A DNA stretch of 64,000 nt from Acidobacteriota bacterium. Lineage in GTDB: Bacteria; Acidobacteriota; Terriglobia; Bryobacterales; Bryobacteraceae. The stretch's first letter is position 1. Every line of letters begins with the position of its first letter. Both the position numbers and the translations under genes were made by a program. The notes below the pieces were generated by a model. It had not been told where the DNA came from, ran no database searches, and saw nothing but the letters and a program-made list of their open reading frames with translations. The stretch spans positions 1-64,000 of the forward strand of contig JANXRE010000104.1 in assembly GCA_025353165.1 (NCBI GenBank). The letters run 5' to 3'. Shown piece after piece: positions 1-64,000 of this stretch.

Positions 1-1
1 A

Positions 2-598
2 TTCTGGATCGAGCGCGTTCACGAGTTCTTCGCGGGCAAACCCTTCAAGATCAAACTGGACGCCTCGCGCAGCCTGCGCATGGTGGTGCGCGACGTTATC
101 GGTCAGGCGGTGGAGCGTCAAAAGACCGCGCCCGGTATGTATTACGCCGGCGCCGTGCTTCAGCATCTCGTGGGCGCGAAACTCGATTGCGCCCTTGGGA
201 AGGGAAAATTCGCACACCACAGTTTTTCGACGGCCGACGCCCCTAGCGGACGCGCGGGCGACTTTTTCATTGGGGACGTCGCGCTGCATGTCACGACATC
301 GCCCGGCGAAGCGGTGATCGAGAAGTGCCGCGACAACCTTAACGACGGCTATCGGCCAATGCTAGTGACGCTGCAACACGGATTGACCGTCACGGAAGGC
401 CTTGCCTCCAATGTAGGGTTGGGGGATCGCATCGATGTCTTCGAGATCGAACAATTCGTGGCCCTGAATCTGTACGAGCTTGGCAAGTTCGGAGCCGAAG
501 GCCGAAAGACGGCCGTCTCGGACATGGTGGATCGCTATAACGAAATCGTCGACGATTTCGAAACCGATCCAAGCCTGAAAATCGAGTTGCGCCGGTGA
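2..598 (+). CDS. DUF4928-type restriction-associated protein (5' truncated by window edge)
   Basis: The reading frame is open from base 2, so the true start lies upstream; an internal ATG at 80 is unlikely to be the start. About 198 residues are visible. The protein is soluble, with no signal peptide or membrane segment. Its style matches the DUF4928 family, which is commonly found beside 5-cytosine methyltransferases and Vsr nucleases and is thought to be a restriction component. That fits here, because vsr lies tail-to-tail 27 bp downstream. I assign the family from remembered similarity and neighbourhood; no catalytic motif is certain. The companion methyltransferase would be expected upstream of the window. 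Confidence 0.55.
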   Translation, partial: FWIERVHEFFAGKPFKIKLDASRSLRMVVRDVIGQAVERQKTAPGMYYAGAVLQHLVGAKLDCALGKGKFAHHSFSTADAPSGRAGDFFIGDVALHVTTSPGEAVIEKCRDNLNDGYRPMLVTLQHGLTVTEGLASNVGLGDRIDVFEIEQFVALNLYELGKFGAEGRKTAVSDMVDRYNEIVDDFETDPSLKIELRR

Positions 599-625
599 CC
601 GCCTCGGGTTTTCGCAGAAGTAGGA

Positions 626-1027
626 TCACGATTCGACGAGCTTCGCGATCCGTCGAAGCGACGAAGGTCTTTTCGCGCAACACTCCCGAATTCGGACGAC
701 CTTCCAGCCCTGGCGGCGGAGCAGCCAAGTTGCGCGCCGGTCGCGCCTTCGATTGGTCTCGATCTTGTTCTTCCAGTACCCAACGTTCGACGTGGGCAGG
801 GATTTGCATCTGGCGCAACCGTGCCAGAAACAACCGTCCACGAAAACGGCTACCTTGCGTGCGGGCCAGGCGAAATCGGGCTTATCCGCCACGGGCCAAT
901 GCTTTCGGTATCCCCGAAAGCCCGCCGCCCACAGCAGTTTTCCGAGGACGACCTCGGTCGTTCGGTTTCCCTCGGAACGCACCGCCGCCATAATCTTGGA
1001 CCGGATTTCCCTGGGAACGGTATCCAT
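626..1027 (-). CDS. vsr: Very short patch repair endonuclease Vsr
   Basis: 133 residues, the usual Vsr length. Vsr nicks 5' of T in T:G mismatches that arise by deamination of 5-methylcytosine, so it normally accompanies a cytosine methyltransferase. The Vsr landmarks are visible in order: an N-terminal RSKIMAAVRSEGNRTTE segment, KPDFAWP with the metal-binding Asp, the FVDGCFWHGC core with zinc ligands, then YWKNKI and NRRRDRR, and a C-terminal GWKVVRI strand. The start ATG at 1027 opens into the 282 bp region shared with recA. The gene converges on the DUF4928-type gene, together suggesting a restriction-modification locus cut by the window edge. Confidence 0.93.
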   Translation of the reverse strand: MDTVPREIRSKIMAAVRSEGNRTTEVVLGKLLWAAGFRGYRKHWPVADKPDFAWPARKVAVFVDGCFWHGCARCKSLPTSNVGYWKNKIETNRRRDRRATWLLRRQGWKVVRIRECCAKRPSSLRRIAKLVES

Positions 1028-1309
1028 GCGGCTATAACCCGCCCAGCGGGCACTGATATTTTACCGCCGTCTTCTTGCGCGTAGTTGACGAGCTACGAAA
1101 CGGCGAGAGTCTCCGCGAAATTGGGAGGGCAGGGCGTTGCCGATCATTTCGCGAGCTTACTGCCGGACGTCTTGGTAGGGGAGCAGATCTTCGGCTGTTG
1201 AAAACCGCAACGGCCGACGGTGTCGCAGGAGGAGCCTGCTCCCTGGATCTGGGCCGAAACCAAACTGAGAGCCGGGACCCACTGGCCCCACTGTTATAAT
1301 CGAATCTCC
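1028..1309. promoter_or_regulatory. Divergent vsr-recA intergenic region with a recA -10-like box
   Basis: This 282 bp stretch holds no convincing gene. A perfect TATAAT lies at 1295-1300, nine bases before the recA ATG, but no good -35 hexamer sits 16-18 bp upstream and no strong Shine-Dalgarno precedes the ATG. Either the recA message has almost no leader or the hexamer is coincidental. I could not recognise a LexA operator by eye. Confidence 0.35.
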
Positions 1310-2380
<1,071 letters not shown>

Positions 2381-2389
<9 letters not shown>

Positions 2390-2444
2390 CGGTCGCGGCT
2401 CGGTAGCAGACTGATTTTACGGAGCCGCGCGCGTTAGCAAGCGG
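2381..2444. repeat. Interspersed imperfect palindrome, family A, copy 1
   Basis: A 64 bp element with a left arm around 2381-2403 and a right arm around 2420-2444. Read on opposite strands, the arms match over about 25 bases with about four mismatches, meeting at the shared ggctcgg end. Related sequence occurs at 8263-8296 and 29916-29975. This copy contains the recA stop codon (2387-2389) and leaves only two bases before the ruvA stop on the other strand, so it occupies the whole convergent junction and could form a bidirectional RNA hairpin. Confidence 0.75.
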
Positions 2445-2446
2445 AC

Positions 2447-3040
2447 CTACCGCAGCAACTTTAGTGCGCGGCGGAAGAGGGATTCGAAGTCTTCGCCTGG
2501 CGCTTCCGCTTTCGCCTTTGCCACCGCCGCTTCGGCCGAGGCGCGCTGCGCTCCGATGTTCATCAGTGCGGAGACGGCGTCGTCGTCCTCGCGGGTGAGC
2601 GCGGGTCTTGCGGCCTTGGCGCCGGGGGCGACGCCGAAGGTGTCCAGCTTGTCCCGCAGCTCCACGATCATCCGTTCCGCGGTCTTCTTTCCGACGCCTG
2701 GAATCCGCACCAGCGTTTCGATCTGCCCGGCTCGAATCGCCGATACCAGATCGTTGGCCGCGAGTCCCGAGAGAACCGTGACGGCCAGCTTCGGCCCGAT
2801 GCCGCTGACAGCGATCAGTTTTTCGAACAGCGTCTTTTCGGCGGGGGTGCCGAACCCGAACAGCGCGAGAGCGTCCTCGCGCACGTGGGTGTGAACGTGA
2901 AGGCGCACTTCCAGGCCGCTGGCGGGCAGCGTTGAATAGGTCGAGACCGGGATCGTCAATCCGTACCCCACGCCGTTCACGTCGACGACTATCAGGTTGG
3001 GGGTTTTCTCTAGAAGTACACCACGTAGATAAGAGATCAT
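2447..3040 (-). CDS. ruvA: Holliday junction branch migration protein RuvA
   Basis: 197 residues, normal for RuvA. It tetramerises on Holliday junctions and loads the RuvB motor. The N-terminal OB-fold begins MISYLRGVLLEK and contains VNGVGYGL. Two helix-hairpin-helix motifs follow: SGIGPKLAVTVLSGL and PGVGKKTAERMIVEL. A linker and a C-terminal RuvB-binding helical domain end at LLR. The gene converges on recA, placing two recombination genes tail to tail. Its start is only 13 bp from the divergent rsmE start, so promoters for both must lie within coding sequence or be very compact. Confidence 0.97.
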   Translation of the reverse strand: MISYLRGVLLEKTPNLIVVDVNGVGYGLTIPVSTYSTLPASGLEVRLHVHTHVREDALALFGFGTPAEKTLFEKLIAVSGIGPKLAVTVLSGLAANDLVSAIRAGQIETLVRIPGVGKKTAERMIVELRDKLDTFGVAPGAKAARPALTREDDDAVSALMNIGAQRASAEAAVAKAKAEAPGEDFESLFRRALKLLR

Positions 3041-3053
3041 TTAAGCGAACAGT

Positions 3054-3767
3054 ATGGCACGACGGCGTTTTTTTGTGGGCGCGATCCGCAACGGCCGGGC
3101 GGAATTGACCGGCGAGGACGCCCGGCACCTGACGCGTGTCCTGCGCGTCGAGGCGGGCCAGCAGTACGAGATCTCGGACAACCGGCGCGCTTATCTGGCG
3201 GAAGTGGAGAGCGCGCGCAAGGAGCACGTCGTCTTCCGCGTGGAGGAGGCGCTCGATCCCGAACCGGACGAAGCGCGCGTAATCCTTCTGGCGGCGCTGA
3301 TCAAGTTCGATCGTTACGAACTGCTGCTGGAGAAGGCGACGGAACTGGGCGTGAGCGCGATTGTGCCGGTGCGGACCGCGCGCAGCGAACCGGGGCTGGA
3401 GCGGGCCGCGTTGAAGCGGATGGAGCGGTGGCGGAAGATCGCGGTGGAGGCCAGCCAGCAGAGCCGGCGGACGCGTCTGCCCGAGATCGAAGAGCCGGTG
3501 GAGTTCCAAACGGCGGTGATGCGGCAGGCCGGCTCGCGGCTGTTTCTGGATGAGGGACAAGGGAGGCCGCTGCTGAGAAGTCTGGGCACGTCGGAGGACA
3601 GCATCGCGGTGCTGACCGGTCCCGAGGGCGGGTGGACGGACGCGGAGCGCGAGGCCGCCGTCGGGGCGGGATGGGTACAAGTCTCGCTCGGCCGGCGGAT
3701 TCTGCGGGCGGAGACGGCCGGGATTGCGGCGCTGGCGCTCATCCAGGCGGCGGGGCAGATAGAATAG
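3054..3767 (+). CDS. rsmE: 16S rRNA (uracil-1498-N3)-methyltransferase RsmE
   Basis: 237 residues. RsmE is a SPOUT-class methyltransferase that methylates N3 of U1498 in 16S rRNA. The N-terminal PUA-like part contains [12 protein letters not shown]. The C-terminal trefoil-knot domain shows [17 protein letters not shown], the GPEGGW motif at about residue 189, and [12 protein letters not shown], the family signature for the SAM pocket. It starts at ATG 3054. The Tat oxidoreductase gene follows after 7 bp, so the two are probably co-transcribed although functionally unrelated. Confidence 0.95.
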
Positions 3768-3774
3768 GCAACTT

Positions 3775-4989
3775 ATGACGGACTTCAGTCGCAGGACCTT
3801 CATCGCGGGAGCCGCCTACGCCACGGCGCAGGCCTATGGGCAGATTCGGGGCGCCAACGATCGTTTGCGGATCGGCATCATCGGATGCGGAGGGCAAGCC
3901 AACGATCACATGCGCAATCTGCTGAAGATGCGGGAGCCGGATAACATCGACATCCTCCAGGTCTGCGACATCTACACCAAAAGGGCCGACGCAGCGGCGC
4001 AACTGACTGGGGCGAAGATCGCGCGGGACTATCGCTCGATCCTCGACGACCAAAACATCGACTACGTGCTGATCGCCACGCCGGAGCATTGGCACTCGCA
4101 GATGATCCTGGACGCGATCGCCGCGGGCAAGCACGTGTACACCGAGAAGCCGATGACCCGGACCATCGACGAAGCCAAGCGCGTGGCGGCGAAAATGCAC
4201 GGGTCTAAGCTCAAGCTCCAGGTGGGAGTGCAGGGGATGTCGGACGATTCCTACGAGGCGGCGCGCAAGTATGTGCAGGAAGGAGCGCTGGGTAAGGTCG
4301 TGCTGGCGCAGATCGACTACTCGCGGAATGATGCGAGCGATTTCTTCGAGAACCCGATCGAACCGGAGGCGCGGCCCGGCGAGAACCTGGACTGGAAGGC
4401 GTTTCTCGGACCGGCTCCGAAACGGCCGTGGGACCCGGACCGATTCTTCAGTTGGCGCAGGTACTGGGATTACTCGGGCGGGATCGCGAGCGACCTGTTC
4501 GTGCACCGCGTTACCCGCATCATCCGGGCGCTCGGGCTAACGTTTCCCGAGCGCGTCACGGCCACGGGAGGCAAGTTCGCGTTTCCGGAAAGCAAGGCGG
4601 AGATTCCGGATACGCTCAACATCCTGGCGGATTATCCCGCGGGCCTCACGGTGCAGTTGATTTCCTCGATGGGGAACGAAACGGGCGTCGATCACTTGCT
4701 GCGCGGGACCAAGGCCACGCTGAAGTTCACGCGCACGGGTTTCGTTATTACTCCCCAGCGCCAGTATGCTCGCGACATGCAGGAGATCGTTCATCAGAAG
4801 ACGGGGGGCGAGGAACTGGATCTGCACCATCGCAATCTCATCAACGCGATTCGCAAAGGCGAGGCGCTGAAGTGCGATCATATGTTGGGCTATTACGGAG
4901 TGGTCGCGACCGCGATGGGCAATTTGTCATACCGGAAACACAAGTATCTGCGCTGGGATGCGGGACGGGAACGCGCGGTCAACGCTTAA
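3775..4989 (+). CDS. Tat-exported Gfo/Idh/MocA-family oxidoreductase
   Basis: 404 residues. The N-terminus carries a Tat signal, [10 protein letters not shown], so the folded enzyme with its nicotinamide cofactor is probably exported. The Rossmann fold begins at [16 protein letters not shown], with the second half [27 protein letters not shown] carrying the EKP signature of the family. The C-terminal alpha/beta domain is typical of substrate binding. These enzymes oxidise or epimerise sugars or inositols; the substrate cannot be read from sequence. A CHAD gene follows 10 bp downstream. A paralogous Tat enzyme is at 56557-57750. Confidence 0.9.
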
Positions 4990-4999
4990 GGGTTAGCCC

Positions 5000-5905
5000 A
5001 TGGCCTACCACCTGAAATCGGGTGAATCCGTGCCGGACGAAATCCGCCGGATTGTCCGCGAAGAACTCGAGTCGGCCGCGGACCAGTTGTCCGGGCTGGG
5101 CGAGAAGAATCGCGACGAGGCCATTCACGAAGCGCGTAAGAGCGTGAAGAAGATCCGCGCGGTGCTGCGCCTGGTCCGGCCGGAGTTGGGGGAAGTGTAC
5201 CCGGTCGAGAACGTTCGCGTTCGCGATCTGGGGCGCGCGCTGTCGGAGTTCCGCGATGCCGGAGCGATCCTGGAGACGTTCGCCAGTCTGCGGGAGAAAT
5301 ACAGGGCCGAGTTGGGAAAACTGACGCTGGGACCGGTTCGTCGGCAGTTGGCGAGGGAAAAGAGAGAGCACGCCCGGACCGCGAATATCCAACAGGCGTT
5401 GTTCCGGACGGCGGTTGCGCTGCGGCGAACGGTTCGGCGCATGAACGCATGGCCGCTGAATCAAGATGGATTTGAGGCGATTGGCCCGGGGTTCGAACAG
5501 ACGTACCGGCTGGGACGGGAGGGACTCGCGCGCGTGAAGAAAGACCCGACGGACGAGAACTACCACGAGTGGCGGAAGGCGGTGAAGTATCACTGGTATC
5601 ACCTGCGCCTGCTGGAGAGGCTGTGGACGGACGGGCTGACGGGCTACGAAAAGAGCCTGAAGGATCTCGAGACCTGGCTCGGAAACGATCACAACCTGGT
5701 GGTGCTGAGGGAACGAATCAAGGCTAACCCGAGCGCGTATGGGGCGGCGCGGACAACGGACCTGGCGCTGGAGCTCATCGGGAAGTACCAGCAGGAGTTG
5801 CGGGCCAACTCGCTATCGCTCGCGGAACAAATCTACGCCGAGAAGCCGGGGCACGTCCGGCACCACATGCGCGGCGTGTGGGACGCGTGGAAGTCGCACG
5901 AATGA
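5000..5905 (+). CDS. CHAD domain protein
   Basis: 301 residues, almost all helical and rich in conserved basic and His residues. The CHAD signatures are IHEARKSVKKIRAVLRL near residue 40 and the second-half repeat YHEWRKAVKYHWYHLRLL near residue 190. CHAD domains bind inorganic polyphosphate through such basic helices and are often found on polyphosphate granules or fused to CYTH phosphatases. No CYTH domain or polyphosphate kinase is present here. The stop overlaps the start of the next gene (ATGA), indicating translational coupling with the glycosyltransferase. Confidence 0.88.
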   Translation: MAYHLKSGESVPDEIRRIVREELESAADQLSGLGEKNRDEAIHEARKSVKKIRAVLRLVRPELGEVYPVENVRVRDLGRALSEFRDAGAILETFASLREKYRAELGKLTLGPVRRQLAREKREHARTANIQQALFRTAVALRRTVRRMNAWPLNQDGFEAIGPGFEQTYRLGREGLARVKKDPTDENYHEWRKAVKYHWYHLRLLERLWTDGLTGYEKSLKDLETWLGNDHNLVVLRERIKANPSAYGAARTTDLALELIGKYQQELRANSLSLAEQIYAEKPGHVRHHMRGVWDAWKSHE

Positions 5906-8253
5906 AGAACGGCGAGCCGCGGCGTGTTTCCATCGTCATCCCCTGCTTTAATCCGGTGGAGTGGCTGATCGCTGCTATCGAAAGCGTAAGGGCACAGACG
6001 CACAAGAGTATCGAAATCCTTGTGGTGGACGATGGCAGCACGTCGGCGGAGAGCAAGGCTGTCCTGCGCAAGGCGCACCTGCTGGCGGACCGCTTCATTG
6101 AACAGCCGAACCGGGGGCCCGCCGCGGCTAGGAACGCCGGTTTCCGGATTGCGGAAGGAGATTACTTTGTTCCGCTGGATGCCGACGACCTGCTGGAGCC
6201 CAGATTCGTCGAGGAGTGCCTGAGCGCGCTGGAGGCGCAACCCGCCGCGGGGTTCGCCTACACCGATACCCTGGTCTTCGGCGACAGGCAGTACGTCGAG
6301 AGGGTGCCGGCGTTCAACCTATACCGGCAGTTGAGCCGCAACGCTCTGGCGTACGCGTGCATGACGCACCGGCCGGCATGGGAGGCCGCGGGCGGTTACA
6401 ACGAATCGCTCCGGTTCGGATACGAGGACTGGGAGTTTTATCTGCGCCTGGGCGCGCGCGGGTATTCCGGATGCCAGGTGAACCGGGTTCTCCTCCGGTA
6501 CCGGAAGCATGGGCGCTCGCTGACCGACATCGCGCAGGAAAGACATGCGGAGCTGATGGCGACGATCCACGCCGATCATCCCGAGCTGTATTCGCCCGCC
6601 GGCAAGGCGGCGATCAAGGCCATTTGGGAACCCGCGGTGTGTATCTCGAGTTCCGCCGAACCGTGCCGGCAAACGATCGTGGATTACGAGGTCGCGGCCA
6701 CGACGGATGTGGCGGAGCTCCAGCGCAAGTCGCGCGCCAACGCTTTTCTGATCGCGCGCGGCGAGCCGCTCGACGCGATGGCGGCCGAGCGTGCCGCTCT
6801 GGCGATTTGGAGCGGCGCGGACGGCGTGCAGTTACCGGGCGGTTCCATCGCTGTATCGCGCTCTTCGCTGTCGAAATGGAGCGGCACGGCCAATACACGG
6901 GAATCGGAGACCTGGCGGCCAGGCTCGGGCGCTTTTCCCGGATTCTTCGAAAGCGTCCAGCGGCACCTGGCCAACGCAAACCTGCTTTCGCTGGAGACCT
7001 GGAAGCGGCATCCGGGCCGGTCGTTGGCTCGCCTGATACCGCTGCGCTTCAAGGAACGGGTCAACGCCATTGCGCTGCGGCAGGTGTTCGATCTCAGCTT
7101 CTACCTGCAGTTTCAGCCGGAGGCCGTGATGCTGGCCGGGGCGCCGGTGAAGCCGCTGGAGTACCTGCCGGCGCCGGCGACCCGCATGCGCATCGCGTTC
7201 GTTACGCCGCATCTGGGCGTGGGCGGGGCGGAAGCCGTATTCCTGGACGTCGCCGAGGCGTGCGGCCGCGATCGCCATGAGATCTCCGTCATCGCCACGC
7301 AATCGCGCGACGACCGGTGGATGGGGAAGTGGAGCGACCGCGCCGACCACGTCTACGATCTGGCTCGCCTGGTCCCGCCGGAGCGCATGGCCGCCGCCGT
7401 CTATTCCATCGCCGCGAACTGGCGGTTCGACGCCGTCATGATCCAGAACAGCCTGCACGCGTACAGTATCTTGGCGGCGCTCAAGAAGAGTTTCCCGGCG
7501 ACCCGGATCATCGATATGGTTCACGCGGTGAATGAGCAAGGTTGGGATTTGATTTCGGTCACCGAGACGGCCACGCCGTATATCGATATGCGCGTGGCAA
7601 TTTCAGAAGCGGTTCGCGACAGGCTGCTGCGGTCCGGCACACCGCCGGAGCGGATCCGGCTCATCCGGAACGGGGTGGATGTGGCGCGCTTTGTGCCGGG
7701 CCCGTCCGGCACGGAGAACCCGCCCGCGATTTTGTTCGCCGGCCGGCTGGATCCGGTGAAGCGGCCTCTGCTGCTGGTGGACATCGCGCGGGCGCTGCGG
7801 GCGCTGCGCGGTTCCGGCGGTTTCCGGATGGTTGTCGCGGGCACGGGGCCTCAGAAGGAGAAGCTTCAATCCCGGATCCGCCGCGCCGGACTCGACAATG
7901 TGTTCCAGTTTCTGGACCACACGGACGAGATGCCGAAGGTGTTTGCGCGCTGCGATATCGTCGTGATCACATCCGCCAATGAGGGCATTCCGCTGGTCGC
8001 GCTGGAAGCCATGGCGTCGGCCCGGCCGGTGGTGGCCTCCGCGACCGGAGCGGTCGGGGAGGCGGTACACACCGATGCCGGCGTGCTGATTCCGCCCGGG
8101 CCGCGGGAGGCGGAGCGGTTTGCGGAAGCGATCGACGGGCTGTTGCGGTCGGTTGAGGCCAGGGATCGGATGGGGCGCCAGGGGCGGGAGCGCGTCGAGA
8201 AGGAATACGACCGGTCGCGAGCGGTGATGGCCTATGCCGACCTGTTCTCGTAA
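5902..8253 (+). CDS. Bifunctional glycosyltransferase, GT2 then GT4
   Basis: 783 residues from the ATG at 5902, which overlaps the CHAD stop. The N-terminal GT2 domain (about 8-230) starts VSIVIPCFNPVEWLIAAIES, with DDGS and the acidic DADD nucleotide-sugar/metal motif, then YEDWEFYLRLG. A middle region (about 230-430) has no motif I recognise. The C-terminal GT4 domain (about 430-780) contains GVGGAEAVFLDVAEACGRD, LFAGRLDPVKRP and the SANEGIPLVALEAMA donor-binding motif. It probably adds two sugars in succession to a surface glycan. It is soluble, with no signal or membrane helix. Confidence 0.9.
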   Translation: MKNGEPRRVSIVIPCFNPVEWLIAAIESVRAQTHKSIEILVVDDGSTSAESKAVLRKAHLLADRFIEQPNRGPAAARNAGFRIAEGDYFVPLDADDLLEPRFVEECLSALEAQPAAGFAYTDTLVFGDRQYVERVPAFNLYRQLSRNALAYACMTHRPAWEAAGGYNESLRFGYEDWEFYLRLGARGYSGCQVNRVLLRYRKHGRSLTDIAQERHAELMATIHADHPELYSPAGKAAIKAIWEPAVCISSSAEPCRQTIVDYEVAATTDVAELQRKSRANAFLIARGEPLDAMAAERAALAIWSGADGVQLPGGSIAVSRSSLSKWSGTANTRESETWRPGSGAFPGFFESVQRHLANANLLSLETWKRHPGRSLARLIPLRFKERVNAIALRQVFDLSFYLQFQPEAVMLAGAPVKPLEYLPAPATRMRIAFVTPHLGVGGAEAVFLDVAEACGRDRHEISVIATQSRDDRWMGKWSDRADHVYDLARLVPPERMAAAVYSIAANWRFDAVMIQNSLHAYSILAALKKSFPATRIIDMVHAVNEQGWDLISVTETATPYIDMRVAISEAVRDRLLRSGTPPERIRLIRNGVDVARFVPGPSGTENPPAILFAGRLDPVKRPLLLVDIARALRALRGSGGFRMVVAGTGPQKEKLQSRIRRAGLDNVFQFLDHTDEMPKVFARCDIVVITSANEGIPLVALEAMASARPVVASATGAVGEAVHTDAGVLIPPGPREAERFAEAIDGLLRSVEARDRMGRQGRERVEKEYDRSRAVMAYADLFS

Positions 8254-8262
8254 CCGCCACCG

Positions 8263-8296
8263 ACTCCCGTACGGTCGCGGCTCGGAAACGATTCCG
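8263..8296. repeat. Interspersed palindrome family A, partial copy 2
   Basis: The left arm and centre of the family A repeat lie in the 78 bp between the glycosyltransferase stop and the SBBP gene start. The segment acggtcgcggctcgg matches copy 1. After the centre the match ends and the right arm is missing, so this is a truncated or decayed copy. The rest of the gap has nothing notable apart from gagaggag purine tracts before the next start. Confidence 0.6.
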
Positions 8297-8331
8297 GAGA
8301 GAGGAGACTTGGTCGCGGCACTACCTATACG

Positions 8332-11300
8332 GTGAAGACTGCCGTCCTCCTGTTCCTGAGTTTTCCTTGCCTGGCTTCGATAAGCGGCGCGCTGTTCGTG
8401 GAGAGAGCGGGCGACTTCGGCCCGGCGTTCGAGTGGAGGGGCAAGGGAGCGCGTGCGCTGCTCGGGAGCGGAGCAACCGTGGTCCTCGAGTCGCGGCGAA
8501 CGACGAAGCTGACCTTCCCAGGTTCGAGCCGGCATTGCGTGCCGCGCGGCGAACGCCCAAGCGCCGCGCGCGTCAATTTCTATCCTGGCGTTGCGGGCGC
8601 TCGGGCATTTCGACAGGTTCGGTATCCCGAGGTTTACCCGGGAATCGACCTCGTTTTCCGTTCCGACGGGGCCGGTTTGGAATACGATATCGTGCTGCAC
8701 CCCGGCGCGAAGCCCGACTCGATCCGGATTCGTTTCGCTCGCGGCGCCAGCTTGACCGAAAGCGGCGATCTCGAAATCGGGGCGGGCGTGCATCAGAAGA
8801 CGCCAGCCGTATTTCAAACGATCCACGGGCGCGCCACCCCCGTCGCGCTCCGCTACGAACGGACAGCGGATGGCTCCTTCTCCGTCCATCTGGGGAAATA
8901 TGAGCAGGCGGCGCAGGTAACCATCGATCCGGTGTTGAACTTCAGCGCCTATCTGGGAGGCGAGGGATACGAGGCGGTTTACGGCATTGCGACGGACCCT
9001 CACGGAAACATCTACGTCGCGGGCGAGACGGATTCGGCGCGCTTTGGGGGCTCGGGTCGCAGGAACAGCCGCGATGCGTTCGTGGCGAAACTGGATCCGT
9101 CCGGTTCCTCGTTGCTGTATGTCACGTATCTCGGCGGGGGCGATTACGACTCCGCGAACGGAATCGCGGTGGACGCGTCGGGAAACGCTTTCATCGCGGG
9201 CGTCACGCGGTCGATTGACTTTCCGGTGACGGCGGGATCGTTCAGCGTTTCTAACTCCGGCCGGGAGGACGCGTTCGTCACGAAGCTGGATTCGTCGGGC
9301 CGGATTGTTTACTCCACCTATCTCGGCTCCAGCGGGTCGGACGCGGCTTACGGCATCGCCGTGGACGGGCTGGGGAATGCGTTCGTCGCGGGGCAAACGT
9401 TCTCGGCCGGGTTTCGGGTGTTGGGCGGCGGTTTCCAGTCGCCGACCCGAGGCGGGACGAGCGACTGTTTTGTGGCGAAGCTGAATCCCTCGGGAAGCGG
9501 ACTGGCATACTCCGCGGTGCTGGGGGGCAAGGATTTGGACGCGTGTTCCGGAATCGCGATCGACGCTCAAGGCAACGCATATGTCACCGGCACAACTTAC
9601 TCAGCGGATTTCCCGGTGGTGCCGGGTGGGGCGCAGACCTCTTTCGGGGGCGGCACCGACGCGTTCGTGACGAAGCTCGACCCGTCGGGCGCCACTCTCG
9701 TCTATTCGACTTTTCTGGGTGGGACAGGCCCCGACTTTGCGACGTCCATTGCCGTTGACTCGTCGGGGGCGGCCTATGTCGCCGGGACCACGGCTTCCGT
9801 CAACTTCCCGGTGACTGCGACGGCCTTGCAGAGGGCGGCGGCGGGGAACTTTGACGCCTTCGCGGCCAAGGTCACGCCGGATGGGAAAGCGTTTGCGTAC
9901 AGCACGCTGTTCGGCGGGTTGAGCGCCGATACAGCGATGGCCATCTCGGTGGATGATGCCGGACGGGCGATTATCGCCGGCCAGACAAACTCGCCGGATC
10001 TGCCCTTGCTGGGCGCGATCCAGACGCGACTGCAGTCCTACGACGCGTTTGTGGCAGTGATCGACGCGACCGGCGCCTCTTTGGTCTTTTCGACATATCT
10101 CGGAGGGACCGCCGATGACACTGCGTTGGCGGTGGCAAGCCGGGGCGGCCTCATCTATGTTGCCGGAACAACCGGCTCGACGGACCTCCCGAATGTCACT
10201 CTGGGGCCGTGGACCAACGGCGGCTACGACGGTTTCGTGAGTAAACTCACCTATCCCGCGGCGCCCGTTGGCCCGCCGCAGTTGCTTTTTGTTCCGGTGA
10301 CTCCGTGCCGCATCGCGGATACGAGGGGATATGGGACGCTCGGTCCCGGCTTCGGGCTTCCATCAATGCAGGGCTACTCATCGCGATCGTTCGTCGTGCC
10401 CTCGAGTTCGTGCGGCATTCCAGCGACCGCCAAGGCGTATTCGGTGAACATCACGGTTGTGCCGCCGGGCTACCTGATGTACTTGCTGGCGTGGCCAACG
10501 GGCGGCCCGCCTCCAGTTGCATCCACTCTGAACTCGTTTGACGGGCGCGTCGTCGCGAATGCGGCGATTGTCCCGGCGGGAACAGACGGCGCGATCTCGA
10601 TCTTCGTGACCGATCGCACCGACGTGATAATCGACATCAACGGCTACTTCGACACTGGCAATCCGCAGGGACTCGCATTCTATCCGCTGACGCCTTGCCG
10701 GGTCGCGGACACGCGAGCGGGTTACGGCTTCACGGGACCGTTCGGATCGCCGTCTCTGTCTCCCAGTTCGAGCCGTGACATTCCGGTTCAGGCGAGTTCG
10801 TGCGCAGTTCCGTCGTCGGCTCGAGCGTATTCACTGAATCTCACCGCGCTGCCCAACACCGGATACCTCATGTACATGCTGGCTTGGCCCAGCGATAAGC
10901 CGCAACCATCCGCGTCGACGTTGAACTCGTACACGGGGGTGATCGTCGCAAATGCGGTGATTGTTCCCGCGAGTGCCGCCGGCGATGTGAACGTCTACGC
11001 TACCAATCCGGCGGATGCAATTGTGGATATCAACGGGTATTTCGCCCCACCGGGCGCGCCCGGTGGACTCGCGTACTATCCGATGACACCCTGCCGGATT
11101 TCGGACACACGAGGTTATGGAGGGCTGACCGGTCTACTTGGGCCTCCCAGTCTTGCCCCGAATGTCGCTAGAACCATACCCGTTCTATCCAGTTCCTGCG
11201 GAGTACCTCCCGCCGCACAAGCGTACGTGCTCAATGTGACGGCCGTGCCATCGGGACCGTTGAGTTTTGTCGCAGTACTGCCGGTAGCGCAGCCATATCC

Positions 11301-11445
11301 AACCGTGTCCACGTTGAACTCGCCGGCAGGCCAAGCCATTGCAAATATGGCGATCGTGCCGGCCGGGCCGGGCGGGTCGATCACCCTGTACGCCACTAAC
11401 CGGACTGACATTATTTTGGATATTGTCGGCTATTTTGGCAAGTAG
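8332..11445 (+). CDS. Exported SBBP-repeat beta-propeller surface protein
   Basis: 1037 residues with a GTG start giving a signal peptide (MKTAVLLFLSFPCLASISGA). An N-terminal all-beta domain (about 25-200, DUF7948-like) contains YPGIDLVFRSDGAGLEYDI. Seven SBBP repeats follow (about 205-640), each of the form YLGG..xD..GIAVDxxGNAYVAGxTxSxDFPV. The last part (about 650-1037) is three copies of a roughly 125-residue module, each opening with TPCRIADTR and closing with DINGYF or DIVGYF. The same module occurs once in the S74 protein at 23028-24578. Such proteins are secreted or cell-surface; function unknown. Confidence 0.9.
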   Translation: MKTAVLLFLSFPCLASISGALFVERAGDFGPAFEWRGKGARALLGSGATVVLESRRTTKLTFPGSSRHCVPRGERPSAARVNFYPGVAGARAFRQVRYPEVYPGIDLVFRSDGAGLEYDIVLHPGAKPDSIRIRFARGASLTESGDLEIGAGVHQKTPAVFQTIHGRATPVALRYERTADGSFSVHLGKYEQAAQVTIDPVLNFSAYLGGEGYEAVYGIATDPHGNIYVAGETDSARFGGSGRRNSRDAFVAKLDPSGSSLLYVTYLGGGDYDSANGIAVDASGNAFIAGVTRSIDFPVTAGSFSVSNSGREDAFVTKLDSSGRIVYSTYLGSSGSDAAYGIAVDGLGNAFVAGQTFSAGFRVLGGGFQSPTRGGTSDCFVAKLNPSGSGLAYSAVLGGKDLDACSGIAIDAQGNAYVTGTTYSADFPVVPGGAQTSFGGGTDAFVTKLDPSGATLVYSTFLGGTGPDFATSIAVDSSGAAYVAGTTASVNFPVTATALQRAAAGNFDAFAAKVTPDGKAFAYSTLFGGLSADTAMAISVDDAGRAIIAGQTNSPDLPLLGAIQTRLQSYDAFVAVIDATGASLVFSTYLGGTADDTALAVASRGGLIYVAGTTGSTDLPNVTLGPWTNGGYDGFVSKLTYPAAPVGPPQLLFVPVTPCRIADTRGYGTLGPGFGLPSMQGYSSRSFVVPSSSCGIPATAKAYSVNITVVPPGYLMYLLAWPTGGPPPVASTLNSFDGRVVANAAIVPAGTDGAISIFVTDRTDVIIDINGYFDTGNPQGLAFYPLTPCRVADTRAGYGFTGPFGSPSLSPSSSRDIPVQASSCAVPSSARAYSLNLTALPNTGYLMYMLAWPSDKPQPSASTLNSYTGVIVANAVIVPASAAGDVNVYATNPADAIVDINGYFAPPGAPGGLAYYPMTPCRISDTRGYGGLTGLLGPPSLAPNVARTIPVLSSSCGVPPAAQAYVLNVTAVPSGPLSFVAVLPVAQPYPTVSTLNSPAGQAIANMAIVPAGPGGSITLYATNRTDIILDIVGYFGK

Positions 11446-11459
11446 GCGTCAGCCGATTA

Positions 11460-13115
11460 TCACGGCACTGCGGTTATGCTCAAGTCCTGATGCACGGTGA
11501 AATGACCTGCCGGCTTCCAAAACGAGCGTTCGAGAGGCCGCCAAACGTACACAGCAGGACCGTTCGCGAGCGGCGGCTGGCCGGTGTACCCCAGGGTTTT
11601 CTGGTCGCCCTCCATTGGTCCGCCCCAGCGGCTGTAAACGACAAACGTTCGCCCCTGGAGGACGGGATAGGTCAACGGCATCGCATTGTTGAGGTCCCAA
11701 GGCGCACAAAAGATCGGTGCGCCATTAAAGTCAAGAGGACTTACCAACAGAATGCTCGCGTCCGGCTCGGTCTTCTTCATCTCCGATACGGGTGCCTCGG
11801 CGAGAATCCGTTGCTGCATCCGCCATGACGTCGCCCAATCGCCGGCGAGCTTAACTTGGCCGGCCACTAGGCACCCGCCGATACAAAGAACTGCGGTAGA
11901 AAAAACAGTTTTCAAGAGTCTGTTCGATAGCTGGTGGAGCGTGTGCAGCAACGTAACGCCGCCCGCCACGGCAAGCCAAAAGCTGAACACGAAAAACACC
12001 CGGGTTTCGACTCCCAGAGATGTGACCAGGCGGCCACCCAAACAAAACACGACTATGCTGGCCAAACCACAGGCCAGCGAGATCAAAGTGAAGAACAGGC
12101 ATCGGGCAGCGGCTTCTCGCTTCAACGCATCCGTCAAAGATCGCCAATACACGAATGCGGCTATAACGAACGCGATCGCAACAGCAGTTCCGAAAATGTA
12201 CTTAAGGCCGCCCATGCTCCCCAGCAATGCCGAGGGCAACCTTGACAGTCCATCGACGACCCGGGCGAACCACCCGGGTTGCACCTCCTTGACTGTGTTA
12301 TATCCGAATCGTCTTGATACCGCAAACCAGATCACCGCGAGCCCCTGTGCTCCAACCAGCGCTCCGGCCGTAATTCCGACCTCCCGAAGCCGCGCTCGCC
12401 CGGATCGTATGAGAACCAATCCAAACAGAACAATCGAGACCCACTGGAAGTAAAAGGCCTCATAGCTCACGCACAACCACAGCGATACCAGTCCCGCAAG
12501 CAGAGCACCCGACTTCAATCGGCGCCAGTACTCGATTGTTAGGATGCAAACACCGGCGTACACGGCCATCAGCAGCGTGATCGGCAACATTGTCGGCCAG
12601 AAGGTTGCTGCCGCATTCCATGGGAAAAGGCCCCAGCAAAGGCCGGCAGAGCACGCCACGAGTCTCGATGTCGGGGACTTCCAGTCACACAGCGTGTAAA
12701 TCAAGAGGCCTGCAAGGTACCCAATAGAGCACTTGGCCAGAAGAATGGCACCTTGCCACAAAATCGGCAAGTCCGAAAACAGGGACGACAGCAGGTATCG
12801 CAAAGGAATAAGGCCGGGCCTGAGCGGATCGACTGCGAACATGCAACCGTACCGCTCCGTGCTGAATGCAAGCCCATGGTGGGCGCATTCGACATTGACG
12901 CTCCAGTCATCCATGTAGAAGCCCAGAACGAAGGGCTGCCAGATGACAGAGAGGATGACGACACTTAGCCAAACGACAGCGATGGTCCGAGTTCTCCGGC
13001 TCGATGAACATCCGTCATCGTCGCGCACGCCCACGGGAATGCCACAGGTTTGCAGCTCCGTTTGTGCCTGGCTCACGCCGCGTCCGGCCGTCGAAATGGA
13101 AGCCGCCTTCTTCAT
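11460..13115 (-). CDS. Multi-spanning membrane protein, probable GT-C type glycosyltransferase
   Basis: 551 residues from the ATG at 13115; an upstream in-frame start at 13298 would add 61 non-hydrophobic residues and is less likely. About eleven hydrophobic helices run from TIAVVWLSVVILSVIW to VLCIGGCLVAG, then a soluble C-terminal tail of about 100 residues. After the first helix comes GFYMDDW, resembling the acidic loop of polyprenyl-phosphate-sugar-dependent GT-C enzymes. The activity is inferred, not shown. It is divergent from the GT2 gene at 13319 and the first gene of a block with visibly lower GC than its neighbours. Confidence 0.6.
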   Translation of the reverse strand: MKKAASISTAGRGVSQAQTELQTCGIPVGVRDDDGCSSSRRTRTIAVVWLSVVILSVIWQPFVLGFYMDDWSVNVECAHHGLAFSTERYGCMFAVDPLRPGLIPLRYLLSSLFSDLPILWQGAILLAKCSIGYLAGLLIYTLCDWKSPTSRLVACSAGLCWGLFPWNAAATFWPTMLPITLLMAVYAGVCILTIEYWRRLKSGALLAGLVSLWLCVSYEAFYFQWVSIVLFGLVLIRSGRARLREVGITAGALVGAQGLAVIWFAVSRRFGYNTVKEVQPGWFARVVDGLSRLPSALLGSMGGLKYIFGTAVAIAFVIAAFVYWRSLTDALKREAAARCLFFTLISLACGLASIVVFCLGGRLVTSLGVETRVFFVFSFWLAVAGGVTLLHTLHQLSNRLLKTVFSTAVLCIGGCLVAGQVKLAGDWATSWRMQQRILAEAPVSEMKKTEPDASILLVSPLDFNGAPIFCAPWDLNNAMPLTYPVLQGRTFVVYSRWGGPMEGDQKTLGYTGQPPLANGPAVYVWRPLERSFWKPAGHFTVHQDLSITAVP

Positions 13116-13318
13116 CGTGGGGCGATCCGCCCTAGTCCCCGCGCCGCTTTCGCGCAGCGATGCAATTTGCAGCAGAAATCGTGCGATCCAAAGCAAATCG
13201 TACCATGTCGGCCACGCACAGCCGACAGCGGGAGCCTCGGCAAAACCCATTTCTTCCCTACACGCCGCGGACGTACGATACTGGAGTGTATTGTCCACCG
13301 GCGCCCAAAAGAGCCTCC

Positions 13319-14266
13319 ATGAAAGAGATCGACATCATTTCGCCCGTCTACAACGAAGAGTTGGGCATTGCAACGTTTCATGACCGCCTGTGCGCCACGC
13401 TTCAGTTAATCACTAATTATAGATTCCGAATCACTTATGTGCTGGATCGGTCCGACGACCGCTCTTTCGAGGCGCTATGCGAACTCGCGCGGCATGACTC
13501 ACGGGTGACGGTCCTGCACCTGTCGCGCAGGTTTGGACATCAGATGTCGCTCGTTGCCGGTCTGGACCATGCGCGGGGAGACGCCGCCGTGATGCTCGAC
13601 TGCGATCTACAGCATCCCCCGGAGGTGATTCCACGTCTAATTGAGGAATTTGAAAACGGATACGATGTGGTGCATACTCATCGTGAATACGATTCCAGCG
13701 CGACACTCGGAAAGAGGTGGACTTCTCACATGTTCTACCTGCTTCAGAACGCCCTTTCGCCGGTTGAGATTCACGAAGGCGCCGCCGATTTCAGACTTGT
13801 TTCGAGAAAAGTTCTTACCGTGTTTCGAAGTTCCATCCGCGAACAGAATCAATTCCTGCGAGGGCTGTTTCGATGGGTAGGTTTCCGATCGGCTACCGTT
13901 CACTTCGTCAGCCCGTCGCGAACGGTGGGCGAGACAAAGTACAACTTCCGCCGTCTGCTCGCGTTCTCCATTACCGGGATCACTTCGTTCTCCAAGGTTC
14001 CGCTGCGATTTGCGGCGCTGCTCGGGTTCGCTATCTCCGTCGCGACCGTATTGTACGCATTCTATCTTCTGATTGAGTTCTTTAAGCACTCGGAATTCCC
14101 GCGAGGGTATACGTCGCTCATTCTAGCAATGCTCTTTCTCGGCGGCCTCCAACTTAGCGTTCTCGGTATCATCGGCGAATACTTAGGGAGTGTCTTCGAC
14201 GAGGTGAAACGACGCCCCCTGTATATCGTCGACGAGATTGTCGGGAGCGACATTCGTGAGTCTTAG
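13319..14266 (+). CDS. GT2 polyprenyl-phosphate glycosyltransferase (GtrB/DPM1-like)
   Basis: 315 residues from ATG 13319; longer in-frame starts add sequence unlike the family. The GT2 fold opens KEIDIISPVYNEELGI, with the DCDLQHPPE acidic motif near residue 97 and HRRxF-like RFGHQMSLVAG. Two C-terminal hydrophobic helices (about 225-250 and 260-290) are followed by SVFDEVKRRPLYIVDE, characteristic of enzymes that charge undecaprenyl phosphate with a hexose at the inner membrane. The product could feed the GT-C proteins nearby. The next gene overlaps its 3' end by 11 bp. Confidence 0.9.
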   Translation: MKEIDIISPVYNEELGIATFHDRLCATLQLITNYRFRITYVLDRSDDRSFEALCELARHDSRVTVLHLSRRFGHQMSLVAGLDHARGDAAVMLDCDLQHPPEVIPRLIEEFENGYDVVHTHREYDSSATLGKRWTSHMFYLLQNALSPVEIHEGAADFRLVSRKVLTVFRSSIREQNQFLRGLFRWVGFRSATVHFVSPSRTVGETKYNFRRLLAFSITGITSFSKVPLRFAALLGFAISVATVLYAFYLLIEFFKHSEFPRGYTSLILAMLFLGGLQLSVLGIIGEYLGSVFDEVKRRPLYIVDEIVGSDIRES

Positions 14267-15101
14267 CACATGTCTCGTATGTGGAGGTCAGTACAACCGC
14301 TCTGCGTTGCCCGGGCTACTTGAATGCGGGCTTTGCGGGTTCACCACCGCCGATCTTTTCCTCGGACCTAAAGAACTAGCCAGTCTTTACACTGAACGAT
14401 ACTTCAAAGGAGAAGAGTACCGGGATTACGTCGCCGAGCGAAATGCGATCGAAAAGCAATTCAAGGCAAGGCTCAGGCGCCTTCTGCGGTTCGTGTCCGA
14501 TCCCGCTTCAAAACACCTGTTTGAGATAGGTTCCGCGTACGGTTTCTTTCTGTCCGTGGCTAAGAACGTCTTCCGGTCGGTCGCGGGGATAGATATTTCC
14601 GAAGACGCAGCGAAATATGCGCGCGATGTCCTTGACCTGCCGGTTCGTACCGCGGACTTTCTGGACGTGAACGACCTTCGGAGTGTCGATATCCTATGCC
14701 TTTGGGACACCATCGAACATCTTCAGAGTCCTCATCTTTACATCGAAAAAGCGGCCGATCTGATGCGGCCTGGCGGCACGATAGCTATTACGACAGGCGA
14801 TATCGGCAGTGTGCTGGCCCGGATCCGTGGAGCCAAATGGCGGCAGATACATCCACCGACCCACCTCCATTATTTTTCCCGGAATACACTCACGAAGTTA
14901 CTCGATAGCAAAGGGTTCACCATTCAACACTGCGGCTATGAAGGCATGTATCGGACACTCGATATGATCGCCTATATCGTTCTGACCATCAAGAACGATC
15001 GCCCGGCCGTTTACAGGCTGCTAAAAAAGAGCGGCCTCCTTCGTTTCTCCGTTTATCTCAACCTCTATGATATTCTATTCTGCGTTGCGAAGCGGCGATG
15101 A
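14256..15101 (+). CDS. Class I SAM-dependent methyltransferase with N-terminal Cys motif
   Basis: 281 residues from the GTG at 14256, chosen because GGGAG lies eight bases upstream; a TTG at 14238 is possible. The N-terminus has a zinc-binding pattern, CLVCGG then CGLCGF. The methyltransferase domain contains HLFEIGSAYGFFLSVAK (motif I), GIDISEDAAKYAR, and WDTIEHLQSPHLYIEKA, followed by MRPGGTIAITTGD. This layout is typical of sugar C- or O-methyltransferases in polysaccharide loci. The overlap with the GT2 gene indicates co-translation. Confidence 0.85.
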   Translation: MSLSTCLVCGGQYNRSALPGLLECGLCGFTTADLFLGPKELASLYTERYFKGEEYRDYVAERNAIEKQFKARLRRLLRFVSDPASKHLFEIGSAYGFFLSVAKNVFRSVAGIDISEDAAKYARDVLDLPVRTADFLDVNDLRSVDILCLWDTIEHLQSPHLYIEKAADLMRPGGTIAITTGDIGSVLARIRGAKWRQIHPPTHLHYFSRNTLTKLLDSKGFTIQHCGYEGMYRTLDMIAYIVLTIKNDRPAVYRLLKKSGLLRFSVYLNLYDILFCVAKRR

Positions 15102-15115
15102 GAATGGTGCTGTTT

Positions 15116-16975
15116 TTAGAAAACGATGTCAGACCTTACTTGTCTGCCGCCAGTATCCACGGTGTTTCTGGTGGTATCGGCCGCGACAGCGGTCGGCTTA
15201 TATATCCGATAATTTCCGATTGATCTTACCAGCCTACAGTTCGCAAGAATCCAACTCCGAAAGGCGGGATTGACAATCAATTGATCCTGCCCGCGATCCT
15301 CCGTGAATACGGCATAAGCGATCTTTCCGGTTTCGATGGCTCGCATGAGCGGGATTCTGGCAAGATCAGAACCATAAATCGGAAGGTAAGTAGGATAATA
15401 TCGGCGTTGGCAGGCGAATCCAATGTCCTTCATAGCCGCCAGAATGTCGTCAGGGGTCGTGTTGGTTCTCAAGAAGGCTACCGTATCCGCAAAACCGGTT
15501 TGGCCGTAGTCGTAGGTTGTAGAGTAATCAGCTTGAGTCTGAAAGACTCCGATGCCACATTGCAATCCACCGTACATGGCGAGCGCAGAAGCAGCCGTAA
15601 CGAACGCAGTCCGGCGCAATCGGACGAAGCTCAATGCAACTCCAAGCCCTATCGCGGGCGCAAGTGCTACCCACCTGTAGGGTCCATGAAAGCCACGCAG
15701 CATGAGAGTATCCCTGGCGGCGAGGATGCCGAATGCGAACGTCGCTGCGTAGATCGTCCCGTATAACCAGTACATGCTCCTTCCTTTCGCCGGGTCGGGC
15801 GGCGACGTGCTCCGGCGTCGTAGCCGTTCAAGCAGAAGAAGGGGCGCAGCCAGTACTAACCCCCAATACACGAAGACATATTTGAACGGGGCAAAGCCGA
15901 AGGTCTTAACCTGGGCGCAGTAATAGATGGTCGAAAGCATCGCCAATCCGAGGACCAGGCCGGCATGCAGCGACTTCTTGTCTTTCCTCCCTATCGCATC
16001 GAACGCCGCGATCGAAAGAAACGCCATAGCGGCCAGCCAGGGGAGCGCTCCGATCCAGGAAAACATGAATCTGACCATAAATGCGAAGTTGTCGTAGTGG
16101 TCGCGCAAGAAGGCCGAAAGCCCCGGGTTTCCGCTCGAGCCTCTCTCCCGGAGGCTCGCCCAAACAAAGTCGTACGTGTATCCCACGTCCAACCCGAGCG
16201 CCTTGCCGTAAATCCAATAAGACCCGGCGAACGCGCCCATACCTCCCAACACAACCGCCATACTGACAACGGCCGCGCGAATTCTCCCCAGACGCGTGAC
16301 TAATATGAGCCAAAGAAATGGAATCAGTAGAAGAACTGTCGTCAGCTTGGCCCAAAAGCAGAAGAACAGTCCGGCGGCGATGAGCGTGTATTCCCAGATC
16401 GCCGGTTTTCCGGACCGCCACTGCCCATCGCTCCAGGAGACCCGAAGGGCCGCTAGAATGGTCAGGCAGAGGAAAGGGCCATAAATCGTGGAATCGATGT
16501 CGCAAATGCCGGCTGTCTGTATCGTGTAAGGATTCAATAGAAACAGAAGCCAGAACGGCGCCGAGATGCGCTGCATGATGGGGGTTGCATACAGCGTACG
16601 CACTATCTCAAGAGTGATCAGCCCCTGAAGCAACACACACGCCACGCCGAACATTCGCATGGCCACCACGCTCGACCCGAATGCCCGAATCCAGGCTGCA
16701 AGAAGGTAGATGTACAGGGGAGGGTGGTACAGCGCCGACGTCTCGGCCTCGAGTTCGCCATGGTAGTATACTGGCAGACCCGACGTGGCCGTCCGCAACG
16801 CAACCGCCGGAAACTCGACGTTGTCTAGGTGCAGCGGCCGCGGCGCATTTATAGCCGATAGGACCAGGAAGACGAATACGATTAATAAGGACGGGTAAGG
16901 GGGTCTGAGAAGGTCTGCAATGTCGCGACGCCGGGTTCGCCTCCGACTATCAACTGTTTCGCGAGCAACTTCCAT
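15116..16975 (-). CDS. GT39-like (ArnT/PMT-type) membrane glycosyltransferase
   Basis: 619 residues from the ATG at 16975; a TTG at 17050 would extend it by 25 residues into the upstream gene. Roughly ten to twelve transmembrane helices are visible in the first 480 residues. The first extracytoplasmic loop has HLDNVEFPAVALR, corresponding to the acidic DE/DN motif of the family, and LYHPPLYIYLLAAW, the typical periplasmic loop. The C-terminal quarter is soluble. It likely transfers a sugar from polyprenyl phosphate at the periplasmic face. It is downstream of and nearly contiguous with the GT2 gene at 17028-18020, which could supply its donor. Confidence 0.78.
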   Translation of the reverse strand: MEVARETVDSRRRTRRRDIADLLRPPYPSLLIVFVFLVLSAINAPRPLHLDNVEFPAVALRTATSGLPVYYHGELEAETSALYHPPLYIYLLAAWIRAFGSSVVAMRMFGVACVLLQGLITLEIVRTLYATPIMQRISAPFWLLFLLNPYTIQTAGICDIDSTIYGPFLCLTILAALRVSWSDGQWRSGKPAIWEYTLIAAGLFFCFWAKLTTVLLLIPFLWLILVTRLGRIRAAVVSMAVVLGGMGAFAGSYWIYGKALGLDVGYTYDFVWASLRERGSSGNPGLSAFLRDHYDNFAFMVRFMFSWIGALPWLAAMAFLSIAAFDAIGRKDKKSLHAGLVLGLAMLSTIYYCAQVKTFGFAPFKYVFVYWGLVLAAPLLLLERLRRRSTSPPDPAKGRSMYWLYGTIYAATFAFGILAARDTLMLRGFHGPYRWVALAPAIGLGVALSFVRLRRTAFVTAASALAMYGGLQCGIGVFQTQADYSTTYDYGQTGFADTVAFLRTNTTPDDILAAMKDIGFACQRRYYPTYLPIYGSDLARIPLMRAIETGKIAYAVFTEDRGQDQLIVNPAFRSWILANCRLVRSIGNYRIYKPTAVAADTTRNTVDTGGRQVRSDIVF

Positions 16976-17027
16976 ATCGCAAGTGTAACCTATGAGAATC
17001 CGCGAGACGGCGCCCGTACGGAACGGC

Positions 17028-18020
17028 TTATCGATTGCGTCTCCATCCAAAAAGGACTCCTAAGATCATGCGCATGCCGACCTTGAGCGCCCGAAGGTCA
17101 CTCGCGTTACCGCCTTTACTGACGCCAACCCTGTTGTGGAACGTGATCGGGCATTCGAGGATCCGGAAATCATTCTGCAGCGCAACGTCCAGGAAGTGAC
17201 AGTTAAACTCCAGGTTGACCGCGGGATTCAACAGAGGCAAGAGGCGCGAGAGAGCGGCATTTCGGCATAGCTTATAGGTTGTGCCGACATCGGTGAATGT
17301 GCCGCGTCCGATATGCTTCGCCTCCAGCAGTTTTCCAACGAAGAAATTCCCATAGTACATAAACGTGGTGAGCTGAGTGTCGCGGTCCCGCAGTTGCTCG
17401 ACGATGCGTGTGCCGTTGACAATTTCTGCGTGCGGCAAGTACGCCAGGAACTTATCGACGTCGTAAGCGCGGAAAGTCATGTCGCCTTCGCACAAGAGCG
17501 TCAGCTCCGTATCGCCGCAGGCCAAACCCTCGCTGAGCGCCCGGTACACGCAATGCCCGTACCCTTGGCGGGGCTCATGTACAACGACTGCGCCCGCCTC
17601 TCGCGCGGCGTTCGCGGTCGCATCGGCACTATTGTTATCCACCACAATGACGCGCCTCACCAGAGGGTGACCCTTGAATTCGCTGACACACTGACCGATG
17701 CTGAGTTCGTCGTCATAAGCAGTGAGAACGACGGTCAGAAAGGCGTTCGCGGGATAATCGATGGCGACCGAGCGCGCCGTGCGTTTTCGGGGGAGCAGCA
17801 GCAGGAGATCCAGGGCCGCCATGCCGATGCCGGCCCAAAGTAACACACAGCCAAGCTGGAGAGCGGCCATCGGATAGTGCGAAACGGAGACTGCCGGGAG
17901 CAGGCGCGACAGCCCCTCCAAGGCCGAGGCCATGAGGCAGAGCAGCAGACCTATCCCGAACAACAGCACGCCGATCACGAGCGCGGGGAACGACTTGGAG
18001 GTCCCTGCCCGGTTAGCCAT
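17028..18020 (-). CDS. Membrane-anchored GT2 glycosyltransferase
   Basis: 330 residues. Two N-terminal hydrophobic helices (about 12-33 and 48-75) precede a GT2 catalytic domain starting FLTVVLTAYDDELSIGQCV. VVDNNSADATANAAREAG and GYGHCVYRALSEGL follow, then LCEGDMTF as the acidic motif. The C-terminal part resembles dolichol/polyprenyl-phosphate mannosyl- or glucosyltransferases (GTRIVEQL, VGTTYKL, ECPITFHNRVGVSKGG). The start ATG is at 18020, and the next upstream gene on this strand ends 82 bp away. Confidence 0.87.
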   Translation of the reverse strand: MANRAGTSKSFPALVIGVLLFGIGLLLCLMASALEGLSRLLPAVSVSHYPMAALQLGCVLLWAGIGMAALDLLLLLPRKRTARSVAIDYPANAFLTVVLTAYDDELSIGQCVSEFKGHPLVRRVIVVDNNSADATANAAREAGAVVVHEPRQGYGHCVYRALSEGLACGDTELTLLCEGDMTFRAYDVDKFLAYLPHAEIVNGTRIVEQLRDRDTQLTTFMYYGNFFVGKLLEAKHIGRGTFTDVGTTYKLCRNAALSRLLPLLNPAVNLEFNCHFLDVALQNDFRILECPITFHNRVGVSKGGNASDLRALKVGMRMILGVLFGWRRNR

Positions 18021-18101
18021 GGTTCATTCGCCGCTTCCATGGGGACTCCGCTGCAACCGGAAGTCCGGAGATGTCCCCGCCGGGGAACGGGCTATCGGCG
18101 C

Positions 18102-20399
18102 TCATGTGCGAACCCCGGTTGCACTCCTCGCAAGGCCTCGGAAGACCTCTTCGTAAGCTTCCACCATTTTTTCGGCGCCATGACGCGCCAGCACCGCGGC
18201 CCGTCCGGCGGCTCCCATCCTGGCGCGCAGTTCCGGATCGCCGGCCAGACGAGCAATTCGCTCGCAGAACGAATCGACAGCTTCCGACCGGCACAAGAAC
18301 CCGCTTTCGCCTTCGAAGACCATGGCCGGAAGACTGCCCACTCGGGACGCCACGACGGGCTTCCCAAGCGCTTGAGCTTCCAGAACCGCGAGAGGCATTC
18401 CATCCTGCCTCGAAGGCAGTACAACGATATCGGCGGCTCGCATCAGCGGAGCGACGTCCTTTACAAAGCCTGGCGCGCAAAAGCGAGCGTCCAAGTCATA
18501 ACGGCGAATCCGTCTCAGCAATTCCGGGCGCTCCGGGCCGTCGCCCGTCATCACGAAGTACAGATCCCGGCGATGCGCCAAGCCGCGTGCGATCTCGACA
18601 AAGATATCGGGACCCTTTTCAGGCGAGAGCCGCCCGAAGAATCCAATCACCGTCTTTCCGCGAGCCGCTTCCGGCAAGCCCGAAGGCCCTGGATTGTAAT
18701 CGCCGGACGCGGCGACCTCCACCCCGTGCGGGATCACGTGCACCGAGGAAGGATCGGCGCCATGCTTGTCGATCAGCGTGTTCGCGAGGAACTCCGAAGG
18801 CACGACAGTCGCATCGATGTAATCCGCGAAGCGCCGATTGCTCGGGACGTGAACGGAATCGTTAAACAACTGATCGATCACCCGCATGCCGGGAAACTCC
18901 GGCGCGATTTCGGGGAGGCTGCGATAAACAAATTCGCAGCCCGCGACCATCAACGTGGTGACGCCGTAGCGGCGGATCAGGTACCGCAGAAACTCGCGGC
19001 GGGCCCCGTCGTTGTCAAAGAGACGATCGAGGCGATAGAGGTGAGGCGTGATGGCCTCGAAACTCGACAGGTCGTCCGGAATGTCCTCGCGCAGCGTCAG
19101 CGTTGTGGTCACGATAACCCGGCGACCGCGCTTCACCAGATGGCAAGCCATCGTCCTGATAAGTTTCTCGGCCCCTCCAATGGTCACGAATGGCAGCGCC
19201 ACCAGAAAGCCCGGCTCGTCCGATTCCAGCTCGCCGAGGTTGGAATATGGACGGACAACCCGGCGCGGACTTGGAGAGTCGATCGGATCCTCCAGAAGAC
19301 GGGCGTTCAGTTGCATTAGACGCTGCTGGTGATGCCCGTATGACGCGCGCCCCGATGTGCTCAGGCCGCCTCCATGCACCCGGTAGAGCAAGAGCGGATC
19401 GCGAATCGCCTTGCCAACGAACCCGTGGCCGAGGAGCCTAATCCAAAAATCCCAATCTTCATAAACGTACGAGTCGCCGGATCCCAAATCGCGGTACCCA
19501 CCGACGTGCGCCCACGCGCTCCGTCGAAAGAGCGCGGCTGTCGCAACCTGGTTTTCCTGGGCGATTTGTGGGAATGCCGGATCGGCGACGACCCAACGCG
19601 TATCCGAGTCGCCGAATGATTGCAGCGATGGCGACACCAGGTCGTACCCGAATACCTCGGCCAAAAAAACCGCCGTTTCCAGGTACACCGGCGCCAGTAG
19701 ATCGTCTGCGTCCAGGCAGCACACGTACCGTCCGCGCGCGTGCCCGATTCCAAAATTTCGGTTGTCGCCCGCAAGATGAGGCTCGCGGCGGTAGTAGAAC
19801 CTGGTCTTCGGCAGATTCAGAGACTCGATATGGCGAACCTGCTGCGGAGTGGCTCCGTCCGTCGAGCCACCCTCCACCACCACGATCTCGAAATCGCCGA
19901 AGGTCTGATTCAGCGCCGACCGGATCGCCTGTTCCACGAAGCGCCCGTAATTGAAGCAGGGGATGACAACGCTCACCAGCGGCGTACCGGCGAGCCAATC
20001 GTTGTTGACGGTGACGGCGGCGGCGGCAGGCACGGCAACGGGCATTTGTCCGGACAATCCGCGGCTCTCGTGTTCCCCGAACAAAGCATAATGCAGCAGC
20101 GGGTTGACTCGCGCGGCGGCGACATCGGGATATTGCCGGAGGTATTCGCCGGAGTCGAAATACGGCGAGGGATTGCGGTTTTCCTCCGCTCCGTACACCA
20201 AGAAATGCCCGAGGGGGCTGAGGCCGGCCCTGGCTACATCCGGATGCAGCAGCAGGTATTCATCGCCGTCGAAAAAACGCTTCCATGTCGGGTTGTTCCG
20301 GGCACGCACCCAAAGAAGAATGTTCGTAACGGCGGCGCGCGCTCGGCGCGGTGAAAGCACCGCGGCGGCGAGGCGGATGTGGCTGAACAACAACAACAA
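18102..20399 (-). CDS. Bifunctional glycosyltransferase with N-terminal PDV repeats, GT2 and GT4
   Basis: 765 residues if translation begins at TTG 20399; no early in-frame ATG is visible, so the start is uncertain. Residues about 36-115 hold two copies of a roughly 40-residue unit (YLLLHPDVARAGLSPLGHF and YLRQYPDVAAARVNPLLHY). A GT2 domain follows (about 138-370; VSVVIPCFNYGRFVEQAIR, LDADDLLAP), then a GT4 domain (about 395-750) with FGRLSPEKGPDIFVEIARGL and the donor motif PSRQDGMPLAVLEAQALG. The protein is soluble and probably adds two residues to a surface polysaccharide. It is divergent from the LegB-like gene. Confidence 0.88.
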   Translation of the reverse strand: MLLLFSHIRLAAAVLSPRRARAAVTNILLWVRARNNPTWKRFFDGDEYLLLHPDVARAGLSPLGHFLVYGAEENRNPSPYFDSGEYLRQYPDVAAARVNPLLHYALFGEHESRGLSGQMPVAVPAAAAVTVNNDWLAGTPLVSVVIPCFNYGRFVEQAIRSALNQTFGDFEIVVVEGGSTDGATPQQVRHIESLNLPKTRFYYRREPHLAGDNRNFGIGHARGRYVCCLDADDLLAPVYLETAVFLAEVFGYDLVSPSLQSFGDSDTRWVVADPAFPQIAQENQVATAALFRRSAWAHVGGYRDLGSGDSYVYEDWDFWIRLLGHGFVGKAIRDPLLLYRVHGGGLSTSGRASYGHHQQRLMQLNARLLEDPIDSPSPRRVVRPYSNLGELESDEPGFLVALPFVTIGGAEKLIRTMACHLVKRGRRVIVTTTLTLREDIPDDLSSFEAITPHLYRLDRLFDNDGARREFLRYLIRRYGVTTLMVAGCEFVYRSLPEIAPEFPGMRVIDQLFNDSVHVPSNRRFADYIDATVVPSEFLANTLIDKHGADPSSVHVIPHGVEVAASGDYNPGPSGLPEAARGKTVIGFFGRLSPEKGPDIFVEIARGLAHRRDLYFVMTGDGPERPELLRRIRRYDLDARFCAPGFVKDVAPLMRAADIVVLPSRQDGMPLAVLEAQALGKPVVASRVGSLPAMVFEGESGFLCRSEAVDSFCERIARLAGDPELRARMGAAGRAAVLARHGAEKMVEAYEEVFRGLARSATGVRT

Positions 20400-20400
20400 C
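20386..20400. repeat. (AAC)5 microsatellite at a start region
   Basis: Five perfect AAC triplets. On the minus strand they encode the Leu-Leu-Leu start (TTG codons) of the bifunctional glycosyltransferase, whose start codon is therefore ambiguous. Change in repeat number would be in multiples of three and so keep frame. Confidence 0.7.
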
Positions 20401-20446
20401 TATTATGATAGAGGTTCCCTGCTCCGCGACAGGTTACCGCACAACG

Positions 20447-21439
20447 ATGGATCTATCCTCAAAACGAGTTCTGGTTACGGGCGGTGACGGATTTATCGGC
20501 TCGCATCTGGTCGAGTTGCTGGCGGGAAAAGCCGCTCGCGTAACGGCCCTCGCCCTATACAATTCGTTCAACAACTGGGGATGGCTGGAAGACCTGCCTT
20601 GCCTCTCCGACGTCTCTGTGGTGACGGGCGACGTTCGCGACGCGCACCTCTGCCAGGAACTTTGCAGGGACGTGGATGTCGTTTTCAATCTCGCCGCGCT
20701 GATTCCCATCCCGTACTCGTACCGCGCGCCTTCCAGCTTCGTCGATACGAACGTCGCGGGCACGCTCAACATGTGCCAGGCGGCGCTGCGAGCGGGGGTG
20801 AGTAAGTTTATTCAAGTCTCGACCAGCGAAGTTTACGGAACGGCGCGGTACGTGCCGATCGACGAGTCGCATCCGTTGCAACCCCAGTCGCCCTACAGCG
20901 CGACGAAGATCGGCGCCGACGCGATCGCCCAGAGCTTCTACTGTTCGTTCGGCCTTCCGGTGACGATTGCGCGTCCCTTCAACGCTTACGGGCCCCGCCA
21001 ATCCGCGCGAGCGGTGATCCCGACTATCATTACGCAGCTCGCGTCCGGGCGGGAAGACGTCAGCCTGGGCGATACCGAAACGACACGGGATTTCACTTTC
21101 GTCAAGGATACCTGCGCCGGGATGGCCGCTATCGCCGGGATGGATGGCGGTTGCGGAGAGGTTTTCCATGTCGGGTCCAACTTCGAAATCAGCATCGGCG
21201 CGCTTTTCACGCTGATTGCCGAGTTGATGGGCAGCAAGGCCGGGATCCGGCACGACGAGAGCCGCAAACGCCCCGAGAACAGCGAGGTTCTGCGATTGTG
21301 GTGCAACAATGAAAAGCTGGCGGCCGCGACCGGGTTCCGGCCGCGGACATCCCTCCGCGATGGGCTGACGGCCACCATCCAGTGGTTCCGGGAGGCCGAC
21401 CACCTGCGGCGCTATAAGCCGGATCTGTACAATGTCTAG
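20447..21439 (+). CDS. LegB-like nucleotide-sugar 4,6-dehydratase (extended SDR)
   Basis: 330 residues from ATG 20447; an ATG at 20405 adds 14 residues before the Rossmann start. The NAD motif is VTGGDGFIGSHL. A conserved YNSFNNWGWLE segment near residue 37 and the run VPIDESHPLQPQSPYSATKI with the YxxxK catalytic pair closely resemble LegB, the nucleotide-linked GlcNAc 4,6-dehydratase of legionaminic acid synthesis. FNAYGPRQSARAVIPTI and a C-terminal YKPDLYNV also match that family. Neighbours are a nucleotidyltransferase (8 bp overlap) and another SDR. The rest of a legionaminic pathway is not in the window, so the final sugar is unknown. Confidence 0.85.
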   Translation: MDLSSKRVLVTGGDGFIGSHLVELLAGKAARVTALALYNSFNNWGWLEDLPCLSDVSVVTGDVRDAHLCQELCRDVDVVFNLAALIPIPYSYRAPSSFVDTNVAGTLNMCQAALRAGVSKFIQVSTSEVYGTARYVPIDESHPLQPQSPYSATKIGADAIAQSFYCSFGLPVTIARPFNAYGPRQSARAVIPTIITQLASGREDVSLGDTETTRDFTFVKDTCAGMAAIAGMDGGCGEVFHVGSNFEISIGALFTLIAELMGSKAGIRHDESRKRPENSEVLRLWCNNEKLAAATGFRPRTSLRDGLTATIQWFREADHLRRYKPDLYNV

Positions 21440-22160
21440 CCGCTCCTTGCCGAAGAGGGCCGTGATCCTCGCCGGGGGCCGGGGCAGCCGCCTCCGGCCT
21501 TATACCGTTGTCCTGCCGAAACCACTGATGCCGATCGGCGACTATCCGATCCTCGAGGTGGTCGTCCGGCAACTGGCGAAATGTGGCTTCGTCCGGATCA
21601 CCATGGCGGTGAACCACCAGGCCAATTTGATCAAGGCGTTTTTTGGCGACGGGTCTCAGTGGGGTGTCGAGATCGACTATTCTGTGGAAGCCGAGCCGCT
21701 GAGCACCATCGCTCCCCTGACTCTGATTTCCGACCTTCCGGAGCATTTTCTACTGATGAACGGAGATGTGCTGACCGATCTCAAGTTCGACGCGTTCTGG
21801 GAAGAGCACGTCGCGCAACAAGGCCTGTTTACCATCGCCGCATCGATGCGGCGGGAAACCACCGAGTACGGCGTCCTGCACGTCGATGAGAAGAACATTC
21901 TGCGGGGGTTTGAAGAAAAGCCGGAAAGTGCATATCTCGTCAGCATGGGCGTTTACATGGTGAGCCGCGAAGTTCTGGCGGTTGTGCCGCGAGGCCAAAA
22001 ATACGGCTTCGACAATCTGATGAACGATTTGCTAGCCCGAGGCTCTGCCGTCCGGGTGAAACCGCACGATGGATACTGGCTCGACATCGGAAGGCCCGAT
22101 GATTACATGAAGGCGATTGAGGACTTCGAGAACGATCGCCACCGGCTGTTGTTCTCATGA
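21432..22160 (+). CDS. Sugar-1-phosphate nucleotidyltransferase
   Basis: 242 residues. The nucleotide-binding signature AVILAGGRGSRLRPYT is near residue 10 with PKPLMPIGDYPILE just after. Further motifs are LMNGDVLTD (metal Asp) and GFEEKPES, then YWLDIGRPDDYMKA, all typical of NTP-transferases of the GlmU/RmlA/HddC type that make NDP-sugars. The nucleotide cannot be read. The ATG at 21432 overlaps the stop of the dehydratase, and its stop overlaps the next start, giving a tight three-gene operon that presumably activates and remodels one surface sugar. Confidence 0.9.
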   Translation: MSSRSLPKRAVILAGGRGSRLRPYTVVLPKPLMPIGDYPILEVVVRQLAKCGFVRITMAVNHQANLIKAFFGDGSQWGVEIDYSVEAEPLSTIAPLTLISDLPEHFLLMNGDVLTDLKFDAFWEEHVAQQGLFTIAASMRRETTEYGVLHVDEKNILRGFEEKPESAYLVSMGVYMVSREVLAVVPRGQKYGFDNLMNDLLARGSAVRVKPHDGYWLDIGRPDDYMKAIEDFENDRHRLLFS

Positions 22161-23026
22161 TGGACGGCGCCGTTCTCGTCACCGGAGCGGGAGGCTTCAT
22201 CGGGTCGCACCTGGTGGAGGCTCTGCGCAGTCGCGGCGAGACGGTCCTCACTCACTCCCTGTCCGACGGCGACATCGCCCGCGGCGAGTTGCGATTCGAA
22301 GGGGTCGCGCACGTTTTTCATCTGGCGGCCCGGACGTTCGTCCCCGATAGCTGGACGGACCCGCGCGGGTTCTACGAGGTCAACGTTCTCGGGACTGTGA
22401 ACGTGCTCGAATTCTGCCGGCGCGAGCGAGCTTCCATCACGCTGCTGAGCTCCTACGCATATGGCAAGCCGGATGTTCTACCGACTCCGGAGGAGCACCC
22501 GCTACGCGCGTCAAACCCGTACGGGCACAGCAAGATTGTGGCGGAGCAGATCGCAAATTACTATCGGAGCGCGTTCGGCGTTCCGGTCACGGTGGTTCGG
22601 CCATTCAATCCTTACGGCCCGGGGCAGGCCCGTCATTTTCTTGTGCCTACCCTGATCGCTCAGGCCCTGTCGCCGGAATGCGAAGCGATCACCGTGGCGG
22701 ACGACCGGCCTAAGCGCGACTATTTTTTCATCGACGATCTGGTCGATCTTCTGCTGCGCGCCGGCGGCAAGCGGGGGGATTCAACCGTTTACAACGCGGG
22801 GTCGGGCCATGCGACGAGTGTCCGGGAACTCGGGGAAAGAATCGCGGCGCTGGCGGGAACAGATAAGAAGGTCGTTTCCCTCCATCAGGTCAGGCCTGAC
22901 GAGATTCCAGAAACGGCGGCGGATACGGGCCGGGCGCTCGCCGATTTCGGTTGGCGCCCGGCTGTGGATCTGGATGCGGGTCTCGCGCGGACAATTGAAT
23001 TCTGGAAAAAATGTCCGCGACCGTAG
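22157..23026 (+). CDS. NAD-dependent epimerase/dehydratase (extended SDR)
   Basis: 289 residues with ATGA overlap to the preceding gene. The Rossmann motif VTGAGGFIGSHLVEAL is at residue 8. Catalytic SSYAYG and NPYGHSKIVAEQ supply the Ser/Tyr/Lys set. RPFNPYGPGQARHFLVP and RDYFFIDDLVDLLL match UDP-sugar epimerases and reductases. It is shorter than average because loops between strands are compact. Its job is probably the step after the LegB-like dehydratase or a parallel epimerisation. The stop is one base from the stop of the convergent S74 gene. Confidence 0.88.
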   Translation: MMDGAVLVTGAGGFIGSHLVEALRSRGETVLTHSLSDGDIARGELRFEGVAHVFHLAARTFVPDSWTDPRGFYEVNVLGTVNVLEFCRRERASITLLSSYAYGKPDVLPTPEEHPLRASNPYGHSKIVAEQIANYYRSAFGVPVTVVRPFNPYGPGQARHFLVPTLIAQALSPECEAITVADDRPKRDYFFIDDLVDLLLRAGGKRGDSTVYNAGSGHATSVRELGERIAALAGTDKKVVSLHQVRPDEIPETAADTGRALADFGWRPAVDLDAGLARTIEFWKKCPRP

Positions 23027-23027
23027 C

Positions 23028-24578
23028 CTACTGCTTCGGCGCTTGAACCAACTTGTCGACCATTACCTGGAGCGCAGCGAGCTTGGATGCCTGCTCGTCT
23101 ATTTTGGTGGCTTGTTCCTGAATGGTCCGCTGCTGCTTCTGGACCTCGTTCAGCAGCATCGTGTTGACCTTGTCGTAGAACACCGTCTCGATCTCGCCTT
23201 TCGAATCTCGAGCCACCAGCTCAGGAGCTACTTCCGCGACTTCCTCGGCGATAAGCCCGTACTGGACCGGCGCCTCCGGCCCCTGCGAGATATAGCGGAA
23301 TTGGACGGGGTGAAGCTGCATCAGCGTATCGGTCGTGTCGCCCATGTCGCGGATGTCCTGCTTCACCCGCCGGGAAGACGAAACAGTGCCAAGTTGTCCA
23401 CTCGGGTCGATTACCACCGGAATAGCAGACCCGCCGGTCGTCACGCCGCGAACGCCCGCCAAAAGAGTCTTGGTCTGGCTGTTGCCAATCCTGATCGTGC
23501 TGACATCGCCCGCAATGGCGCTGTTCCCGATCAAGATGTTGTTATCCCCGGCTGTAATATTCTGGCCCGCGCCCGTGCCGATGGCGATATTGTTGCTTCC
23601 GGTCGACAGGTTGAGAGCTTTTTGTCCCACGGCCGTGTTGGCGTTCCCAACAACGTTAGCCTGCAACGCACCCTGGCCAACCGCCGAACTGAAGCTGCCA
23701 GTATTCAGGTAGAGCGCATCCGAACCGACGGCCACGTTACTGGTGCCCCCGGTATTGGCCGCTAGAGCGTAATTCCCGACGGCTGTATTGTCGGCGCTGA
23801 TGGTGCTTTGATTCAGCGCGAAGGCTCCGACAGCGGTATTTGTCGAACCCGAGGTGTTTGCGGCTAACGCGCCGACTCCGAAGGCGGTGTTCGCCTGCCC
23901 CGAGTTGCTTGCCAAAGCGCCTACGCCGACCGCGAGGTCGTAAAGCGTGGGATCCCCGGCTGTGTAATAACCGTTGATGTCGATGATTAAATCGGTCGGG
24001 TTGCCCGCATCGACGGAGATCGCTCCTCCCGTTCCCGCGGGCACAATCGCCGCGTTGGCGATGATCGCTCCCGTCGGAGAGTTCAGCGTTGAGACGTAAG
24101 GATAGGGTTGCCCGGCGGGCCAAGCGCTGAGAAAAAGCAGCGGCCCGGATGGGACGACCGTGAAGTTCAGGGAATAAGCAACCGCAACATTCGGAATCCC
24201 GGTGCAATTCGGATTCGTCGTAACCGGGAAATCCCGTCTGGCGTTGCCTACCAGGGCGGGAGGCCCCCACACTCCAATCTGCCCCTGACCCACGCGGGTA
24301 TCCACGATCCGGCAGGGCGTAACAGCCACGAACACCGACGCGGATGAACTTGTAACCGCCGCTGCGGGGCTAAATCTCCCCCTGGTTGAATCGGGCGCAA
24401 TATGGGATCCTCCCCTGTTTTGGTGAGATCCTTCTTCAGGAGCGGGGGTGGCCTGCCAGTACAGCGGCGCGGGCCAGTTTTTCAAAGGCGGGTCAAGCGG
24501 CGCCTGGGCGTGAACATAAAACGGCGCAACCGCGAGCATTGCGGAAAGCACATGTGTACGTTTAATGGTTCCGATCAT
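23028..24578 (-). CDS. Exported surface protein with head-like repeats and C-terminal S74 chaperone domain
   Basis: 516 residues with a signal peptide ending near HAQA. Residues about 90-215 are one copy of the roughly 125-residue TPCRIVDTR...DINGYY module also found three times at 8332-11445. Residues about 225-370 carry short repeats such as NTAVGAFAL and NVAVGSDAL, like trimeric adhesin or tail-fibre heads. SSRRVKQDI near residue 405 marks an intramolecular chaperone (peptidase S74) domain with its Ser and Lys. A coiled coil of Gln/Glu-rich heptads ends the protein. By family knowledge the S74 domain trimerises fibres and cuts itself off. Confidence 0.88.
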   Translation of the reverse strand: MIGTIKRTHVLSAMLAVAPFYVHAQAPLDPPLKNWPAPLYWQATPAPEEGSHQNRGGSHIAPDSTRGRFSPAAAVTSSSASVFVAVTPCRIVDTRVGQGQIGVWGPPALVGNARRDFPVTTNPNCTGIPNVAVAYSLNFTVVPSGPLLFLSAWPAGQPYPYVSTLNSPTGAIIANAAIVPAGTGGAISVDAGNPTDLIIDINGYYTAGDPTLYDLAVGVGALASNSGQANTAFGVGALAANTSGSTNTAVGAFALNQSTISADNTAVGNYALAANTGGTSNVAVGSDALYLNTGSFSSAVGQGALQANVVGNANTAVGQKALNLSTGSNNIAIGTGAGQNITAGDNNILIGNSAIAGDVSTIRIGNSQTKTLLAGVRGVTTGGSAIPVVIDPSGQLGTVSSSRRVKQDIRDMGDTTDTLMQLHPVQFRYISQGPEAPVQYGLIAEEVAEVAPELVARDSKGEIETVFYDKVNTMLLNEVQKQQRTIQEQATKIDEQASKLAALQVMVDKLVQAPKQ

Positions 24579-24643
24579 ACTGTCGAAATTTTAACATGCC
24601 GTGTTGCTTATTGCTCACTCGACGCTCCATGACATGAGAGAAT

Positions 24644-26380
24644 ATGCGCGTCGGCATGAATGAAGATCCGATCTCGCAAGCGCTCACGGCGTTGCACGGT
24701 GCCATTGCCCTGCTGCCCTGCGTGGGCGGTGACGCGCAGGCTTCCCTGGCCGGCGCGCTGGATCGGGTCGCGACGGCGCTGGAGCGCCTGAATGGTTTGG
24801 AGGCGCGCCTGGCCGCCCAGCAGGCGTTACTGGACGACCGGCTGGTCCGCGTGGAGAACAGCCGGCTTTTCGGGGCCTGGAATGCCGTCGTCTCTTACGC
24901 GCGCCGCCTGCTCGGCCGCCAGAACGCCTCTCCGGCCAGCGCCGGAGCGCTCGCGGAGGACTACTCGGTTTGGGTGGCTCATGAGCAGGCCGGCCTGCCC
25001 GAGATCGAGGAAGCCCGCGCTGTGGCGAGCCGGTGGCCGCGCCAACCGCTGTTTTCGCTCGTCACGGAAGGTGGGAACCCCGAACCGTCCGTTCACAATC
25101 AGTCCTATGGCCATTGGGAGTTGTGCGCCGATCCGGCCCGCGCCGGTGGAGAGTATCTATGCTTTCTCCATCGGGCCGGTACGCTGTCGCCCTTTGCGCT
25201 GCATTACCTGGCCGAGGCGCTCCAATCCGGGGATTACGATCTTCTGTACTCGGACGAGGACGAAATCGATGCCGGAGGAGGGCGCGCGAAACCGAAATTC
25301 AAGCCGGATTGGTCGCCCGCTCTCCTGAGTTCGTGCATGTATCTCGGGTCGCTAGTGGCGGTCTCCCGCCGCCGCTTCGCCGAGTTGGGGGGATTCCGGA
25401 CAGGGCTCGACGGTGCGCATCTGCACGATCTGGCCCTGCGGCTGACCGATCGCGGAGCGCGGGTTCATCACATCGGGCGCGTGTTGTTTCACGCGTCGGA
25501 TGGAAACGCCCCTGCTGCGATTTCCAGGCGCGGGAATCCGTCCGCGCGGACGGAAATGGCAGCCATCGTCTGTTCGAAATCCCCCGGCCTTCTGGATACC
25601 TGCCTTAAATCGTTACGCGCGACGGCCGCGGAAACCGTGCGCCATGTGATCGTAATCTGCCACGAGGAAACCGGCCCGAATGAAGAGCTAAGGAGGGTCA
25701 TTCAGCGGCATGGCGCTCAACCGGTGACTTTTACCGGCGCGTTCAACTATTCGGTGATGAACAACCTTGGGGCGGCGCAGGCGAGAACGCCCTGCCTTTT
25801 GTTTTTGAATGACGACGTGCGCGCGACTGCTTACGGATGGACGGAACTCCTGGCGGAACAACTCTCCGGCGAGAGAGTCGGGATCGCCGGCGCGGTGTTG
25901 CGATATCCCTCGGGCGCGCTCCAGCACGCGGGCATGGTCACGGGAATGAACGATGGCGTCGGGCACGTGGGGCGGCACATGCGGTCCAGCGAACTGTGGC
26001 CGTGGCTGCTGACCACCCGGAACGTTTCCGCGGTCACCGGCGCGTGCCTGGCCATTCGAGCGGATTTGTTTCGCGCACTGGGCGGCTTCGATCCCGCCTT
26101 CCCTAACAACTACAATGACGTGGACTTGTGTTTCCGGGCGCGGGAGGCCGGCCGGGAAATCGTGTGCGTGCCCGTTCCGGGCCTGGTTCACGCCGAGTGC
26201 CAGACGCGCCCCTTCCTGGTGCGGTTTGAAGAGCGGTATGAATTCTTTCGCCGCTGGGGCCTCCAACTGAGCCGCCCGGATCCCTACTTCTCAACGTCGT
26301 TGTCGCCTTCGGAAACGATCACCCTCAATGTGTCGGGGGAGACTGGGTACAACTCGGTTCTGGCGAAATACCGGGGCTGA
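24644..26380 (+). CDS. Tandem GT2 glycosyltransferase with a degenerate first domain
   Basis: 578 residues. A helical, coiled-coil-like N-terminus (about 1-95) precedes two GT2-like regions. The first (about 135-275) keeps YDLLYSDEDEID and FKPDWSPALL but lacks the usual nucleotide-binding start and has FLHRAGTLSP where intact relatives have an acidic LDHDDEL-type motif. The second (about 300-560) is intact in outline: FNYSVMNNLGAAQA, LFLNDDVRA, GACLAIRADLF and NYNDVDLCFRARE. The second domain is therefore probably the active one, while the first is structural or acceptor-binding. The start ATG is at 24644, divergent from the S74 gene. Confidence 0.87.
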   Translation: MRVGMNEDPISQALTALHGAIALLPCVGGDAQASLAGALDRVATALERLNGLEARLAAQQALLDDRLVRVENSRLFGAWNAVVSYARRLLGRQNASPASAGALAEDYSVWVAHEQAGLPEIEEARAVASRWPRQPLFSLVTEGGNPEPSVHNQSYGHWELCADPARAGGEYLCFLHRAGTLSPFALHYLAEALQSGDYDLLYSDEDEIDAGGGRAKPKFKPDWSPALLSSCMYLGSLVAVSRRRFAELGGFRTGLDGAHLHDLALRLTDRGARVHHIGRVLFHASDGNAPAAISRRGNPSARTEMAAIVCSKSPGLLDTCLKSLRATAAETVRHVIVICHEETGPNEELRRVIQRHGAQPVTFTGAFNYSVMNNLGAAQARTPCLLFLNDDVRATAYGWTELLAEQLSGERVGIAGAVLRYPSGALQHAGMVTGMNDGVGHVGRHMRSSELWPWLLTTRNVSAVTGACLAIRADLFRALGGFDPAFPNNYNDVDLCFRAREAGREIVCVPVPGLVHAECQTRPFLVRFEERYEFFRRWGLQLSRPDPYFSTSLSPSETITLNVSGETGYNSVLAKYRG

Positions 26381-26388
26381 TGCGCCAC

Positions 26389-26419
26389 AGCCTGCTAATC
26401 TGAGAGATTCGAGCAGGCT
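26389..26419. terminator. Stem-loop between the tandem GT2 and ROK genes
   Basis: A perfect 8 bp inverted repeat, AGCCTGCT at 26389-26396 and AGCAGGCT at 26412-26419, with a 15-base loop. It starts 9 bases after the upstream stop codon. No run of T follows directly, so it may terminate weakly, stabilise the 3' end or be regulatory for the ROK gene. Confidence 0.35.
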
Positions 26420-26439
26420 AATACTTTATCGAGGCAAGA

Positions 26440-27459
26440 GTGCAAGTAATCGCCGGTGTGGATCTTGGCGGAACCGCCATCAACTATACGTTATTGACCG
26501 CGCAAGAGCAGTTTCTGATCGAGGGACTTTGCGAACATCCCGCGTTATCCAGGGAAGGGCCGGAAATCTGCCTCCGGCAGATCGAGGAAGGTCTCGCGCT
26601 CGCCGTCGCGAAGGCCGGTCTTCCACTCGCCGACGTCGTGGCCATCGGGCTCGACACCCCGGGTCCGGCCAGTGCGACCGGCGTATTGAGCGCCAAGGGC
26701 TCTACGAATTTCGTCCATTCGGAGTGGGCGGGCTTCGATATCCGCGCGGGTCTGTCGAAAAAACTCAGTTTGCCGGTAACGTACCTGAACGATGGAAACG
26801 CCGGAGCGCTGTGGGGCCACTTCGCCATCTTCGGCGCACGCGGGCGGGAGACGTCCGTTTCGGCGATCGTCGGCACCGGCCTGGGCGGCGGGGTCATCCT
26901 GGACGGGAACGACATCAAGGGCCGGTCGGGTTTCGGGGGCGAACTGGGTCATGTGCTGATTCCTTACCAGGGCATTCGGGGAATCGAGGGAATGACGCCG
27001 GAATGCAATTGCGGACGCACGGGCGATCTGGAGTCGCTGTGCTCCCTGACGGCGATTGCCAAAACCTTCCTGCCTTACTTCCTGCCGCGATACCCGGATC
27101 ATCCGCTCGGGAAATTGGGCGACATCGGAAAGGCCGCAAAACTGGTGCGGGGAATGGCCGAGAATGGCGATCCGATGTGCGTGGAGATCTTCCGCGTCCA
27201 GGCGCACGCGTTGGGGTTGTTCTTCGACGAGATGGTGAACACGTTCGACCCCGATGCTCTGATCGTCGGCGGTGGAGCGATCGAAACCACCCAGGAGTTC
27301 CAGAAGTGGTTCGTCGCCGAGATCCGCGTTGGCATGCCGGCGCAGCGGGAAGAGCAGGCCGATATTCCGATTTACATCATGCCCAACGGCGATACCGCGG
27401 GCGCGCGTGGGGCGGCGATTGAGGCGTTGAAGTTCGCCCGGCGGAGTGGGCTCGTGTAA
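26440..27459 (+). CDS. ROK-family sugar kinase
   Basis: 339 residues from a GTG start with GAGG five bases upstream. The phosphate-binding start is AGVDLGGTAINYTLL. LNDGNAGALWGHFAIFG holds the catalytic Asp. GTGLGGGVILDG and GELGHVLI are typical ROK/glucokinase motifs. The zinc segment reads ECNCGRTGDLESLC: the usual third Cys of CxCGxxGCxE is replaced by Asp, so zinc binding may be altered. GGGAIETT closes the ATP site. It probably phosphorylates glucose or an N-acyl hexosamine, supplying hexose phosphate for the glycan block, but the substrate is not certain. Confidence 0.87.
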   Translation: MQVIAGVDLGGTAINYTLLTAQEQFLIEGLCEHPALSREGPEICLRQIEEGLALAVAKAGLPLADVVAIGLDTPGPASATGVLSAKGSTNFVHSEWAGFDIRAGLSKKLSLPVTYLNDGNAGALWGHFAIFGARGRETSVSAIVGTGLGGGVILDGNDIKGRSGFGGELGHVLIPYQGIRGIEGMTPECNCGRTGDLESLCSLTAIAKTFLPYFLPRYPDHPLGKLGDIGKAAKLVRGMAENGDPMCVEIFRVQAHALGLFFDEMVNTFDPDALIVGGGAIETTQEFQKWFVAEIRVGMPAQREEQADIPIYIMPNGDTAGARGAAIEALKFARRSGLV

Positions 27460-27466
27460 GCTGCGG

Positions 27467-27860
27467 ATGCGCCCACTGGCTTTCGCGATTATCTAACTTG
27501 TTTGGGGATCCACGTTTCTCGCGATTCGCGTTGGCGTCCGCGAGGTTCCGCCGTTCCTTCTGCGGGCGATCCGGTTCCTGGTGGCGGGCTAGTCCTTTAT
27601 GGCTGGGCGATCGCCAGGGGCGAGCGCTCGCCGGGCGTGCGCCAATGGGCTCGGCATTCCTGCTGGCTGTGCTGATCTTCGTCCTCGACTACGGGCTGTC
27701 GTTCTGGGCCGAGCAGCGCGTGCCTTCGGGCGTCGCAGCGGTCATGATGGCCACGATCCCGGTGTTCCTGGCGCTGGCGCTCGGGATCGGCATTGGGGGA
27801 GTGGCAGTGCTGATGGGCGGCTCGTCGGATGTCGGCGTATCGCACAGTAACGCGGAGTAG
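27467..27860 (+). pseudogene. Remnant of an EamA/RhaT-family (DMT) transporter
   Basis: From ATG 27467 the frame gives MRPLAFAII, then TAA at 27494 where relatives have Tyr, then LVWGSTFLAIRVGVREVPPF, a classic first EamA helix. TAG at 27590 follows, and one base later the frame resumes as LVLYGWAIARGERSPGVRQW. A further shift near 27640 leads into AFLLAVLIFVLDYGLSFWAE and RVPSGVAAVMMATIPVFLAL. After about 27780 the sequence jumps to GIGIGGVAVLMG, implying an internal deletion that removed most of the protein. At least two stops, two frameshifts and a deletion make it non-functional. Confidence 0.85.
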
Positions 27861-28411
27861 ACCGCCGTAACGTTCGCGTCCGGCGGCAGAGCAAGCTTGG
27901 GCAGGACGGGTGATACGCCCGCGCCCGGCGGAATCACCGCTGCAATCACCCGCACCTCCATCGGATACGTGATCCATCCCCCGGAGATCAGCAACTCCGG
28001 CTCAACCTTGATGCGGCGCACCGGCGCATTGCGCTCCACCCGGAGGTCCATCAAAAAGATCTGGGCGGTGTGCTCAAGCCTCCCCTTGAATGGCAGTTCG
28101 GTCCGTTCGAGCGAGTCGGGGATCCACTCATCCGCCGACTTCACGTAGATCTCGCGGTACATCTCGAGCCCGACGGCGTCGTCGGGATTCTGGCCCGCGA
28201 ACAGGGAATACTCCGTCCCGGTCGGGCCGGATACGACGACGCGGAAGGTCGAGTGGCCGTTCCGGGGAACGGCGGAAGACAGGATTTCGCGCGGTGGCGC
28301 GCCGCGATCCGCCCGGACGATATTGCCGAAAGGGTCGATGCGCGTGAACTCGGAGTAGACGCGAAGATCCTGGGCGCAGGCAGCGACGCCCAGGATCAGA
28401 AGCCAGATCAT
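27689..28411 (-). CDS. Exported hypothetical protein with chimeric C-terminus
   Basis: 240 residues. A short signal peptide (MIWLLILGVAACAQ) is followed by a beta-rich domain with ILSSAVPRNGHSTFRVVVSG, YSLFAGQNPDDA and YVKSADEWIPDSLE. I recognise this only as a protein type seen in acidobacteria; no function is known to me. It starts 4 bp after the rng stop, so it is in the rng transcript. From about residue 185 the frame runs antisense through the EamA remnant (27689-27860), giving a low-complexity Pro/Ala/Thr tail. The original 3' end was probably lost or extended when that remnant arrived. Confidence 0.6.
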   Translation of the reverse strand: MIWLLILGVAACAQDLRVYSEFTRIDPFGNIVRADRGAPPREILSSAVPRNGHSTFRVVVSGPTGTEYSLFAGQNPDDAVGLEMYREIYVKSADEWIPDSLERTELPFKGRLEHTAQIFLMDLRVERNAPVRRIKVEPELLISGGWITYPMEVRVIAAVIPPGAGVSPVLPKLALPPDANVTAVYSALLCDTPTSDEPPISTATPPMPIPSASARNTGIVAIMTAATPEGTRCSAQNDSP

Positions 28412-28415
28412 CTTT

Positions 28416-30716
28416 TCAAGCCAGATCGTACTTTTCGTGATGCACGGCGGGGTCGCTCGTCACCAGCACCGGCCGTTTGAGAATTTCCTCGAGTTCCTCA
28501 AGGTAGTGATTGCTGTTCGACTTCAGCACTTTCGCCACGTCCGGGTGAACGCGCAGGAGCACTTCCGGCCCGTCCACCGCCTTGGCGATCTTCTGAGCTT
28601 CGGTGAGGATCTCGCTGATCACCGTCTGAACGCTTTTCACGTAGCCCGCGCCTTCACAATACGGGCACGGCGAGCACAGCGTGCGCTCCAGACTCTGCTT
28701 CACGCGTTTCCGAGTGATTGCGACGAGTCCGAAATCGTTGAACTGGAGAATCTTGTTCGGCGCGCGGTCGGCCCGCATCGCCTCTTCGAGCGCCTGCATC
28801 ACTTTCTGGCGATTCTTGCGCTCGTCCATGTCGATGAAGTCGATGACGATGATACCGCCGAGGTCGCGCAGACGGATCTGCCGGACGATCTCCTTCACCG
28901 CTTCCGTGTTTGTCTTTACGATGGTGTCTTCGAGCCGGTTCGATTTTCCGACGAACTTGCCGGTGTTGATGTCGATGGCGACCAGCGCCTCGGTCTGGTT
29001 GATGACGATGTACCCGCCGGACTTGAGCCAGACCTTGGGGCGAAGCGCCTTCTCCATTTCATTCGTGATGTTGAAGGCGTCGAAGATGGGAGCCTCGCGG
29101 GTGTACATCTTCACTCGCGAAACCAACGCGGGCTGGAAGCGCTGCACAAAACTCAGGACGCTTTCGTACATCTCCTCGCTGTCCGCCCAGATCGCTTTGA
29201 AGGAGTCGTTCAACTGGTCGCGCAGAAGCCGCTGCGTAAGGTCGAGATCGTGGTGCAGCAGAGCCGGGGCCTTCCGCCGCTCCGCCTTCTGGCGGATATC
29301 GAGCCACAACTTCGCGAGAAACTTCATGTCGGCGCCGATCTCGTCCTCGGTGTGGCCTTCGCCGGCTGTGCGGATAATGTAGCCGCCTTGAATCCCGGCC
29401 CGGTGCTTTTGGAGAATCTTCTTGAGCCTGAGACGCTCATCGTCGCTGGCGATTTTACGGGATACGCCCATGTGATCGAGCGTGGGCATGTAGACGACGT
29501 ACCGGCCGGGCATCGCGATATGCGAGGTAATGCGCGCGCCCTTCTGCCCAAGCGGCTCTTTGGCGATCTGGACCAGAATCTCCTGGCCCTCCTTCAGCAG
29601 GTCCGTGATTAAGGGCTGGGGCCCACGATCTCTTTCCGGACGGGGGTCCGGTGGCGGTGGTGGTGGTGGCGGTTCGGGCCGGGCGGCCGGCTTGTGTTCC
29701 ACCCGGGGCGGCGGTTCTGGCCGCGATTCCGGCCGTGCCTCATTGGGATTACCGCCGCGCGTGCGCCGGCGCGACCGCCGCGAAACGCGGTGCATGTAGC
29801 GGCCGCTCTGGTCCCGCACCGAGGCCTGGGCCGGCTCGGTCCCGTCCTCGGGTGCCGCAGCCTCGGCGGCCTCGCCAGCTGGCTCGGCTTCGGGCTCGGG
29901 TTCCGATTCGGAAACCACTCCCTCACGGTCGTGACTCGGAATCGACTCTTCCGAGCTGCGCGCGTCAGCAAGCGGTTCTTCCTGGCCGGGAGAATCGGGG
30001 ATCGCATTCGTGGCAGGATGCTCTTCCGGCTCGTCCTTCGAGAGCACCAGGATGTCGTCCGGCAGTTTCTCGACGTCCCCTGCCGGCTCAGGCTCTTCCT
30101 CCTGGCCGCGATACTTCGCCAGGGATTCGCCGGGCAAAACCAGGAAGTCGTCGGGCTGTTCCGCCACCGGGGGACGCTCCGGCGAGTCTTCCGGTTCCGG
30201 GGCACCTGCCTTTTCTCCGCCGGGAGAAGCGTACTTGGATTCGGGGAATCCCCGGCCCCGTCCGCGGCGGCGGCGTGACCGGCGGCCGTTCCTGCGATCG
30301 CGCGAATCCGCGCTTTCGCGGTCCGGCTGATCGGCGGCCGGCGCGAGCGCTTCGACGGGCGCGGAAGTTACTTCGGCTTCCGGTTCGGGCCCAAAGGCCG
30401 GCTCTTCCATCGGTTCCGGCGGACGTGGAGGCTCCACCGAACGCTCGGGGCGGCTGCCCCGGTCGTCCAATCTCTCGATCTCCTCGTTTTCCTCAAAGAA
30501 GTCCGACACGTACAGAAACGTGTCCCGCTCCAATCCAAGGTCCACGAAAGCCGACTGCATTCCCGGCAGTACGCGGGTGACGCGCCCCTTGTGAATGCTG
30601 CCCGCCAGGGAATATTCATTCTGGCGTTGAAAATAGATCTCGACCAGTTGGTCGTCTTCCAGAACCGCCACTCTGGTTTCCTGGCGGTTGGAGGAAATTA
30701 CTAATTCTTTTGTCAC
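28416..30716 (-). CDS. rng: Ribonuclease E/G family protein with a large insertion in the S1 domain
   Basis: 766 residues, GTG start. The N-terminal S1 half is VGRxxxVLPGMQSAFVDLG-like (GRVTRVLPGMQSAFVDLG). The S1 domain is split by an insertion at about residues 88-366, rich in Glu, Pro and Ala, with an Arg cluster (RRSRRRRGRGRG) likely to bind RNA. The second S1 half and catalytic core follow: VAIDINTG and IVIDFIDMDERKN with metal-binding Asp residues, then the zinc-link CPYCEGAGY. RNase E/G cleaves single-stranded RNA in mRNA decay and rRNA processing. A copy of repeat family A is in frame at about residues 248-267. It is downstream of rodA but separated by 283 bp. Confidence 0.92.
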   Translation of the reverse strand: MTKELVISSNRQETRVAVLEDDQLVEIYFQRQNEYSLAGSIHKGRVTRVLPGMQSAFVDLGLERDTFLYVSDFFEENEEIERLDDRGSRPERSVEPPRPPEPMEEPAFGPEPEAEVTSAPVEALAPAADQPDRESADSRDRRNGRRSRRRRGRGRGFPESKYASPGGEKAGAPEPEDSPERPPVAEQPDDFLVLPGESLAKYRGQEEEPEPAGDVEKLPDDILVLSKDEPEEHPATNAIPDSPGQEEPLADARSSEESIPSHDREGVVSESEPEPEAEPAGEAAEAAAPEDGTEPAQASVRDQSGRYMHRVSRRSRRRTRGGNPNEARPESRPEPPPRVEHKPAARPEPPPPPPPPDPRPERDRGPQPLITDLLKEGQEILVQIAKEPLGQKGARITSHIAMPGRYVVYMPTLDHMGVSRKIASDDERLRLKKILQKHRAGIQGGYIIRTAGEGHTEDEIGADMKFLAKLWLDIRQKAERRKAPALLHHDLDLTQRLLRDQLNDSFKAIWADSEEMYESVLSFVQRFQPALVSRVKMYTREAPIFDAFNITNEMEKALRPKVWLKSGGYIVINQTEALVAIDINTGKFVGKSNRLEDTIVKTNTEAVKEIVRQIRLRDLGGIIVIDFIDMDERKNRQKVMQALEEAMRADRAPNKILQFNDFGLVAITRKRVKQSLERTLCSPCPYCEGAGYVKSVQTVISEILTEAQKIAKAVDGPEVLLRVHPDVAKVLKSNSNHYLEELEEILKRPVLVTSDPAVHHEKYDLA
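29916..29975. repeat. Interspersed palindrome family A, copy 3, inside rng
   Basis: About 60 bp matching copy 1 (2381-2444) over both arms, with the shared segments cggtcg, actcgg and gcgcgcgtcagcaagcgg. It lies in the coding sequence of the rng insertion and is translated on the minus strand as PLADARSSEE followed by SIPSHDREGV. It has 60 bases, so the frame is preserved. Confidence 0.72.
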
Positions 30717-30751
30717 GTTTCATCTCCGCTGCTATCGGTCCAGGCGGTCCG

Positions 30752-30997
30752 TCACGGAGTACGATCGTAGAAATCGGGCGCGGCTGCCGGCCGGGAATGG
30801 AGTGTCCTCAAACACTCCCGGCAAAACTTGTGGAACCGGCATGCGCTCCAGGGCGCCGGCAGAAGGCGGAAGCGCTTTCGGCGCGCCGCATCTGCCACCG
30901 GCTCGAAAAACTCATTCAGCACCGAGCCTGTCGAACTACTCAACCTCCGGGCAATCGAAACCGCGAAGACCCGTTTAATGGCGGGGGGGCCCGCCAT
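30752..30997 (-). CDS. Possible small protein between rodA and rng
   Basis: An 81-codon frame starting two bases after the rodA stop and ending 35 bases before the rng start. It encodes a basic protein with a CRFHKFCREC segment, spaced C-x2-H-x2-C-x2-C, which could bind zinc, and a FRLLPAPW stretch. There is no clear Shine-Dalgarno, and the start codon lies in a hairpin (30978-30997). I do not recognise it; conservation in relatives would be needed to accept it. Without it, this 283 bp region holds only the hairpin. Confidence 0.3.
   Translation of the reverse strand: MAGPPAIKRVFAVSIARRLSSSTGSVLNEFFEPVADAARRKRFRLLPAPWSACRFHKFCRECLRTLHSRPAAAPDFYDRTP
30978..30997 (-). terminator. GC-rich hairpin directly after rodA
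   Basis: A perfect 8 bp stem (ATGGCGGG / CCCGCCAT) with a four-base loop, beginning three bases after the rodA stop on the minus strand. No T run follows, so it is not a canonical intrinsic terminator. It may protect the 3' end of the mre-rodA message or hide the start codon of the small frame at 30752-30997. Confidence 0.4.
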
Positions 30998-30999
30998 GC

Positions 31000-32094
31000 T
31001 CAGTTCACAAACCTCCGAAGCCGGACATTGTTGACCAAGCCCAGCATCAGGAAAATAGACAGAATATTCGAGCCGCCCGCGCTCATCAGCGGCAGCGGGA
31101 TGCCGGTTACCGGCATGCGCCCGACCACCATTCCCACATTCACGAGCAAATGAAACAACAGCAGCGCCGCGACGCCCATGCAGATGTACAGACCGGCCCG
31201 GTCCGGAGCAGTCTGAGCATTTTGAATAATCTGCATCAGCAGCAGGAAGTACAACCCCAGCACTACGACGACTCCGACAAAGCCATGCTCTTCGGAAAAA
31301 GCCGAAAAGACAAAATCCGTGGGCGCCATCGGCAGGAATCGGAGCTGTGTCTGCGTGCCCCGGGTTACGCCGCGGCCCCAAATACCGCCCTGGCCGACCG
31401 CAATCTTCGATTGGATGACCTGATAGCCACGACCCTTGGGGTCGAGCATGGGGTCAATAAAAGTAACCAAACGATCGCGTTGGAAATCCTTCAAAAAATG
31501 CCATCCTACCGGTAAGACAACCGCCAGCAGGACCGCGAGCGCAATGACATACTTCCACCGCAGCCCGGCGAGAAACACGCCGATTGCCAGGATCGGAAGG
31601 TACGTCAGGGACGTTCCCAAATCCGGCTGAGCCATCACCAGGACCAGCGGCACCGCCACCAGCCCTCCCAGCTTCACCAGATCGCTCCCTTCCAACTCAC
31701 GGTCGCCTTTTCGGTCGGAAAGGTAGCGAGCTACCAACAAGACTATCACTAATTTTACGAACTCCGAGACTTGCAGATGGAAGCCTCCGATGCCGATCCA
31801 GCGGCGCGCTCCGTACACCGTTTTCCCCAGGACAAAAGTCGCGCCCAGCCCCAGGATGGACAGACCGTAAAGCAAGGTGGACTGCGACATCAGATTGTGG
31901 TAGTCAATCAAAGTGACCATCCACATCAAGACGAGTCCCACACCGACCCAGACAATTTGCTTCCACCACGAGTCGTGCCACGTCGGATTGTCGTGGGTGG
32001 CGCTGAAGATCTGGAGGACGCCCACGCCGCAGAGCGCCAGCGTGAGCGCGATCAGGGTCCAATCGAAGTCGCGGAGAGATCGATAGTGCGGCAT
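31000..32094 (-). CDS. rodA: Peptidoglycan glycosyltransferase RodA
   Basis: 364 residues, a SEDS-family membrane protein with about ten helices. RodA polymerises lipid II for cell elongation together with PBP2. Visible signatures are GARRWIGIGGFHLQVSEFVKL, split here by loop residues, MAQPDLGTSLTYLPI, SKIAVGQGGIWGRG, APTDFVFSAFSEEHGF with the conserved acidic loop, and GIPLPLMSAGGSNIL near the end. The start codon directly abuts the mrdA stop. It is the last gene of the shape operon before the hairpin. Confidence 0.95.
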   Translation of the reverse strand: MPHYRSLRDFDWTLIALTLALCGVGVLQIFSATHDNPTWHDSWWKQIVWVGVGLVLMWMVTLIDYHNLMSQSTLLYGLSILGLGATFVLGKTVYGARRWIGIGGFHLQVSEFVKLVIVLLVARYLSDRKGDRELEGSDLVKLGGLVAVPLVLVMAQPDLGTSLTYLPILAIGVFLAGLRWKYVIALAVLLAVVLPVGWHFLKDFQRDRLVTFIDPMLDPKGRGYQVIQSKIAVGQGGIWGRGVTRGTQTQLRFLPMAPTDFVFSAFSEEHGFVGVVVVLGLYFLLLMQIIQNAQTAPDRAGLYICMGVAALLLFHLLVNVGMVVGRMPVTGIPLPLMSAGGSNILSIFLMLGLVNNVRLRRFVN

Positions 32095-34005
32095 CTATTC
32101 CGCGCCCACCGGCGTGGCGAGCGGTCTCAGCAGCAGGGCTAGGGGCTGCGGCACCAGCGGAACCAACGCGACCTGCCGCGCCGGATTCCGGGCTTTCTTG
32201 TCGAAATAGGCTTTAATTACGTCGCGCACGATCGGAGCTGCCTGGGGCCCGTGCTCGCCATTCTCGAACAGCGCGACCACGATGATCTCGGGCGCTTGGC
32301 GCGGGGCGAACCCTACAAACCAGGCGTTGTCCTTCATGTTTCGGTCGCCCTTCTTGGCTTTCAGGACGTCGTTTGAAGCGAGCTGCGCGGTTCCCGTTTT
32401 ACCGCACACGTCCAGCCCGGGCAGATGGGCGACGGTCGCCGTCCCGCCCTCGTTTACCACGGCCCACATTCCGTAAATCACCCGGTTCACGTTCTCCAGG
32501 TTGAGGTTGCCGCGCTCGGCCTCGACTTTCTTGCCGTCCTTCACCACGTGGGGGCGCGCCCAGACGCCGCCGGTCGCGATCCCGCCAATCGCGTGCGCCA
32601 GTTGAAGCGGCGTCACCGTAGTGGCACCCTGTCCGATCGAGACGGAAATCGTTTCGCCGGCGTACCACTTCTGCCGGAAATTACGCATCTTCCACTTGGT
32701 TGAGGGAACCACGCCGGAGGCTTCGTTCGGCAAGTCGATGCCTGTCTTCCTGCCAAGCCCCGCCATCTCCGCGTACTTCGCGATGTTGTCGATCCCCAGT
32801 TTGTTGCCGACGTTATAGAAGTAAACGTCGCAGGATTGCGCGATGCCTTTGTGCAACGAAACCGCCCCGTGACCGCCCTTCTTGTGGCACTTGAAATAGC
32901 GGCCGTAGAAACTAGCCCCTCCGGAACAGTGAACGCCCCAATCCTCATCGATGGTTCCCGTTTCGAGCCCGGCCAGAGCCATGATCGGCTTGAATGTCGA
33001 TCCCGGCGCAAGCTGCGCCTGAATGGCGCGATTCAGCAGAGGGTTGTACGGGTTCTCGACAATCTCCTTCCATGCCGCGGCCTTGATGCGCCCCGCGAAT
33101 ATGTTCGGATCGAACGACGGCCGGCTGACCATGGCCAGCAGCTCGCCACTGCGCGGATCGAGAGCCACGACTGCGCCGCGCTTGCCCTCCATCGCCAGTT
33201 CGGCGACCGCCTGCAGATCCAGGTCCAGCGTGAGTTGAAGCGTGCGCCCGGGCGCGGCCTCTTTGTACGCAACTACGCCGCGTTCCCGCCCAAAGCTGTC
33301 CACCATCACTTGCCGCTGGCCGTCCACGCCGGTGAGGATGTCGTTGTACTGCCGCTCGATTCCAAACTTGCCGACGATATCTCCCGGATTGAACTTGGCG
33401 AAGTCCGGCGAATCGAGCTCCTGCTCGCTCACCTCACCGACATAGCCAATCACATGCGCGGCCACGCCATCGCGAGGATAGAGCCGCCGGTCGGAATGAA
33501 AGAGCTCCAGTTCCGGGAACGCGCTTGGATCGCGATGCGATTCGACGAACGCGAGATCCGCCATCGACAGATCGGACTTGATGATGACGGGGGTGTATTT
33601 GGGACGGGATTCGAAGCGGCGGACGCGCCCCGCTAGATCTTCGTAGTCCAGCCCGAGCCCTTCCGCGATCTGCCTCAAGTGCTCGTATTTGAGCATCTGG
33701 CGATTCAGCAGAACGCTGTAGGACGGCGCGTTGTCGACGATCACGCGCCCGTCCCGATCGAGAATCTTGCCGCGCGGCGCGAGCACCGGAAGCGCCTTGT
33801 AACTGTTGCGGAATGCCTGCTCGCTGTAGAATTCGGGATTACGGATCTGCAGGTCCCAGAACGCAATCACCAGGAACACGAACACCGCGACCGAGAGGTA
33901 CTGGAAGAACGCGATTTTCCCTCCGGCGATGCGGGTGTCGTCGTGGAGCGGCCCGGTCTGCTGCTGTTCCCGATCCACCGGACGTCCGGTTGCTGCTGGG
34001 TTCAC
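32095..34005 (-). CDS. mrdA: Penicillin-binding protein 2 (elongasome transpeptidase)
   Basis: 636 residues. One N-terminal membrane helix (about 28-50) anchors the protein, followed by the PBP dimerisation domain and a transpeptidase domain. The active-site motifs are GSTFK with Ser at about residue 336, SCD (QSCDVYFYN), and CGKTGTAQ. It crosslinks peptidoglycan during elongation with RodA. The C-terminal 25 residues are Pro/Leu-rich. It lies between mreD and rodA, a standard order, with 34 bp to mreD and none to rodA. Confidence 0.96.
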   Translation of the reverse strand: MNPAATGRPVDREQQQTGPLHDDTRIAGGKIAFFQYLSVAVFVFLVIAFWDLQIRNPEFYSEQAFRNSYKALPVLAPRGKILDRDGRVIVDNAPSYSVLLNRQMLKYEHLRQIAEGLGLDYEDLAGRVRRFESRPKYTPVIIKSDLSMADLAFVESHRDPSAFPELELFHSDRRLYPRDGVAAHVIGYVGEVSEQELDSPDFAKFNPGDIVGKFGIERQYNDILTGVDGQRQVMVDSFGRERGVVAYKEAAPGRTLQLTLDLDLQAVAELAMEGKRGAVVALDPRSGELLAMVSRPSFDPNIFAGRIKAAAWKEIVENPYNPLLNRAIQAQLAPGSTFKPIMALAGLETGTIDEDWGVHCSGGASFYGRYFKCHKKGGHGAVSLHKGIAQSCDVYFYNVGNKLGIDNIAKYAEMAGLGRKTGIDLPNEASGVVPSTKWKMRNFRQKWYAGETISVSIGQGATTVTPLQLAHAIGGIATGGVWARPHVVKDGKKVEAERGNLNLENVNRVIYGMWAVVNEGGTATVAHLPGLDVCGKTGTAQLASNDVLKAKKGDRNMKDNAWFVGFAPRQAPEIIVVALFENGEHGPQAAPIVRDVIKAYFDKKARNPARQVALVPLVPQPLALLLRPLATPVGAE

Positions 34006-34039
34006 TTGGGATCTCCGCCGCGCGGCACCCCGCCGCGGC

Positions 34040-34570
34040 TCATTCCGTTACCCTCAGTTTATCCAACATGTGGAAAAGGGGGATAGCCACGGCAGCGTTC
34101 AACAGGCCGAGAATGAGCGTCTGCTGGGCGTTGAAGTCGATCGCCTGGCCCAGCAGCGCGCGCGCCATCACCCAATAGAAAAACTCGTGGAAGAAGAAGA
34201 AGAAAAAGCCGAGAATAAAGCGGATCGCAAGGTTGCCGACATCAAAGCGCAAGCTGACCGACGCCGCGAAATAACCCACCAGCGTCATCACAATGCCGAA
34301 CATCCCAACCGGCTTGTCGGAAAGCGAATCCTGCATCAGGCCGACAGCAGCCCCGAAGAACACGCCCGCCATTTGCGAACGGCGCATCAGCGCGAAATAA
34401 ACGACCACCAGCAGAGGCAGAGAAAGATAGGAGAGCTGCGGGATGAGCTGGGGGACGTAGACCTTGAATAGTATGGCCACCAGCGGGGCGATGACGATCA
34501 CGACCGGCCGGTAGCGGGAGATGCCGCGCTTTCGCTGGAGCGCGAGCACCGCCTCGTTGAATTCTGTCAT
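34040..34570 (-). CDS. mreD: Rod shape-determining protein MreD
   Basis: 176 residues with about five hydrophobic helices, including PVVIVIAPLVAILFKVYVP and IRFILGFFFFFFHEFFYWVM with its run of six Phe. MreD is a small inner-membrane partner of MreC and MreB. Its middle has GVFFGAAVGLMQDSLSDKP, matching the conserved G-(x)n-GLxxD pattern of the family. Position directly after mreC (6 bp) and before mrdA supports the call, since MreD sequences are weakly conserved. Confidence 0.92.
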   Translation of the reverse strand: MTEFNEAVLALQRKRGISRYRPVVIVIAPLVAILFKVYVPQLIPQLSYLSLPLLVVVYFALMRRSQMAGVFFGAAVGLMQDSLSDKPVGMFGIVMTLVGYFAASVSLRFDVGNLAIRFILGFFFFFFHEFFYWVMARALLGQAIDFNAQQTLILGLLNAAVAIPLFHMLDKLRVTE

Positions 34571-34576
34571 GGGCGG

Positions 34577-35710
34577 CTACTCATCGTCGGCCCGCGGCCG
34601 CGCCGGGGGACTTGGCTTAGCCTGCGCCGGTCCAGCCGGCTTCCTGTACTTCGGGTCGTCCGGATTCACGTTGAAATCCGGCGGCTTGCCGAACACGTAG
34701 CCGCCATACTTGTGCCCTTCGACTTCGCCGATCTTCTTATAACGATCCAGCAGTTTGTCCGCATCGGTTCCGGCCTCGGGCGCGCCCGTTGCTCCCGGTT
34801 TCTGGGTTTCCGGCTGCACCGCCGATTCCGCGGGCGGCGGAGGAGTCATCGACACCGGCCGCGAAGATTGCGGCCCGGAAACGTTGGGGATGGGCTGGTG
34901 CGCCCCCTCGAGCACGATGAGGACTTCCTCGAATCCGTTCTGGAACCCGCTCGGCACTACATAGATGTCCTTGGTGAACTTGCCGCTGCGAACCACACTG
35001 ACCTGCCCGACGGGCAGACCCTTGGGGAATACTCGATCCTCGCCGGAAGTGTAAAACCATTCTCCGGGCTCCACTTTTTCCTCGTTCTGCACTCCCTCGA
35101 CCACGCACGTCGGATCGCCCCGCCCCTTGACGACGCCGTGCACGCGATTCTTCTGCGAGATCACTCCCGCGCCAAAAGTCGCGTCGGTGATGAGCTGAAC
35201 CTGCGATGCGGTCGGAAAAACGTCGATCACCTTGCCGACTATGCCATCCGGCGTGATCACGCCCATGCCCCGCTCGACGGCGTTGCGGGATCCGCGGTCG
35301 ACGAATACCACCCGCGCATTGGAGCCCGTGGTGTTGCCGATAATGCGCGCGGGAAGCGTCCGGGAAGGAGATCGCTGCTGGAATTGCGAGAGCGCGCGCG
35401 CCCGGTCGGCCGTCGAGAGCTCGGTCTTGAGGAACTGGTTCTCCAGCTTCAAACGTCCGTTCTCGGATTTCAACCGCTTGTTGTCGTCCTTGACGTCCAG
35501 AAGGATGAAGTAATCGTGGAAGAACCCGCTGGTGTTGCCCCTGGCGCCTTCGATGATGCGGGCGAAAGGGGTGATGGCAGTAACGGCCCACACCCGGATC
35601 AGCCGGACCTGCTGGTTACTCTTGACCTGGTAGGCGAGCAGCAAGAGCTGAGCGGCAACCACGACCAGCAATACGGTCAGGTTCCGGAAGCGATTGATGA
35701 GGAAATCCAT
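34577..35710 (-). CDS. mreC: Rod shape-determining protein MreC
   Basis: 377 residues. A single N-terminal helix (about 10-28) is followed by a coiled coil (DDNKRLKSENGRLKLENQ) and the two beta domains of MreC, with NTTGSNARVVFVDRGS, ERGMGVITPDGIVGKV and SQVQLITDATFGAGV. MreC scaffolds the elongasome in the periplasm and activates PBP2. The C-terminus (about 280-377) is Pro-rich and disordered, with a final basic-acidic tail. It starts at ATG 35710, 33 bp after the mreB stop. Confidence 0.95.
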   Translation of the reverse strand: MDFLINRFRNLTVLLVVVAAQLLLLAYQVKSNQQVRLIRVWAVTAITPFARIIEGARGNTSGFFHDYFILLDVKDDNKRLKSENGRLKLENQFLKTELSTADRARALSQFQQRSPSRTLPARIIGNTTGSNARVVFVDRGSRNAVERGMGVITPDGIVGKVIDVFPTASQVQLITDATFGAGVISQKNRVHGVVKGRGDPTCVVEGVQNEEKVEPGEWFYTSGEDRVFPKGLPVGQVSVVRSGKFTKDIYVVPSGFQNGFEEVLIVLEGAHQPIPNVSGPQSSRPVSMTPPPPAESAVQPETQKPGATGAPEAGTDADKLLDRYKKIGEVEGHKYGGYVFGKPPDFNVNPDDPKYRKPAGPAQAKPSPPARPRADDE

Positions 35711-35743
35711 GGCCTGCGAGCGGGCGCTTGCCCGATGCTACTA

Positions 35744-36769
35744 CTATTCAATCGCAATCCGGCGCAGGAGTTTGAAATCCGTCAGCATCTTGCCGGTGCC
35801 CAGGCAGACGGACGCAAGCGGGTCTTCGGCGATGGAAACGGGCAGCCCCGTCTCCTCGCGGATTCGCTTGTCGAGATTCTTGAGCAGCGCGCCGCCGCCG
35901 GTCAGCACGATGCCGCGGTCGCTTATATCGGCGCTCAATTCCGGCGGCGTGCGCTCCAGCGCTACGCGAATGGCATTCATGATGGTCGCCACGCATTCAC
36001 CGAGGGCTTCGCGGATTTCGCCGTCTTCGATGGTCATGGTCTTGGGTACGCCCTCGATCAGGTTCCGCCCCTTGATCTCCATGATGAGCGGCTTATCCAG
36101 CGGATACGCCGATCCGATCTGCATCTTGATGGCTTCCGCCGTTCGCTCGCCGATCAGCAGGTTGTACTTGCGCTTCAGATACTGCATGATCGCGTCGTCC
36201 ATCTCGTTGCCGGCCACGCGAACGCTCCGGGCGTACACGATGCCCGACAGCGAAATCACGGCCACGTCCGTCGTGCCGCCGCCGATGTCCACCACCATGT
36301 TGCCCTGCGGCTCGGTGATCGGCAGGCCCGCTCCGATCGCGGCCACCATCGCCTGCTCCACCAGATGAACTTCGCTGGCCTTGGCGCGGTACGCCGAATC
36401 GATGACCGCCCGCTTTTCCACCTGGGTGATCTCGCTCGGCACGCCGATCACGATTCGCGGGTGAACCAGCATCTTGCGGCCGTGCGCCTTCTGAATGAAG
36501 TAATTCAGCATGCGCTCGGTCGTTTTGAAGTCGGCGATCACACCGTCCTTCATCGGGCGGATGGCGACAATGTTTCCAGGCGTGCGGCCTACCATGTCCT
36601 TGGCTTCCCGGCCGACCGCCTCGACTTCGCCGGTGTTCTTGTTGATGGCGACTATGGAGGGTTCGTTTACGACGATGCCCTTGCCTTTGGCGTACACAAG
36701 TGTGTTCGCAGTGCCCAAATCGATCGCGAGATCCGAAGAGAAAAGACTAAACAGCGAGCGAAGATTCAT
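35744..36769 (-). CDS. mreB: Rod shape-determining actin homologue MreB
   Basis: 341 residues, the usual length. Actin-fold phosphate loops are visible: DLGTANTLVYAKGKGIV at the N-terminus, VVDIGGGTTDVAVISL in the middle, and GIVLTGGGALLKNLD toward the end. MreB forms membrane-bound filaments that direct elongation. It is the first gene of a five-gene shape operon on the minus strand (mreB-mreC-mreD-mrdA-rodA). The start ATG at 36769 has a GAGAG purine tract 12 bases upstream. Confidence 0.97.
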   Translation of the reverse strand: MNLRSLFSLFSSDLAIDLGTANTLVYAKGKGIVVNEPSIVAINKNTGEVEAVGREAKDMVGRTPGNIVAIRPMKDGVIADFKTTERMLNYFIQKAHGRKMLVHPRIVIGVPSEITQVEKRAVIDSAYRAKASEVHLVEQAMVAAIGAGLPITEPQGNMVVDIGGGTTDVAVISLSGIVYARSVRVAGNEMDDAIMQYLKRKYNLLIGERTAEAIKMQIGSAYPLDKPLIMEIKGRNLIEGVPKTMTIEDGEIREALGECVATIMNAIRVALERTPPELSADISDRGIVLTGGGALLKNLDKRIREETGLPVSIAEDPLASVCLGTGKMLTDFKLLRRIAIE

Positions 36770-36930
36770 CGACTTATACGTCTCTCAAGCTCCTGGCGGG
36801 AGCGTAGGCATTCTTCTTCCTGTCGGGCCCTCGAAAAAACTAATCAAAGTAAAAGGAAATTACAGTGCAGAGGATAAGAACCGACTCCACCTGAGCGTAC
36901 CATAGCGCCTCGAAAGCATACACTGAGAGT
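36770..36930. promoter_or_regulatory. Divergent region upstream of the mre operon
   Basis: 161 bp between the mreB start and the GTG of the YVTN protein. It is more AT-rich than its surroundings around 36835-36875 and must hold the mre operon promoter. I do not see a convincing -35/-10 pair, so no hexamers are assigned. Confidence 0.4.
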
Positions 36931-38046
36931 GTGATTTCCCGTCGCTCCCTGCTACTGGCGCCGCTCGCCGCCGCGGCTTGCCGCCGGAAGCGCGGGTCGG
37001 GATTTGCGGGCTATGCCTTCGTAGCGAACGAGGATGGGCAAGCCATTGCGGTTGTTGATCTTACCGCCTTCGCCGTGATCCAGCATATTCCGTTGGACGG
37101 AAGCCCGACGGCGGTGATCGCGAGCCCGGTCCGGCCAGTCATCCACGCCCTGACGCCCTCGAACGGGACACTTCACGAAATCTCGACCGCGCGGAAATTG
37201 GAGGTCCGGCGCAAGCTGCGCGTAGCTTCGACCGCGGTGTCGATGCGAATGGCCGGCGCGGGCGATTCGATTTACGTCCTGTGCCGCGCACCTCGCCAGC
37301 TCGTCCGGATTGATCTCGATACGTTCACGGTGGCAGCGCGCATTCCCTTGCCCGCCGATCCGTTCGATTTCGACCTGGCGCCCGACGGCGTCACCGCGGC
37401 GGTGAGTCTCGGCGCCGCGCGGATGTTCGTCCTGGCAAATTCGAAATCCGGCGAGAGCGTCAGGATTCCTACGCGCGGCGATCTCGGCCTCGTGCGGTTC
37501 CAATCTGATGGCAAAGCCGTGATCCTGGCTAACACCAGCGAGCGGATGCTGTCGATTTACGAAACTGGCAGCCGCCGGACAGTCGCGCATCTGCCGCTCG
37601 CGCTGCGCCCGGACAACTTCTGCTTCAAACCCGATGGCGGTCAATTGTTTGTCACGGGCGAGGGGCTGGATGCGGTCGTCGTCGTGTACCCCTATCACAC
37701 TCCGCAAGTGGCCGAGACCGTTCTCGCTGGGCGCACCCCGGGCGCGATGGCGGCCTGCGACGGCGAGCCGGGATACCTGTTCGTCGCGAATCCGGCTTCG
37801 AGCGGCGTCACCATCGTGAACATCAAGACGCGGCGGGCGGTCGCGGTGGCCTCCGTCGGAACCGGTCCCGGATACGTCGCGATCACGCCCGACAACCAGT
37901 ACGCGCTGGTCCTGAATGCGGAGTCCGGCGACATGGCCGTGCTGCTGATTACTTCCAGGTTCGGAAACCGGCAGAAGTCGGCTCCTCTGTTCACCCTGAT
38001 CCCGGTCGGATCCAAGCCGGTGAGCGCGGCGATTCAAAAAGCGTGA
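36931..38046 (+). CDS. Exported YVTN-type beta-propeller protein, possible lipoprotein
   Basis: 371 residues with a GTG start. The N-terminus ISRRSLLLAPLAAAAC combines a twin Arg with a Cys at the end of the hydrophobic stretch, suggesting a Tat-exported lipoprotein. Seven-bladed propeller units of the YVTN/surface-antigen type follow: AYFVANEDG-like (YAFVANEDGQAIAVVDL), PDGVTAAVSLGAARMFVL, PGYLFVANPASSGVTIVNI and PDNQYALVLNAESGDMAVL. Such proteins occur in the periplasm or on the surface; no enzymatic residue is evident. Its stop directly abuts the stop of the convergent gene. Confidence 0.8.
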   Translation: MISRRSLLLAPLAAAACRRKRGSGFAGYAFVANEDGQAIAVVDLTAFAVIQHIPLDGSPTAVIASPVRPVIHALTPSNGTLHEISTARKLEVRRKLRVASTAVSMRMAGAGDSIYVLCRAPRQLVRIDLDTFTVAARIPLPADPFDFDLAPDGVTAAVSLGAARMFVLANSKSGESVRIPTRGDLGLVRFQSDGKAVILANTSERMLSIYETGSRRTVAHLPLALRPDNFCFKPDGGQLFVTGEGLDAVVVVYPYHTPQVAETVLAGRTPGAMAACDGEPGYLFVANPASSGVTIVNIKTRRAVAVASVGTGPGYVAITPDNQYALVLNAESGDMAVLLITSRFGNRQKSAPLFTLIPVGSKPVSAAIQKA

Positions 38047-38754
38047 TCAGCGCCTGTCGCCGGCGCGGTTCACGTCCACGCTCCGGATGCGGCCGGACTG
38101 AAGATCCACCGAGCACTGGAAACGGAACTCCTCGCGCTCGTCGCCGCGGCGCGCAAGGAACGTCCCAATTACCCAGTCGCGGCGGCCGGGGGCATCATCG
38201 ACAACGGTTCTAGTGAATTCGATGTCGCGGAATCCCCGCGTCTTCTCGCGCACCGCGTCCCGGCAGGCATTGACCGCGAGGGAAGGCCCCGGAGCCCGAA
38301 GGTCGTCCCAATCGTTATTCGGCGGGCGGAATCCGCGGCGGGACCGGCCGCGCCATTCGATATCGAACGTGTAGCCTTCGCGTCCCCCCTGCGGATCCTC
38401 GATTCGAATGACCGCCACGCCGCGGTTCTCCCTCGGGTCCGCCACCAGTGTCTGCCGCCCGCGCCCGTCCACGCCGGTGAACTTGAAATCCGACGGATTG
38501 GGCGGGAGCGGGTCGGAACATTCGAACCTGCGCCACTCGGATGGCTGTCCCGTCAGGGTTCGAATCCTCCCCTGGTCCCCCCGGATGTCCACTTCCGCGA
38601 CATCGTCCACGTCCACCTCGATGGTGCACTTTCCGCGATCGCCTCGCGATCCCGTCATGCTGGCGCGCCGTGTCGCCATCTGCGCCGTGGCTGGCAGCAC
38701 GCATGCGGCCAGGACAAGAAAACGGTATAGGAATCGGCTCATCACCCCAATCAT
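38047..38754 (-). CDS. Exported hypothetical protein
   Basis: 235 residues, or 231 if started at the internal ATG 38742. A signal peptide ([18 protein letters not shown]) is followed by a charged, Arg/Asp-rich domain with two Cys ([10 protein letters not shown] and RRFECSDPL) and a third and fourth in the C-terminal half. The part [13 protein letters not shown]... resembles repeated units seen in uncharacterised acidobacterial exported proteins. I do not recognise a function. It is the only gene between the propeller protein and the PQQ dehydrogenase and is divergent from the latter by 40 bp. Confidence 0.6.
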
Positions 38755-38794
38755 AAACGAGCGGACGCGGGCGGTCGTGGTAGGATGCGCTCAC

Positions 38795-40861
38795 ATGCGG
38801 CGCTTTTCGTTTTTGCTTGTGCTGGGCTCGGCCATTCTGGCGGGCCAGACCTATCGCGACTGGCGGGTGGCCGGCGGCGCGAACAACATCCATTACTCGG
38901 CGCTGGACCAGATCAACCGGTCGAATGTAAACCGGCTCAGGATTGCGTGGCGGTTCGATTCGCACGACGAGTTCGAAGGCTCGGAGATGCAATGCAATCC
39001 GATTATCATCGACGGCGTCCTGTATGCGACGACGCCGCGTCTGCGGGTGCTCGCGCTAGACGCCGCGACGGGTAAGTTGATCTGGGATTTCGACGCGCAC
39101 CGCGGCGAGCAGGTCCACGAGAAACAACGCAACCGCGGTTTGAACTACTGGTCCGATGGGAAGGACGCGAGAATCTTCGTCGGTATCGACCAGTACTTGT
39201 ACGCACTGAATGCTAGGGACGGCAAGCCCGTTTCGAACTTCGGCGAAAACGGCCGCGTGAATCTGACCAAGGGGTTGGGACGCGACGGCCAGGACCTCAT
39301 CGTGCGCCTCACCAGCCCCGGCGTCGTGTACAAAGACCTGCTGATTCTCGGATCGATGGTGGCCGAGGATCTGCCCGCCGCCCCCGGCGACATCCGCGCT
39401 TTCGACGTGCGGACCGGCCGGGTGCGATGGCAGTTCCACACCATCCCGCACCCGGGCGAATTCGGTTACGAGACGTGGCCCAAGGACGCCTGGAAGTACG
39501 AGGGCGGCGCCAACTCCTGGCCCGGGCTGACGCTCGACGAGAAGCGCGGCATGGTGTTCGCCCCGACCGGTTCAGCCGCCTTCGATTTCTACGGCGCGAA
39601 CCGCGCGGGCGACAATCTGTTCGCGAACTGCGTCCTCGCGTTGAAGGCGGACACCGGCGAGCGCGTCTGGCATTTCCAGGGCGTCCGGCACGACGCCTGG
39701 GACCGCGATTTCCCGGCCGCACCTGCGCTCGTGCAAGTGCGCCGCGACGGACGGTTGGTGGACGCGGTCGCTCAAATCACGAAATCGGGATTCGTCTGGC
39801 TCTTCGACCGCGACACGGGCAAATCGCTGTTCCCTTATCGCGAGATTGAAACGCCGCCCAGTCTGGTGGACGGCGAGGTTCTGTCGCGCAAACAGGTGCT
39901 GCCGTCCAAGCCGGAGCCGTTCGCGCGCCAGCAACTGACCGAGGAGATGCTGACCGAGCGCACTCCCGAGGCTCACCGCGCGGTGCTGGAACAATTCCGC
40001 AAGCTGCGCAGCGGACCCCAGTTCACTCCGGCGAGCTTCGAGGGCACCATCGTATTCCCAGGCTTCGATGGCGGCGGCGAATGGGGCGGCGCGGCATGGG
40101 ATCCGCAGTCCAATCTTTTTTACGTCAACGCGAATGAGATGGCATGGGTGCTGCGCCTGGTGCCGCGCGGGACGGCCGGCGGGAATGCGACCGCGCGCAG
40201 CCTTTACATGCGCAACTGCGCGGGATGCCACCGGCCGGATCTCAAGGGCACGCCTCCCGAGTTTCCGTCGCTGTTGGGCATCGCCGGCAAGCGCACCCCA
40301 CAGCAGATTGGCGCCACCATACGGAGCGGCGCCGGCCGTATGCCGGGTTTCGCCCGGCTCGGCGACGCCAAAGTGGAGGCGATCGTTCACTACCTGATCT
40401 CTGGCGAGGACGCCCAGGTTGCGGGCGTCACGAACGATCGCCCGATGTTAAAGTACGGCATCGACGGATACAACAAGTTTCTCGACCCCGACGGATATCC
40501 GGCCATCCAGCCGCCCTGGGGAACGCTGAATGCCATCGACCTCGATTCCGGCAACTACGCGTGGAAAGTCCCGTTCGGGGAAACAGCCGGGATGCCCAAT
40601 ACCGGCTCAGAGAACTACGGCGGTGGGGTCTTGACCGCGGGAGGTCTGCTCTTCATCGGGGCCACCAACAGCGACCGGAAGTTCCGGGCGATCGACAAGA
40701 AAACCGGCGCGGTCCTTTGGGAAACGGTGCTTCCGGCGGCGGGGAATGCGACCCCCGCGGTGTACGAATTGAATGGCCGCGAGTACGTCGTCATCGGAGC
40801 GGGCGGAGGCAAGTGGGGCAATCCGAGTGGAGGAAGCTATGTTGCGTTCGCGTTGGAGTAA
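38795..40861 (+). CDS. PQQ-dependent dehydrogenase with inserted cytochrome c domain
   Basis: 688 residues from ATG 38795. A signal peptide ([15 protein letters not shown]) leads into an eight-bladed quinoprotein propeller with W-motif repeats such as [11 protein letters not shown] and [11 protein letters not shown], and [19 protein letters not shown]. Near residue 475 a single cytochrome c unit (CAGCH, then RMPGF as the Met ligand) is inserted before the last blades. These enzymes oxidise sugars or alcohols in the periplasm and pass electrons through heme to the respiratory chain. [18 protein letters not shown] closes the propeller. The S9 peptidase frame overlaps its last codons. Confidence 0.92.
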
Positions 40862-43025
40862 CTGCACGAGTTCGACGTGGCGCACGCACTCGTGCGTGCC
40901 GTGTCGCGACTCCTCGCAACACGATGATCCGCCCGGCCCGCCAGGCGTCGGCAAGAGTGCCGACGCGGCACGCACGAGGGCGTGCGCCACAATCCTTACC
41001 GTAGCGTTGCTCGCCTCGCTGGCGTCCGCGAAGACGTTCACCATCCAGCAGGCGCTCTCCGCGCCATTCCCGTCGCAGTTGACAGCCGCGCCCGGCGGCC
41101 GCAAGGTGGCGTGGATTTTAAACCAGCGCGGAGTGCGGAACATCTGGACCGCCTCGGCACCCGATTGGAAAGGCGCGCGTCTTACGCCGTACGCCTCCGA
41201 TGACGGCGTAGAGATCGGCCAGTTGCAGTGGACGCCCGACGGAGGATCGATCGTTTACGTCCGCGGCGGCGATCTGGAATTCCTCGATCGATCCAGCCCG
41301 AATCCACGCAGCAACCCGGAGGGAACCGGGCAGGCGATCTGGATTGCCGCGCCGGGCTCCGCTCCGCGCGAGATTGCCGAAGGAAACTCGCCCGCGGTAT
41401 CGCCCAAGGGGGATAACGTCGCGTACTTGAAAGGCGGGCAAGTCTGGTCGGCGCCACTCGCCGGATCCGGGAAAGCCGCACAGTTGATTCACGAGCGCGG
41501 CAGCGCGGACGGCCTGCGTTGGTCGCCCGACGGCTCGAAACTAGCTTTCGTCAGCGATCGCGGCAACCACTCGTTCATCGGGGTCTACGGTGTCGCGGCA
41601 AAGGCGCTGGCCTACCTCGATCCGAGCGTGGATCGCGACTTCAATCCGGTTTGGTCGCACGATGGAAAGCAGCTCGCGTTCGTCCGCATCCCGGCAGGCC
41701 ACGCGGGGCCGTTTGTACCGCGGCGATCGGCCGCGGAGCCGTGGTCCATCCGCGTCGCTACCGTTTCCGAGGGCACGGGCCGTCAGGTCTGGAAAGCGGA
41801 TCCCGGCCCGGGGAGCGCATTCTACCCGCTGGGCGGCGATACGCAGTTGTTCTGGGGCGCGGGGGATCGTATTGTTTTCCCGTGGGAACGCAAGGGCTGG
41901 TGTCACCTGTACTCGGTCGCTCTGGAGGGCGGCAAGATAACGCCGCTCACTCCAGGCGAATTCGAAATCGAGAATGCGTCCATCACGCCGGACCGGACCG
42001 CTATCCTTTTCTCATCCAATCAAGGCGACATCGATCGCCGCCACATCTGGCGCGTGCCGGTGATGGCGGGTCCCCCCTCCGCCGTCACCACGGGCGAGGG
42101 CATCGAGTGGTCGCCTGTTCCGGCCGGCAGCGGCGTCGCGCTCATTCGGTCCGACGCTCGCCGTCCCGCGCGGGCATCCATCCAGTCCGCCACTGGAATT
42201 CGCGACCTGGCACCCGAATCCATCCCGGCGGATTTCCCGGAATCGGCGCTGGTAGTCCCGCAACCAGTGATCTTTCACGCCGCCGACGGAATGCCGATCC
42301 ACGGCCAATTGTTCCTACCGGCCTCCGGCGCGCGCCATCCCGCGTTGATCTTCCTGCACGGAGGATCGCGCCGTCAGATGCTGCTGGGCTGGCACTACAT
42401 GGATTACTACAACAACGCCTATGCGATGAATCAGTACCTCGCGAACCAGGGCTACGTCGTGCTGGCCATCAATTACCGGAGCGGGACCGGATACGGGCTC
42501 GACTTCCGCGAGGCGCTCGACTACGGCGCCGCCGGAGCCAGCGAGTTCAACGACGTCGAAGGCGCGGGCCTGTACTTGCGCGGACGGACGGACGTCGACC
42601 CCGCGCGCGTCGGCCTGTGGGGCGGATCGTACGGCGGATACTTGACGGCGCTTGGCCTCGCGCGCGCATCCAATCTTTTCGCGGCGGGCGTGGACTTCCA
42701 CGGCGTGCACGACTGGAACGTGGTCATCCGCAACTTCGATTCCTCCTACGACCCGCGCAAGGAACAGGACGCCGCCCGCCTGGCGTTCGCCTCGTCGCCG
42801 ATGGCTTCGGTGAAAACCTGGCGCTCCCCCGTTCTTCTCATTCACGGGGATGACGACCGCAACGTGCCCTTCACCGAGACCGTCACGCTGGTGGAGGCGC
42901 TCCGCAAACAAGGAGTATATTTCGAGCAGCTCGTTTTCCCAGACGAGATCCACGGATTTCTGACGCACTCGACGTGGCTGCGCGCGTACGAGGCGACTGC
43001 GGATTTCTTCAAGCGGAAGCTGTGA
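40839..43025 (+). CDS. Exported S9 (prolyl oligopeptidase family) serine peptidase
   Basis: The frame runs from ATG 40839, which has GGAGGA five bases upstream but sits in the 3' end of the dehydrogenase gene; this gives 728 residues. The natural-looking signal peptide ([15 protein letters not shown]) begins only near residue 50, and the codons between are the palindromic repeat at 40877-40990. No ATG is available closer, so the start is uncertain. An N-terminal propeller (about 90-450) is followed by an alpha/beta hydrolase with GGSYGGYLT (nucleophile Ser), [12 protein letters not shown] (Asp) and DEIHGFLTH (His). It should cleave peptides in the periplasm. Confidence 0.85.
40877..40990. repeat. 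Large interspersed palindrome, family B
   Basis: Arms at 40877-40917 and 40951-40990 are inverted copies over about 40 bases with about six differences; a 33-base centre separates them. Both outer ends read gtggcgcacgc. The element begins 15 bases after the dehydrogenase stop and ends inside the sequence leading into the S9 peptidase signal peptide. RNA from it would fold into a very stable long hairpin. I believe sequences of this type are scattered in acidobacterial genomes, but only one copy is in this window. Confidence 0.8.
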
Positions 43026-43030
43026 GTCTT

Positions 43031-43388
43031 ATGGCAGGATTCCGGACAACCGCAGTCGCAGTCGCACTTTCCCCGTTGCTGGCCCGCGCGCAGGATAGCC
43101 AGGCTAAGCCCATTTCCAAGCTCGCCTGGCTGGTTGGGGGCGTCTGGGCCGCGGACGTGAAGGCGCTGGGGAACGGAATGCGGCGCATCGAGACGCGCTC
43201 TTTTGAAACCCGGCGAAAGAGACGCTCGCCATGTGGTGCGTGGACTCGCGGAATCAGATCACCGAAGGCCCGGTGACCTTCGCGTACTCGTAACCCGGAA
43301 GAATAACGACCCGTACCCTTGGGCGCTGGCCGAAAAGCAGGCCGGCGGGTGGAAAGAACTGGCAGCGCTGGATTGTCGGCGCAAATGA
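43031..43388 (+). pseudogene. Broken small exported protein
   Basis: From ATG 43031 the frame encodes a signal-like start and KLAWLVGGVWAADVK, then LGNGMRRIETRSFE. It then loses frame; another frame continues as ETLAMWCVDSRNQITEGPVTF and hits TAA. A third continues as DLRVLVTRKNNDPYPWALAE and KQAGGWKELAALDCRRK before a TGA. The three pieces look like one protein of a family with unknown function, with internal deletions at both joints. It follows the S9 gene by 5 bp. Confidence 0.7.
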
Positions 43389-43390
43389 CG

Positions 43391-43552
43391 TTACCCGGCT
43401 TCGGGTTCGACCACCGGCTTTTTATGCTTCGGTTTCTTTCGCCGGCTCTTGTCCTCGATGACCCGCACCGGAGCCACCGTGCCAACCCGCTCGCGCGCCA
43501 GGCGCCGCACACCTTTCGATTGATCGAATTTCTTCGGCTTCCGCGGCGCCAC
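43391..43552 (-). CDS. Small basic protein downstream of the Sec redoxin
   Basis: 53 residues from a GTG at 43552, four bases after the stop of the redoxin gene. The protein is very basic: APRKPKKFDQSKGVRRLARE near the start and KSRRKKPKHKKP near the end. I believe short proteins ending in a KPKHKK motif occur in acidobacteria, but no function is known to me. It may be a nucleic-acid or ribosome-binding peptide co-transcribed with the redoxin. The GTG start and lack of a clear ribosome site leave it uncertain. Confidence 0.45.
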   Translation of the reverse strand: MAPRKPKKFDQSKGVRRLARERVGTVAPVRVIEDKSRRKKPKHKKPVVEPEAG

Positions 43553-43556
43553 GGCG

Positions 43557-44330
43557 CTACAACCCGTCAATCGCGCGAAGGACCGTGTTCGGATGGGTTC
43601 GCGAGATGATCGACTCCGCCAGGTAGACCCAGCGGATCGTTCCCGCCGCATCCACCAGAAACTCGCCCGGACGCGCGATATCGTTTCCTTCCTGGCTCCC
43701 CTTGGGATGCAGCACGCCATACTTTCGAATTGTCTCCGCCTTCGGATCCGACAGGAGCGGAAACGTGTAGCCGCGGCTCGCGCAGAGTTTCCGCGACTCC
43801 TCGTTCGAGTCGACGCTGATGGCCACCACCTCGGCGTGGCGGGCGTGAAAATCCGCAATGCGCTTCTCGAAGCTCCGCAACTCGGAGTTGCAGAGCGGTC
43901 ACCAGTATCCGCGATAAAAAATCAGCAATACGGCGCGATTCCCCTGCCGCAGTTGGGACAACGTCACCGGTTTTCCGTCGATCCCCGCGAGCGTAAAATC
44001 GGGCGCTTGCTGCCCGGCCCGGGGCGCGCCCGTTGCCGCCGGAATATTTCGTGCGGCATAGAAAACGCCGAAGCAGAATAGCCCGAAGAGCCCAAGGCTA
44101 ATCAGAGCGGCCAGACTCCCGCCGATTCTCCCGCGATACGCCTCCGGCCGGCGGAAAGCGCGATTCAGCCCGATCCCGAGCAGGCACCCACCCGCCAGAA
44201 ACAGCAGCAGGTTCGCCCAGGGAAAGTCGCGCGTCACTGCAAAAGGCACGAAGACCGGAATGTAGCTCAAGGCGGCCAGCAAAGCCACCGCGAGACCAGC
44301 CCACAACGCCCAATTCCAACTTCGTCTCAT
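43557..44330 (-). CDS. Probable selenoprotein: membrane-anchored AhpC/TSA redoxin with in-frame TGA
   Basis: 257 residues when the TGA at 43901-43899 is read as selenocysteine (residue 144). Three helices (about 9-29, 37-57, 69-92) anchor the N-terminus. A thioredoxin-fold redoxin domain follows: QQAPDFTLAGIDGKPVTLSQ, then LLIFYRGYW-U-PLCNSEL, where relatives have WCPxC. The resolving Cys is residue 147. The rest, VVAISVDSNEESRKLC and YTFPLLSDP, is intact, continues in the same frame and ends normally, so only this codon interrupts it. The ATG at 44330 is the best start. The role is probably thiol peroxidase or disulfide exchange at the membrane. It is divergent from tatA. Confidence 0.78.
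43862..43895 (-). promoter_or_regulatory. Candidate bacterial SECIS region, redoxin 1
   Basis: Downstream of the TGA on the minus strand, a stem GCTT/AAGC with loop CGAG sits 29 bases after the stop codon, with G as the second loop base, within the usual bSECIS spacing. A stronger 10 bp stem (43895-43886 with 43882-43873, loop CCG) lies closer to the TGA and shares one base with it. Which fold is used is not decided by eye. Confidence 0.45.
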
Positions 44331-44362
44331 AGTGCTCGTTCCGTGATTGTAGCGCGAACAGG

Positions 44363-44398
44363 TTGACGCTGTTTGCAGCCTGTCCCTACAATAGGGAC
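44363..44398 (+). promoter_or_regulatory. tatA promoter with dyad over the -10 box
   Basis: TTGACG at 44363-44368 and TACAAT at 44387-44392 are separated by 18 bp, a good sigma-70 type promoter. A perfect inverted repeat, GTCCCTA-CAA-TAGGGAC (44382-44398), covers the -10 box and could be an operator or an early transcript hairpin. A strong AAGGAGG lies shortly before the tatA ATG. Confidence 0.6.
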
Positions 44399-44419
44399 TA
44401 GACAACACAAGGAGGCCGC

Positions 44420-44602
44420 ATGTTAAGGTCCATAGGCTTGCCCGAGCTCCTGGTGATCTTGGCCGTCGCCGTTCTGCTGTTCGGCGGCAAGAAGATCCCC
44501 GAGGTGGCGAAAGGTTTAGGCGAGGGGATTCGCAACTTTAAGAACTCGCTGAAAAGCGAAGATCGCCCCGAGGACCACCCCGAGGACAAGGACAAGAAGT
44601 AG
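44420..44602 (+). CDS. tatA: Sec-independent protein translocase subunit TatA
   Basis: 60 residues. The layout is classic TatA/E: a short N-terminal membrane helix ([20 protein letters not shown]) with [12 protein letters not shown] hinge, an amphipathic helix ([15 protein letters not shown]) and an acidic-basic tail. TatA forms the translocation pore for folded proteins with twin-Arg signals, of which this window encodes several. It starts with a strong AAGGAGG ribosome site. A bidirectional terminator separates it from the convergent HU gene. Confidence 0.95.
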
Positions 44603-44677
44603 ACTTGCGCTTCCGGAAGCTGCCCGCAATTTGGGCGGACTTCAATCTTCGGCTGATCCCGAAATTTCCACGTTAAA

Positions 44678-44713
44678 AACAAAACCCCGGCACAAAGATG
44701 GCCGGGGTTTTTC
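44678..44713. terminator. Bidirectional intrinsic terminator between tatA and HU
   Basis: A 9 bp perfect stem (AACCCCGGC at 44683-44691, GCCGGGGTT at 44701-44709) with a 9-base loop. It is followed by TTTTT on the plus strand and preceded by AAAACAAAA, giving a T-rich tail on the minus strand too. It serves both convergent genes. Confidence 0.9.
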
Positions 44714-44743
44714 ATTCCTGGACCGGTCGACGCCGGCCTGCCG

Positions 44744-45049
44744 TTACTTCTTCTTCGGCGGGACGATAGAGTCTTTTACGGCCTTCGCCACCCGGAACTT
44801 CACTACCTTCTTGGCCGGGATCTTGATTGCTTCGCCGGTGGCTGGGTTGCGTCCCACCCGCGCCTTTCTCTCCTGGCGCACCAGGCGGCCAATGCCGGGA
44901 ATGATGAACAGTCCGTTCTTTTTGGTTTCGCGAATCGCCATCTCGGTGAGCGAAACGACGAACTGCTTCGCCTGTTTGCTGGTCACGCCGACGGCTTCCG
45001 CCAGTTCCTTCACCATCTGCGATTGGGTCATCTTCGTTGCTATTGCCAT
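44744..45049 (-). CDS. HU-family DNA-binding protein
   Basis: 101 residues from ATG 45049, preceded by a clear AAGGAGAG ribosome site. The N-terminal helices are MTQSQMVKELAEAVGVTSKQ, and the DNABII signature is IPGIGRLVRQERKARVGRNP followed by ATGEAIKIPAKKVVKFR. The protein bends DNA as a dimer and compacts the nucleoid. The basic C-terminus VPPKKK extends slightly beyond HU. It has a strong promoter upstream, fitting an abundant protein. Confidence 0.95.
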   Translation of the reverse strand: MAIATKMTQSQMVKELAEAVGVTSKQAKQFVVSLTEMAIRETKKNGLFIIPGIGRLVRQERKARVGRNPATGEAIKIPAKKVVKFRVAKAVKDSIVPPKKK

Positions 45050-45122
45050 TCTTCTCTCCTTCAGTCTGCCTGTAGCTGATGTCGGCCCGAAACATTCAGG
45101 CCCAAACTTGTTTTGCATCTGA

Positions 45123-45151
45123 ATCATAAGACAACTACGCGCCATTGTAAA
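45123..45151 (-). promoter_or_regulatory. Strong sigma-70 type promoter for the HU gene
   Basis: On the minus strand TTTACA (45151-45146) and TATGAT (45128-45123) are separated by exactly 17 bp. The start of transcription would be near 45116, giving a leader of about 67 bases before the HU ATG. Confidence 0.75.
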
Positions 45152-45206
45152 GGGTAGAGTGCCTAAAATTGGCCGTTTTTTGGACGTTTTTGCTAACAAG
45201 AGCCTT

Positions 45207-45271
45207 CGGAGGCCTATTTTCAGGCCTCCGGACGCGCCCGGGCCCCTCCGGAAGCCGAATTCCGGGCTTCC
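45207..45271. repeat. Two hairpins in the HU-CocE intergenic region
   Basis: The first is a perfect 9 bp inverted repeat, CGGAGGCCT / AGGCCTCCG at 45207-45230, with a 6-base loop. The second is GGAAGCC / GGCTTCC at 45250-45271 with an 8-base loop containing GAATTC. Neither has a T run. They lie just upstream of the CocE pseudogene start and beyond the HU promoter; function unclear. Confidence 0.55.
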
Positions 45272-45298
45272 CCGTGCTAATCTGTTGGCGTTCCACAC

Positions 45299-47112
45299 AT
45301 GCGCCCGTCTCTATTGTTGGCTCTGTCCGCGTCCGTGCTTTTCAGCCAGGGCGTCGTATACGTCAAAGCGAACTACACGAAGTACGAATACCGCATCCCA
45401 ATGCGCGACGGCGTCCGCCTGTTCACGTCGGTGTACGTCCCGAAAGACAAAGCTCAGAAATACCCGATCATGCTCGACCGCACGCCCTACACGGTCGCGC
45501 CGTACGGCGAGGACAATTACCGCGACGCTCTCGGCCCGTCCGAGAAGTTCGGCCGGGACGGCTTCATCTTCGTCTCCCAGGACGTCCACGGAAAATGGAT
45601 GAGCGAGGGCGAGTTCGTCAACCATGCGGCCGCTGCTCGCTGTCCACACCGGCCCCCAGGACATTGACGAGAGCACCGACACCTACGACACTGTGGACTG
45701 GCTGGTCAAGAAGCTTCCGAACAATAACGGCAAGGTCGGCATTTAGGGCATCTCCTATCCCGGGTTCTACACCGCCGCCGGCATCGTGGACGCGCACCCC
45801 GCGATCAAGGCCGCCTCGCCGCAGGCCCCCATCGCCGACTGGTTCGTGGGCGACGACTTTCACCATAACGGCACGCTCTACCTGCCGCACGCCTATCGCT
45901 TTTTGGAAGTCTTCGGGAAGCCGAGGACCGGGCCCGAGAAACCGCCTCCCGGCGCCCGCTTCGGCGGCGGCGACCAGCCGGACGCTTACAGCTTCTTTCT
46001 GAAGGGCGGCACTCTCGCCGATCTGAACGAGAAGTACCTGAAGTACGGCATCCCGTTCTGGAAACGAAATGATGCAGCACGGCGCCTATGACGAATTCTG
46101 GCAGGCGCGCGACCTGCGCCGCTATCTCAAGAACATCCAACCGGCCGTGATGACGGTAGGCGGCTGGTTCGACGCCGAGGACCTCTTCGGAGCTTTGAAC
46201 ACCTACAAGACCATCGAGAAGAACAGCCCGGGCGCATACAACACCCTCGTGATGGGACCGTGGTGCCATGGCTGCTGGGCGCGCACGGACGGCGAGTCCC
46301 TGGGAAACGTGAAGTTCGGCTCTAAGACCGGCACGTTCTACCGCGACGAGATCGAGTTTCCGTTCCTCGCGCATTTTCTGAAGGACAAGCCGGACCCGAA
46401 GCTCCCGGAGGCCTTCATCTTCGAGACCGGGACCAACCAGTGGCTGCGTGAGGATTTCTGGCCGCCGAAAAATGTCGTGGAGAAGATGCTGTATCTTCAT
46501 CCGAACGGCAGGCTCAGCTTCGATCCGCCTAACGAAGCCGGGCCTTCATTCGACGAATACGTCAGCGATCCGAGCAAGCCCGTGCCGTGCATCTCGGGCC
46601 AGGCTGCCGGCATGACCCGCGAGTACATGACCGAGGATCAGCGCTTCGCCTCCACCCGGCCGGACGTACTCGTAAACGAAAGCGAGGAGTTGACTGAGGA
46701 CGTGAGTCTCGCCGGTCCGCTCACGCCTCGCCTGTTCGTCTCCACGTCGGGAACCGATTCCGATTGGGTGGTGAAGCTCATCGACGTGTACCCGGAGGAT
46801 TACCCGAATCCCACGGGAATTCGGATGGGCGGCTACCAGCAGCTCGTGCGCGGCGAGGCGTTTCGTGGTAAGTTTCGGAACAGCTTCGAGAAGATCGAAT
46901 ACGTCATGCCCGACATCGCCCACAGCTTCCGCAGCGGCCACAAGATCATGGTGCAGGTGCAGAGTTCGTGGTTCCCGCTGGCCGATCGCAATCCCCAGAA
47001 ATTCTTGGACATCTACAGCGCGAAGGCGGTGGATTTCCAGAAGGCCACTCAGCGGGTGTTCCACTCGGCGACCCAGCCTTCGGGCATCCTGGTTCCCGTG
47101 AGGACGAAGTGA
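45299..47112 (+). pseudogene. CocE/NonD-family (X-Pro dipeptidyl peptidase-like) hydrolase, inactivated
   Basis: The pieces together form a full exported CocE-type hydrolase, with signal peptide MRPSLLLALSASVLFS and YRIPMRDGVRLFTSVYVP. Three lesions are visible. A frameshift near 45630 precedes DIDESTDTYDTVDWLV. A TAG at 45744-45746 replaces the Trp of VGIWGISYPGFYT, next to the nucleophile Ser. A second one-base shift near 46062 falls between KYGIPFW and MMQHGAYDEFW. After that, 347 codons run without a stop to TGA 47112. The long intact tail suggests recent inactivation or, less likely, sequencing errors. The second Sec redoxin overlaps its stop. Confidence 0.82.
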
Positions 47113-48122
47113 TCCGGCTTGCGGCGATGTTGTTCTCGGCGGCGGCCGCGATCCGGACCGGACCCGCTGTCGGCGACAAGATTCCATCCTTTGAAGCCGT
47201 CGATCAGAGCGGGAACAAGCAGACGCTCGCCTCGATTGCCGGTCCGAAAGGAGCGATGCTCGTTTTCTATCGCTCGGCGGACTGGTGACCGTTCTGCAAA
47301 GGTCAGCTCGTGGAGCTGCAGCGGAACCTGACAAAGATCCGGGCGCAAGGCTTGGGCATCGCGGCCATCAGCTACGACAGCCGCGCTGTGCTGGAGGATT
47401 TCGCCAAGCGCCGCGGCATCGGCTATCCGCTCCTCTCGGATCCGAATTCGGCGATCATCCGGGCGTTCGGAATCCTGAATGAATCGCCTCCCAAGAACTC
47501 GCCGTTCTCCGGCATTCCCCATCCCGGCACCTACATCGTCAGCCCGGACGGAGTAGTCACGGCGAAATACTTCGAGGAGGATTTCCGGGAGCGCGACACC
47601 GCCTCCGAGATTCTGGTGCGACAGTTCGGAGCCTCCGCCGAAGGGGACAAGCAGACCGTCGAGACGAAGCATTTGACGCTCGTATCTTCGGCCAGCGCTG
47701 AAACGGTGCGCGGCGGCCAGCGGATCGCCCTCGTTCTGGACTTGGAGCTGAAGCCGAAGATGCACGTCTACGCTCCAGGCGTGGCGAATTACATTCCGGT
47801 GGAATGGACCCTGGCCGCCAATCCGGCGGTAACAGCCGGCGCAGTGGAATATCCGAAGGCGGAGGTGCTGGAGTTGCCCGCCATTGGCGAGAAGGTTCCG
47901 GTCTACACGGGCCGCGTTCGCCTGGTGCGGGAAATGATAGTCGGTCAGAACGCATCGGGTGCGGGCGGTGTTCTAACCGTGGCGGGAGCGTTCCGCTACC
48001 AGGCTTGCGACGACCGGCAGTGCTTTATACCCGTGACCGTGCCGCTCGAATGGAAGTTGAAAGTGGAGCAGCACGACCGCGAGCGCGCTCCGGCCGAAAT
48101 GCAGCGCAAGCCGCCGCGGTAG
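47109..48122 (+). CDS. Probable selenoprotein: exported AhpC/TSA redoxin fused to a DsbD-alpha-like domain
   Basis: 337 residues when TGA 47286-47288 is read as selenocysteine (residue 60). The GTG at 47109 overlaps the CocE stop and gives a signal peptide (IRLAAMLFSAAAA). The redoxin domain reads VGDKIPSFEAVDQSGNK, then LVFYRSADW-U-PFCKGQL, with the resolving Cys at residue 63. IAAISYDSRAVLEDFAKRRG and YPLLSDPNS follow in the same frame. A second domain (about 180-325) ends FRYQACDDRQCFIPVTVPL, matching the DsbD N-terminal domain with its Cys pair at about 300 and 305. The protein probably handles thiol-disulfide or peroxide reduction in the periplasm, the second domain acting as its electron partner. 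Confidence 0.8.
47304..47318 (+). promoter_or_regulatory. Candidate bacterial SECIS hairpin, redoxin 2
   Basis: A perfect 6 bp stem (CAGCTC / GAGCTG) with loop GTG begins 16 bases after the TGA; the loop starts 22 bases after it. The loop opens with G then U, as required by the bacterial SECIS consensus for SelB recognition. It is located inside the coding sequence, as in E. coli fdhF. Confidence 0.65.
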
Positions 48123-48129
48123 CAGTACG

Positions 48130-48663
48130 GCCGTTCCAGACGAGAGTTTCTGGCAATGCTTGCGGCGGTCGGTGTAAGTGCCACGTCCACCATCATTTTG
48201 TACCTCCGTTTTTTGTACCTCCGTTTTACCTTGCCGAAGCCCGAGAGCGGTTTGTCCGATTAAGTGCGGCTTGGCGCGGGGAGGGGATGCCTGTGCGATC
48301 GATGCCCCGGCCAGCGCGGATGCCACGCCGGCAGTTTGGCTCATCTTCCCGCTCGCTCGGAGGTGCAATGAGTGCGCAGCCGTGCGCAAGGCGGACGGCA
48401 TCGGCCTGCTGACGAGTTACGACGATAAGTGGCCAGGCCACCCCATGTTCGAGCCGGTGTTTGACGAGCTGAACCGCCGCAAGGCCGTGGTGTACTTTCA
48501 TCCCTCCGCGCCGAGCTGCTGTAGCAGTCTCTTGCCCGACGTGCCCGCGCCGACCCTCGATTTCCCCCACGACACAACCAGGGCCATCGCGAGCTTGCTC
48601 GTCTCCGGGAGCTTTGCACCTTGGACTACTATCCGATTCCGAACTGAAGGCGATCGGCCGTGA
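48130..48663 (+). pseudogene. Remnant of a Tat-exported amidohydrolase (ACMSD-like)
   Basis: One frame near 48139 encodes a Tat signal (SRREFLAMLAAVGVSATS). Another gives HVHHHFVPPF then YLAEARERFV, the metal-binding start of amidohydrolase-2 proteins. A third gives DGIGLLTSYDDKWPGHPMFE, then VVYFHPSAPSCCSSL and TTRAIASLLVSGSF, the middle of the same family. The C-terminal half, with the catalytic Asp, is missing. At least two frameshifts, a 15 bp tandem duplication and truncation are visible. The adjacent TonB gene ends 44 bp away on the other strand. Confidence 0.75.
48196..48225. repeat. 15 bp perfect tandem duplication
   Basis: TTTTGTACCTCCGTT occurs twice in a row (48196-48210 and 48211-48225). 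Within the amidohydrolase remnant it duplicates five residues (FVPPF FVPPF) without changing frame, so it looks like a slippage product in decaying sequence. Confidence 0.9.
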
Positions 48664-48706
48664 CAAACGCGGCGGCTCTGCTAAGCGCGAGGGAGAGGGT
48701 GGGGGC

Positions 48707-51208
48707 TCAGAACAGGACATCGAAGTCGGCGAGGAATCGCCGGTTATAGTTGCCGAAAAAACTGCCGTATTGCGGATCGGCGATATTCGAGTGAACAGCC
48801 AGCGCATTGAAATGACTCGTCAGATTCATTCCGCTCACCGCCAGGCGCAGGGAATACTTCGAGTTGATCTTGAAGTCCTTCGACAACCTCGCGTCCAGCG
48901 AGAAGGAATCGGGGAACCTCGTATGGTTATCGTAAGGAGCGCCCACGTAGTTCCCGAGCACGTCGTAGCTCGAGTAGGGAAAGCCGTTCCGGTATTCCAC
49001 CGCGGGTAGCAACTGGAACCCGCGCGGGAGGACGACGCGCCCCCAGGTCAGAAAGCGATTCGGCAGATCGCTGGGAAGCAAGGCGTAAGAGTTCGGGCGG
49101 ATCAGCGGCGTGGGGAAGTTCCCCAGGAAACCGCCGAAATCGTTCAGATCGCCCTGCGCCTTACTGCGCGTGTAGGCCAGGAACATCTCGCTCTTCCGCC
49201 AGGCGTACCGCGCGGTGATCTCGGCCTGCTTGTACTGCGAACGCCCGGTGCCGTTCAGCAGCAGCGCCGCGCTCGCGCCAACCACCTGCGGCTGCAGAAC
49301 GATCAAGCCGGAAGAGTTGCTATCGGTGTAAGTCGCCCGGACCTTCATCAGGCGCGCGAACGTGTGCTCGAGCTGAACGTTCCAGGTCGCGCTGTTCGGG
49401 GCGAAATTGCCGGGCTCGTTGCCGCCATGAATCAGCAGCGAGGGTTTGTAAGCGGTCCCGATGAGGTTGAGATACGTCAGCGGCGCGCCGATGACGCTTC
49501 CATTGGGCGCGTAGTCGGTGACCACTTGTTGCGGGTATCGCTCGAACGAGTACACGTTCAGGGGCACTCGATCGTAAAAGACTCCGTAGCCGCCGCGAAT
49601 TACCGTATTCTGGCCTTCGAACGGCGTCCAGGCAATGCCGGCGCGGGGTGCAATCCGAAACGTCTCGGCAATGGTCTGCCGCTCAAAGCGCGAGCCGAAG
49701 TCCAGCACCAGGTTGGGCCGGATGTTCCAATGATCCTGAGCGAACAGCGCCGAGTCGATGTCCGACCGGTCATACTGGTCTCCGCCGGTGAAAGTGAGCC
49801 GGCGCAGCAGGATTCCCGCCGGGTCCAGGATATGGATCGGCCGCGCCCAGAAGCGCCCCTCGTTGCTGGTGCGCGCGATGGCTGTGCCGAACTGAAGATC
49901 GTGTTCACCCAGCAACTGCCGCCGCGCGGGAGACCACGTCTCCATCCACTCGTACCGTCCCGCCTCGCGGTTCTGGCCGCTGAAATAATTGCCCGCGTCG
50001 CCCGTAGGCGTAAGAATCATGTCGGCGGTTCCCTGCGCGCCAACGGTCGCGTCGAAGCGCTGGAACGATGCGGTGCTGTTGAGCATTCCGCCGCCGAGCG
50101 ACAGATGGTCGATCACCGTGCCTTGGAACTCCTGCTGGCGGTAGCTAGGCGTCACCGGCTGCGGTGTGAAGAACTGCGGATCGACGAAATTGATGCGCTG
50201 CGGCGTCACGTGCAGCGTAGACGTCAGCACCTGCCTCGACGACACGATGTAGTCCAACTGGCTGAACGAATTGACGGTCTCTTGTTTGGATTCGTTGAAC
50301 GGGTAGGGTAGCGTCCGGTTCGGCGTCTTCCGGAAATCGTACAACAGCGTCTCCGCGAGGTATAGCCGGCCCGGAATGAGAGGCCCGTTGACGACCCCTC
50401 GCGGCGAGGTGTCCCGGAGGCCGGTCATGTGCCAGCTTCGAAATCGGAAATCCGGAAAGGGGTCGTTCAGCTCATAGTGCCACTGGTCGCCGCCCCGCCG
50501 GGTTTCCACCGAAACCACGCCTGAGGTGAACCGGCCGTACTGCGCCATGAATGGGGTCTTGAGAACGTTCATCTCTTCGACGCTGTCCACGGGAACCGTC
50601 TGGCCGAACCTGCCCGTCGCCGGATCGGTAACATCGGTCTTGTTGATCAGCAGCGCGCCGCGATGCTCGCCGCTGCCGTTGATACGCAGCGAGCCATCCG
50701 GCGCGCGGACGATCCCCGGCAGCATCGGCAGCGCATCCGCGACCGTTGCCGGCCGGGAAGGCAGATCTTTCATGTCCTGCCCTCGCACCGGCTCGCCCGG
50801 CGACGACTCTTGCCCGGCCTTCGATATCGCGTCGTGCACCTCGACGCTGTCGTGCCTCTCCGTTTTCGGAGTAAGGATGACGCTGACTTCGACCGGAGCG
50901 GCTCCGCTTACCTGTAGGGCCTCGGTTTCCACCTCGTCGAATCCCGGCTGTGCCACCGTGACCCGGTACGAACCGCAGGCGAGCGGATCGAAACGCGCCA
51001 GTCCGTCGAGACCCGTCGATTTCAATCCGGCTTCGATCGAACCCGAACCGAGGCGCACCGCTGCACCGGTGATCGCTAAGCCGCCTCCATCGCGGACGGA
51101 AACCGCCACGCTACACGTCTGGCTGGCTGCAATCGCTTGAAACAGACAGATCGTTACGACACCGATCCCGGCGCGTATGCGAAAATGAGATTCGAACCCG
51201 ATACTCAT
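48707..51208 (-). CDS. TonB-dependent receptor with N-terminal carboxypeptidase-like regulatory domain
   Basis: 833 residues. A signal peptide (about 1-29, ending AIAASQ) is followed by a carboxypeptidase D-type beta-sandwich (about 30-115, GLDGLARFDPLACGSYRVTV). A plug domain follows with LPMLPGIVRAPDGSLRINGSG and QTVPVDSVEEMNVLK. The remaining 600 residues alternate as outer-membrane beta strands and end in Phe (FLADFDVLF), as expected for BAM insertion. This is the OmpA-related or oar-like receptor architecture expanded in acidobacteria, presumably importing oligosaccharides or peptides. No SusD homologue is adjacent. Confidence 0.93.
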   Translation of the reverse strand: MSIGFESHFRIRAGIGVVTICLFQAIAASQTCSVAVSVRDGGGLAITGAAVRLGSGSIEAGLKSTGLDGLARFDPLACGSYRVTVAQPGFDEVETEALQVSGAAPVEVSVILTPKTERHDSVEVHDAISKAGQESSPGEPVRGQDMKDLPSRPATVADALPMLPGIVRAPDGSLRINGSGEHRGALLINKTDVTDPATGRFGQTVPVDSVEEMNVLKTPFMAQYGRFTSGVVSVETRRGGDQWHYELNDPFPDFRFRSWHMTGLRDTSPRGVVNGPLIPGRLYLAETLLYDFRKTPNRTLPYPFNESKQETVNSFSQLDYIVSSRQVLTSTLHVTPQRINFVDPQFFTPQPVTPSYRQQEFQGTVIDHLSLGGGMLNSTASFQRFDATVGAQGTADMILTPTGDAGNYFSGQNREAGRYEWMETWSPARRQLLGEHDLQFGTAIARTSNEGRFWARPIHILDPAGILLRRLTFTGGDQYDRSDIDSALFAQDHWNIRPNLVLDFGSRFERQTIAETFRIAPRAGIAWTPFEGQNTVIRGGYGVFYDRVPLNVYSFERYPQQVVTDYAPNGSVIGAPLTYLNLIGTAYKPSLLIHGGNEPGNFAPNSATWNVQLEHTFARLMKVRATYTDSNSSGLIVLQPQVVGASAALLLNGTGRSQYKQAEITARYAWRKSEMFLAYTRSKAQGDLNDFGGFLGNFPTPLIRPNSYALLPSDLPNRFLTWGRVVLPRGFQLLPAVEYRNGFPYSSYDVLGNYVGAPYDNHTRFPDSFSLDARLSKDFKINSKYSLRLAVSGMNLTSHFNALAVHSNIADPQYGSFFGNYNRRFLADFDVLF

Positions 51209-51321
51209 TTAGATGAAGTTACTGTGGGTTTGGGTACACCCGCGTTGGAACCGGAATCCCGTCCGATCCATCCAAATATACTAAGAGGAATATCAGTTAC
51301 TTGCCATACATATCCACCATA

Positions 51322-51666
51322 ATGCTGTTCGCGCTTCTCTCCTCGGCGGCCCCGCTTTCCGTGCCCCACGGCCCTGGCTACTCCGTGATCGTTTCACAGC
51401 ACGGCTCCCGCATCGCGCTGCACTATCAGGGGCAGGACCGGCTGGCGCTCGACGGCGACGGGAACCTGGTCATCAGCGCCGACGGGCGGGAGACCGTCCA
51501 GGAGTTGCCCGCGGTGTTTCAACGGGAGGGCAAATCAATCCGCCTGGTCAGCGCCGCCTACGTGATCGGAGCTGACGGGATCGTGGAATTACGGCTCGGT
51601 CCTCATGTTCCCAGCGGCCCCATCGAGATCGCCCCGCTCATCGTCAGCCCCTCACGCCGCTCGTAG
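51322..51666 (+). CDS. Short exported protein, probable fragment of an SBBP-type protein
   Basis: 114 residues from ATG 51322, with a signal peptide (MLFALLSSAAPLSV). The following GDGNLVISADGRETVQELPA, VFQREGKSIRLVSAAYVIGA and VELRLGPHVPSGPIEIAPLI match the N-terminal DUF7948-like domain of SBBP proteins, compared with the copy at 8332 (DLEIGAGVHQKTPAVFQ). The propeller part is absent, so this is either a stand-alone domain or a truncated gene. Its 3' end overlaps the convergent membrane protein by 23 bp. Confidence 0.55.
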   Translation: MLFALLSSAAPLSVPHGPGYSVIVSQHGSRIALHYQGQDRLALDGDGNLVISADGRETVQELPAVFQREGKSIRLVSAAYVIGADGIVELRLGPHVPSGPIEIAPLIVSPSRRS

Positions 51667-52132
51667 ACCAGCTAGGGCGCTTGAGCCCGTGCCTGGCTAC
51701 GCCCATCGCGAGGACCACCCCGTAGACTACGTTGCCGAGAAAACTGGATAGCGTGCTCATGCGCGGGTGAGTGGTGAAGGGCGGATGAAACGCCAGCCCA
51801 AGGTGTACCATCACGCAGACAGCGCCGAACAGCCACAGCAGGATGCCCCATTCCACGCCGCGCTGCCAGGGCTTACCGTACAGGATCTGCGCGAGACACG
51901 AAAACAGCAGCGGCGACAGTACGGCTCCGCCCACGAAGAACACGGCGAAACCCATCCACCAGCGGGTGGTGAACAGCGTGGCGGGCCGGTCCAGGAAGCC
52001 CCCGATCGACGATGCCATGTCGATGGACGGGAAGCCGGCCAGAGGGGCCATGTACATCAGAGCGGTAAGCGTCAGAGTGGCGGTAATACCGCCCAGGAAA
52101 GCGGCACGGATACCCGTGAATTCAGAGTCCAC
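51644..52132 (-). CDS. Four-helix membrane protein (DUF6789-like)
   Basis: 162 residues with four predicted membrane helices: AAFLGGITATLTLTALMYMA, FAVFFVGGAVLSPLLFSCLA, WGILLWLFGAVCVMVHLGLA and FLGNVVYGVVLAMGVARHG. Family assignment is tentative. Such proteins are small inner-membrane proteins of unknown function. It is 36 bp downstream of the FecR-domain gene on the same strand and probably in the same transcript. Confidence 0.65.
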   Translation of the reverse strand: MDSEFTGIRAAFLGGITATLTLTALMYMAPLAGFPSIDMASSIGGFLDRPATLFTTRWWMGFAVFFVGGAVLSPLLFSCLAQILYGKPWQRGVEWGILLWLFGAVCVMVHLGLAFHPPFTTHPRMSTLSSFLGNVVYGVVLAMGVARHGLKRPSWSTSGVRG

Positions 52133-52168
52133 ACCCTGAAGTGCGCGGCGCGCTCCTATCGTCTCCCG

Positions 52169-52954
52169 TTAGTGCGGGGGAGACGGAGGAGGAGGCGGAG
52201 GCGCGGGTGGTGGAGCCGGTTTGCCAGTGTCGCCGGAACCGCCGCCGGCTCCGCCTGGAATTCCGCCGCCGATTCCGGGAATGCCGCGCGGATTGCGGTA
52301 CGCCGCAGTGTAGAGCGCATCCATCAACGCACGCAACCCGTGCTGGGCGATCATGCCCTTGTCGATGGTGCGGGCTTCCAGCGGGTAGTTCTTGTAAACG
52401 GTGACCGATTCGCCGGAGTGCAGGATCTTGGGACTGCCGACCGGGTGCAGTGCGTGCTGCACCGCGACCTCGCCCTCTTCCACCTCAACGACAGTCGATT
52501 CACTGTCTTCGTTGACCGATACATCGAACGTGGTGCCGCGCACCGAGATCACGGCCGTCGGAGTGTAGATCCGGTTGGGGTTGGGCGTGGTTCCCAACTT
52601 CTGAATATGGATTCTGACCCGCCCCACCAGCACATCCAGTAGGTCGCTCCAGTTCGGTATGTTCTTACGGAACACGACATTCGAATTGGGAAACACCTCA
52701 AAGGTGCTGCCATCGGAAACCTGGAACATCGCGTGCCCGTCTGGACCGCTGATGATTAATTGGCGCACGTGGACCGAATCGCCGACACTCAGCGCCCAAG
52801 GCTGGTTGTCTTTCAGCACGGAAACCTGGCCGTTCAGGGAGGTGACTCTAGCGGCGTATTGGCCGGCGTCGGAAGGGGGCATTTGCGCCAGGCAGACTCC
52901 GGCGAAGGCCGCGAAGAGCAGCCAGCCGGACCCGTTCCGCAGGATCGCCGTCAT
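52169..52954 (-). CDS. Exported FecR-domain protein with Pro-rich tail
   Basis: 261 residues from ATG 52954; a GTG at 52990 would lengthen it by 12. The signal peptide (NGSGWLLFAAFAGVCLAQ) is followed by a FecR-type beta domain: ARVTSLNGQVSVLKDNQPWA, FQVSDGSTFEVFPNSNVVF and TPTAVISVRGTTFDVSVNED. The C-terminus is Gly-rich, then a run of Pro. In classical systems FecR relays a receptor signal to an ECF sigma factor; here no sigma factor is adjacent and the protein lacks the cytoplasmic N-terminus, so it is more likely a periplasmic structural or sensing protein. Confidence 0.82.
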   Translation of the reverse strand: MTAILRNGSGWLLFAAFAGVCLAQMPPSDAGQYAARVTSLNGQVSVLKDNQPWALSVGDSVHVRQLIISGPDGHAMFQVSDGSTFEVFPNSNVVFRKNIPNWSDLLDVLVGRVRIHIQKLGTTPNPNRIYTPTAVISVRGTTFDVSVNEDSESTVVEVEEGEVAVQHALHPVGSPKILHSGESVTVYKNYPLEARTIDKGMIAQHGLRALMDALYTAAYRNPRGIPGIGGGIPGGAGGGSGDTGKPAPPPAPPPPPPSPPH

Positions 52955-53001
52955 CGAAGAACCATCTCGACAGGATACGAATCCGTACACTCCGCACTAT
53001 C

Positions 53002-53033
53002 CTATCGATAGAAGTTTCAGTCTATCACTGAAA
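53002..53033. promoter_or_regulatory. Two dyads in the FecR/propeller divergent region
   Basis: A 10 bp perfect palindrome CTATCGATAG (53002-53011) is followed by an inverted repeat TTTCAGT-CTATC-ACTGAAA (53015-53033). They lie between divergent starts at 52954 and 53130, so operator roles are plausible. A TACAAT at 53113-53118 lacks a good -35 partner. Confidence 0.4.
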
Positions 53034-53129
53034 GTGCAGTGCAACCGGATGTCCGCTCCCAAAGTCGCGCTTTGCAACCATTTGGAGCCTGAGGTGCATT
53101 AAGTTTTGAGGATACAATGGACGGTGAAG

Positions 53130-55007
53130 ATGTGTCGCGACGGTAACACACTCGGCTTGACGATGCTGGCCCTCCTCCTGGGTGCCACCGGTGCCGCCCA
53201 AAGTCCGAAGTTCGACTGGCGGCGCATCGGGAACACGGCCCTGGACTTGTCCTTGGCCGGGGTCGCAACCGGTTCGGTCGAGCGCGTGTGGTACTCACCC
53301 GATAGTTCCCGCCTGTTCGCGCGGACTGGCGCGGGGCGAGTTTTCGCTACTGCCGATTTCGAAACCTGGACGGAGGCCGGCTCGGCCGAAGCGCCTGCCG
53401 CGGCCGATCTGTCGGCGTTTCGGCTGCCTGAAGCATCGGCCCGGGTCCGGGGCGAAATTCAGCCGGGCACCCGGTTGTACGCTTTCGGCCGATTCGTGCA
53501 CAGGTCCGACGATGCCGGAACGAGCTGGTTGAACCTGACGGGATTCAAGAACTCCTCTTTGATCGGCGAAGGACTGTCCGATCTGGCCATTTCTCCGAAG
53601 AATGCGGAGGAGATCGTCGTAGCGGCGAGCACCGGCGTGTGGCGATCCGTCGATGGCGGCCTGTCCTGGACGGGCCTCAACGATGCGCTGCCGAACCTGC
53701 GCGGCCGCCGCATCCTGGCGCTGCCCAGTGGCGTCCGGGGCATGCGGGTCGCGGTCGAGACGGCCGGAGCGCTGAGCGCATGGGAGTGGAATCCGGGTGA
53801 GAAACAGGCGTGGCGTTCCTACGACGGCGCGGAGCTGAAACTCGAAGAAGATTTGAAGCAGGTTCTTGGATCGGCGTTGAAGGCGAAGATCACCGCGATT
53901 GCGCTTTCGGGCGACTATGTATATTTGGGATCCTCCGCCGGCCAGTTGTGGGCTTCCGCCGACCGCGGCCGGACCTGGACGAAAGCCCCGGACACTTATG
54001 CCGCGCCGGTCGAACGGATCTGGCTTGACGCTCGCGATCCCCGGCTGGCGCTGGCGGCGCTGGCTCCCGGCGCGAAGGCCGTGCGCGTTCTGCGCACTAC
54101 CAACGGCGGCGGATTCTGGGACGACTTGACCTCCGACCTTCCCGCCGGCGCGGTCCACGGAATTGCGGCCGACCGCTCGACCGGGGCCATCTATGCGGGA
54201 ACGGACCGCGGCCTGTTTATGACGTATGGCGATCTGATCGCCGCCGGTCCCGCCACGCCGTGGACTCCCATCGCCGACGGTCTTCCTTCCGCCCCCGTTC
54301 GGGATGTTGCGCTGGACGCGGCCGGCAATCAGTTGTATGCCGCGTTCGACGGGTACGGAATTTACGCGGCGGCGGCCCCCCACCGGTCCCGCGATCCGCG
54401 CGTGGTAAGCGCGGCCGATTTCTCGTCGCGCCCCGCCGCTCCAGGATCTCTGCTCAGCGTTCTCGGCGCGAACCTGCGGACGGCGCGGGCCGGAAACGTA
54501 AGCGCTCCTGTTTTGGCCAGCGCCGACGGGAAGACCGAGATCCAGGTTCCCTTCGAGGCGTCCGGCACGAATCTTGCGCTGTCGCTGGACGGTTTGAGGG
54601 CGATGGACCTGCCGCTCCGGCCGACCTCGCCCGGCATCTTTGTGGACCGCGATGGCACGCCGATGCTGCTGGATGGCGATAGCGGCGTCCTGCTCGACGC
54701 GATGACCCCCGCTCGTTCGAACGGCCGGGTTCAAGTCCTGGCGACCGGGCTCGGGCGGGTGCAACCGGAGTGGCCCGCCGGAGCGCCGGCCCCGGCGGGC
54801 AACACGCCCCGCGTTGTCGCGCAAGTGAAGGCTTACCTCGATCGCGAGCCGGTGGAAGTGACGCGCGCGATTCTGGCTCCGGGTTACGTCGGTTTCTACC
54901 TGGTCGAGATTCAGATGCCGAAGATCGTCAATTACGGTCCGGCGGAGTTGTACATCGAGGCCGACGGGCAAGGCAGCAATCGGGTACGTGTGTATATAGA
55001 GCCCTAA
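53130..55007 (+). CDS. Exported BNR/sortilin-like propeller protein with TIGR03437-type C-terminus
   Basis: 625 residues from ATG 53130; an in-frame TTG lies at 53106. A signal peptide (LGLTMLALLLGATGAAQ) precedes repeated propeller units with Asp-box-like motifs: SDDAGTSWLNL, SVDGGLSWTGL, SADRGRTWTKA and TTNGGGFWDDL. The C-terminal 220 residues (VVSAADFSSRPAAPGSLLSV onward) match the Solibacter-type domain seen at the ends of many exported acidobacterial proteins, with ATGLGRVQPEWPAG and a final VYIEP. No enzyme activity can be inferred. The stop overlaps the next start (TAATG). Confidence 0.85.
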   Translation: MCRDGNTLGLTMLALLLGATGAAQSPKFDWRRIGNTALDLSLAGVATGSVERVWYSPDSSRLFARTGAGRVFATADFETWTEAGSAEAPAAADLSAFRLPEASARVRGEIQPGTRLYAFGRFVHRSDDAGTSWLNLTGFKNSSLIGEGLSDLAISPKNAEEIVVAASTGVWRSVDGGLSWTGLNDALPNLRGRRILALPSGVRGMRVAVETAGALSAWEWNPGEKQAWRSYDGAELKLEEDLKQVLGSALKAKITAIALSGDYVYLGSSAGQLWASADRGRTWTKAPDTYAAPVERIWLDARDPRLALAALAPGAKAVRVLRTTNGGGFWDDLTSDLPAGAVHGIAADRSTGAIYAGTDRGLFMTYGDLIAAGPATPWTPIADGLPSAPVRDVALDAAGNQLYAAFDGYGIYAAAAPHRSRDPRVVSAADFSSRPAAPGSLLSVLGANLRTARAGNVSAPVLASADGKTEIQVPFEASGTNLALSLDGLRAMDLPLRPTSPGIFVDRDGTPMLLDGDSGVLLDAMTPARSNGRVQVLATGLGRVQPEWPAGAPAPAGNTPRVVAQVKAYLDREPVEVTRAILAPGYVGFYLVEIQMPKIVNYGPAELYIEADGQGSNRVRVYIEP

Positions 55008-55540
55008 TGTTTCCACGCATGGCGCTATTGCTGGCGGCTGTCCTCTCCGTTCTCGCGCAGCAGCCGGAAGCGGAAAAGCTCGCGCCCTACTACCCGACTC
55101 CCGAGTTGATCGTTAAGAAGATGCTCGAAGTCGGGGGATTGAAAGCGGGCGAGAAGATGTTCGACCTGGGTTCCGGCGACGGGCGGATCGTAGTCATGGC
55201 GGCGCAGAAGTTTGGCGCCGACGCGACCGGCGTCGAGCTCGACACCGACCTGTGGAAACAGAGCACCGAGAAAATCCGGAGGCTCGGCCTCGAGAAGCAG
55301 GCCCGGATCGTCCATGGCGACATCCTGCAGCAGGACTACTCGTCGGCCGATCTCATCGCCGTGTATCTCCTCCCGATCTCGAACGACAAGGTCCGTCCGA
55401 TTCTCGATAAGCAACTGAAAAAGGGTACACGGATCGTGGCGCACGATTTCGAGTTCTCGGACTGGACTCCGGTCAAAACGGTGGACATCGACGACGACGG
55501 CGAGGGCCGCAGCCATCGCCTGTTCCTCTACGTTCGTTAG
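55007..55540 (+). CDS. Class I SAM-dependent methyltransferase with a signal-like N-terminus
   Basis: 177 residues starting at ATG 55007, one base shared with the previous stop. The N-terminus MALLLAAVLSVLAQQ looks like a cleaved signal peptide. The rest is a compact methyltransferase: LAPYYPTPELIVKKMLEVGG, motif I FDLGSGDGRIVVMAA, acidic GVELDTD, HGDILQQDY and AVYLLPISNDKVRPILDKQL. This resembles a group of DOT1-like exported methyltransferases in acidobacteria. How it would obtain SAM outside the cytoplasm is unclear, so the signal may be an uncleaved anchor. Confidence 0.82.
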   Translation: MFPRMALLLAAVLSVLAQQPEAEKLAPYYPTPELIVKKMLEVGGLKAGEKMFDLGSGDGRIVVMAAQKFGADATGVELDTDLWKQSTEKIRRLGLEKQARIVHGDILQQDYSSADLIAVYLLPISNDKVRPILDKQLKKGTRIVAHDFEFSDWTPVKTVDIDDDGEGRSHRLFLYVR

Positions 55541-55543
55541 CGC

Positions 55544-56533
55544 ATGAAGGCGCATATCCCCGCGGCGCTTCTCCTTGTTCTAGCCGGATGCGGCCGTTAC
55601 GCCGATTTTCAGTTGCCCCCGCCGCCCGGGCGTGCCGGCCCGGCTCCGGCGTTCCACTGGGAGATGCGAAACAAACCCATTTTGACCCGCGGCGCGCCGG
55701 GGGAATGGGACTCGGTGGACGTGCTCAACCCGTCGGTATTGCGAAATGAAGCCGTTTACTGGAATTTTTACTCCGGATTCGACGGCCGGGCTTGGCACAC
55801 CGGGGTTGCGACTTCCCCAAATGGGTTCGTTTGGACAAAGCGGGGCCGCATCCTGTCGCCCGACCCGGCGACGTGGGAAGGCGGCTATATTGCAGCCAAC
55901 GGTTCAGCCCTGGTTTACAACGGCGAGTTTCTGTACTGGTACCAGGCGGGAGCTCCGCCCCGGCTCGGCCTGGCGCGGTCGCGCGACGGGCGCGCTTGGA
56001 CCAAAATGCCCGATCCGGTTCTCGGGGCCGGTCCGCGCGGGAGTTGGGATGAGCGCGGCGCCGCCGACCCGTTCGCGATCCGGGTGGGCGACCGCTTCTA
56101 CCTTTACTACCTCGGCATGGATCGGGCCCGCCGCCAACGCCTCGGCGTGGCCCGCTCAGCGGACGGCGTCCACTGGGAGAAACTGCGGAGCAATCCGATT
56201 CTGGAACTGGGCGCGGCCGGGACCTTCGACGAAATCGGCCTTGGCGAGCCCGCGGTTTGGGCGGCCGCCGGGCGGTACTGGATGCTCTACACGGGGCGGG
56301 ACCGGCGCGAATACCGGCGGATCGGGCTGGCGGTATCGGACGACGGCGTGCGCTGGCAGCGATCCTCCGCGGCGCCGGTGCTGGCCGGGAACCAGGCTTG
56401 GGACGACAAGGTGGTGTGCGATCCCACCGTCGAAGTTACGCCGGATGGCGTGCGCGTCTGGTTTGGCGGCGGCAATGTGGCGACGTCGGCCGAGCGCCTG
56501 AACGGGCAGATCGGATACGCCGTGTTGCGGTGA
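55544..56533 (+). CDS. GH43-like five-bladed propeller lipoprotein
   Basis: 329 residues. The N-terminus IPAALLLVLAGC is a typical lipoprotein signal with Cys at about residue 16. The body has glycosidase propeller repeats: NPSVLRNEAVYWNFYSGFDG, RAWHTGVATSPNGFVWTKRG, RLGLARSRDGRAWTKMPD, RLGVARSADGVHWEKLRS and RIGLAVSDDGVRWQRSS. It resembles GH32/43/130 folds. Catalytic acids are not certain. With the Tat oxidoreductase, GH2 and isomerase downstream it suggests a plant or bacterial polysaccharide utilisation set. Confidence 0.82.
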   Translation: MKAHIPAALLLVLAGCGRYADFQLPPPPGRAGPAPAFHWEMRNKPILTRGAPGEWDSVDVLNPSVLRNEAVYWNFYSGFDGRAWHTGVATSPNGFVWTKRGRILSPDPATWEGGYIAANGSALVYNGEFLYWYQAGAPPRLGLARSRDGRAWTKMPDPVLGAGPRGSWDERGAADPFAIRVGDRFYLYYLGMDRARRQRLGVARSADGVHWEKLRSNPILELGAAGTFDEIGLGEPAVWAAAGRYWMLYTGRDRREYRRIGLAVSDDGVRWQRSSAAPVLAGNQAWDDKVVCDPTVEVTPDGVRVWFGGGNVATSAERLNGQIGYAVLR

Positions 56534-56556
56534 TATTCTCAATGCGGAAGGGAAAC

Positions 56557-57750
56557 ATGGATCAAACGAACAGAAGAGAGTTCTTCAAGGATGTCGTGAA
56601 GCCGGCGGCAGCCCTGGCAGTGGCACCGCTTTTTGTCCCTCAGGCGGCGTTCGGAGCGAACGACCGGATGACCTATGGCGTGATCGCCACCGGCGGACGC
56701 GGCCAGTATCTGAACAAGAAATTCCAGGGCGCGGGATGCCAGCCCCTGGCCATGTGCGATGTTTACGAGCCGCACCTGCAGGCCGCGCTGAACGCTTCTC
56801 CGGGGGCCAAAGGCTATGTCGATTACCGGGAACTGTTGGCGCACCCGGGCGTCGACCTGGTGGTGCTGGCCGGCCCGGACCATCATCACATGCCGATGCT
56901 GTTTGCGTCGTTGGACGCGAAGAAAGACGTGTACGCCGAGAAGCCGCTTTCCCGCACGCTGGAAGAAGGCGAGCAGATGCGGAAGGTGATGGCGGCCAGC
57001 ACGCAGGTCGTACAAATCGGCCATCAGCGCCGGAGCGCATTGATGATTCGCAGGGCCGAGGAAGCGGTGGAAGACGGCATGCTCGGGACCGTGTACCAAG
57101 TGAAGGCCCAGTGGAATTGGAACGTCGCGGGCCCGCTCGACAATTCGCCGCTGCCGGGAAAAGTGGACTGGGACCGATTCATAGGATCCGCGCCCAAGCG
57201 TCCAGTCGAGCCGATGCGCCTGCGCGCGTGGCGGCACTTCTGGGATTACGCCGGCGGCAACATGACCGATCAGGGCGCGCACCTGATGGATACCGTCCTG
57301 CGGTTGATGAAATCCCCGCCTCCCAAATCGGCCGTGTGCCAGGGATTCATTGCGAAGTCGATTGGGAACGAAGACCCCGATGTGTTCACCGCCACTTTCG
57401 AGTTCGAGAAGTTCATGGCCACGTGGTCGCTGAACTACTGCAGCAGCTACCAGAATGGCTGGTCAATCACTTTCCTGGGCGACGGCGGGACGATGATCAT
57501 CGACGAGGAAGGGTTCAAGGTGTGGGCCGACCCGACGGATCGCAAGAGGGACCCGGTGGAAATATACAAGGGCGACATTCCGGTGGAGAGCCACATCGCG
57601 AATTTCCTGGACTGCATCAAGACGCGGAAACAGCCGAACTGCACCGTCGAGATCGCGCAGCGCGCGGCTGCCGGACCTCACCTGGCAAACATCGCATTTA
57701 AAGAAGGCCGCAAGGCACGGCTTGCGCCGGATCTCGTGACCGTTTCGTAG
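56557..57750 (+). CDS. Tat-exported Gfo/Idh/MocA-family oxidoreductase
   Basis: 397 residues from ATG 56557, which has GGAAGGG seven bases upstream; an earlier ATG at 56542 is in frame. The Tat signal is NRREFFKDVVKPAAALAVAP. The Rossmann start MTYGVIATGGRGQYLNKK and the family KDVYAEKPLSRT follow. HAWRHFWDY-like RAWRHFWDYAGGNMTDQGAH is in the substrate domain. It is a paralogue of the enzyme at 3775-4989. It lies 23 bp after the GH43-like gene and converges on GH2 across a large repeat. Confidence 0.9.
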   Translation: MDQTNRREFFKDVVKPAAALAVAPLFVPQAAFGANDRMTYGVIATGGRGQYLNKKFQGAGCQPLAMCDVYEPHLQAALNASPGAKGYVDYRELLAHPGVDLVVLAGPDHHHMPMLFASLDAKKDVYAEKPLSRTLEEGEQMRKVMAASTQVVQIGHQRRSALMIRRAEEAVEDGMLGTVYQVKAQWNWNVAGPLDNSPLPGKVDWDRFIGSAPKRPVEPMRLRAWRHFWDYAGGNMTDQGAHLMDTVLRLMKSPPPKSAVCQGFIAKSIGNEDPDVFTATFEFEKFMATWSLNYCSSYQNGWSITFLGDGGTMIIDEEGFKVWADPTDRKRDPVEIYKGDIPVESHIANFLDCIKTRKQPNCTVEIAQRAAAGPHLANIAFKEGRKARLAPDLVTVS

Positions 57751-57777
57751 GCCGTCATGGCTCATCCCGTGCGCCCG

Positions 57778-57870
57778 TGAAAAATGGGGACAGACAGCCT
57801 TTTCCGTCAGAGTTTGGGCACAGAATCAGAAGGTTACGGCTACGGAAAAGGTGTCTGTGCCCATTTTTCA
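57778..57870. repeat. Inverted repeat family C at the GH2 3' end
   Basis: Arms of 30 bases (57778-57807) and 29 bases (57842-57870) are inverted copies with one mismatch and one indel, separated by 34 bases. Each arm contains tgaaaaatggg, acagaca and ccttttccgt. The right arm lies inside the GH2 gene and encodes its last ten residues and stop codon. It sits between two convergent genes, so it may act as a transcript end in both directions. I believe similar sequences are abundant interspersed repeats in several phyla. Confidence 0.85.
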
Positions 57871-60800
57871 GCTGACACCTGGAATTCGTAGATGTTCTCG
57901 GAGATACGCTGACCCGCGGCGTCGATCACCTCGGCGTGTAGCTCGTACTTGCCGGTCTCGGTGGGACGCCATTCGACATCGCCCAGGCGCAAGACGGAAT
58001 CGGCTTTTAACGGCGCTTTGAACGAGCCGCTGAGCAGCGTGCCACCGACGCCGGACGCCACAATACGCCAGCGTACGGAAGCGCCCGCCACGGGATCCCA
58101 TCCGTCGTTTACAGCCCAGACACCGCAGGTGAACGTCGCGCCGGGTTGCCAGCGGTCGCGGTCGTACTGAAAGAGCGCGGCAACCGGCTCGAAGCTGCGC
58201 CGAACGACATCGTAGACCTTGGTTGGCGTGCGTTCGAAGTCGATCGCGGCCATCGTGACGGAGGGCCAGATATCGATCGCGTGGAAATGCAGGATGCCGC
58301 CGGCGCCCTCGCTCTTTCGCTCTCGCATCCGCTCCAAGGCTATTTGAAAGAGGCGGGACACGTAAGCCTGGGTCTGCGGGATGTACTCCTGCATCGTCAT
58401 GCCGCCGGGATCGCCCCACGCTTTCATGGCCTGCGGGATTTGCAGCCTGCGCCAGGTCCATTCGGCGGCGTGGTCCCGGATGGGCCACTGATCGCCCATG
58501 AACTTCACCAGCGTTTCGTAATTCGGCAGGCTGGTCGCGCCCAGTTCCGAGACGAATCTCTCTTTCATCTGCGTGTATTCCCAGATGCTGCCATCGTACC
58601 AGCCGTGGTACACGTGCGAGTCCCCGAAACGGCCGGTAGAGCGATGCACGGGCCGGCGCTGGGGATCCACCAGGAACGGCCTAGGCGCGAGGTGCTTCGT
58701 GATCTGGCGATAGTTCTCGAAATCCTCTTCGTCGCTGGTGATCCAGATGGCGACGCTCGGGTGGTTGCGCACGTAGCGGATGTGATTGTCGTAGAGCGCC
58801 GCGGCGCGCTGGGCGAAGCCGCGGTCATGGGGGTACCAGGCCTCCAGGTAGTCCTGCCAGATCAGGACTCCGCTCTCGTCCGCCAGATCGTAGAACTCGG
58901 GATTGCTGAAGTGGCAGTGCACGCGAATCATGTTTACGTTCATGCCCAGCATCAACTTCATGTCGCGCTCGTATTTCGCGCGGTTCATCTCCGACATGTA
59001 GATGCCGTCGTAGTAGTTTGTGCCGCGGATAAACATGCGCTTGCGATTCAGGTAGAAGTCCCAGCCGATCTTCTCGATTTCCCGGATGCCGACGGCCAGC
59101 GATTCCCCGTCCACGGCGCGGCCCGAGGCATCGAGAAGGCGGACATCGAGAGTGTAGAGATTCGGTTTGCCGTGGTCCCACGTCCACCACAACCGCGGAT
59201 GGTCGACCGGAATCGTCACGCTGGACGTGCCAGCGGGAGCGCGGGCCTGGTAGCGCTCGTTGGAACTGAAGTTTCGAGGTGCGAGCGTCAGCTCCCAGGT
59301 GTAGCCGGCCTCGGGTACTTCGGCCTGAAGCTGAACGGTCACTTCGGCGGCGCCCGCATCGAGCCGCGTGTCCACGGCGACGTCGCGGATGACTGCGCCG
59401 GTGGAGGCGACGATTCGGACAGAGCGCGTAATGCCGGTGGGGGTGATGTCGTCCGGTTTCTGATCGACTGCGCCGTACGCGCCCTTGATCGTGAAGGGAC
59501 GGTGGCGCCAGTAGTACGTCACCGGGGTCCATACCCGGACCAGAATCTCGCTCTCCGTTCCCGCGGGCGCGAGCGCCGTAATGTCGTATTCGTATGGATC
59601 TATGTAGCCCTCGTGATGGCCGGCGAACGTTCCATTGATGTACGTGTCGGCGTAGTAATCCGTCGCCTCGAATTGGAGGCGCAGGCGTTTGCCGCGGAAC
59701 TTCTCCGGCACGCGGAACTTCGTCTTGTACCACCATTCTTTGTAGCTGACCCATTCGGCTGAGTGACTGTAAATCTGGTCCGGCTTCAGCCATTGGGTAT
59801 GCACGGTGCCCGGAACACTAACCATCCGCCAGCCCGATTGGGGCGGTCCTTGCCCTTTCTCGGCGAAAGCCAGTTGCCACTGGCCGTCCAACGAAACGGC
59901 GTCCGAACGAAACGGGGACGCGGCTCCCACGCCCCGGCCGACTACCGGTTCGCGCATTAACGGAGCGGTTATGTGGACATGCCCCTCTGAAGACGCGGAG
60001 ACCTGAACCAGTACCGGTTCGCGAATCAGGCGGTTCTCTTTGCGCGCTTCCATCATTGTCTCCGCGCCGCTCCAGGCGGGGAAGCTTACTGCGATCTCCG
60101 TGTCGCCGGCGGACTTTTCGGCGATGACGCGGCGCGTGCCCGCTCCTTTCCAGAGCAGGCCGCCATCGAGAGCGACTAGCCCAAGAGCTCCATAATTTTC
60201 CTCGCGCTGGTAGTACACCATGTGACCACCCGGCAGAGTGGACCAGTTGCGCAAGGCTATGTCGTGCGGGAGCGGTTCCTGGCCGTCGGGTCCCTCGGGG
60301 CCATCATATTCCGAGCCGCCCACGCAACGATTAAAGGGTTCGTATGGAGAGGCCGAGAGGCTAGCGAACCGGAAGCCCTGCCGCGCTTTCCAGGTGAACC
60401 ACGCGCTGTTAGCGGTCCACGAGATGTCCCACGCTTCGCCGTCTCGCGTCAGGCGGACGCGCCCGCGCAAGGGTCCGGTTTCGAGTAGCTCGACGTTGGT
60501 GAACGGACCCGCCCCTCCCAGCGTGGTCCAGCCTGAATTCGGGCCGTCGATGCCAGGCACGGGCGGGGGCGAGAACGTCGCTGCCTCCGGGCTGTTTTCG
60601 TGAACGTCGCCCTTGAGCGCGTCCGGGCCTTCCGGTGTTGTGTCCACCAGATTCAGCATGCGCTGCGGGCCGGCCCGCAACGAGTACACCTCGACGAACG
60701 CGGGCACGCCGATGTCGATGATGGCGCGGAAAAGGCTGTTGCCAAACTCGACACGGCGCATTCCGAGGCGGCGCAGGACGATGGGGTTTTGGAACCGCGG

Positions 60801-61085
60801 CACCGGCGCCGCGTCGCAGCACGAGACGCGGTACAGGGGCAGCTCTCCGGGCATGAGCGAGACGGGAAACAGGAGTTGCCCGTTTGCAGTTTGCCAAGGA
60901 AGCTCCCGGCCCGCGGGATCGGCGACCGTGAACCCTTTTTGCCGGCCGCCGACTTTATCGAGAGGGATGGCGATCACTTCCCCGGTCCTGCGGTACAGCC
61001 CGGTGGGCTCTTCGATCCGCACGGTCCACACCTGCTCAGCGGGCATCGCGAAGGCCGCGAGGAGAAAAAGACAGGTGAGGCGCAT
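57840..61085 (-). CDS. Exported glycoside hydrolase family 2 enzyme
   Basis: 1081 residues from ATG 61085, after a signal peptide (LTCLFLLAAFAMPA). An N-terminal beta-rich region of about 410 residues does not resemble the GH2 core. The GH2 sugar-binding domain begins near DAVSLDGQWQLAFAEKGQG, with immunoglobulin-like and TIM-barrel domains following: MFIRGTNYYDGIYMSEMNRA, MNVNMIRVHCHF, NHPSVAIWITSDEED where the acid/base Glu is preceded by Asp instead of Asn, and RFVSELGATS with the nucleophile Glu. Likely a beta-galactosidase, mannosidase or glucuronidase. Its final residues (about AEKWAQTPFP) come from the repeat at 57778-57870. Confidence 0.88.
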   Translation of the reverse strand: MRLTCLFLLAAFAMPAEQVWTVRIEEPTGLYRRTGEVIAIPLDKVGGRQKGFTVADPAGRELPWQTANGQLLFPVSLMPGELPLYRVSCCDAAPVPRFQNPIVLRRLGMRRVEFGNSLFRAIIDIGVPAFVEVYSLRAGPQRMLNLVDTTPEGPDALKGDVHENSPEAATFSPPPVPGIDGPNSGWTTLGGAGPFTNVELLETGPLRGRVRLTRDGEAWDISWTANSAWFTWKARQGFRFASLSASPYEPFNRCVGGSEYDGPEGPDGQEPLPHDIALRNWSTLPGGHMVYYQREENYGALGLVALDGGLLWKGAGTRRVIAEKSAGDTEIAVSFPAWSGAETMMEARKENRLIREPVLVQVSASSEGHVHITAPLMREPVVGRGVGAASPFRSDAVSLDGQWQLAFAEKGQGPPQSGWRMVSVPGTVHTQWLKPDQIYSHSAEWVSYKEWWYKTKFRVPEKFRGKRLRLQFEATDYYADTYINGTFAGHHEGYIDPYEYDITALAPAGTESEILVRVWTPVTYYWRHRPFTIKGAYGAVDQKPDDITPTGITRSVRIVASTGAVIRDVAVDTRLDAGAAEVTVQLQAEVPEAGYTWELTLAPRNFSSNERYQARAPAGTSSVTIPVDHPRLWWTWDHGKPNLYTLDVRLLDASGRAVDGESLAVGIREIEKIGWDFYLNRKRMFIRGTNYYDGIYMSEMNRAKYERDMKLMLGMNVNMIRVHCHFSNPEFYDLADESGVLIWQDYLEAWYPHDRGFAQRAAALYDNHIRYVRNHPSVAIWITSDEEDFENYRQITKHLAPRPFLVDPQRRPVHRSTGRFGDSHVYHGWYDGSIWEYTQMKERFVSELGATSLPNYETLVKFMGDQWPIRDHAAEWTWRRLQIPQAMKAWGDPGGMTMQEYIPQTQAYVSRLFQIALERMRERKSEGAGGILHFHAIDIWPSVTMAAIDFERTPTKVYDVVRRSFEPVAALFQYDRDRWQPGATFTCGVWAVNDGWDPVAGASVRWRIVASGVGGTLLSGSFKAPLKADSVLRLGDVEWRPTETGKYELHAEVIDAAGQRISENIYEFQVSAEKWAQTPFP

Positions 61086-61146
61086 AGTTGGGTCTCGTTG
61101 TTCGAACGGCAACTTTCCAGTATGATGCTGGTCGAGGAGAACGCAA

Positions 61147-61995
61147 GTGGGTAACATTTCGAGAAGAAGCTTTTTCGGCGGGGGCGCCCTTGGACTGGCG
61201 GCCGCTGGAGCGTTAAAACTGGTAGCTGACCCGCTCGGCTTGCCCATCGGGTGTCAGACGTATCCCGTCCGGGAAGCGCTCGGGAAGGGTTTCGACGGAA
61301 CGCTGCGGCAGCTTTCGGGCATCGGGTACCGCACGATCGAGATGTGCTCGCCCCCGGGCTACGCGGATGGCGGCTATGGGCCGCTGTTAGGGATGAAGGC
61401 CGCCGAGATGCGGCAGCGGATTCACGACGCGGGTTTGGGCTGTGAAAGCTGCCACTACGGATCTGGAGAGTTCAAGGATCACCTGGACGAACGGATCGAC
61501 TTCGCCAAAGAACTCGGGCTGAAACAAATGATTTTGTCCACGTTCTCACTGCCCAAGGACGCTTCGATGGCCGATTATGCCCGGGCCGCGGGAGAGGCGA
61601 ACAAGTTCGGCGAGCGGATGCAGAAGGCGGGGATTCAGATGGGATTTCACAATCACCACTTCGAGTTCCGGAAGATCGACGGCGAACTCATCTACGACAA
61701 GTTGATGAGCGAGTTCGATCCGAAACTGGTGAAGATGCAGTTCCAGGTTTCCGTGGTGAGCCTCGGCTTCGAGGCGGCGGCGTTCATGAAAAAATATCCG
61801 GGCCGGTTCATCTCGATGCACTTGCAGGACTGGTCGGCGTCGGCGAAGAAGGAAGTCGCAATCGGCGAAGGCGATGTCGATTGGAAGAAAACCTTTGCGG
61901 CCGCGAAGACCGGAGGGGTTAAGAATATCTTTGTCGAGATGAATATGGACGCCCTGAAGGCGAGCTATCCGTATCTTCACAACTTGAAGGTCTGA
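61147..61995 (+). CDS. Tat-exported sugar phosphate isomerase/epimerase-like TIM-barrel protein
   Basis: 282 residues from GTG 61147 with GAGGAGA eight bases upstream. The Tat signal is SRRSFFGGGALGLAAAG. The xylose-isomerase-like barrel shows PIGCQTYPVREAL, IGYRTIEMCSPPGY, IQMGFHNHHFEFRKIDG with metal-binding His and Glu, and ISMHLQDWSAS. It is a typical partner of Gfo/Idh/MocA oxidoreductases in sugar degradation. It is divergent from GH2 (61 bp between starts). Confidence 0.9.
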   Translation: MGNISRRSFFGGGALGLAAAGALKLVADPLGLPIGCQTYPVREALGKGFDGTLRQLSGIGYRTIEMCSPPGYADGGYGPLLGMKAAEMRQRIHDAGLGCESCHYGSGEFKDHLDERIDFAKELGLKQMILSTFSLPKDASMADYARAAGEANKFGERMQKAGIQMGFHNHHFEFRKIDGELIYDKLMSEFDPKLVKMQFQVSVVSLGFEAAAFMKKYPGRFISMHLQDWSASAKKEVAIGEGDVDWKKTFAAAKTGGVKNIFVEMNMDALKASYPYLHNLKV

Positions 61996-62017
61996 TCCCG
62001 CTGTTGGGGCCTTTCCA

Positions 62018-62290
62018 TCAACGCCAGTCCTGCGCGCCATGCCAGATGTAAAGGATCTCGGCAACGTCGCGTTTAAGCCGGCACACGACGACATAGGGCG
62101 GCGAAACCAACTCGCGGGTGCCTTTTCGCTCCCCCGGTCTTCCTAAGCCGGGGAAGGTTTCAAGACGGGCAATGTGGTCCAGGATGGCTTGAGCCACGAC
62201 CCGCGCAGCGCCGGGGTCATCCTCGCGGATATGCTTCACGATGGCTTCAAGCTGGTCTGTGGCTTCTGTAGCCCAACGAATCCGCGTCAC
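62018..62290 (-). CDS. RelE/ParE-family toxin
   Basis: 90 residues with a GTG start overlapping the antitoxin stop. The ParE fold elements are visible: IRWATEATDQLEAIVKHIRE, DDPGAARVVAQAILDHIARL, FPGLGRPGERKGTRELVSPP and YVVVCRLKRDVAEILYIWHG. ParE toxins poison gyrase, RelE toxins cut mRNA; the FPGLGRPGE spacing favours ParE. The gene order antitoxin-then-toxin with overlap is standard. Confidence 0.92.
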   Translation of the reverse strand: MTRIRWATEATDQLEAIVKHIREDDPGAARVVAQAILDHIARLETFPGLGRPGERKGTRELVSPPYVVVCRLKRDVAEILYIWHGAQDWR

Positions 62291-62511
62291 GGCTGAAGAA
62301 GCCGCTCAATGCGGGATACAACCTCACCGTGGTCGATGAGGTCGCCCCGGTCGGCGGCTGCGATGCCCCTATTCACGCCTTCGATAAATTGCGCCTGCCG
62401 TTCGAGCATACGTGCAACCGTTTCCTCCACCACTTGAGCGGCGTCTTTACCTTTGCTGGCGGCGAACTGTCTCAGCTGCGCCTCCGTATCTGGTGCGAAA
62501 TGAACTTCCAT
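62287..62511 (-). CDS. Antitoxin of the ParE-type pair
   Basis: 74 residues. The N-terminus MEVHFAPDTEAQLRQFAASK resembles ribbon-helix-helix or short ParD-like antitoxins, with DAAQVVEETVARMLERQ as the dimer helix. The C-terminus (GIAAADRGDLIDHGEVVSRI) is the likely toxin-binding part. Such antitoxins repress their own operon. The gene overlaps the toxin by 4 bp. Confidence 0.82.
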   Translation of the reverse strand: MEVHFAPDTEAQLRQFAASKGKDAAQVVEETVARMLERQAQFIEGVNRGIAAADRGDLIDHGEVVSRIERLLQP

Positions 62512-62565
62512 GTGGTTTCAGGGTAAAGAGTAGTGGGCGTTCCGTCAATGGGCCTGCGCGCCAAA

Positions 62566-63432
62566 CTAGCGGGGAGTCCAGAACGGCTCCCGGGCGGGGA
62601 TGAACTCGACCGGGATCCCCGGCACTACCGTTTTCAGCCATTGGGCGCAGGTGTCCATGCCGGACTCCTCGGATGGAACGTGACCGAGGATGATGAGGGC
62701 TTTCTTCCGGCCCTCCGTGCCGGCATCGCGGACGTACTCGACGGTTTCCCATTCGCGCGTTTCTCCGATTACGAGCACGTCAACATCGCGGCGCTCGAGC
62801 AATTCGATTTGCGATCTTGAGCTGTCCGCGCCCGGGAGCAGCGCGACCCGGCTGATTCTCAGGCCAGGGTCGCCGATCACCCGGAGCGTCTTGATTTTCA
62901 GCTTTTCGCGAATCGCAGCGGCGAAATGGTCGAGGGTTGTCTCGGGCACGATGAACAGACTTTCGTTGGGGGTACGGTAGGCGGTCCAGCCCAGCGCCTC
63001 GGTCATACCCTGCAGGATTCCGTCCGGATTGCGGCTGTGCCAGTGGTCGTGGAAGCGGAAGACGACAAGGTGATGTTCCTCAATAAAGCGCAGTTTCGCG
63101 GCGAGCACCGGGTCGCCCGCGGGAATCTCGTCCAGGTTGTCGAGGTGATTGTAGAAGGTCGGCTCATGGGCGATGATGAGGTTCTTTCCGCTGGCGGCGG
63201 CGCGCTGCAACACGTCGAACGTCGCCGCGAATGTCGTCGCGATGCCGGTCACCTTCGTATCGGGATTGCCGGCTTTAAACGTGTCGACGGTGTTCGCGTT
63301 CCACGGGACGCCGACGGCTTTTTGAATCCGCTCGATGACCTGCCGGGCGGTTAAATCCGGTTCCGCGGCGGAGGCCGACAGGGCACAAATCAGGATTAGA
63401 CCAGCTCGACGACTACCGCTGTTCCGTAACAT
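62566..63432 (-). CDS. Nif3-like dinuclear metal-centre protein with a signal peptide
   Basis: 288 residues from ATG 63432; a longer in-frame start (63558) encodes Arg-rich sequence inside the upstream gene and is unlikely. The N-terminus RRAGLILICALSASAAEPD looks like a cleaved signal peptide, unusual for this family. Nif3 motifs are LIIAHEPTFYNHL (metal ligand His), FRFHDHWH and a C-terminal AREPFW. Nif3/YqfO proteins bind two metals and have unclear hydrolase activity. The gene overlaps the YbjQ-like gene by 37 bp. Confidence 0.82.
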   Translation of the reverse strand: MLRNSGSRRAGLILICALSASAAEPDLTARQVIERIQKAVGVPWNANTVDTFKAGNPDTKVTGIATTFAATFDVLQRAAASGKNLIIAHEPTFYNHLDNLDEIPAGDPVLAAKLRFIEEHHLVVFRFHDHWHSRNPDGILQGMTEALGWTAYRTPNESLFIVPETTLDHFAAAIREKLKIKTLRVIGDPGLRISRVALLPGADSSRSQIELLERRDVDVLVIGETREWETVEYVRDAGTEGRKKALIILGHVPSEESGMDTCAQWLKTVVPGIPVEFIPAREPFWTPR

Positions 63433-63758
63433 AGGACCTCCGTCACGTGCTGCATTACGTCGGTGGCGTCGTAGCGCACTCCGATGATGGCATTCGCACC
63501 CATTTCCTTGGCGTGCTCCATCATTCGCTCGTAGGCGTGCTCGCGCGTTTGTTCGCACAACTCCGAAAGGATGGTGATATCGCCTCCCACGAGCGTCTGG
63601 AGGCCCGCGCCGATGGTTCCGAAGACCGAACGCGACCGCACGATAATGCCCCGCACCATGCCGAGATTGCGAACGATGCGATAGCCGTCGAGCGTGAACG
63701 CGGTGGTCACCATGGAAGCGTCGACCCGGGGCTTGGGGGATTCGGGATGTTCAGCCAT
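63396..63758 (-). CDS. YbjQ-family (heavy-metal-binding domain) protein
   Basis: 120 residues. Family motifs are FTLDGYRIVRNLGMVRGIIV, SRSVFGTIGAGLQTLVGGDI, ILSELCEQTREHAYERMMEH and AKEMGANAIIGVRYDATDV. YbjQ/UPF0145 proteins form pentamers of unknown function, with a domain originally described as heavy-metal binding. The N-terminal 18 residues are a hydrophilic extension. It is the upstream partner of Nif3 by overlap. Confidence 0.9.
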   Translation of the reverse strand: MAEHPESPKPRVDASMVTTAFTLDGYRIVRNLGMVRGIIVRSRSVFGTIGAGLQTLVGGDITILSELCEQTREHAYERMMEHAKEMGANAIIGVRYDATDVMQHVTEVLCYGTAVVVELV

Positions 63759-63814
63759 GGCGCCAGTTTAACGCAAGAAGCAATTGGAAGGTAATCGGAG
63801 CTTCAACTATAAAT

Positions 63815-64000
63815 ATGCAGAGGCTGATCGAGGTCGAAGAGGCCCGGGCGCTGATGAATGTCGCCAAGGACTGGTCCGTTTGGCGCTGGCTCACCGAGAA
63901 GAAACGCGTGCGCCACGCCGCCGACCGCGCGGTGGATGCGCTGTCCGCGGCGGAGACCGAGGTGAAGGCGGGCTGGAGCGACGATCTGCGGAAGGCGTAT
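63815..64000 (+). CDS. Hypothetical protein, 3' cut by window edge
   Basis: 62 codons from ATG 63815 are open to the end of the window. The visible part is charged and helical (VRHAADRAVDALSAAETEVK), with Trp-rich KDWSVWRWLTEKK. I do not recognise it. No strong ribosome site is seen; GGAG lies 15 bases upstream. It is divergent from the YbjQ-like gene. Confidence 0.55.
   Translation, partial: MQRLIEVEEARALMNVAKDWSVWRWLTEKKRVRHAADRAVDALSAAETEVKAGWSDDLRKAY

Follow-up and report, generated by a model that had tools for sequence, protein, structure and literature searches.

The locus considered here lies on the minus strand at positions 43557 to 44330 of the window (the whole 64,000-nucleotide stretch of Acidobacteriota DNA that was analysed), and it raises the question of whether the single in-frame TGA in its redoxin gene ends the protein, marks a decaying gene, or is read as selenocysteine (Sec). 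Sec at residue 144 had been proposed in an earlier note, and the proposal is supported: the UGA is apparently read as Sec, since a full Sec machinery, a conserved RNA signal, and the retention of UGA in more than 100 relatives across phyla all point to this reading. The gene is almost certainly a real selenoprotein gene, its product probably being a membrane-anchored thiol/selenol oxidoreductase of peroxiredoxin (Prx) fold with a UxxC motif, in which UGA 144 would be read by SelB. The evidence on machinery, TGA conservation, RNA hairpin, and fold is computational. Gene callers would normally truncate the redoxin gene at the TGA.

Gene Structure and Reading Frame

The coordinates given in the earlier note are correct, and the strand, which it left unstated, is minus. 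Its description of the frame also holds: codons 1 to 143 are open, the only TGA stands at codon 144 (43901-43899) within the motif FYRGYW-U-PLCNSEL, and 113 further codons follow in the same frame down to a TAG at 43557, giving a protein of 257 residues including U144. Selection at the protein level is alike on both sides of the TGA, as pN/pS among the six closest orthologues is 0.37 in the redoxin part before it and 0.40 in the remainder after the hairpin (0.43 in the membrane part and 0.25 in codons +1 to +12), and this similarity argues against both a decaying gene and a split into two proteins.

Conservation of the TGA among Relatives

The homologue searches imposed no TGA: a collection was scanned with two peptide patterns that omit the Sec residue, and further members came from a profile search of 396 genomes of the phylum. 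In the homologues whose alignment takes in the redoxin domain as well as the membrane part, the codon aligned with positions 43899-43901 is TGA in 107 of 108 and TGC in the remaining one, never TAA or TAG; the lone TGC sequence (L176) is distant (30% identity) and has no three-helix part. The five nearest orthologues, found among 121 genomes, are full length, share 55-70% identity, and carry exactly one TGA each. Further lesions in the gene, or a sense codon other than Cys in a relative, had been named in the earlier note as evidence that would speak against Sec; the closest orthologues have no additional in-frame stops, and no full-length-type relative has such a codon. The same note had described Cys as the family residue that Sec replaces in Sec-decoding bacteria, a description that does not extend to the true orthologues, which always have TGA. 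In more distant redoxins devoid of the membrane part, the aligned codon is TGA or encodes Cys or, in the TxxC peroxiredoxins, Thr. The partner of the Sec in the UxxC motif, Cys147 (43890-43892), is conserved in all 96 distinct sequences, and both UxxC and the C-terminal half stay in register across all orthologues.

The members belong to Acidobacteriota and Verrucomicrobiota, together with a small number of bins that bear the label Myxococcota or Pseudomonadota, and the nearest relatives are Solibacteraceae/Bryobacterales (Acidobacteriota). In a midpoint-rooted tree of 81 members, in which several odd phylum labels correspond to metagenome bins, the Verrucomicrobiota rows are nested among Acidobacteriota rows, a pattern that would fit transfer between phyla, without being proof of it. 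No conserved gene neighbour common to the whole family was found in the flanks of its loci; only the Verrucomicrobiota members have a shared neighbourhood, consisting of what we take to be genes for an oligopeptide-transporter-like protein, a coiled-coil protein, and a YchF-like GTPase.

The SECIS Hairpin

Downstream of the TGA, a bSECIS-type core, AACTCCGAGTTGCGGAG (43873-43889, minus strand), forms a CUCCG/CGGAG stem with an AGUUG loop placed 16 nt after the TGA. Across relatives this hairpin, CUCCG[AGUUR]CGGAG, spans +12 to +26 with 16 nt spacing and a G at loop position 2, and the stretch from +10 to +26 is AACTCCGAGTTRCGGRG or a same-stem variant in 87 of the 96 distinct sequences. The stem positions (+12 to +16 against +22 to +26) are paired in 434 of 435 cells, versus 255 +/- 10 expected when the same proteins are encoded with random synonymous codons, and 86 of the 87 sequences pair the whole stem, versus 3.7 expected on the same basis. 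The variant AACCTCGAGTTRCGAGG alters both arms, from CUCCG/CGGAG to CCUCG/CGAGG, a compensatory change with covariation at two pairs. Codons +4, +5, +6, and +8 have almost no synonymous freedom (AAC 78/78, TCC 76/77, GAG 85/86, and CGG/CGA only, respectively), whereas nearby Arg, Leu, and Gly residues use three to five codons each. The RNAalifold consensus of the 87 sequences is this same CUCCG/CGGAG stem. In a smaller subclass the hairpin is CUGCA[AGGUU]UGCAG and lies about 7 nt farther downstream.

The loop AGUUR, which starts 16 nt after the UGA and has a U after the G at position 2, matches the published bSECIS model (PMC13188914). The published limits are a loop of 3-9 nt with a G at its first or second position, a stem of 4-16 bp, a distance of 16-37 nt from the UGA, and an energy of at most -7.5 kcal/mol. 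The geometry of the window hairpin (loop AGUUG, 5 bp, spacing 16) is within these limits, and its bare, uninterrupted stem, at -5.8 kcal/mol, does not reach the limit of -7.5. Among the relatives, 50 of 96 hairpins pass -7.5 and 94 of 96 pass -5 kcal/mol, and all limits together, energy included, are passed by 50 of 96, versus 2.7 with random synonymous codons. A search of the hairpin against Rfam gave no credible match.

The earlier note had listed two candidate stem-loops within bSECIS range, and one of them, CUCCG-AGUUG-CGGAG, indeed shows synonymous-site conservation and compensatory changes. Folded by itself, the window copy has a different structure of lowest energy, a longer overlapping stem with an energy z of -1.2, which is not unusual, and a consensus fold with only three to four close relatives favours the competing stem as well; it is here that the RNA evidence for the window copy taken alone is weakest. 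As a SECIS candidate, the overlapping GCAACU/AGUUGC stem was set aside because relatives lose some of its pairs (it is complete in 54 of 87, versus 86 of 87 for the CUCCG/CGGAG stem), whereas the CUCCG/CGGAG stem covaries.

Selenocysteine Machinery

A search of the genome for selA, selB, selC, and selD, suggested as a check in the earlier note, found SelA (481.2 bits, cut-off 268), SelB (377.9 bits, cut-off 242), SelD (361.6 bits, cut-off 125), and tRNA-Sec (74.7 bits, cut-off 47), all above the curated cut-offs. The selD of this genome (L019, G000:C12:96638-97546, minus) itself has one in-frame TGA, in KAAG-U-ASK, which we take to be the place of Sec in selenoprotein SelD, and this SelD is probably a selenoprotein too. 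SelB is present in all five genomes of the nearest orthologues, two of which have it only in fragments, and it exceeds the cut-off in 18 of 20 further carrier genomes, Verrucomicrobiota included. In three gene-bearing genomes, those of L168 (G466), L131 (G518), and L111 (G519), SelB was not found above the cut-off, plausibly through the incompleteness of these bins, if not through real loss. In the phylum sample, SelB occurs in 41 of 42 genomes with a TGA-bearing match versus 7 of 13 with stop-free matches only (Fisher p 0.0004, from a hand count that ignores kinship). Six genomes whose homologues are stop-free gave SelB-like matches of about 190 bits. These were rejected; they resemble EF-Tu (about 400 aa), so these six genomes appear to be without SelB, and the same EF-Tu-like match also stands beside true SelB in other genomes.

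Alternative Readings of the TGA

If the TGA were a Cys codon mutated in a decaying gene, a single in-frame stop is what the window copy would present; the probability of such a pseudogene is nevertheless negligible, given that the TGA persists in 107 relatives across phyla without ever becoming TAA or TAG, that purifying selection is equally strong before and after it, and that synonymous sites downstream of it are conserved. An assembly error is very unlikely in view of the TGA of the relatives. A true stop, which would leave a membrane protein of 143 residues followed by a separate protein or an untranslated remnant, draws some support from a TTG-started ORF of 107 codons in the mechanical ORF list. 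It would nonetheless split the redoxin fold within its active-site motif, across which PF00578 matches, in a family where UxxC and the C-terminal half keep their register in all orthologues and no other stop codon replaces the TGA, and we regard it as highly improbable. Hardly any more weight attaches to decoding of the TGA as a residue other than Sec, whether through insertion of a standard amino acid on read-through or through reassignment of the code; this is possible in principle, but 46 of 106 homologues with a visible end terminate at TGA, which is therefore an ordinary stop in these organisms, and the full Sec machinery and the SECIS-type hairpin downstream also oppose it.

Membrane Anchor, Fold, and Proposed Mechanism

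The three membrane helices and the AhpC/TSA domain described in the earlier note are both borne out. Hydropathy and the AlphaFold2 model (mean pLDDT 92.9, pTM 0.83, from a 29-row alignment) place helix 1 at residues 7-27 (44250-44312), helix 2 at residues 38-60 (44151-44219), preceded by a conserved TRDFPW loop, and helix 3 at residues 68-94 (44049-44129), next to the redoxin domain; in the model the helices are followed by a thioredoxin/peroxiredoxin fold. The domain, residues 106-234 (43629-44015), matches Pfam AhpC-TSA (PF00578) at 2e-34 and 118.7 bits, and PF08534 at 3.5e-24, both matches spanning the TGA, and the best Foldseek matches of the model are the peroxiredoxins Bcp4, AhpE, and PrxQ (TM 0.80-0.91 by target length). 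The N-terminus and the loop between helices 2 and 3 are rich in Arg and Lys and thus positive, and by the positive-inside rule the redoxin domain most likely faces the periplasm.

From these data we infer the actual insertion of Sec, the topology, the chemistry, and the substrate, as follows. Directed by the hairpin that starts 12 nt past the UGA, SelB carrying Sec-tRNA(Sec) would decode codon 144, and the three helices would hold the redoxin in the inner membrane. Sec144 probably acts as the attacking nucleophile, with Cys147 as its resolving partner, and a Sec144-Cys147 selenenylsulfide may form during the reduction of disulfides (or peroxides) at the membrane surface. The pairing with Cys147 suggested in the earlier note can be refined: in a profile alignment to solved peroxiredoxins, U144 takes the Thr/Ser of TxxC, and Cys147 takes the position of the peroxidatic Cys.

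This alignment also bears on the function. Arg140 occupies the Pro position and Pro221 that of the catalytic Arg, so three of the four positions of the canonical signature (PxxxT/SxxC plus catalytic Arg) differ, Cys147 being kept, and the signature is mostly replaced by a thioredoxin-like W-U-x-x-C. A thiol:disulfide oxidoreductase at the membrane surface is the favoured function on these grounds, with a peroxidase as the alternative. The peroxiredoxin fold and the peroxidatic position of Cys147 speak for a Sec-dependent peroxidase at the membrane surface, and the substitutions by Arg140, Sec144, and Pro221 speak against it, a point qualified by the invariant Arg220 adjoining Pro221; such a function is a serious possibility, if the less probable of the two.

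Comparison with Known Families

The Prx-like thiol:disulfide oxidoreductase selenoproteins (PF00578, UxxC/UxxU; PMC1794560 Table 1, PMC13188914 Table 1) form an established family, most of which is uncharacterised. The window protein shares with them the AhpC/TSA domain, the UxxC motif (U144-P-L-C147), Sec-decoding bacterial hosts, and the status of a confident prediction that is uncharacterised; it differs in the N-terminal three-helix part with its conserved TRD(F/I/V)PW loop, and in that every full-length member examined is Sec-coded. As far as a table entry permits the comparison, the redoxin family protein selenoprotein (PF08534, UxxC; PMC13188914 Table 1) has the same Redoxin match and the same motif. 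The peroxiredoxins AhpE and PrxQ (Bcp) (1xvw, 3hjp, 2cx3) have the same fold and peroxidatic Cys position, but they lack a membrane part, and their PxxxTxxC and catalytic Arg are not kept in the window protein. In NCBIfam, no model scores above its cut-off for the window protein and none fits the whole family specifically; the best match, NF040769 (SelL-related redox protein), covers the first 100 domain positions at 63.1 bits against a cut-off of 120.

In the reviews consulted, no subfamily with a membrane anchor is named, and neither Acidobacteriota nor Verrucomicrobiota is mentioned. Literature searches, confined to papers and mostly outside subscription journals, found nothing relevant on the family in Acidobacteriota or Solibacter, nor any description of the three-helix subfamily or its Sec-only state. 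The gene is apparently a new, three-helix, membrane-anchored, Sec-only form of the Prx-like thiol:disulfide oxidoreductase (UxxC) selenoproteins. There is a reasonable likelihood that it represents an unnamed Sec-only family of such redoxins in Acidobacteriota and Verrucomicrobiota, with a nearly frozen SECIS, that would act as a Sec-obligate periplasmic enzyme of soil bacteria. The family indicates membrane-bound, selenium-dependent redox proteins in common soil phyla and, with a Sec codon in every full-length member and a nearly invariant SECIS core, offers an unusually clean study case, in which SelB recognition in Acidobacteriota can be tested, as can the question of why Sec is not replaced by Cys. 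Further members can be sought with the pattern FYRGYW-TGA followed by AACTCCGAGTTRCGGRG.

Other Loci in the Window and the Genome

A second selenoprotein candidate in the window, absent from the earlier note, lies at 47127-48122 (+), with a TGA at 47286-47288; it joins a redoxin with the motif FYRSADW-U-PFCKGQL to a DsbD_N-like domain (PF11412), has a hairpin CAGCUC[GUG]GAGCUG 21 nt past the TGA, and has one-TGA homologues in many relatives. Elsewhere in the same genome, a peroxiredoxin (L059, G000:C109:72554-73027, minus) carries FFPAAFTGG-U-TKE, the PxxxTxxU form of a Sec-peroxiredoxin, and a redoxin (L069, G000:C105:150389-150589, plus) carries GSYT-U-PPFRREVP, which presumably resembles deiodinase-like selenoproteins. 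Upstream of the redoxin gene and divergent from it, the window also contains a small ORF at 44420-44603 (+), named TatA/TatE-like by eye from its sequence, with one sigma-70-like site on its strand.
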